A stretch of 27,368 nucleotides of DNA. It comes from a virus. Position 1 is the stretch's first letter. Every line of letters begins with the position of its first letter. Of this stretch, positions 1 through 27,368 are shown in pieces. The notes below the pieces were generated by a model. It worked only from the letters and a program-made list of their open reading frames with translations. It ran no database searches and was not told where the DNA came from. The position numbers and the translations under genes are program-made. The DNA lies in the IMG/VR virus record IMGVR_UViG_3300045303_000321, positions 1 to 27,368 of that record, one strand, 5' to 3'.

Positions 1-37
1 CGGCCTCGCTTCGCTCGGCCTCGGGTGTCAAGGGAAA

Positions 38-72
38 GTTGCCTTAAGGCAACACCGCGCCGTGTTGCCTTA
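38..72. promoter_or_regulatory. Operator-like palindrome with an extra half-site
   Basis: GTTGCCTTAAGGCAAC at 38-53 is a perfect 16-base palindrome. The half-site GTTGCCTTA occurs again at 64-72, in the same orientation as the left arm and 26 bases downstream. An AT-rich stretch follows at once. A perfect palindrome plus a third half-site about 2.5 helical turns away is typical of a dimeric repressor operator. The binding protein is not in the window and no clear promoter was located, so this is inference. Confidence 0.35.
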
Positions 73-222
73 TCCATACATTTTTCAAAAGCTTCCGCCC
101 CGGTGGCTCCCACGCCGCGCCGACCATGCCCCCTCCTTCCGCGGTCGCGCGCCTAGCCTGGTTCTGAGCCCCGGGGCGGAACAGAATCCCGCCGGTCAAC
201 CGGCGCGGCCGCGCTCCCTTGT

Positions 223-246
223 GGACCCCCGGCCCGGCGGGGGTCC
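223..246 (-). terminator. Possible terminator of the leftward gene
   Basis: GGACCCCC (223-230) and GGGGGTCC (239-246) form a perfect 8-bp stem with an 8-base loop. Read leftward, it starts one base after the stop codon of the gene ending at 248. There is no U tract, so it would be a U-less terminator of the kind proposed in actinobacteria, or only an mRNA-stabilising hairpin. Confidence 0.4.
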
Positions 247-247
247 G

Positions 248-511
248 CTATGTCGTGATGGACACGACCAGGGTCGTGGTCCTCACGGTCGGGACACCGT
301 CGTCCCGGATTGCCAGCAGGAACCGCGCCGGCCGGCCGATGGCCGGCGGCTCGATGAACGTGAACGGGATCCACTCCTCGTCCTTGCGCAGGGTGGAGGC
401 CGGACCGACCTCACCCGGGTAGTCGCCCCGCGTGGTCGACCGGGGCCAGCGCCGCAGGCGCGCGCCGGTGAGGTCGAGTTCGTAGGTCGAGGACTCGGTT
501 TCGATGATCAT
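248..511 (-). CDS. Hypothetical protein, leftward
   Basis: This is an 87-residue protein from the ATG at 511 (89 residues from an in-frame TTG at 517). I do not recognise the family. It starts with a short hydrophobic stretch (MIIE), then has a YELDLTGARLRRW segment, an acidic/aromatic middle (KDEEWIPFTF) and a beta-rich C-terminus ending LVVSIT. The residue make-up is that of a folded small protein, unlike the arginine/proline-rich overlapping frames. It is the only gene on the minus strand, so it is transcribed away from the late operon. AGGA lies 9 bases before the TTG, while a promoter-like pair places the predicted transcript start near the ATG; both starts are possible. The C-terminus is followed directly by a hairpin. 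Its function is unknown. Confidence 0.6.
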   Translation of the reverse strand: MIIETESSTYELDLTGARLRRWPRSTTRGDYPGEVGPASTLRKDEEWIPFTFIEPPAIGRPARFLLAIRDDGVPTVRTTTLVVSITT

Positions 512-518
512 GATCAAG

Positions 519-546
519 ATCGTATGTCCTAAGTTCGCCAGTTCAA
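519..546 (-). promoter_or_regulatory. Candidate promoter of the leftward gene
   Basis: Reading the minus strand, TTGAAC (546-541) is separated by 16 bases from TACGAT (524-519). The ATG at 511 lies 8 bases after the -10 element, so a transcript starting there would be leaderless or nearly so, which is common in actinobacteria. The match is by eye only. Confidence 0.35.
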
Positions 547-755
547 CCCACCGGGCTCGCTACCTTGACGCCGTTCTGTGGGCTTGATGGCCGCTGTTGT
601 AGAAGCGGCCGCTAGATAGGAAAAAAGTTCTTCGAAAGGAGCCACCTATCTCCCGTGCAGGGTTACGCACATGTGGAACGCCGCGAGGCGTGCCGAAGGG
701 ATGGGGGGCGGGGACGCCGTCGGCCTCGCCCCCAGCTCCCACGGAAGGGGAATCA
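547..755. other. Divergent intergenic region with hairpins
   Basis: No supported gene. A 7-bp stem-loop (GGCCGCT 589-595, AGCGGCC 604-610) overlaps a 10-base palindrome (604-613). A second inverted repeat pairs AGATAGG (614-620) with CCTATCT (645-651) around an A-rich tract and a GAAAGGAG sequence (634-641). That Shine-Dalgarno-like site is 13 bases before a GTG at 655 that opens a 34-codon arginine-rich frame ending in an ATGA overlap with the next gene. A leader peptide is conceivable but weak. This is the natural place for divergent promoters. Confidence 0.4.
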
Positions 756-983
756 ATGAGGCTTTACCACGCGCTTTGCAGTCTGATCGAGGCGATCGCA
801 TTTCAGAAGCTCGCACTCGGCGGCGGCGAGGAGCCGCAGCCCGAGGGGAACAACTTCGCCCACATCGAGCACGCCCACAGCTTTACCTCCGAGCCGGAGC
901 TGCACGCCGGCTGGCGCCCGTCCACAGTGGACGGGGAAGATCGTGCACACATTAGCTTGCGCTGGAGCCCTCCGGGGCGCTAG
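756..983 (+). CDS. Hypothetical small protein
   Basis: This is a 75-residue protein of unknown family. The ATG at 756 is chosen because GGAAGGGG (743-750) sits 5 bases upstream. The longer frame starting at 690 has a low-complexity glycine/proline N-terminus and no ribosome binding site. The N-terminus is hydrophobic and helical (LYHALCSLIEAIAFQKLAL). The middle is acidic and His-rich (EEPQPEGNNFAHIEHAHSF), followed by an aromatic C-terminal part ending SLRWSPPGR. The His-rich patch could bind metal, but no known motif is visible. It stands alone, separated by almost 300 bases from the next gene, so it may form its own transcript. Confidence 0.5.
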   Translation: MRLYHALCSLIEAIAFQKLALGGGEEPQPEGNNFAHIEHAHSFTSEPELHAGWRPSTVDGEDRAHISLRWSPPGR

Positions 984-1280
984 CGTTCACAGGGTTGTCA
1001 GGGACCGCAAATCCCGGACGACAGAGGGTGGCAGAGCGCGAGTGTCGGGGCCTAATGAGATGGGCGCCTGGCATGAGTAATGTGCACTTGTGTGGATAAT
1101 CGACGGGTGTAGGTCCCAATGGCAAATGCTGAGGGCAATCGCAGTAGACCTGGCTTAGCGGCCGGGAAAAATCCCAGCTTAGCGGCAAGCAGGTGACCCG
1201 GTGGACTCCTATTGAAACGAAGTCTCACCACCGGCGGAGGGGTCGTTCCCTCCCCCTCGCCCCATTCTTAAAGGAGAACC
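984..1280. other. Gene-free stretch, possible packaging or leader region
   Basis: No protein gene is well supported. A 10-base direct repeat GCTTAGCGGC occurs at 1153-1162 and 1177-1186, flanking a GGGA/TCCC hairpin (1164-1175). GATAAT at 1095-1100 resembles a -10 box but has no good -35. A 25-codon frame (1119-1196) with a weak AGG upstream spans the direct repeats and is probably chance. A GGAGGG/CCCTCC hairpin follows at 1236-1253. Lying just upstream of the packaging genes, this is the most likely place in the window for a cos or pac site, but no cleavage site can be read from sequence alone. Confidence 0.35.
1236..1253 (+). other. Hairpin upstream of a TTG-start gene
   Basis: GGAGGG (1236-1241) pairs with CCCTCC (1248-1253) around a six-base loop. 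It lies 16 bases before the AAAGGAG ribosome binding site of the next gene. There is no U tract. GGAGGG is itself Shine-Dalgarno-like, so sequestering it could keep ribosomes on the correct downstream site. Confidence 0.3.
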
Positions 1281-1505
1281 TTGCAGCTGTACGTCAAGAT
1301 CGAGACGATCATCGAGATCGACGGCACGATGGAGCAGGCCCGGGAGATCCGGGACAGAGTCACGGACGCAGCGATGGACAGCGTGGAGGACCTCATCCAC
1401 TGCGGCGACCCCGAGTGCTGCACGGAGCCGAAACGGCCGGACCAGATTGTCGGGGGATCCTACAGCAGCTCGACCATCACGGACCACCTCGATGAAGAGG
1501 ACTAA
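1281..1505 (+). CDS. Hypothetical acidic small protein
   Basis: This 74-residue protein starts at TTG 1281, with AAAGGAG (1270-1276) four bases upstream, a strong and well-spaced site. The N-terminus is a beta strand followed by a helix (QLYVKIETIIEIDGTMEQAREIRDRV). Cysteines at residues about 41, 46 and 47 (HCGDPECC) suggest a small metal site or disulfide. The C-terminus is acidic (DHLDEED). The family is not recognised. The next gene overlaps its 3' end by 14 bases, so the two are probably translationally coupled. The same AGGAGAACC-to-TTG context recurs before the portal gene. Confidence 0.7.
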   Translation: MQLYVKIETIIEIDGTMEQAREIRDRVTDAAMDSVEDLIHCGDPECCTEPKRPDQIVGGSYSSSTITDHLDEED

Positions 1506-1686
1506 GCGCCGTTCCACGATGGAACGTCGGCCGATCGTGACCTGGTCCGAGGAGGACGCCTACACGGGCTGGCGCAAGGTCTACTGCTACCTGGGCAAGG
1601 CCGGCGCCGTCGCCTGGATTAAGACCAGAACCCACCGCCGGGAACGCCGTGAGGCCAAAAAGGCCCTGCGCGCCGGCGAAGAATAG
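1492..1686 (+). CDS. Hypothetical basic small protein
   Basis: This is a 64-residue protein from ATG 1492, which overlaps the previous gene by 14 bases. An alternative ATG at 1519 would give 55 residues. Neither start has a good Shine-Dalgarno, so coupling to the upstream gene is likely. The core (WSEEDAYTGWRKVYCYLGK) is aromatic and the C-terminal third is strongly basic (RTHRRERREAKKALR), which suggests nucleic-acid binding, though no named domain is visible. It precedes a short intergenic stretch with a TATACT box. Function unknown. Confidence 0.6.
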   Translation: MKRTKRRSTMERRPIVTWSEEDAYTGWRKVYCYLGKAGAVAWIKTRTHRRERREAKKALRAGEE

Positions 1687-1700
1687 TCCGGCTTAGGCTC

Positions 1701-1719
1701 TATACTCCAGCCCTTCGGG
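1701..1719 (+). promoter_or_regulatory. Candidate -10 box before the small membrane protein gene
   Basis: TATACT at 1701-1706 matches five of six bases of the sigma-70 -10 consensus. No convincing -35 is seen at the expected distance. Transcription would begin close to the ATG at 1720, which has no Shine-Dalgarno, so a near-leaderless message is possible. Confidence 0.25.
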
Positions 1720-1956
1720 ATGAGATACTCAGCCATGGACGCGGCAATCTGGTTTACCGTCATCGGCATGATCATCGGGTGCGTCTGGCTCCTGTCCCTC
1801 ATCGCGCGCCCGAAGCCCCCGAAGCGCCCCGAGCCGCCCCCGACCGCCGACCCCGTGCTCTACATGCGCCGCTGGGGCCTCCTCCGCAAGCGGTGGGAAG
1901 CCGACGAGAAGAACCAGTGGGACGAAGCCTTCCGGTGGTACGACCGCCGCAAGTAA
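1720..1956 (+). CDS. Small single-pass membrane protein
   Basis: This is a 78-residue protein with one transmembrane helix at about residues 8-29 (AIWFTVIGMIIGCVWLLSL). A proline-rich linker follows (RPKPPKRPEPPPT), then a charged, tryptophan-rich cytoplasmic tail (RRWGLLRKRWEADEKNQWDEAFRWYDRRK). The positive residues after the helix predict that the tail is inside. An ATG at 1735 would shorten it by five residues; neither start has a clear ribosome binding site. A rho-independent terminator follows eight bases after the stop. The family is unknown. Such proteins occur among the accessory genes at the left end of actinophage genomes. Confidence 0.6.
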   Translation: MRYSAMDAAIWFTVIGMIIGCVWLLSLIARPKPPKRPEPPPTADPVLYMRRWGLLRKRWEADEKNQWDEAFRWYDRRK

Positions 1957-1963
1957 CCAACCT

Positions 1964-1991
1964 AAAGGCCCTGCAATTTGCGGGGCCTTTT
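1964..1991 (+). terminator. Rho-independent terminator before the redoxin gene
   Basis: AAAGGCCC (1964-1971) pairs with GGGCCTTT (1983-1990) and is followed by T at 1991. It ends only 20 bases before the redoxin ATG, with the AAAGGA ribosome binding site in between. The A-rich left arm means it could also act on the other strand. Confidence 0.75.
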
Positions 1992-2010
1992 CCATGCCCA
2001 AAAGGATCCC

Positions 2011-2256
2011 ATGCGAGTAAGCGTTTACACCCTCCCGGACTGCGTCCAGTGCGACCGGACCAAGAGGCTGCTGGAGCGCGAGGGCATCCCTTTCCAGGTC
2101 TTCAACCTGGACGAACTCCCGGCCAAGGCCGCTGAGTTCAAGGCGGCAGGCTTCCTGCAGGCCCCCATCGTGGTCCTCGGCAACGACGGCCGCCGCTGGG
2201 CGGGCTTCCGCCCGGACCTTATCAAGGAACTCAAGATTGGAACCGTGGCGCCGTGA
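2011..2256 (+). CDS. nrdH: NrdH-like glutaredoxin/thioredoxin-fold protein
   Basis: This 81-residue redoxin has the usual NrdH length. The CVQC active site is at residues 11-14 just after the first beta strand (RVSVYTLPD), the cis-proline motif is APIVV (51-55), and WAGFRPDLI (63-71) matches the W-S-G-F-R-P-D signature of NrdH proteins. NrdH delivers electrons from thioredoxin reductase to class Ib ribonucleotide reductase. The start is fixed by AAAGGA (2001-2006) four bases before the ATG; the longer frame from 1978 runs through the terminator. No reductase gene is in the window, so the protein would serve the host enzyme or a reductase encoded elsewhere on the phage. It lies right after a terminator and overlaps the HNH gene by 20 bases, an unusual partner for packaging genes. 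Confidence 0.85.
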   Translation: MRVSVYTLPDCVQCDRTKRLLEREGIPFQVFNLDELPAKAAEFKAAGFLQAPIVVLGNDGRRWAGFRPDLIKELKIGTVAP

Positions 2257-2596
2257 GCGAGAACCCTGGGCAGGATCCGACCGGAAGAGTCGACTGCCCG
2301 CTGACTGGCCGCGCCTGCGAGGTGTCGTGCTCGACCGATGCGGTTACCGGTGCCAATGGCGGGACGACGAGGGCAGGTGCCGGGCGACGGCCACGGACGT
2401 TGACCATATCGCCCCCGGCGACGACCATTCCCTTGCCAATCTGCAAGGGCTATGCAGCCACCATCACCTGATCAAAACCAGCCGTGAGGCCAACGAATCC
2501 CGGGCCAAGCGCAAGGCGCTCGGCCGGCTGCCGGAAGAGAAGCAGCCTGGGATCATCGACGGCCCCCCACAACCCACCCAACATCGAGGTTTCTAA
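2237..2596 (+). CDS. HNH endonuclease, packaging-associated
   Basis: This 119-residue protein starts at TTG 2237, with AAGGAA (2224-2229) seven bases upstream, inside the end of the redoxin gene. No later in-frame start leaves the domain whole. The zinc-binding and HNH core spans about residues 35-81: CGYRC (35-39), DVDHI with the catalytic His57, Asn68 in the NLQ motif, and LCSHHHLIKT with His 75-77. Small HNH proteins encoded beside terminase genes are widespread in cos phages. In phage HK97 the equivalent gp74 is needed for terminase cutting. The stop overlaps the terminase small subunit start (TAATG), which supports that role. A homing endonuclease is the alternative, but the tight packing argues against a mobile intruder. 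Confidence 0.88.
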   Translation: MEPWRREREPWAGSDRKSRLPADWPRLRGVVLDRCGYRCQWRDDEGRCRATATDVDHIAPGDDHSLANLQGLCSHHHLIKTSREANESRAKRKALGRLPEEKQPGIIDGPPQPTQHRGF

Positions 2597-3021
2597 TGCC
2601 AGGACCCGTTCCGAAAAGATCGGACACCCGAGCCCGGAGAAACAAGCCAGAAAATGAGGGCGGCGTCCCCCTGTCCAAGGGTGAACGCGTCCCATACAAG
2701 GTGCCTCCGGTCGACTCCAACTGGCATCCCCGCGCGAAGCAGTGGTACCGCTCACTCTCCCGCTCCGGGATGCGCGACTACTACGAGCTTTCCGACTACG
2801 AAATGGCGCGCCTCCTGTGCGACGCCCTCACTGAATACTACAAGCGCCCTACCGCGATGATGCTGGCCACCATCCTGCAGGGAATGACCTCCCTCGGAGT
2901 GACCGAGGGCGAACGCCGCAGGATGCGAATCGAACTTGACTCCCCCCAGGAGGCCCAGACTCCCGCATCCGTGACGGCACTAGACACATACCGGCAGCAG
3001 CTGGGAGTCCAGGAGGCTTGA
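2596..3021 (+). CDS. terS: Terminase small subunit
   Basis: This 141-residue protein would recognise the packaging site and load the large subunit. Its N-terminus MPGPVPKRSDTRARRN is the basic start typical of small terminases in actinobacterial siphophages. A segment with many Trp and Tyr residues (NWHPRAKQWYRSLSRSG) and a helical region (SDYEMARLLCDALTEYY) follow, with an extended C-terminus (TPASVTALDTYRQQL). The ATG overlaps the HNH stop as TAATG, and GAGG (2586-2589) is six bases upstream. Position between the HNH nuclease and the large subunit is the standard order. Identification rests on these motifs and context rather than on a catalytic signature. Confidence 0.82.
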   Translation: MPGPVPKRSDTRARRNKPENEGGVPLSKGERVPYKVPPVDSNWHPRAKQWYRSLSRSGMRDYYELSDYEMARLLCDALTEYYKRPTAMMLATILQGMTSLGVTEGERRRMRIELDSPQEAQTPASVTALDTYRQQLGVQEA

Positions 3022-3049
3022 CCCTGCCCGGTTGAAAGGGCGGGGCCAG

Positions 3050-4729
3050 GTGCCCTCACTTACACAGGAAGAACTCGCACTACTTGAGCCCACGGCCGAG
3101 AATGCGCAGACCTATCTTCCGCCGACATTCATCGGCCCGACGTGGCAAAAGGACAACACCGGCAAGTGGCTGCTCCCCGAGCGCACGCTCGGCTGGGAAG
3201 TCCTCGGTTGGGTTGCCACTTGGCTGACCTTTTCCGACGGCCGACCCTTTATGTGCACGCCCGAACAGGCCCGTTTTGTCCTTTGGTTTTACGCCATTGA
3301 CCATCGCGGTAAATTCAGCTACCGCAAGGCGGTCCTTCAGCGCATGAAGGGCTGGGGGAAAGACCCACTTGCCGCCGTCCTTTCGATCGTCGAATTGATC
3401 GGCCCGAGCCAGTTCTCCCACTGGGATGACAATGGCCAGCCGGTAGGAAAACCGCACCCGGATGCTTATGTCCAGGTAACAGCAGTCTCGGAGCAACAAA
3501 CCGAGAACACTCGCGACCTTTTCCCTGGAATGATCCCCCAGGCCACCCGCGCGGCCTTCAATATGGAGGTCCAGAAGGAAGTCATTTACGCCAACGGCGG
3601 CAAGCAGAAATTGCGCACCATGAGTGCGAATTTCCGTTCCGCAGAAGGCGGCCGTGTCACATTCTGCATTGCCAATGAGACACACCACTGGACGCCGGGA
3701 CAACGCGGCCCGGACTTTATGCGCGTGATCTCGGATAACCTCACGAAGGTACAGGGCCGGCTCCTTTGCATTACCAATGCATACGAGCCGGGAGAAGAAT
3801 CCGTCGCCCAGGCTATCCGCGAAGAGCAGGAGAAAGTCTGGGCCGGCCTCTCCAAGCCGTCGGGCTGGCTTTATGACTCTTTGGAAGCAAATGCCTCAGC
3901 CCCCCTAACTGAGGACTGGGCCCCCCATGTAATTTCCACTATCCGCGGGGATGCCACCTGGCTCAATATCGAAGACATTGTCTCCGAACTCCAGGACGGC
4001 TCCAAGACCGTCGCCTCCAAGAGGCGCATGTGGTACAACCAGATCGTTTCCACGGGCGATTCCCTCATTACCCCGGCCGACTGGGACGGCATTCTCATGC
4101 CCGGTTGCTACGGCGACAAGCGTGACCTGAAGCCCGGCGATTCCATTGTGATGGGATTCGATGGATCGAAGACGGACGATGCCACCGCCCTGGTGGCCAT
4201 CCGGATTTCCGACAACCTCATCGTCCCCCTGGGGATCTGGCAGAACCCGGACCCCGCCCAGGAATGGCACGTCAACGAGGCCGAGGTGGATTCGGAAGTC
4301 CACCTGGCCTTCCAGATGTACAAGGTCCAGGCCTTCTACGCCGACGTCTCCTACTGGGAGTCCTACGTGGACACCTGGAGCGACCTCTACCGCGAGAAGC
4401 TCCTCATCAAGGCCAGCGCCCGCTCCACCGTCGGCTTCGACATGCGCGGCAACAAGGCCCGGATCTCCCAGACCACCGAGGCTTTCGTCGGCTCCATCCA
4501 GGATGGCCGGCTCAAGCAAAACGGCCACCGGCTCATGCGCGTGCACGTGCTGAACGTCAAGAGGCGCACGAATTCCTACGGCCTGTACTTCGGCAAGGAG
4601 ACGGCCTTCTCCACCCGCAAGATCGACGGCTTCGCTGCCGCCTTCCTGGCTTACATGGCCCTGGTCGCCCTGGCCGAATCCGGCAAGAAGCCGCCCAAGG
4701 AGTACACGCGGAAGCTCTACAGCTTCTGA
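3050..4729 (+). CDS. terL: Terminase large subunit
   Basis: This 559-residue motor ATPase and nuclease pumps DNA into the prohead. A Walker A-like GWGKDP lies at residues 101-106 (Lys104), and a Walker B-like stretch FCIANETHHW carries Glu210. The nuclease domain opens with GFDGSKTDDATALVAI, where Asp371 is the first metal-binding residue. These are typical of actinophage large terminases, where Walker A deviates from GxxGxGKT. GTG 3050 is preferred because AAAGGG (3035-3040) lies nine bases upstream; an upstream TTG at 3032 would add six residues and has AGGAGG 15 bases away. Codon use changes along the gene: the first two thirds tolerate A/T third positions, while from about 4180 nearly every codon ends in C or G, suggesting mosaic origin. 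Confidence 0.95.
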   Translation: MPSLTQEELALLEPTAENAQTYLPPTFIGPTWQKDNTGKWLLPERTLGWEVLGWVATWLTFSDGRPFMCTPEQARFVLWFYAIDHRGKFSYRKAVLQRMKGWGKDPLAAVLSIVELIGPSQFSHWDDNGQPVGKPHPDAYVQVTAVSEQQTENTRDLFPGMIPQATRAAFNMEVQKEVIYANGGKQKLRTMSANFRSAEGGRVTFCIANETHHWTPGQRGPDFMRVISDNLTKVQGRLLCITNAYEPGEESVAQAIREEQEKVWAGLSKPSGWLYDSLEANASAPLTEDWAPHVISTIRGDATWLNIEDIVSELQDGSKTVASKRRMWYNQIVSTGDSLITPADWDGILMPGCYGDKRDLKPGDSIVMGFDGSKTDDATALVAIRISDNLIVPLGIWQNPDPAQEWHVNEAEVDSEVHLAFQMYKVQAFYADVSYWESYVDTWSDLYREKLLIKASARSTVGFDMRGNKARISQTTEAFVGSIQDGRLKQNGHRLMRVHVLNVKRRTNSYGLYFGKETAFSTRKIDGFAAAFLAYMALVALAESGKKPPKEYTRKLYSF

Positions 4730-4756
4730 TTTCCCACCAACTTTCAGGAGAACCCT

Positions 4757-6412
4757 TTGCCCACGATGAACGAGTTTGCCCTCGGTGGCATGGGGATGGG
4801 ACTGGGTATTCCCGGTGCCGTGGGATACCAGGACAGGATCCTCGCCACCCCGGACACCACCCCCGGCACCTACGACGACCACCTGATCAAGACGATGCTG
4901 CTCACGCTGCGCTACGACCTGGTCCAGTACGACCTGTGCCGGGACTACCTGGAGGGACGGCAGCTCCTGCCGTATGCCCCGCGGCATGCCTCGGAACAGA
5001 TCAGGGACTTGCAGCGGCGCTCGATCGCCAACTGGATGCCGCTGCTGGTGAACCTGCCGTCCCAGATGTCCTTTGTGGACGACTACCGCCGCCGCACCGG
5101 CGGCAAGTTGGACAGCAAGACGGTGGACGACCAGACTTCGGATCCCGAGTGGGAGCTGTGGCAAAAGAACCGGATGGACTCGCGCCAAACGGTCATCTAC
5201 CGCTCCTGCCTGACCTACGGCCACGCGTTCGTGGCGGTGAACAACATCGACCCGAACGACGTCCGGTTCGACATCCTGCCCACCCGGCACACGGTGGCGT
5301 TCTTCCGGGACCCGGTCAACGACATCCGCCCGTCCCACGTGCTGACGATCATGTCCTACCCGCGCACCGCGGACCTTGCCGGCCACGCGATCTACTGGGA
5401 CGACAAGAATCGCTGGGAGCTGGAGTACGACTTCGACGGCAGCTTCAAGCCCAAGGGCAAGCCCTTCGCCCACGGCCTGGGCAAGTGCCCCATCATCCGC
5501 TACACCTGCTTCATCGACGACGAGGGACGCACCCAGGGCGTCGTGGCCCCGGCCATCCCGCTGCAGGACCGCCTGAACCAGGCGACGTTCTCCACCAACG
5601 TCACGGCCGACTTCGGCGCGTTCAAGGTCCGCTACGCGGCGGGCCTGGTGCCGGACTTCAAGCGGGACGAGAACGGTGAGCTGGTCCTGGACGAGCACAC
5701 CGGGGAACCGATCCCGGTCCCCATTGAGATCTCCCAAAGTCAGCTCCTGCTCAGCGACGATCCGGCGACCAAGTTCGGACAGCTGGAGGAGACTCCCCTG
5801 TCGGGCTACATCGAGCAGGAGGAGCAGGCCGCGCGCAACTTCACGACCCTGTCGCAGTTCCCGCCGCTTGCCTCGATCTCCAACCTGGCCAACCTGTCGG
5901 CCGAAGCCTGGGGCGCCGCGGAGGCGCAGTTCATCCGCTGGATCGACTCCCTGCACGTGTCCCTGGGCGAGTCCCACGAGGAGCTGCTGCGCACCGGGGC
6001 CCTGGCCATCGGCGACACCGCCGGCTCCGAGTCCTTCGGCGGCGAAGTCCGCTGGCGCGACATGTCCACCAAGACCGTCGCGGTCATGATGGACGCCCTC
6101 GGCAAGGCAGCCCAGATGCTCGACGTTCCGAAGAAGGGCCTGTGGCCCCTCATCCCGGACGTCACCAAGGGAATGCTGGACGACTGGGAAGCCCTGCACG
6201 AGCAGGCCATCCAGGACGCCATGCAGATGGATCCGCTGGCAGCCCAGCAGCTCGCGGCCGGCGACGCCTACGGCGCCATCCAGACCGTGCAGCTGCGCTC
6301 CGGCGGCCCGCAGCCGGGCGGCGGCTCCGCCCCGGCCAGCAAGCCGGGGATCCCCAAGCCGTCCCCGCCGGGCGGCACGCCGAAGAAGCCACTGCGTGGA
6401 AACGCAGGCTGA
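4757..6412 (+). CDS. Portal protein
   Basis: This 551-residue protein should form the twelve-fold ring at the capsid vertex, through which DNA enters and the tail attaches. The N-terminal region YLEGRQLLPYAPRHASEQI followed by WMPLLVNLPSQMSFVDDYRR, and the later FSTNVTADFGAFKVRYAAG, fit the SPP1 gp6-type portal family, and the length is normal. The C-terminus is glycine/proline-rich. TTG 4757 is the start because AGGAG (4746-4750) is six bases upstream; the next ATG (4766) is 15 bases from it. It follows the large terminase by 27 bases and overlaps the minor head gene by 17 bases. Confidence 0.92.
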   Translation: MPTMNEFALGGMGMGLGIPGAVGYQDRILATPDTTPGTYDDHLIKTMLLTLRYDLVQYDLCRDYLEGRQLLPYAPRHASEQIRDLQRRSIANWMPLLVNLPSQMSFVDDYRRRTGGKLDSKTVDDQTSDPEWELWQKNRMDSRQTVIYRSCLTYGHAFVAVNNIDPNDVRFDILPTRHTVAFFRDPVNDIRPSHVLTIMSYPRTADLAGHAIYWDDKNRWELEYDFDGSFKPKGKPFAHGLGKCPIIRYTCFIDDEGRTQGVVAPAIPLQDRLNQATFSTNVTADFGAFKVRYAAGLVPDFKRDENGELVLDEHTGEPIPVPIEISQSQLLLSDDPATKFGQLEETPLSGYIEQEEQAARNFTTLSQFPPLASISNLANLSAEAWGAAEAQFIRWIDSLHVSLGESHEELLRTGALAIGDTAGSESFGGEVRWRDMSTKTVAVMMDALGKAAQMLDVPKKGLWPLIPDVTKGMLDDWEALHEQAIQDAMQMDPLAAQQLAAGDAYGAIQTVQLRSGGPQPGGGSAPASKPGIPKPSPPGGTPKKPLRGNAG

Positions 6413-7511
6413 GGCCGACGAGATCCTGGCCCTTGAGACGCTGCATCAGGCAGCACAGGCAAGGCTGGGTCTCGCGGCCGCCGCACTTTCCCTGGCCGAG
6501 TGGTCGCAGGTCAATGCCCTGCACGCCACGGAAACAGCCGCCGAATGGCTGGCTCACTCACTCCGGATGGTCACGGCCGTCCGCAAGTTGTCCCGCGCGC
6601 TGGCAATTAGCTACTACCAGCTCACACGGGCCCTGGGGACCGGGCGCACACTAGGTGTGCCGGAAGGCTCCTCTGGCGCTGTCACCCTGGCTCTGCTGCG
6701 GAGCAATTTCCGCAACCGGGCCCTTGACATCGCCTCCCTCCCGTCCACCCGGACGGGAAGCGATGACCCTGACATCAAGTGGTTCGAGGACTCCCTCGCG
6801 CACAGCGGCAGGCTGGACCTGCTCAAGAACGCGGGGATCGATTCCAAGCTCCAGCACTTTATGGATGTTGAGGGGCACAACGATTCCGGAGAGATCCCGG
6901 TGGACAGTTTCGACTGGACCAAGGATCTGACGCTGGAGGACGTTACGCGCGCCTACGAAGGCACGCTGCAGAAAACCATCGACCGCTCGACGAACGATGT
7001 CACGAACCTCCGGAAAGACACCACCCTCACCCCGGACCAGGCCATCACCCAGATCGAAAAGGCCCACGAAGCGGCCGGCTCGATCGGATCGGGAACCGTG
7101 GATGCGATCGCCCTGGAGGCCGGCCGCGCCATGCTGGACCAGGCCATGCGACGCGACAGGCTCGTGAAGCTCGTGGCCCGCGGCACCAGCGGCAACCCGT
7201 GCGCGTTCTGCGCAATGCTCGCCTCGCGTGGCTTTGTCTACGCGGGCGAAGTCAATGCCGGCGGCCAGGATTTCGGCGCTGCCAACCAGGACGAAATCAA
7301 GAAGTTCCACATCCATTGTCATTGCTTCCCGATCATCCGATTTGAACGGGTGACCCAGCTGCCTGACCTGAACATCTACTTCCGGGAGAAGTGGAACGAG
7401 GTCACGAAGGGCAAGTCGGGACAAGACGCAGTCAACGCCTTCAGACGCTGGATCTACGCCCAGCGCAAGGCCAATCCTTTGGCACCCCACGGGGTGCAGA
7501 CAAACCCATGA
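6396..7511 (+). CDS. MuF-like minor head protein
   Basis: This 371-residue protein starts at GTG 6396, inside the portal 3' end, with GAAGAAG seven bases upstream. The C-terminal part has GNPCAFCAMLASRGFVY with Cys269 and Cys272, followed by FHIHCHC with Cys308 and Cys310. This is the cysteine/histidine pattern of the MuF (phage Mu gpF-like) head morphogenesis family found next to actinophage portals. The N-terminal half is helical, as expected for a portal-bound internal head protein. Many annotations call this slot a capsid maturation protease, but I see no catalytic Ser/His/Asp set, so MuF-like is safer. No fused toxin domain is present. Confidence 0.85.
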   Translation: METQAEADEILALETLHQAAQARLGLAAAALSLAEWSQVNALHATETAAEWLAHSLRMVTAVRKLSRALAISYYQLTRALGTGRTLGVPEGSSGAVTLALLRSNFRNRALDIASLPSTRTGSDDPDIKWFEDSLAHSGRLDLLKNAGIDSKLQHFMDVEGHNDSGEIPVDSFDWTKDLTLEDVTRAYEGTLQKTIDRSTNDVTNLRKDTTLTPDQAITQIEKAHEAAGSIGSGTVDAIALEAGRAMLDQAMRRDRLVKLVARGTSGNPCAFCAMLASRGFVYAGEVNAGGQDFGAANQDEIKKFHIHCHCFPIIRFERVTQLPDLNIYFREKWNEVTKGKSGQDAVNAFRRWIYAQRKANPLAPHGVQTNP

Positions 7512-7525
7512 TCCCAGGAGGACAT

Positions 7526-8023
7526 GTGACCGAGCAGGCAGAGCAGCAGGGCCAGGAGCCCGCAACCACCACAGCCACCGAAACGTCGACCGATCCCTGG
7601 GCGGCGTTCCCGCAGGAATTCAACTGGGTCCGCAAGGAACTTGAGGACGCCCGCAAGGAAGCCGCCGAAAAGCGCGTTGCGGCCCGGGAACTCCAGGACA
7701 AGCTGGCCGGAGCAAAGACTCCGGACGAGGTGGAAAAGCTCACCGCCGACTACAACGAGAAGATCTCCACTCTCGATACCGCCCTCGCCCGGGAACGGGT
7801 GGCCCGGAAGACGGGCTTGAAGGAGGACCTCGTGGAGTTTCTCACGGCGACCACCGAAGAAGGTCTGCAGGCCCAGGCTGAAAAGCTCGCGGCCCTGAAC
7901 CCCGGACCCGACCCGGTGATCATCACCCAGCCCGAGCCGCGCGGTGGCCAGAATCCCGGCATCAAGCCGAGCGAACGCGACGGCTTTGCCGAGTGGGAAG
8001 CCTTCAAGGCCAACCGCCGCTAG
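7526..8023 (+). CDS. Capsid scaffolding protein
   Basis: This 165-residue protein lies directly before the major capsid gene. It has the composition of scaffolds: a disordered Thr/Glu/Gln N-terminus, a long charged coiled coil (about residues 34-90, VRKELEDARKEAAEKRVA through STLDTALARERVA), a short structured helix (TGLKEDLVEFLTATTEEGL) and a proline-rich, then basic C-terminus (AFKANRR). The C-terminal basic helix is where scaffolds bind the coat protein. GTG 7526 has AGGAGG (7516-7521) four bases upstream; an upstream in-frame ATG at 7508 overlaps the minor head gene but has no such site. A terminator follows the stop. Confidence 0.85.
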   Translation: MTEQAEQQGQEPATTTATETSTDPWAAFPQEFNWVRKELEDARKEAAEKRVAARELQDKLAGAKTPDEVEKLTADYNEKISTLDTALARERVARKTGLKEDLVEFLTATTEEGLQAQAEKLAALNPGPDPVIITQPEPRGGQNPGIKPSERDGFAEWEAFKANRR

Positions 8024-8044
8024 GGCCCCCGTAACTAATTCTCC

Positions 8045-8069
8045 AAGCGCCCCACCCGGGCGCTTTTTT
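8045..8069 (+). terminator. Rho-independent terminator before the capsid gene
   Basis: AAGCGCCC (8045-8052) pairs perfectly with GGGCGCTT (8058-8065) around a five-base loop, followed by T through 8069. The capsid ATG lies 23 bases after the U tract, with AAGGGAAG as ribosome binding site in between. It should limit read-through from the packaging genes or be controlled by antitermination. Confidence 0.85.
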
Positions 8070-8092
8070 CATGTCCCTGAAAGGGAAGAATC

Positions 8093-9472
8093 ATGGTTTA
8101 TACACCAAGCATTAAGGTCAAGCCGGCCGTGCTTGTGCAGGCGGCTCTGTCCGCCCTGCGTGACGAGTTGGTCATCGCCAACACCGTCACCAAGCGCTCC
8201 GATATGAAGACGTTTTTTGCCAGCGCCGGCGATACCATCAGCCAGCGTGTCCGCGGCACCGTTCCGGTCCGTACCTACACCGCGCGCAACGATCGCTCGC
8301 AGCCCATCATCACGGACAACTACACCGAGACCGTGGTCACCCTGACCATCTCGGCCGACCGTCCGTACTCCGCCATCAAGATGACGGATGAGCAGAGGGA
8401 TTGGGATTTTCAGGATGGGTGGGGTGATCTGATCAATGCTCAGACCCAGTCTATTGCATCCTACCTCGAACACGGGGTTCTCAACCAGATCCTGAAGGCG
8501 CCGTACGAGCGCGTCATCCTGGTCCAGAACGACTCCACCGGCCTGACCAACGCCAAGGCCGCCATGCAGTCCGTTTTCTACAACGCTGTGGTCGAGGCCA
8601 AAAAGGCCCTCCGCCTCATGCGCACCCCGAACGAGCAGCTCTACTGCGTGTGCGGCGTCGACTTCGAGGAAGAGATCCTCAAGGATAACCGCTTCCTGAA
8701 AGATCAGGGAACGGGCGATAACGCTCTCACAAGTTCGACTCTTGGCTCGATTGCTGGCGTAAAATTCGTCAGCTCGACCCACATCCCCGCCGATGAAGCC
8801 TACATGTACGCCAGCTCTGGCTTTTTGGTGTTCACTGGTGTACCATCCATCCCCCAGTCCGTCCCCTTCGGAGCGACCGCAAATGCTTCCGGCTGGGCCT
8901 TGCGCTGGTTGATGGACTATGATACGGCGTATTTGACCGACAGGTCAATATTCGACTGCTACGCCGGCTACTCCTACGTGTGGGACCGCCTGCAGGTATT
9001 TGACGGATCCAGCCGCGAAATCGTCAGCACCGATCGTTACTTCGTGCGCGGCGTCAAGCTCGCCCTGAAGGCCACCTCCTCGGTCATCGAGAAGGTCCCG
9101 GGCGACGGCTCCACCACGACCCCCGGCGGCGATCCGAACTCCTTCCTGGCCAAGGCCTACGCCATGCTCCCGATCACCGGACCCGAGGTCCAGGGCGAGC
9201 CCTACCCGCTCGGCGGCAACTACCCGGGCGCCAAGGCCACTGCCACGGCAACGGCCACCCGCTCCGGTGGTGCCCTTACCGCTGTCGCGGTCACCGCCCA
9301 GGGTTACGGCTACACCTCCACTCCGGCCGTCACGGTCGCCGCCGCACCTTCTGGTGGCACCACCGCGACCGCAGTCGCGACCATCCACAACGGCCAGGTC
9401 GTCTCCATCGCGCTGACCAACGCGGGTGCGGGCTACCTCGCCACCCCGGCCGTCACCGTCGCAGCCCCGTAA
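8093..9472 (+). CDS. Major capsid protein with C-terminal repeat extension
   Basis: This 459-residue protein is placed as coat protein by position after the scaffold and by its fold-like features. The N-terminal part binds scaffold or portal region. The central sequence (ITDNYTETVVTLTISADRPYSAIKMTDEQ) resembles the P-loop strands and spine helix of HK97-fold capsids in actinophages. FFASAGDTISQRV and YVWDRLQVFDGSSREIVSTDRY are also typical. No N-terminal protease-cleaved delta domain is obvious. Residues about 380-459 form an Ala/Thr/Gly-rich tail with two GYGYTSTPAVTV-type repeats, probably displayed on the shell surface. Codon use is patchy, with lower GC at third positions around 8380-8470 and 8700-8960. 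AAGGGAAG (8081-8088) is four bases before the ATG. Confidence 0.92.
   Translation: MVYTPSIKVKPAVLVQAALSALRDELVIANTVTKRSDMKTFFASAGDTISQRVRGTVPVRTYTARNDRSQPIITDNYTETVVTLTISADRPYSAIKMTDEQRDWDFQDGWGDLINAQTQSIASYLEHGVLNQILKAPYERVILVQNDSTGLTNAKAAMQSVFYNAVVEAKKALRLMRTPNEQLYCVCGVDFEEEILKDNRFLKDQGTGDNALTSSTLGSIAGVKFVSSTHIPADEAYMYASSGFLVFTGVPSIPQSVPFGATANASGWALRWLMDYDTAYLTDRSIFDCYAGYSYVWDRLQVFDGSSREIVSTDRYFVRGVKLALKATSSVIEKVPGDGSTTTPGGDPNSFLAKAYAMLPITGPEVQGEPYPLGGNYPGAKATATATATRSGGALTAVAVTAQGYGYTSTPAVTVAAAPSGGTTATAVATIHNGQVVSIALTNAGAGYLATPAVTVAAP
9229..9469 (+). repeat. Two-unit GxGYxxxPxVTV repeat at the capsid C-terminus
   Basis: Two protein-level units of about 35-40 residues each end in GYGYTSTPAVTVAAAP and GAGYLATPAVTVAAP. 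Each is preceded by a strand-rich stretch (GGALTAVAVTAQ; NGQVVSIALTNA). The same unit type occurs twice at the end of the major tail protein (11891-12085). It is probably a surface beta domain. Confidence 0.75.
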
Positions 9473-9481
9473 GGATAAGCC

Positions 9482-9943
9482 ATGGCAGCCCTCGCAACAG
9501 TTGACCAGGTCGCGGCCCGCATCGGCGAGCCGATTGACGAACCTGACGACGTCGAGCTGGCCCTGGCGACCTTGGAAGAGGCCTCGAACCTTGTGAGGTT
9601 CTACGCTCAGCAGCCCCTGTGGACTGCTGTAACCGCCCCGGCAGTCGCCGTCACCATTGCGGTGGCGGCGGCCGCCCGCGGCTTCCTTAACCCGAGCGGG
9701 TTCGATATGGAGCGCGGCGATATGGCCACGCTGAAGAGGCCCTCCGAGTACACCTCCGGGTGTGCGCTGACGGCCGCGGAGATCACCATCGTCAAAGCCC
9801 TTGGCCACAGGGGCAACGTCCGTGCGCTCAAGGTGCACAACTCCGACCAGCCCGTCGCCCGTTCGCACTGGCGTCCGCGCGACCGCGGTTATGCCCCCCT
9901 GGACTGGGGCGACAACAAGCCCTTCCCGCTGGGGTACTGGTAA
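9482..9943 (+). CDS. Head-tail connector (adaptor) protein
   Basis: This 153-residue protein should bind the portal ring from outside and extend it. It starts MAALATVDQVAARIGEPID, then has a helix (DVELALATLEEASNLVRFYAQQ) and an alanine-rich segment (AVAVTIAVAAAARGFLNP). This is the arrangement of gp6/gp15-type adaptors encoded just after the capsid gene. The C-terminus ends with an aromatic LGYW. AAGGA (9471-9475) overlaps the capsid stop and is six bases before the ATG. The stop overlaps the next gene (TAATG). Confidence 0.72.
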   Translation: MAALATVDQVAARIGEPIDEPDDVELALATLEEASNLVRFYAQQPLWTAVTAPAVAVTIAVAAAARGFLNPSGFDMERGDMATLKRPSEYTSGCALTAAEITIVKALGHRGNVRALKVHNSDQPVARSHWRPRDRGYAPLDWGDNKPFPLGYW

Positions 9944-10293
9944 TGGCGCGCTCGGCCCTGCTCGACAGGGGCAGGGAACGCATGCTCATCTACCCCGAGG
10001 TCAGTACGATCAACGCCCGTGGCGACGAGATCCGGATCCCTTCCACTACTCCGGTAGAGATCCGCGTCATCGTCACCGCGCAGCGTCAGGGTGACTCCGA
10101 AATCGCCGGTCAGGTCTCCATCAAGATGCTCTACTGCATCACGCGCACCGCGCCGGTGGACTCCTGGGCCAAGGTCTTCTTCCGCGGCGAGGAGTGGGAC
10201 CTGGCGTCCCCTCCGCACCACTCGGTAGGCCTGTCCAGGAACCTGGACCACGTCGAGTTCATCATCCGCTCCCGGAACAAGATCGGGGACTGA
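9943..10293 (+). CDS. Head-tail stopper protein
   Basis: This 116-residue protein starts at the ATG of a TAATG overlap at 9943. The longer frame from 9760 lies inside the previous gene and is not real. It is almost all beta: LIYPEVSTINARGDEIRIPSTTPVEIRVIVT, then VSIKMLYCITRTAPVDSWAKVFFRGEEWDL. That pattern fits the small beta-barrel stoppers (SPP1 gp16 type) that close the head channel. The second position after the capsid is the usual place for this gene. Assignment is from fold pattern and synteny. Confidence 0.65.
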   Translation: MARSALLDRGRERMLIYPEVSTINARGDEIRIPSTTPVEIRVIVTAQRQGDSEIAGQVSIKMLYCITRTAPVDSWAKVFFRGEEWDLASPPHHSVGLSRNLDHVEFIIRSRNKIGD

Positions 10294-10294
10294 G

Positions 10295-10741
10295 ATGACT
10301 ACTTTCGGCGACATTGAATGGCTCACACCCGAAGGCGCCCCGGCGCCGCGACGCGGCAAGGGCTCGGTGGAGGACACGGTCTCCCACCTGCCCGAGGTCA
10401 AGCGTGCCGTCGCAGGCAAGGCCGAGGGCATGGGTCGGGAAGCGTCCATGTTGCTGCTGGCCCACCGCAAGACGGGCGCTGCCCACATCGTCGTCACCGA
10501 AGCGCCCCCGCACAAGCTTGACGCCACGATCGAGCTGCGCGACCCGGATCCGGGTGGCGCAGGGCACAGGCTGTCGAGGGTCCATGTCGGCGGGACGAAC
10601 GAGCAGGACCGCTCGGCAATGTCCATCGAATTCGGCTGGATGCAGACGCACGCCTTCGGCAAGAAGCTAAAGCATCCGGTCCACCATGACGGCCTGCACA
10701 TCCTGGAACGCGTCATGCGGGCCAATATCCGAGGAGGCTGA
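10295..10741 (+). CDS. Head-tail joining protein, DUF5403-like
   Basis: This 148-residue protein resembles the DUF5403 type found in actinophage connector regions and may correspond to HK97 gp10-like joining proteins. A helix with charged residues (VSHLPEVKRAVAGKAEGMGREASMLLLAHR) is followed by strands (AAHIVVTEAPPHKLDATIELRD) and a histidine-rich C-terminal part (HPVHHDGLHILERVMRANIRGG). The start lies two bases after the previous stop. AGGAGG at its 3' end serves the next gene. The role is inferred mainly from its place between stopper and tail terminator. Confidence 0.6.
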   Translation: MTTFGDIEWLTPEGAPAPRRGKGSVEDTVSHLPEVKRAVAGKAEGMGREASMLLLAHRKTGAAHIVVTEAPPHKLDATIELRDPDPGGAGHRLSRVHVGGTNEQDRSAMSIEFGWMQTHAFGKKLKHPVHHDGLHILERVMRANIRGG

Positions 10742-10743
10742 CC

Positions 10744-11262
10744 ATGGGCGACATCCACGACACCCCGGTCTTTGGCTCCGTCGACGACCTGGTCCACACG
10801 ATCTTCAAGGACTACTTCACCGGGGTGGACGTCCGCGTCCACACCACGTTCTCGGAGAATATGGACCTGCCCGCCATCGTGTCCCGCCGCGACCGGCGCT
10901 CCGGCACCATCGCCCTGCACAGCAAGGACGAACGCTTCATGCTGCCGGCCATCCTCATGGTCAGCACGCTGACCACCGGCGTTGATGGCGACGCGGATGG
11001 TGAGGCCCTGCAAGAGCAGTGCCGGCACGCCTTGTTCCGCGCGCAGCAGCAGCAGCTTGAAATCCCCGGCTGCGGCTCGATCGCCGTCATCCAGGGCTCG
11101 ACCCACCCGGCCAAGGTCTCGGACTGGCAGACCGCCACCAGCGTGGTCCAGTACGCCTCCCTGCCAAAGGGAGCCGTCCGCTACGAGGCCATCTACCGGA
11201 TCCTCATCCGACCTCCAGTTCAAAGCACAATCCACAACCGCTTCAAGCCCCCGCACCTATAG
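10744..11262 (+). CDS. Tail terminator protein
   Basis: This 172-residue protein precedes the major tail protein, the standard place for the ring protein that caps the tail tube and joins it to the head (lambda gpU/SPP1 gp17 type). It alternates strands and helices: DVRVHTTFSENMDLPAIVSRRDRRSG, FMLPAILMVSTLTTG, and a helix ALQEQCRHALFRAQQQQ. GAGGAGG (10731-10737) lies six bases before the ATG. The last codons and the stop lie inside a rho-independent terminator, so the 3' coding end and the terminator stem share sequence. Confidence 0.65.
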   Translation: MGDIHDTPVFGSVDDLVHTIFKDYFTGVDVRVHTTFSENMDLPAIVSRRDRRSGTIALHSKDERFMLPAILMVSTLTTGVDGDADGEALQEQCRHALFRAQQQQLEIPGCGSIAVIQGSTHPAKVSDWQTATSVVQYASLPKGAVRYEAIYRILIRPPVQSTIHNRFKPPHL

Positions 11263-11275
11263 CGAGGGCTTTTTT
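11245..11275 (+). terminator. Rho-independent terminator before the major tail protein gene
   Basis: AAGCCC (11245-11250) pairs with GGGCTT (11266-11271), with three more inner pairs after one mismatch, and T runs through 11275. It overlaps the stop codon at 11260-11262. A second small hairpin, GGGGC-CTGA-GCCCC (11279-11292), follows at once, before the GAGGAG ribosome binding site. Confidence 0.8.
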
Positions 11276-11311
11276 CTTGGGGCCTGAGCCCCTTCTTCGA
11301 GGAGAAATCTC

Positions 11312-12088
11312 ATGGCAATCGACAATACTGCCGTGCTGAAGGTCGGCACAGGCCATTTCTACACTGCGCCCGTCGGCACCGCCCTTCCCACGGACCTCCG
11401 CAATCCCGACAGCGGCACCTGGACCGAAGTGGGCCACACTTCCGTAACCAACATCCTGGCCGCCAGCTCCGACGGTGGCACGGAAACCATTCTGCGCTCC
11501 CTGCAGAACATCACCCTCCGGACCGCGATCGCACCGCGTACCGAATCCTTCGTGATGAAGCTCCTCCAGTTCGACCTTCCGGGATTGAAGCTCTATTACG
11601 GCTCGAACGCGACCGTGGTCAGCGGCAACCTCCAGGTCCCGTCCAACCCGGTCCCGACCGAGGTTGCATGGCTGGTCGTCTTCTACGACGGTTCCACCAC
11701 AGCGGGCGTCTACGCTCCCAAGGCCTCCATCATCCGCTCCGGTGACCTCGCTGTCGCCGACACGGAGACCCTGGCCGAGCTTGACGTCAAGGTCACCCCG
11801 CTGAACTACCTGGCGAATGACTACGCGATCGTCTGGATCCCGCCGAAGATCATCCTCTCCACCGCCACGGGAACCGCGGTGCGCACCTCCAACGCCGTCT
11901 CCGCCGTGAACCTCACCTCCGGCGGCTCCGGCTACTCCGCAGCCCCGACGGTGACCTTCTCTGGTGGAGCAGGCACGGGTGCTGCTGGCACCGCGATCAT
12001 CTCCGGCGGCGTCGTGACAGGCGTGACCATCACCGCAGGCGGTTCTGGCTACACCAGCGACCCCACGGTGACGTTCTCCGCGCCGTAG
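11312..12088 (+). CDS. Major tail tube protein with C-terminal repeat extension
   Basis: This 258-residue protein forms the stacked tail-tube rings. It has the beta-rich plan of actinophage major tail proteins: VLKVGTGHFYTAPVGTALPTDL at the start, WTEVGHTSVTNI, the ILRSLQNITLRTAIAPRTESFVM region and VAWLVVFYDGS. Residues about 194-258 are an extension with two units built around GSGYSAAPTVTFSGG and GSGYTSDPTVTFSAP, not needed for the tube fold and probably exposed along the tail. The same type of unit ends the capsid protein. GAGGAG (11299-11304) is seven bases before the ATG. It is followed by a strong hairpin and the tail chaperone genes. Confidence 0.9.
   Translation: MAIDNTAVLKVGTGHFYTAPVGTALPTDLRNPDSGTWTEVGHTSVTNILAASSDGGTETILRSLQNITLRTAIAPRTESFVMKLLQFDLPGLKLYYGSNATVVSGNLQVPSNPVPTEVAWLVVFYDGSTTAGVYAPKASIIRSGDLAVADTETLAELDVKVTPLNYLANDYAIVWIPPKIILSTATGTAVRTSNAVSAVNLTSGGSGYSAAPTVTFSGGAGTGAAGTAIISGGVVTGVTITAGGSGYTSDPTVTFSAP
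11891..12085 (+). repeat. Two-unit GSGYxxxPTVTFS repeat at the tail protein C-terminus
   Basis: Two units of about 30 residues share the pattern strand, then GGSGY, three residues, P-T-V-T-F-S. The second unit is preceded by GGVVTGVTITA. The pattern matches the capsid C-terminal repeat (9229-9469) at protein level. Confidence 0.75.
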
Positions 12089-12096
12089 CAAAGACC

Positions 12097-12131
12097 CCTG
12101 CAGGGCCGGGTGCGGACCCTGGCCCTGCAGG
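12097..12131 (+). other. Strong hairpin before the tail chaperone gene
   Basis: CCTGCAGGGCC (12097-12107) pairs perfectly over 11 bp with GGCCCTGCAGG (12121-12131). The loop extends it with GGGT/ACCC and a GCGG tetraloop after a one-base bulge. It begins eight bases after the tail protein stop. Cs, not Ts, follow, so it is either a U-less terminator or an mRNA 3'-end protector that would let tail protein message outlast the chaperone message. Confidence 0.7.
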
Positions 12132-12184
12132 CCCCCCTAATGCACCAGTCCGCTAATACACACCCCTCTATAAGGAGTCCGCGA

Positions 12185-12562
12185 ATGTCCGCACTTTCCC
12201 TGGACGATCTGCGCAAGGGCGCAGCGGCCAAGTACCCCGACTTTGAGATTGAAACCGAAGACGGAAAGGTCCTGGGCTTCCACCCGGTCTTCCGCCTTCC
12301 CAAGGCCAAGCGCAAGGCCATCATGGAGGCAATGGACGTCAAGTCCCGCGTCGAGGCGCTCGGCGAGGACACCGACACCGACCAGCCCGAGCTGATGATC
12401 AGCATCCTCTCCGACGCCCTGCACGCGGCCGAACGGACCAGGGGCGACCACGCCGTGCTGGCCAAGTGGGCTGGCAAGGAAGACCTGGGCACCTGGCTCT
12501 ATATCTTCCGCCGGTACTCCGAGGTAACAGACCTGGGGGAAGCGTCGCCCTCGGAGAGCTGA
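12185..12562 (+). CDS. Tail assembly chaperone G
   Basis: This 125-residue protein is the shorter product of the G/GT pair. It coats the tape measure protein during tail assembly and is absent from the mature phage. ATG 12185 has AAGGAG (12172-12177) seven bases upstream; the frame continues upstream to 12110 only through non-coding sequence. The N-terminus (LSLDDLRKGAAAKYPDFEIE) and the helix KRKAIMEAMDVKSRVEAL are typical of chaperones in this position. It ends in SPSES shortly after a G-rich slip site at 12535-12541. Position between the major tail protein and the tape measure is diagnostic. Confidence 0.88.
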   Translation: MSALSLDDLRKGAAAKYPDFEIETEDGKVLGFHPVFRLPKAKRKAIMEAMDVKSRVEALGEDTDTDQPELMISILSDALHAAERTRGDHAVLAKWAGKEDLGTWLYIFRRYSEVTDLGEASPSES

Positions 12563-13005
12563 TCGATTCCGGGTACGGCGAGGAGATCTACCTGGATCTC
12601 AAGGAGTTCTGGAACTTTGACCTCGTCAGCTTCATTGCTGGCGAGGTCTTTTCCAGTATCACCCTGATCCTTGCCATGATCCGCAACCTTCCCGAGGGCA
12701 GCCGTTTCAACGCCGCCTACCTGGCCGACCATCCGCCGGAAACGGACGAGCAGTTCGAGACGGACCCCCGCCGCGAGGCCATCGCCGACGGCGTCGCGTG
12801 GACCCTGGACCGCAAATTGAAGGCGATGGAGATCAACGCCATCAACCTGAACACCGCCGTCACCGGCAACTGGAAAGACAAGGCGCCCGACTTTCCAACG
12901 ATCGGCCCTGCTGCCTGGCGGGCCAACGATCCGGCCCAGAAGCCTGAGCCGGAGTACGTAGACAATTTCGATTTCTTCCGAAAGATGGGGTGGCCTGGTG
13001 GCTGA
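12185..13005 (+). CDS. Tail assembly chaperone GT, made by -1 frameshift
   Basis: A ribosomal -1 shift at GGGGGAA (12535-12541) joins the G frame to an open frame that runs to a TGA at 13003-13005, giving about 273 residues. The downstream part begins GELIDSGYGEEIYLDLKEFW and contains LILAMIRNLPEGSRF, the usual T-domain signature of siphophage chaperones. It has no start codon with a ribosome binding site of its own, which supports frameshifting. Re-pairing is perfect for the P-site GGG, while the A-site GAA must read GGA with a G-U pair in the middle, so the site is not a canonical XXXYYYZ. Its end overlaps the tape measure start by eight bases. Confidence 0.85.
12535..12541 (+). promoter_or_regulatory. 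Programmed -1 frameshift site GGGGGAA
   Basis: In the G frame the codons are CTG GGG GAA. Shifting back one base puts GGG again in the P site and GGA in the A site. The G frame stops seven codons later, and the -1 frame is open to 13005. It is the only run of identical bases in the overlap that allows a -1 shift. Confidence 0.75.
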
Positions 13006-16000
13006 CTTGAAGCTCGTCGGTGCCGTAGCGATCAAGCTGCGTCCCGACGCCACAGGATTCAAAAAAGATGCCGAGGCCAAGCTCAAAAAGGAGACCAAGG
13101 ATCTCAGTGCCGACGTTGAGCTGAAGCCCAAGGTCGACACCGAAGAGGCCAAGGTCGAGGTCGAGAAGGCCAAGGAGGAGATGGAGAAGAAGGTCATCAA
13201 CCTCCGGGTTGGTGTCGACTACGACTCCATCCGCCGGGCCCAGGACCAGCTCGACGCGGCGATCAAGAACCACGAGGCCGTGACGATCACGGTGAACCTG
13301 AACGACCCGGCCGACGTCGAGGCCAAGCTGGCCGAACTGCAGGCCATGGAGCACGACTCCGAGGTCAACGTCAAGTTCACCCCGGACGAGAAGGGCTACC
13401 GCGAGGTCCTGGCCAAGATCGATGCCGTCCGCCGGCAGCAGGCCCAGGTCGAGATCGGCTTCGGGATCGATGAGGCCTCCCTGACCCAGAAGGAATTCGA
13501 AATTAAGGCCCTCCTGGGAGGGCTGGTCCAGACCATCGAGCTGCGCTACAACACGGACCGAGCCGGCCTGGAGAAGGTCATCGCCGAGATCGACGCGGAG
13601 CTGCGCAAGATCCACGCGGTGGCCCTCCCGGTCGACCTGGACGAGGCCTCCCTGCTCGCGGCCAAGGGCCGGATGGAGACTGAGCTGAACAAGCTCCCCG
13701 TCCGGATCGAGTACGACGAGAACCTGGCCAGCCTCGAACTGGCCAAGGCCCGGATTGAGGAACTCCTGCGGGGCGGCAAGCTCCACATCGAGACGAACCT
13801 GGACGAGACCTCCCTGCTGGAGGCCAAGGCCCAGATCAACGCCATGATCCACGACATCGAGGGCAACAAGGTCAAGATCAAGCCCGCGATCTCCGCCGCG
13901 GACTACCTCACGACCGTGGTCGCGCTCCGGGAATTGACCAAGAACCAGACGGTCACGATCTTCACCAAGCTCAACGACGCGAGCCTCCTGCTGGCCGCAG
14001 CCAAGCTCACCGGCCTGCGGGCCGCCAGCTCCTGGACCAAGGAATTCGCCGAGACAATCGGCACCCTGGACCGCAACCTGCCCATCGTGGCCGGTGCCAC
14101 GCTGGCGATCTCCCAGCTCTCCGCCGGGGTCCTGGACCTGACCAGCAACATCTTCTCCCTTGGCAACGGCGTGGGCGAGGTGGCCCGCATGGGCCTCGTG
14201 CTCGCCCCGGCGCTGATCCTGGGCCTCTCCTCGATGATGATCGTCATGAAGGGCGTCTTCAAGGATTTTGGCGCCGCTGTGAATGGCGACAAGACAGCCA
14301 TCAAGGCCCTGACCGAGTCGGGCAAGCAGGCCGCCGCGGAAATCCGGCCGATCTTCCAGTCCATCCGCGAGACCGTCTCCAAGAACTTTTGGGACCAGGC
14401 CAGCGACAGCATGCTCCGCTTCGTCCAGACCGCCCTGCCCGCATTCGGTAAGGGACTCGGGCAGCTTGCGGGCACAATGGGCAACGTCTTCGGCACCCTC
14501 CTGGACTCCTTCTCCAACCTCTCCCAGCAGGGCGGGGTCGCGGTCTTCTTCGCCAATCTGACCCACGGACTGGACCTGGCCAAGGGCGGGCTGGCCCGCT
14601 TCATGGACGCCTTCAACACCCTTGCCGTGGTCGGCTCGACCGTCTTCCCCCGGATGGGTCGGGCCTTCTCCGACTGGGCCGACCACTTCAACTCCTGGAT
14701 CCAGGGACTTGCCGCCGACGGCACCCTGAACCGGTGGATCGATACCGGAATCCAGGGGCTCAAGGATCTGGTCGACTCGGGCGTGAACCTGATCAAGGTC
14801 TGGGGCAACATCGGCCAGGCGGCCCAGGCCGCCGGCGGAATGACCCTGCACTCCTTCTCCGCCGCCATCGCGAAGCTCGACGAAATCACCTCCGGTGGCC
14901 GGTTCCAGAAAAACATGACGACCCTCTTCGAGGGCGGCGCCCAGGCCTCGAAGATCTTCTACCAGGCCCTCGGTGGCCTCGGTCCGGCAATGGACGTCTT
15001 CGTGGTGACCGCGAAGAACGCCATGATCAACGCGGCCCATGCCCTCGCACCCCTCATTGCCATCGTCGGCGACGCTCTCTCCAGCCCCAGGCTGGGGGTC
15101 GGCCTGGCGGCCTTCCTGGCCGGGGTCCAGAAAATGTTCCAGGACCTGCGCCCGGCAGCCGCCCCGATCGTGCAGATCCTAGAGACCATGGGCAAGCTTA
15201 TGGGCGCGGTTGCGTCCGACACGGGCCCCCTTTTCCGGAATTTGTTCGAGCAGATCGCGACCGTTTTTTCCGCGGCCTACCGGGCGCTTGCGCCCTTCCT
15301 ACCCCAACTGATCCTGCTCGGAACGGCCGTCGTCAACACCCTTGGCCCGGCCTTCCTCCAGGTGGTCCAGGCGGTCATTCCATCCTTCGCCGGCGGGCTC
15401 CAGCGGCTCGGCGACGGGATCCTTCCCCTGATCCATTTCCTGGCTGACGCGGCCGTCAACATCACCAACTTCGTCACCTCGCTGCAGCCCGGAACGATCG
15501 CCGAAGTGGCCGGCGTCATCTTCTCGCTCGGCGGTGCCATGCAATTCGCGGGCGCGGTCGTCCCGGTCGTCACGGCCGCTCTGAAGGGCATGGGCATCGC
15601 GGCGGGCATCACGGCCGTCGAGACGGAGCTGATGATCCCGGTCATCGGCCTCCTGACGGCTCTCCTGACCGGCCTGGCAATCGGCGCCGTCACCCTCTTC
15701 GCAACCTCCCAGCATAACGCGATCGTCGACGCCAACGAGTACAGGGACGCCCTCATCGAGGATGGCAAGGCGGCCGGTGGCCTGGCCGACGCCATCGGCG
15801 AGGCCACGACAAAGACCGCCATCAATGCGCTCGTCCAGGCCGGCGCCTACGACAAGGCACACAGGCTCGGCATCAGCACCCAGGAACTCACGGACGCCGT
15901 CCTCAAGGGCGGCCCCGCCATGATCTCCGTCCAGACCAAGATCCAAGCGGCCAACAAGGCCTACAACGAATCCGCAGACGCGGCCAACAAGGTCGCTGCA

Positions 16001-17680
16001 GGCCAGTTCCGGATCGGCGACGCAATCAACAAGGGCGCGAACCCGGCATTGAAGGAGCAGGCCGACCTCGGCAATGCGCTGAACGGCATCATCGATCAGC
16101 AGACCGGCAACCTCGAAGCAAGCAAGACCGCCATCGAGGCCGAGGCCGAAGCCCGGAAGGCAGCGGGCATCCCGACCGATGCCCAGAAGGCCAAGTTGAC
16201 TGCTCTCACGGAGCAGCTGAACAAGACGACCGCGGCGGACTCGGCCGCGGCCCAGGCCAGCGGCGTGCTGTCGAACGCCCTCTCCAGCAGCTCCTCCAAG
16301 GTCGACGCAATGCGCACGACCTTCGCCCTCCTCCTCGGCCCCAACGCCAAGCAGCAGGCGGCGGAGACCCTGGGCGCCTACGCCAAGGGGTTCAACGACC
16401 TCAAGGACACGGTCGCCCCGGTGAAGGACGAGATGGCCAAGCTCGGCGCCGCGGCCTTCGGCGAGGACGGATTCTTGAACGTCGCCAGCGGCAACAAGGC
16501 CATCCTGCAGGTCAACCAGGCACTGGTCGATGAAGTGAACAACGTCTGGTCCGGGGCCAAGGCCGCCTTCGACACCGCGGAGGCCCAGGGCAAAACCGCC
16601 GCGCAGGCCTTCGCGGACGCCCAGAAGTTCATCGACAACCACCATGACGACTTCAATCAGCTCGCCACCGCCTCCGGCGTGGACGCCGACAAGGTCCAGG
16701 GCCAGTGGGATGCCGTCTTCGGCCACCCCTGGGTACTGAAGGTCAGCATGGAGGGCGCCACCGAGGCCGCTACACGGGCCCAGGAAATGTTCACGGCCCT
16801 CGGCGGCCACTTCGACGGCGAGAAGTTCCAGCTGTGGCTCGACATGAACCCGGCCGAGGCCCTCAAGGGCATCACGGACGCCAAGGGTGCCGCCCTGGAC
16901 TTCGTCAACGGCAACTGGCAGGCCATCCTCAGGGCCCTGCCGAAACCGGCCCAGGATGCGATCCGCGGGGTGATCGACGTGACCGACGCGGACTGGAACA
17001 ACGGCAACTTCGAGGCCATCCTCAAGGCGTCCCAGAACATCCCCGGACTGTCCGAGGCCCTGAAGCAGATCTTCGACGGGGTCAAGGCCACGCCAGAGGC
17101 CATCATCTTCGCGGTGACGAACAAGGTCTCCCTCGCGGAGGCGCAGGCGGAGCTGGATGCCCTGGCGGCACGGCGCACCGCCCAGATCGACGTCATCGTC
17201 AAAAGAGGCGACATGTCCGACCTGAACGGGGACGCCTCCGGCAACGGCCGCTTCGGCAGCATCGCCATCGGCGCCATCCTGGACAGCCTGGGCAGGGGCC
17301 TCCAGGGCTTCGCTCCGATCTACAAGGCCTTCGCCAACGGCGGCATCGAGAACCACATCGCCCAGATCGCGCGTCCGGGCATTATGCCACGTGTATGGGC
17401 GGAAAGCGAGACCGGGGGCGAGGCTTACTTGCCTTTGCACCCGGCCAAGCGCGTGCGCTCGGTGGCGATCCTCAAGCAGGTCGCCTCGATGTTCGGCTAC
17501 CAGATCAGCAAGGCGCAGTCCTTCATGGACGGCGGCACCACGGTCGCCCCGTCGAACACGTCCTACCACGCACCGGTCCACATCGGCCAGCTCATCACGA
17601 CCGATCCGGACGCCGCGGTGGAGGCCCTGCAGCGCAAGCGCCGGGACGCCATGGCGGTCCACAACATCCGAGCCTTCTAA
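12998..17680 (+). CDS. Tape measure protein
   Basis: This 1560-residue protein sets tail length. At about 0.15 nm per residue it predicts a tail of roughly 230 nm. The N-terminal third (residues about 37-345) is an array of about ten 28-residue strand-helix repeats. Hydrophobic membrane-like segments follow at about residues 395-420 (VLAPALILGLSSMMIVM) and 836-907 (including LMIPVIGLLTALLTGLAIG), then long coiled coils. The C-terminus FANGGIENHIAQIARPG and ETGGEAYLPLHP is a conserved ending of actinophage tape measures. No peptidase or lysozyme domain is evident. The GTG start overlaps the GT stop by eight bases, with GATGGGG upstream. Confidence 0.95.
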   Translation: MADLKLVGAVAIKLRPDATGFKKDAEAKLKKETKDLSADVELKPKVDTEEAKVEVEKAKEEMEKKVINLRVGVDYDSIRRAQDQLDAAIKNHEAVTITVNLNDPADVEAKLAELQAMEHDSEVNVKFTPDEKGYREVLAKIDAVRRQQAQVEIGFGIDEASLTQKEFEIKALLGGLVQTIELRYNTDRAGLEKVIAEIDAELRKIHAVALPVDLDEASLLAAKGRMETELNKLPVRIEYDENLASLELAKARIEELLRGGKLHIETNLDETSLLEAKAQINAMIHDIEGNKVKIKPAISAADYLTTVVALRELTKNQTVTIFTKLNDASLLLAAAKLTGLRAASSWTKEFAETIGTLDRNLPIVAGATLAISQLSAGVLDLTSNIFSLGNGVGEVARMGLVLAPALILGLSSMMIVMKGVFKDFGAAVNGDKTAIKALTESGKQAAAEIRPIFQSIRETVSKNFWDQASDSMLRFVQTALPAFGKGLGQLAGTMGNVFGTLLDSFSNLSQQGGVAVFFANLTHGLDLAKGGLARFMDAFNTLAVVGSTVFPRMGRAFSDWADHFNSWIQGLAADGTLNRWIDTGIQGLKDLVDSGVNLIKVWGNIGQAAQAAGGMTLHSFSAAIAKLDEITSGGRFQKNMTTLFEGGAQASKIFYQALGGLGPAMDVFVVTAKNAMINAAHALAPLIAIVGDALSSPRLGVGLAAFLAGVQKMFQDLRPAAAPIVQILETMGKLMGAVASDTGPLFRNLFEQIATVFSAAYRALAPFLPQLILLGTAVVNTLGPAFLQVVQAVIPSFAGGLQRLGDGILPLIHFLADAAVNITNFVTSLQPGTIAEVAGVIFSLGGAMQFAGAVVPVVTAALKGMGIAAGITAVETELMIPVIGLLTALLTGLAIGAVTLFATSQHNAIVDANEYRDALIEDGKAAGGLADAIGEATTKTAINALVQAGAYDKAHRLGISTQELTDAVLKGGPAMISVQTKIQAANKAYNESADAANKVAAGQFRIGDAINKGANPALKEQADLGNALNGIIDQQTGNLEASKTAIEAEAEARKAAGIPTDAQKAKLTALTEQLNKTTAADSAAAQASGVLSNALSSSSSKVDAMRTTFALLLGPNAKQQAAETLGAYAKGFNDLKDTVAPVKDEMAKLGAAAFGEDGFLNVASGNKAILQVNQALVDEVNNVWSGAKAAFDTAEAQGKTAAQAFADAQKFIDNHHDDFNQLATASGVDADKVQGQWDAVFGHPWVLKVSMEGATEAATRAQEMFTALGGHFDGEKFQLWLDMNPAEALKGITDAKGAALDFVNGNWQAILRALPKPAQDAIRGVIDVTDADWNNGNFEAILKASQNIPGLSEALKQIFDGVKATPEAIIFAVTNKVSLAEAQAELDALAARRTAQIDVIVKRGDMSDLNGDASGNGRFGSIAIGAILDSLGRGLQGFAPIYKAFANGGIENHIAQIARPGIMPRVWAESETGGEAYLPLHPAKRVRSVAILKQVASMFGYQISKAQSFMDGGTTVAPSNTSYHAPVHIGQLITTDPDAAVEALQRKRRDAMAVHNIRAF
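13109..14020 (+). repeat. About ten 28-residue repeats in the tape measure
   Basis: Units start with an alternating strand (INLRV, VTITV, VNVKF, VEIGF, TIELR, VALPV, VRIEY, LHIET, VKIKP, TVTIF). Then come an acidic or Asn turn and a helix such as DEASLLAAKGRMETEL. Spacings are 26-30 residues, four in a row being exactly 28. A less regular unit precedes them. Confidence 0.75.
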
Positions 17681-17689
17681 GGAGGCCCC

Positions 17690-18607
17690 GTGTCCATTCT
17701 TGTCTATGCGGTAGCCACACCGCCGGCCGGGCCGCCCCCCAATCCCTGGAAGGGCTTGGAGATGCACTGGTACGGCTGGGATGGCAGCGTGTGGTCGCTC
17801 ACGAACCCCGACCAGGGCAGTGTCATGTTGCCCGGGGTCCGTGGGCTGACCATGCCCCCGGTCACGCACTACAGCGACCAGTACGCCTCGGTGGCCGGCA
17901 GCCGCTGGCGCGGCTACAACGTCACCCCCCGGGAGGCCTTCTGGCCGATCCAGATCTTCCACGACGTCAGTTCCCAGGCCTGGCTCGACCGGGACCGGGC
18001 CTGGTGGAAGACCATGCGCCCGGGCCACACCGGCCAGTGGGCCGTCGTCCAGCCCTCCGGGGAGGAGCGCCGGCTCACGCTGCGCTTCAAGGACGACGGC
18101 ACCCAGCAGTTCGACGTCGACCCGGCCACCCAGGGGTGGACCAACTACGGGATCACCCTGACGGCCGAGCAGCCGTTCTGGACCGGCACCCGGGTCGACC
18201 GCCAGTTCCGCGGCGGCTCGGTCCTGCCCTTCTACATCCCCTCCGGGACGCCGAGCACCGTGGCGATCTCCCCCTCCACGACCGGGTCGATGACGCTGAG
18301 CAACAACGGCGACGAGCCGGTCTGGCCCACCTGGTACATCGACGGACCGGCGACGGGCTTCTCGGTCGGTTACGGTTCCAACCTGATCGAGGGCACGGTG
18401 ACCATCGGCTCCGGCCAGACGCTCGTGATCGAGACCGACCCGGTCAAGCGCTCGGCGACCCTGGCCGGAACGAACGTCATGACCTCGCTGACGACCAAGA
18501 ACTTCGCCCCGTTCCCCGCAGGGGACCTGGTCACCGTCACGGCCAACGCGGCCGGCGGCGGCGCGGTGCGCTACTCCTTCACCCCGCTCTACCACAGGGC
18601 GTGGTGA
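17690..18607 (+). CDS. Distal tail (Dit-like) minor tail protein
   Basis: This 305-residue protein follows the tape measure directly, where the distal tail hub protein is encoded. The first domain carries MHWYGWDGSVWSLTNPDQG, the glycine-rich VMLPGVRGLTMPPVTHYSD and SRWRGYNVTPREAFWPIQI, a pattern typical of the N-terminal ring domain of actinophage Dit-type proteins. The second half is beta-rich (TVAISPSTTGSMTLSNNGDEP), as in the galectin-like domain. GTG 17690 has AAGGAGG (17679-17685) four bases upstream and overlapping the previous stop. It would form the hexameric hub between tube and tip. Confidence 0.8.
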   Translation: MSILVYAVATPPAGPPPNPWKGLEMHWYGWDGSVWSLTNPDQGSVMLPGVRGLTMPPVTHYSDQYASVAGSRWRGYNVTPREAFWPIQIFHDVSSQAWLDRDRAWWKTMRPGHTGQWAVVQPSGEERRLTLRFKDDGTQQFDVDPATQGWTNYGITLTAEQPFWTGTRVDRQFRGGSVLPFYIPSGTPSTVAISPSTTGSMTLSNNGDEPVWPTWYIDGPATGFSVGYGSNLIEGTVTIGSGQTLVIETDPVKRSATLAGTNVMTSLTTKNFAPFPAGDLVTVTANAAGGGAVRYSFTPLYHRAW

Positions 18608-18608
18608 G

Positions 18609-19781
18609 GTGTTCGAGAACCCCTATGTGATCACCGTCTACTCGGCAGGCTCCTTCGCCGGGGATGCCGGGCACTGGGCCGCGGACGTGTGGGCCTTCGA
18701 GAAGCTCCAGATCACGCTGCGGCACAACGCCACCTCCACGGCGGCCATCACCGTGGCCATGTCCGACCCGGCGGCCGGGGCGCTCATCGAGCCCGGCGCC
18801 CGGATCAAGATCTGGAAGTCAGGCCAGCTGCTCATGACCGGGGTCCTGGACCTCGTCTCGGGCCAGGGCCCGTCCTTCTCCGGATCGGTCACCGCGACCT
18901 TCAACTCCGACTTCGCCATCCTGCACCACCTCGTCACCTTCCCCCAGCTCGCCGGCGGGTCCCTGACGGATGGCAACCTCTACTGGAAGATGAACGGCGC
19001 GGCCGAGACTGTGGCCAAGACGCTCATCTCCGAGAACGTGGCCGACCGCGGACTGTCCTACGTATCGATCGTCTCCTCCTCCGGGCGGGGCTCCACGATC
19101 GACGTGAAGACCCGCTTCGAGGAGCTGTACAACGCGCTCTACCCGCAGGTGGACAACGCCGACATCGGCCTGACGGCCGTGCACGACGGCACGCATATCG
19201 TCATCGATGCCTACGCGGTCACGGACTTCCCCGAGATCCTGGACGAGGCCTCCGGGGTCGTGGACAACTGGTCCTTCTCCTCGGCGGCCCCGACGGCGAA
19301 CCTCGTCTGGGCCGGCGCCTCGTACAACCCGTCCGGCAGTCCCGGCGTCTTCGAGGTGGAGTCCGCCCAGGATGCCACCTCGCGAGGGGTCTGGGGCACG
19401 CGCGAGTCCTACAAGGCCGCCCAGGGCGGCTCCGGCACCACCGAGGCCGATGTCATCGCCGCCTGCCACGCCGAAGCCGACGCAGGTGTCCTGGCCCTGG
19501 GTGAGCGCAACGGGATCTCGATCAAGCTCACCGACTCCGGGATGTTCAAGTACGGCGTGGACTCCGGCCTGCTGGTCGGCAAACGCGTCACCGTCGCCCT
19601 CGCGGGCGTGACCCGCACAGACATCCTGCGCGAGGTCCAGTTCGACTTCTCCCCGTCCACCGGGGACCAGACCACTCCGGTCGTAGGGGACATCTCCGGC
19701 GACCCGGACCACAACCTTGCGGCCTACATTGCATCGCTCCGCAAGGGCATCAAACGACTCGAAGCGAGGATTTCAAATTGA
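18609..19781 (+). CDS. Tail hub protein, ReqiPepy6 gp37-like
   Basis: This 390-residue protein resembles the Rhodococcus phage ReqiPepy6 gp37 family, the tail-associated hub (gp27/Tal-like) of many actinophages. Features include an N-terminal ITVYSAGSFAGDAGHW, the barrel segment IEPGARIKIWKSGQLLMTGVLD, DVKTRFEELYNALYPQVDNAD, and the C-terminal GISIKLTDSGMFKYGVDSG followed by VGKRVTVALAGVTRTDILRE. It ends in a coiled stretch (LAAYIASLRKGIKRLEARI) that could lead to the fibre. No peptidoglycan hydrolase domain is seen. The GTG start is one base after the previous stop; the stop overlaps the next TTG start. Confidence 0.82.
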   Translation: MFENPYVITVYSAGSFAGDAGHWAADVWAFEKLQITLRHNATSTAAITVAMSDPAAGALIEPGARIKIWKSGQLLMTGVLDLVSGQGPSFSGSVTATFNSDFAILHHLVTFPQLAGGSLTDGNLYWKMNGAAETVAKTLISENVADRGLSYVSIVSSSGRGSTIDVKTRFEELYNALYPQVDNADIGLTAVHDGTHIVIDAYAVTDFPEILDEASGVVDNWSFSSAAPTANLVWAGASYNPSGSPGVFEVESAQDATSRGVWGTRESYKAAQGGSGTTEADVIAACHAEADAGVLALGERNGISIKLTDSGMFKYGVDSGLLVGKRVTVALAGVTRTDILREVQFDFSPSTGDQTTPVVGDISGDPDHNLAAYIASLRKGIKRLEARISN

Positions 19782-20755
19782 CCTCCACCTTTTACGACGG
19801 CTCCGTCGATGAGGCTGCGTGGGCCACAGCCATTACCGGGGTCTCCGCCTCGTCCTACGGTGTGCGCACCCCGGCCGACTGGAAGATCACCGCAGTGTCG
19901 GCGGCCGACCGTACGGTCGCCGTGGCCCCGGGCAGCGGCTGGGGACAGGGCGTCTACGACACCACGACCGCCGAGCAGACCATCCAGCTGGATATCTGCA
20001 GCTCCGGCTACCGCTGGGACCTCGTGGCCTGGCGGCGCGACTGGTCCACAAACTCCACAACGCTGGTCAAGATCAACGGCAACGCCACCAAGGCGATCCC
20101 CTCCGGACGGCTGACCAACCCCGGCACGACCGATGACCAGCCGCTCGCGCTGGTGAAGATCGTCGCCGGGGCGTCGCAGCCCGCGGAGATCGTGGACTTG
20201 AGGATCTGGGCCGGCAACGGCGGCCTCTTCGCCAAGGACGAACTCGTCCTGACCTACCTGACGAACGCCGGCGCCGAGCTGGCGATCAACGACGCGGTCT
20301 GGAAGTCCACCGTCGGTACGGGCGACACCGTCGCCTGGACCAAGGTCTCCCAGTCCGGCTACATCCCACTCTTCGGCGTCGGCCCCACCCTGGCCGGGGG
20401 CGTCCCGCCCAACGGCACACTCTTCCTGATCCAGGCCGGCACCACCGTGCAGTACACCGACAACAGCTCCTACGCCCGGATCACCTGGCCCAAGCCGTTC
20501 CCCAACGGCCTCCTCATGGTCATGGGGGTCGGCGGGGATGACTGGGCCCACGGCGGCTCCGCGCAGTTCGAATCCGCCGGCGGTGCAGGCTTCGGGCCCT
20601 CCGGCGGCGGCACCCGCACCGACTGGGTCTATGCCATGAAGAGCCAGCCGGCCTCCGCCAACGGCTCGGTCTCCCCGCTGGGCAACCTCATCCTGGGCCG
20701 GGCCGGCAACGCCAACAGGGTTCACCGTATTAACTGGATTGCGATCGGATGGTAA
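19778..20755 (+). CDS. Minor tail protein / tail fibre with lectin-like C-terminus
   Basis: This 325-residue protein begins at TTG 19778, four bases inside the previous gene, with GCGAGGA seven bases upstream. The N-terminal half (MTSTFYDGSVDEAAWATAI, DRTVAVAPGSGWGQGVYDT, RWDLVAWRRDWSTNST) matches the upper-baseplate-like domain seen in actinophage fibres. The C-terminal third (TWPKPFPNGLLMVMGVGGDDW through HRINWIAIGW) resembles the gp53-like C-terminal beta-sandwich of tail fibres, a likely receptor-binding part. It lies in the tail-tip cluster. Assignment of the domains is from memory of family patterns. Confidence 0.75.
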   Translation: MTSTFYDGSVDEAAWATAITGVSASSYGVRTPADWKITAVSAADRTVAVAPGSGWGQGVYDTTTAEQTIQLDICSSGYRWDLVAWRRDWSTNSTTLVKINGNATKAIPSGRLTNPGTTDDQPLALVKIVAGASQPAEIVDLRIWAGNGGLFAKDELVLTYLTNAGAELAINDAVWKSTVGTGDTVAWTKVSQSGYIPLFGVGPTLAGGVPPNGTLFLIQAGTTVQYTDNSSYARITWPKPFPNGLLMVMGVGGDDWAHGGSAQFESAGGAGFGPSGGGTRTDWVYAMKSQPASANGSVSPLGNLILGRAGNANRVHRINWIAIGW

Positions 20756-20759
20756 CCCC

Positions 20760-21236
20760 ATGACCTTGTACCCCTTTGAGATCTCGATCGCCGTCGACTC
20801 GACCAACCCGGACACGGTGATCCGGGACGCGGACGTGACCATTTACGACCCGCTGGACACCTCCTTCGCCAGCCCCCTGGCGCTGGTGGACACCTCCGGG
20901 GCCTCCCGGGCCAACCCGATCCGCACCACCCCGCAGGGCTACGTGACGGCCTTCCAGGCCACACTGCCGCTGGTGCTGTGGAAGTCCGGCCCCTACACCG
21001 GTTACCTGGCCTCCTACAAGGGCCTGCTTGCCGAGGCCCAGGCCGCCCGTGCGGCGGCCGAGCTGGCGGCCACGAGGGGCCAGCCCGCCGGAGGCACCAC
21101 CGGACAGGTGCTGCGCAAGCACGGCACCGGCGACTATGACTCCGAATGGTTCACCCAGATCGTGGTCATCGGCCCGACCGACGCATGGCCCACCGGCCTG
21201 CCCAACGGCACTGTCGTGGTGCGGTCCTCGGTATGA
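20760..21236 (+). CDS. Minor tail protein with Ig/carboxypeptidase-regulatory-like domain
   Basis: This 158-residue protein starts at ATG 20760, with GGATGG six bases upstream, overlapping the previous stop. An upstream in-frame TTG (20739) lies within the fibre gene and is less likely. The first 80 residues are a beta-sandwich pattern (YPFEISIAVDSTNPDTVIRD, ADVTIYDP, ALVDTSGASRANPIRTTPQG). An Ala-rich helix follows (LLAEAQAARAAAELAATRG), then the linker GGTTGQVLRKHGTGDYDSEW, a common phage tail-fibre connector motif. It probably attaches the next protein to the tail tip. The stop overlaps the next start (ATGA). Confidence 0.7.
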   Translation: MTLYPFEISIAVDSTNPDTVIRDADVTIYDPLDTSFASPLALVDTSGASRANPIRTTPQGYVTAFQATLPLVLWKSGPYTGYLASYKGLLAEAQAARAAAELAATRGQPAGGTTGQVLRKHGTGDYDSEWFTQIVVIGPTDAWPTGLPNGTVVVRSSV

Positions 21237-22915
21237 CGGACGTAACCAACCTCTATCCGAACCCGGACCTGCGGACCACCGACCGGACGGGGATGGTGGC
21301 GGGCAACTACTTCCCCAACCCGTCCCCGAAGGTGGACCTGACCTCCTGGTCCGCCGTCTCCGGCGGATCCATCGCCCGCAACTCCGCCGCCGCGCTGTTC
21401 AGCGAGAACAGCTACGGCTGCCGGGTCACCAACGGCGTGAACCTGGAGCTGCCGGCCAACCCCGGCATCGGCTACTCCGTGACCGCCAAGGTCAGGGCCT
21501 CCGCGGCCATGTCCATCACCGTGGACGTGAGCGCCGAGTACAAGACCTACATCGAGTCCGTCGGGTGGGGCGATTTCGGGTGGGGCCAGACCAAGACCTT
21601 CGTCCCGGGGGCGACCAAGTCCTTCACCACCGGCGAGGAGTGCCTGTTCAGGATCTACTTCAGGCCCTGGACCGGGACGCCCGGAACCCCCCCGAACTAC
21701 CCCATGGACGGCAGCGACTGGCACCCCGTGGTGACCGTGACCGGCACCGGCACGTTCGATGTGGACGGCGTCATGCAGTGGGTGGGCGTGAACGACGGCG
21801 ACTCGACCGGCTACATCCCGGACGCCCCGCTGTACTTTTCCGGGGACACCCCGGCGGCCAACGGCTTCACCTACTCCTGGTACGGCACCGCGAACGCCTC
21901 CCCCTCGATCCAGTCCGCGTCCATCCCCAAGCACGTGGCCTCGGCCTACCAGTACACCTTCGACCCGATCGTACTGACCCCCGAGGGTGCCTTCGCCGCC
22001 ACGGTCTCCGGGGAACACCGGGTGGCCTGGCGTTCGGCGATCGGCTTCGGACAGACCGACCTGAAGTTCGAGGGCGTCACGTACACGGCGGGCAAGAACT
22101 ATGTCGTCTCCTTCGACATCATCGAGGACTCCCAGTTCTACCACTCCGGCTACGAGGAGCCCGTCTTCGGCGGCGCCTGGTACCCCACCATCAACGACAA
22201 CCACCTGGGCTACACCCAGCGGATCACCCAGCACTATGTCGCGGGCAAGCAGCCGTACCGCAAGCGGGCCTTTCTCCCGTTCGCCATGACCACCGGCATG
22301 ACCCCCTGGGCGGCCCTGGAAAGCTCCCAGGACTGGCTCACCGGGGACGTCCACGTAACCAACGTGGCCATCAACGAGATCGCCAACATCTACCACAACA
22401 CCGACCTGGACCTGTCCAGCACGGGTGTCGCGGACCTGATGGCGATGGGCCTGACGGCCGGCGGGGACTACACGCTGGCCTGGGAGTCCTACGACTCCGT
22501 CACGCCGACCTGCCTCGTGGAGTACACCACCGGCTCCGGCTGGACCACCCTGGCCACCATGGGCGGGATGGGCGGACTGACCGGGGACGAGGTGATCCAG
22601 GGGCACGTCGCCTCCTTCACGGTCCCCTCCTCGGCCACGGGCGTGCGGCTGAGCATGTCCACCCCGGGCTGGCTCTACCAGTTCGACCTGTTCGACTCCC
22701 CGCCTCCGTACTTCAACGGCTCCACGGCCGCGGGCGGCGGCTACACGTACTCCTGGGCCGGTGCGCCGTACGACTCGGCGTCCATCCGCTCCGTCGCCAC
22801 CACGAGCGGCCCGGAAGCAAAGGTCTTCATCGGCGGTTCCGCCGTCGCCGTGACCGAGATCCGCATCCAGACCAGCGGTGGCCTGAACACCATCACCGAC
22901 CTGAGAGGCAGCTGA
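21233..22915 (+). CDS. Minor tail protein with duplicated carbohydrate-binding-like module
   Basis: This 560-residue protein starts at the ATG of an ATGA overlap; the frame upstream of it is the shadow of the previous gene. It has two related halves. Each starts with a PNP or HNT aromatic motif (NYFPNPSPKVDLTSW; IYHNTDLDLSS), has a jelly-roll-like beta pattern and closes with a YF-G-(S/D)-T ... YSW signature (LYFSGDTPAANGFTYSWYG and PYFNGSTAAGGGYTYSWAG). This closing motif is common in actinophage minor tail proteins. The middle section is unique. Likely role: binding of cell-surface polysaccharide. The stop overlaps the following membrane protein start. Confidence 0.78.
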   Translation: MTDVTNLYPNPDLRTTDRTGMVAGNYFPNPSPKVDLTSWSAVSGGSIARNSAAALFSENSYGCRVTNGVNLELPANPGIGYSVTAKVRASAAMSITVDVSAEYKTYIESVGWGDFGWGQTKTFVPGATKSFTTGEECLFRIYFRPWTGTPGTPPNYPMDGSDWHPVVTVTGTGTFDVDGVMQWVGVNDGDSTGYIPDAPLYFSGDTPAANGFTYSWYGTANASPSIQSASIPKHVASAYQYTFDPIVLTPEGAFAATVSGEHRVAWRSAIGFGQTDLKFEGVTYTAGKNYVVSFDIIEDSQFYHSGYEEPVFGGAWYPTINDNHLGYTQRITQHYVAGKQPYRKRAFLPFAMTTGMTPWAALESSQDWLTGDVHVTNVAINEIANIYHNTDLDLSSTGVADLMAMGLTAGGDYTLAWESYDSVTPTCLVEYTTGSGWTTLATMGGMGGLTGDEVIQGHVASFTVPSSATGVRLSMSTPGWLYQFDLFDSPPPYFNGSTAAGGGYTYSWAGAPYDSASIRSVATTSGPEAKVFIGGSAVAVTEIRIQTSGGLNTITDLRGS

Positions 22916-23370
22916 TGAAACACAAGTTCCCGGAGGTCTGGTATCTCCTCAAGGAGCCGGCCGTGCTCACGGCCGCCCAGATCTTCACCAACGTCATCGC
23001 CATGGTGGCCGGCATCCTCACCCTCACCGGATCCATCCCCTATATCGCGAGCACCGCCAACACCGCCGGGCCGATCTTCGGCGTCGTCCTGGGTTCCATC
23101 CTGACCCTGGGAGGAGCCCTGGGCACCGTCACCGTTCTGACGGGCACCTGGTGGCTGGAGCGTGTCGCGCTCCTGATCACTGGCCTGGGTTGGGTGCTGC
23201 TGATGCCGGTCACGATAGCCTTCGCGCTGGCGCCGGGGGGCTCGGCGGCGCGCTGGCTGATCTTCCTCATGCTGCTCACCTCCGTACTCGACATCTTCAA
23301 GCGCTACAGGAGGATCGACTGGGCGTATCTGGACCCAACCAAGGGGACGTCCCACCGTGCTGACACCTGA
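22915..23370 (+). CDS. Four-segment membrane protein, possible holin
   Basis: This 151-residue protein starts at the ATG overlapping the previous stop (TGATG), with AGAGG (22904-22908) six bases upstream. Four hydrophobic segments are visible: LTAAQIFTNVIAMVAGILTL, FGVVLGSILTLGGALGTVTV, VALLITGLGWVLLMPVTIAF and WLIFLMLLTSVLDIF. Then follow a basic stretch (KRYRRID) and a polar tail. The N-terminus is short and basic. The position between tail fibres and endolysin suggests a lysis role, perhaps a second holin or regulator, but no family is recognised. The next gene overlaps its end by 14 bases. Confidence 0.7.
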   Translation: MKHKFPEVWYLLKEPAVLTAAQIFTNVIAMVAGILTLTGSIPYIASTANTAGPIFGVVLGSILTLGGALGTVTVLTGTWWLERVALLITGLGWVLLMPVTIAFALAPGGSAARWLIFLMLLTSVLDIFKRYRRIDWAYLDPTKGTSHRADT

Positions 23371-23692
23371 ACTGATCACCGCGATCCTCGGCTTTGGCGG
23401 CATGGCCGCCATCGTCCCGAAGATCATCGACGGCCTGCTGGCCTGGCGTTCCGGCCGGGCCAGCGCCGAGAAGCGCAAGAACTGGTCCCTCCTGGAACGC
23501 CTGGCTGACGCCGAACAGCGGGCCGAGGAGGAGGCCGACTTCCGCCGCGCCCTGGAGGAGTACGCGGGAACGCTGCGGATCCTGCTCATCGGTGCCGGCT
23601 ACACGATGCACCGCCTCCCGGCGTGGCCGATCCGCAAGGCCCGCCTCGAAAGGGAACCCCCCCGTCCACGACGGCGCGCAACAGACGACTAG
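23357..23692 (+). CDS. Membrane-anchored coiled-coil protein in the lysis cassette
   Basis: This 111-residue protein starts at GTG 23357, with AAGGGG eleven bases upstream. An N-terminal hydrophobic segment (LITAILGFGGMAAIVPKII) is followed by a charged coiled coil (about residues 34-70: SAEKRKNWSLLERLADAEQ, then RAEEEADFRRALEEYA). A weaker hydrophobic patch (LRILLIGAGY) and a very basic C-terminus (RKARLEREPPRPRRRATDD) complete it. The layout recalls small regulators or spanin-like partners of holins, but without a signal peptide or lipobox. Its stop overlaps a terminator stem. Function is inferred from context only. Confidence 0.65.
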   Translation: MLTPELITAILGFGGMAAIVPKIIDGLLAWRSGRASAEKRKNWSLLERLADAEQRAEEEADFRRALEEYAGTLRILLIGAGYTMHRLPAWPIRKARLEREPPRPRRRATDD

Positions 23693-23713
23693 GGCCCAGC
23701 AGGGCCCTTTTTT
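23692..23713 (+). terminator. Rho-independent terminator before the endolysin gene
   Basis: GGGCCC (23692-23697) pairs with GGGCCC (23702-23707) around an AGCA tetraloop, followed by six Ts. The first G belongs to the stop codon of the upstream gene. The endolysin ATG lies 20 bases downstream. Confidence 0.85.
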
Positions 23714-23733
23714 ATTGCCCGGAAGGCAAAGAC

Positions 23734-24618
23734 ATGACCACACTTGACAACGGAGTCGTCGTAGACGAATCCATCGACGCCGTCCACGTGACCCGTGCCG
23801 CCGATGTGCCCGCCGTGTTCCGGCAGGGTGCCCGCCGGGTCGAGTCCATCACCATCCACTGGTGGGGAACCGACGGGCAGGGCAACCCCCTCACCCGCGA
23901 CACGTTCAACACCAACCGCGACTACCTGGCCTCCGACAACGACCGCCAGTCCAGCGCCCACTACATCGCCTGCGACGGAAGGGTCAGCTGCCTCGTCTCC
24001 CCCGACGATGCCGCCTGGCACGCGGGGTCGGCCATCGGCAACACCACCTCCGTGGGCATCGAATGCTGCCCCACCGCTTCGCCGGGCGACTATGCCACCG
24101 TGGCATCTTTGATCCGGTTCATCCGCTCCATCTTTGGGGACATCCCGCTGGTGCCCCACAACAGCTGGGTGGGCACGACCTGTCCGGGCAACTGGAACCT
24201 GGGCGCCCTGGACGCCCTGGCCCGCCACTCCGGCCCCGCCCCGGTGGTCCCGGCCTCCACCACCCCGGCCCCCAAGCCGGCAGCTCCGGCTGCCCCCGCG
24301 CAGATCATCCGGGGCGAGGACGAGATCCACTGGGTGGTCGATCCCGGCGATACGCTCTCCAAGATCCAGGCCTACTACAACGGCCCGAGCGTGGACGAGA
24401 TCGCGGCCTACAACCGCATCGACAAGGACCACATCACCCCCGGCCAGAAGATCTGGATCCCCGGCCCGCTGGTGTGGAACATCGAGGCCCCCGACACCAT
24501 CCGCTCGGTCGCGGCCTACTACGGCCTGGACCCGGCCTACCTGGCATCCCTCAACGGCCTGGCAGGCCCGGACGCCACCATCTACATCGGCAACACCCTC
24601 ATCATCAAAGGAGCCTGA
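23734..24618 (+). CDS. Endolysin: N-acetylmuramoyl-L-alanine amidase with two LysM domains
   Basis: This 294-residue enzyme cuts the bond between MurNAc and L-alanine in peptidoglycan. The amidase-2 domain covers about residues 15-165. His42 (ITIHWWGT), His142 (VPHNSW) and Cys150 (GTTCPG) are the expected zinc ligands, and Tyr77 (SSAHYIA) the catalytic Tyr, as in T7 lysozyme. A Pro/Ala linker (about 167-190) leads to two LysM cell-wall-binding domains (about 199-244 and 249-293: WVVDPGDTLSKIQAYYNG, then WNIEAPDTIRSVAAYYGL). There is no signal peptide, so release needs a holin. GGAAGG (23721-23726) is seven bases before the ATG. The frame upstream of 23734 runs through the terminator and is not used. 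Confidence 0.95.
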   Translation: MTTLDNGVVVDESIDAVHVTRAADVPAVFRQGARRVESITIHWWGTDGQGNPLTRDTFNTNRDYLASDNDRQSSAHYIACDGRVSCLVSPDDAAWHAGSAIGNTTSVGIECCPTASPGDYATVASLIRFIRSIFGDIPLVPHNSWVGTTCPGNWNLGALDALARHSGPAPVVPASTTPAPKPAAPAAPAQIIRGEDEIHWVVDPGDTLSKIQAYYNGPSVDEIAAYNRIDKDHITPGQKIWIPGPLVWNIEAPDTIRSVAAYYGLDPAYLASLNGLAGPDATIYIGNTLIIKGA

Positions 24619-24620
24619 CC

Positions 24621-24881
24621 ATGGCTAACCATGCCGCCGTTTCCGCCACCTCCATCCTGGACTCCGTCGCCACGTCCCCGTGGGCCCGCACGCTGTGGCA
24701 GGGTTTCATCGTCGATGCCCTCGTGGCCATCGGCCTGGGCCTGGCCGTCCTGCTGTCCACCGGCGACCTGATGTCCCCGGCCTTCTGGGGCGCCGTCGGA
24801 CTGCTGGTGGGCAAGTCCTTCCTCACCGCCCTGGCGTCCTGGCTGACCCGTCTGAAGGTCACGGCGACCCCCGGTGCCTAA
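24621..24881 (+). CDS. Holin, two transmembrane segments
   Basis: This 86-residue protein lies two bases after the endolysin. AAAGGAG (24607-24613) is seven bases before the ATG. Two hydrophobic segments occur at about residues 28-47 ([19 protein letters not shown]) and 53-76 ([21 protein letters not shown]). A polar N-terminus and a basic C-terminus ([13 protein letters not shown]) give the size, topology and position of a small two-segment holin that would release the amidase through the membrane. Two other membrane proteins sit just upstream, so which one triggers lysis is open. The next gene overlaps its end by eight bases. Confidence 0.8.
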
Positions 24882-27368
24882 TCCCGATGGTATGAAGTAC
24901 TGCCGCGTGGAGGGCCGCTTCAGGGCCTTCCTCGCGGACGGTACCGACGCGGGCTCCGAGCCCGACTTCGCCCCCATGGCCGGGACGGTCACCTTTTCCG
25001 CGAACATCACCAACGCCCGCAACACCACCGTGGGCGCCCAGGAGATCTACTTCCCGCAGGATGTGGTGGCCACCCTGGACGCGGACGGTGACCTGTCCCT
25101 GAACACGGACAAGTTCGTGTACCTGCTGTGCCCTTCGGATCCACTCACCCCGACCAGCTGGAACTGGACGGCGACCTTCAGGGTCAAGCTGCCCAACGGC
25201 AAGCTGGTCCGGAACTTCGGCCCCTTCCCGTTCGACGTCGTACCCGACGGAACGGTGGACCTTGCCGTAGCACTTCCGGTTCCGGCGGCCAACGGCACCT
25301 GGGCCATCATCGGCCCCGCCGGCCCGGTCGGCCCCACGGGGGCCGTCGGAGCAACAGGGGCCACCGGTCCCACTGGGGCTACCGGCCCACAGGGCCCACA
25401 AGGCCCCCAGGGCGCCGCTTCCACCGTCCCAGGTCCTACAGGCCCGACAGGGCCTACGGGCCCCACAGGGGCCACAGGAGCCGCGGGAGCGGCAGGTGCC
25501 AAGGGTGACAAGGGGGATCCCGGAGACGCGGGAGCCACCGGTGCCACGGGCGCCGCAGGCGCGACCGGAGCCACGGGATCCACCGGACCCCAGGGTCCGA
25601 CCGGCGCCACCGGTGCGCAGGGTCCCAAGGGGGATAAGGGCGATACCGGAGACACCGGGCCTGCGGGTTCCACCGGCGCGACCGGCGCCGCAGGCGCCAA
25701 GGGGGATACCGGGGATACAGGCCCTGCAGGGGCGGATTCGACCGTCCCCGGCCCGACCGGACCGACCGGCCCCGCAGGGGCCGACGGAGCGCCCGGCAAC
25801 GACAACCTCATCGTCCTCGCACCCGGAGACACGGTTCCCGGCGGCACCGCCGCGGACACCGTCATCGTCCGTCCGGTCGATCCGGACGCCCCGGTCAACT
25901 ACTTCCCCAACCCGGACCTGAGCCTGACCGCAGCCGGCGGCGTGGTGGCCAACCTCAGCTGTGAGGCCGACGGCACGTTGACGCGCGACACTCTGCGCGG
26001 ATCCACCGTGGTGGCGCTGGGCACGGCGGAGGGGGGCAGCGGATCGAAGACACTGGTCGTGGGCGACTCGTTCGAATTCAACATGACCGAATGGCTGGAG
26101 TCCGACACCGAATACATCCTGTCCCTCGACATGATGTCCGGAGAGACCGCCCCCACCTTCCCCGACCAGGGTGGGTGGGCGGACATCGCCTGCATCGCCA
26201 CTGTTGCCGACAACTCGGACAACAACCTCCGCATTTCCTGGTGGCCCACGCCGAAACTGACCGGGCCGAACCAGGCCCGCCGCGTCCACATGCCGCTCCG
26301 GGCGGTCGATGTGAACGGCGCGCAGGTTGCGTCCGCCCACGTCGCCGTGTACGGCCTGGCCGACTCGGCGCCCACCTATTTCGACAACGTCTCCATCACC
26401 AAGACGGTCCTCTATGGCCAGCAGGTCGGCATCCCGGCCGACACCCTCGACGGCATCGCACTGGGGCTCGCCCCCGGCACCACCAGGGCGCTGTGGATTG
26501 TGACCTACAACGAGATCACCCCCACATATACGGTCAACGTGGACGGCGTCCCGCTCGACCTTGCCGCACAGCCTGGGCACGGCCCGGGCGGCGGCATGTA
26601 TGAGATCACCGTCCCGTCCGATGCCACCACCGTCTCCATCGTCCTGGAGCCGATGGACGGCAACATTTGGAACCTGACCGTCACCGACGTCCCGGTCACC
26701 GTGGCCTTCCCCAGCCCCGGCATCACCGTCTGGGACGGGACCGTCGAGGTTCCGGCCCCGGCAGGCCTCCGCGGGCTTCGCGGCCCCGCCGGACCCACAG
26801 GTGCCACCGGGCCGACAGGACCGGCGGGAGCCGACGGCATCAACGGAGCCAACGGCATCAACGGTTCCAACGGAGCCACGGGGGCTACGGGCCCCAAGGG
26901 GGATACCGGCGACACCGGCCCTGCCGGGCCCACCGGGGCAACCGGCGCCACAGGCGCAGCGGGATCGGCCGGCGCCACCGGGGCCACCGGACCTGCAGGC
27001 CCGACGGGCCCTGCCGGGCCCACGGGAGCTACCGGCGCCACCGGAGCCGCAGGCGCCACGGGCGCCCAGGGCATCCAGGGTATCCAGGGCCCCACGGGCG
27101 CCACCGGCGCGACAGGCCCTGCCGGGGCCGACGGTGCGGCCGGTGCGACCGGTGCCACGGGACCCATGGGACCTGCGGGCAGTGCGGTCACTGTAAGCCA
27201 CGTCTACACGGCCCAGAACCTCACGGGCGCGAACCCCACGATCTCGGTAACTGACACACCGAGCGCAGGAGACGTCCTGGTCCTGATTTCCGGCAACGTC
27301 GGCGCAGCCGCAATCTCCGCAGTCAGCGGCTGCGGTGCGACCTGGACCGCTGTCAGCAGCTTCAACGG
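24874..27368 (+). CDS. Collagen-like tail fibre or minor tail protein, partial
   Basis: The reading frame runs off the right edge (at least 831 residues). GTG 24874 ([14 protein letters not shown]) overlaps the holin by eight bases, like other junctions here; ATG 24892 is an alternative, and neither has a strong ribosome binding site. Order: an N-terminal beta domain (about 1-146) with [20 protein letters not shown]; a Gly-X-Y collagen run at 25312-25800; a central module starting [15 protein letters not shown] and ending near 26760; a second collagen run at 26764-27183; then a C-terminal globular part ([20 protein letters not shown]) that is incomplete. Collagen-like stalks form trimers in phage fibres. 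Gly-Ala-Thr and Gly-Pro-Thr triplets dominate, with Lys-Gly-Asp triplets that can stabilise triple helices. It is likely a host-binding fibre encoded after the lysis genes. Confidence 0.85.
25312..25800 (+). repeat. First collagen-like Gly-X-Y run
   Basis: More than 50 triplets, broken briefly at [11 protein letters not shown] and [11 protein letters not shown], which look like copies of one another. [16 protein letters not shown] and [13 protein letters not shown] are near-duplicates about 20 triplets into the second half. The DNA is repetitive enough to expand or contract by recombination. Confidence 0.9.
26764..27183 (+). repeat. Second collagen-like Gly-X-Y run
   Basis: About 46 triplets from [13 protein letters not shown] to GPMGPAGSA. 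It includes an Asn-rich stretch ([13 protein letters not shown]), another [13 protein letters not shown] copy, and [13 protein letters not shown], a motif also common in other phage and spore collagens. Confidence 0.9.

Follow-up and report, generated by a model that had tools for sequence, protein, structure and literature searches.

Homologous two-unit modules at the C-termini of the major capsid and major tail proteins of an actinobacterial siphophage-like virus

In the virus examined here, homologous copies of one two-unit module stand at the C-termini of two proteins whose cores are unrelated, the major capsid protein (MCP) and the major tail protein (MTP). The window, that is, the whole stretch of DNA that was analysed, corresponds to a complete IMG/VR virus record, 27,368 bases long. 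Its genes are arranged as is usual for siphophage-like viruses: terminase, portal, protease, scaffold, MCP, four connectors, MTP, two chaperones, tape measure and distal tail. Just past the distal tail genes lies a protein (positions 19778-20752) with an N-terminal match to the phage 'lectin' family phrog_1910 (1e-8), and an 831-residue collagen-like/tail-fibre protein (24874-27366) is open-ended, being cut by the end of the record.

The MCP gene (8093-9472, + strand, 459 aa) and the MTP gene (11312-12088, + strand, 258 aa) are separated by the adaptor (9482-9943), the Hc1 stopper (ending at 10293), the Ne1-like gene (10295-10741) and the terminator (10744-11262). The MCP comprises an HK97-type core (residues 1-340, 8093..9112, + strand), a linker (PGDGSTTTPGG..EPYPLGGNYPGA, residues ~341-379, 9113..9229, + strand) that is kept in relatives whether or not these have the module, and the module itself (residues 380-459, 9230..9469, + strand). 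The MTP comprises a tube-forming core (residues 1-182, 11312..11857, + strand) followed directly by the module (residues 183-258, 11858..12085, + strand); both modules were delimited by sequence comparison and predicted strands. The MCP core, which was delimited with the help of structure alignment, matches the phrog_283 profile (6.4e-30), and MCP residues 7-298 match Douge gp8 (8zdh, 6.4e-27), which places the protein in the Douge gp8/phrog_283 HK97-type group. MTP residues 1-178 belong to PF25681 (Phage_TTP_17; 7e-37, 127.4 bits against a curated cut-off of 27 bits), and the MTP core also matches Bxb1 gp19 (9d93, 1e-17).

The C-terminal ~79 residues of the MCP and ~76 residues of the MTP consist of two units each, of 34-37 residues per unit, and every unit ends in G-x-G-Y-x3-P-x-V-T. 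The motif is exact in 4/4 units (GYGY-TST-PAVTV and GAGY-LAT-PAVTV in the MCP, GSGY-SAA-PTVTF and GSGY-TSD-PTVTF in the MTP), and the pairs fit the paired-unit profile of the GxGY-P-V-T phage structural repeat, with conserved G-x-G-Y, P and V. The Smith-Waterman score between the two tails is 151, compared with a mean of 51 and a maximum of 88 in 5000 shuffles, and units one and two score 94 within the MCP and 97 within the MTP (shuffled maxima 60 and 64); between the cores, scores are like those of shuffled sequences. Alignment of ortholog profiles with hhalign gave a probability of 99.8 (E 2.9e-28) for the tails and of 0.6 for the cores. The first-pass annotation had proposed that two units of a shared repeat end two otherwise unrelated proteins encoded four genes apart, and had set profile-profile comparison beforehand as a possible refutation; the comparison instead found the tails alike. 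Its spans need one correction, since both proteins do carry two units but the MTP repeat begins at about residue 183 (11858-11861) and not at 194. Within the 27.4-kb record no protein other than the MCP and MTP carries the module. Core and module form one open frame in both genes, and every MCP and MTP copy should therefore display the module.

AlphaFold models of both tails contain six strands in two sets of three, alike in the two proteins at an offset of 199-202 residues. The MCP strands fall at residues 385-391, 394-402, 412-415, 426-432, 435-443 and 454-456 (pLDDT 79-89) and the MTP strands at 186-192, 195-203, 213-217, 225-231, 234-242 and 252-256 (pLDDT 86-96). The MCP core is poorly modelled (mean pLDDT 57), and MCP residues 363-379 also have low pLDDT. 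Structure alignment of the MCP to Douge gp8 (8zdh) stops at residue 331 (Z 11.8), that of the MTP to Bxb1 gp19 (9d93) covers residues 2-180 (Z 13.5) with core alignments ending at ~181, and whichever tube or HK97 protein was aligned, those of Bxb1 and Douge included, the alignment stops short of the module. Because the alignments end at these points, the module is predicted to lie outside the HK97 and tube folds, and the models and alignments thus speak against a location of the repeats inside either fold, which had been put forward as grounds for rejecting the first-pass annotation. Searches of PDB folds with the full-length MCP and MTP models were filled by matches to the core domains and are uninformative on the module. 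A search of BFVD returned a cyanophage neck protein, and also one match spanning 78 columns (1.8 A, 49% identity).

The module belongs to a repeat family for which Pfam and NCBIfam hold no model. No Pfam Ig family was found in the MCP, the MTP or 13 module sequences in a scan that does find Big_2 in the MCP and MTP of phage Chaser, and Pfam does not recognise the repeat as Ig-like, in keeping with the different repeat family proposed at the outset. When the module profile was searched against PDB sequences, only chance-level matches came back, ligand-binding families gave no sequence match to the module, and a literature search for the motif letters found nothing. A lectin identity was considered and dropped, the best PDB sequence match being the OAA lectin at a chance-level E of 0.1. 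Profile search does link the module to phrog_460 (9e-15), phrog_19630 (2e-12) and phrog_701 (3e-12), and GxGY-P-V-T repeats of the same family, often paired, are common in other phages, chiefly in the neck protein Hc2, baseplate wedge and tail fibres of T4-like cyanophages (phrog_460, 708, 5342, 701, 19630). The cyanophage repeats sit inside these large proteins of unrelated phages, whereas in this actinobacterial siphophage-like virus they stand at the ends of the MCP and MTP. A tblastn search of a phage collection with this phage's own module gave no match, likely owing to the low-complexity filter, while a less biased module copy matched 156 records. One baseplate-wedge-like protein of 1458 residues (L060:4028-8401) contains 15 overlapping module hits. 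Among 206 genomes searched in the genus Arthrobacter the module is present in seven, four times in prophage MCP/MTP genes and three times in chromosomal open frames of ~1900-1965 aa. The one of these three that was read (L132:544-6204) is a predicted secreted bacterial multicopper oxidase with C-terminal Big_5 domains and several GxGY units; bacteria, too, use the repeat in a protein predicted to be extracellular.

Decoration of both the MCP and MTP C-termini is a known architecture, and it is the module filling the two slots that differs here. The mycobacteriophages Douge, Chaser and CicholasNage have homologous MCP and MTP and a matching gene order, and, as in this phage, one related decoration domain at both C-termini; the two end domains score 163 in Chaser and 120 in CicholasNage (Smith-Waterman; shuffled maxima 83 and 74). 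The Douge-type domain is Big_2 (PF02368), as Pfam reports for both end domains of Chaser, and the module of this phage is not detectably related to it (hhalign 0.4-1.1%). The novelty implied earlier for decorating both proteins is accordingly weakened. The Douge virion bears 919 such projecting domains, and the recombinant MCP and tail tube protein (TTP) domains bind Mycobacterium smegmatis but not Escherichia coli, as well as LAM/AM and alpha-glucan fragments (PMC13033339). Decorations of the tail tube in a single protein are represented by lambda gpV (Big_2), T5 pb6 and the FN3 extension of SPP1 gp17.1 (PMC8718954). These likewise end in a beta domain that projects from the tail tube, as is predicted for the MTP described here, although the fold families differ. 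In SPP1 a frameshift adds the extension, in the other frame, to part of the copies, whereas here the module is in frame, on all copies, and on the capsid too.

By analogy with Douge, where an attachment role has been shown for Big_2/Ig-like domains that occupy these two positions but are of unrelated origin, the module most likely serves as an interchangeable virion decoration for low-affinity, multivalent attachment to the host surface, and we hold this reading with fair confidence. In-frame fusion would put the module on every MCP and MTP copy, so that, judging from usual copy numbers, several hundred modules would stud head and tail; acting at low affinity and high avidity, they would keep the particle close to the cell until the baseplate engages its receptor. 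We infer that the module is exposed on the surface of the real virion and binds a ligand, and that this ligand would be a glycan, probably of Arthrobacter-like Micrococcaceae; the relatives of this soil phage include Arthrobacter prophages, which give a lead to the host. A multivalent coat over the virion, as first suggested, is plausible for a module that is read in frame on both proteins and is predicted to lie outside their cores. Mean identity is 78.6% for the module and 83.5% for the core in the MCP, and 79.4% for both in the MTP. The module thus evolves only slightly faster than the core in the one protein and no faster in the other, and for this reason there is no arms-race signature.

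We compared about 30 close IMG/VR relatives and several Arthrobacter prophages, and found four states. Both C-termini carry the module in this phage's clade, in every member sampled, and in the prophage of Arthrobacter sp. 18067 (L111). The module is on the MTP only in L040, L042, L045 and the Arthrobacter prophages ISL-95 and MYb23; the MCP of Arthrobacter prophages L105 and L106 is likewise without it. In L044 the module is on the MTP, and a 74-aa in-frame module insertion is present in the MCP (L044:2856-4238), between the last HK97 strand and the EIKPGDG linker, a site that differs from that in this phage's MCP. Neither protein carries it in L024, L025, Glutamicibacter L107 or any of the relatives sampled from Streptomyces and Nocardioides. 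Absence in L023 and L015 is only apparent and reflects contig ends. No third carrier protein and no genome with the module on the MCP only was found in the stretches of the relatives that were examined. Since relatives lack it on the MCP or on both proteins, the module is apparently dispensable for assembly; it is an accessory that is gained, lost and moved between the MTP and MCP genes of related phages. Two other variations at the end of the tube protein were observed. In the Streptomyces phages Rana and Marav (L102:5001-5750, L103:5001-5738) the same MTP core is followed by a different segment of ~72-76 residues (TTAWTTGQYV-LGD), which Endor2 does not have, constituting another C-terminal swap. 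In L005 (3329-4246) the MTP frame shifts, relative to L004, near the end of unit two (GYTSAPSRGYRSS..), so that the last strand is swapped for a longer unrelated tail, either through sequencing error or through a real frameshift.

The same distribution bears on the possibility that the module is a structural brace without a ligand, which packs on adjacent subunits and lends stability to the capsid and the tube. Its retention throughout this phage's clade and its only slightly faster evolution in the MCP would suit such a role, and the Ig-like domain of the Douge MCP does also help to form contacts between subunits. A specific interface is nevertheless unlikely, because L044 carries the module at a different MCP site, in an MCP that shares 93-94% identity with those of L042 and L045, which are without the module; moreover, the same module is found on the MCP and the MTP despite their unrelated surfaces. 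We therefore regard bracing as unlikely, though the best placed of the alternatives to attachment.

The first-pass annotation further implied lateral spread of the repeat within one genome, which, as a recent event, is contradicted by the module phylogeny. Module trees separate by gene with support of 0.98-0.995, the MCP and MTP modules are as similar within genomes (0.542 amino acid identity) as between genomes (0.547), and the nearest counterpart of an MCP module is seldom the MTP module from its own genome. These gene-wise clades and equal identities argue against recent copying in this genome, as does L111, which carries the same MCP-type module at the same MCP site. A recent duplication in this virus, from the MTP onto the MCP or the reverse, would account for the homology of the modules and for their being closer to each other (0.54) than to the modules of other phages (0.45 and 0.48), but given the trees it is very improbable. 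As the MCP and MTP modules are mutually closer than either is to those of other phages, the two may go back to one old source within the group, and a duplication between the MCP and MTP genes in a distant ancestor is likewise possible.

The data instead show a single old acquisition for each gene in this clade and a separate, MTP-like transfer into another MCP site in L044. The MCP module of L044 groups with MTP modules, beside that of L111 (81.8/87), in a tree with outside modules that was built on a reduced sequence set and in which many nodes are weakly supported. Its mean identity is 0.646 to MTP modules, 0.505 to MCP modules and 0.45 to other modules; to the MTP module of the same genome it is 0.595. 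An MTP-type module thus likely entered the MCP gene of L044, from a related phage rather than from its own genome; the shortness of the module, ~75 residues, keeps the support for this moderate.

A selfish or neutral Gly/Thr/Val-rich low-complexity repeat, spread by slippage and having neither a folded domain nor a role, is the least probable alternative, for although its composition is biased, BLAST filtering appears to mask it and gain within a close group is seen in L044, the MTP module has a high-confidence fold prediction, the motif residues are preserved across >20 genomes, paired units are usual among many unrelated proteins carrying the repeat, and the MCP and MTP modules are alike along the full length of both units.

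Returning to attachment, we tentatively put forward a fuller picture, which we rate as somewhat short of an even chance: an unclassified two-unit glycan-binding module may serve as an interchangeable coat of the whole virion, in the slots that mycobacteriophages fill with Big_2, and may have entered the MCP at least two times, each time at a different site and in one case from a donor of MTP type. The comparison of L044 with L042 and L045 offers a natural experiment on the value of capsid decoration for adsorption. In two distant phage groups the MCP and MTP C-terminal slots are filled by related copies of one domain per group, the domains of the two groups being unrelated, and this paired filling suggests that there has been selection to cover the entire virion with a single type of adhesin.
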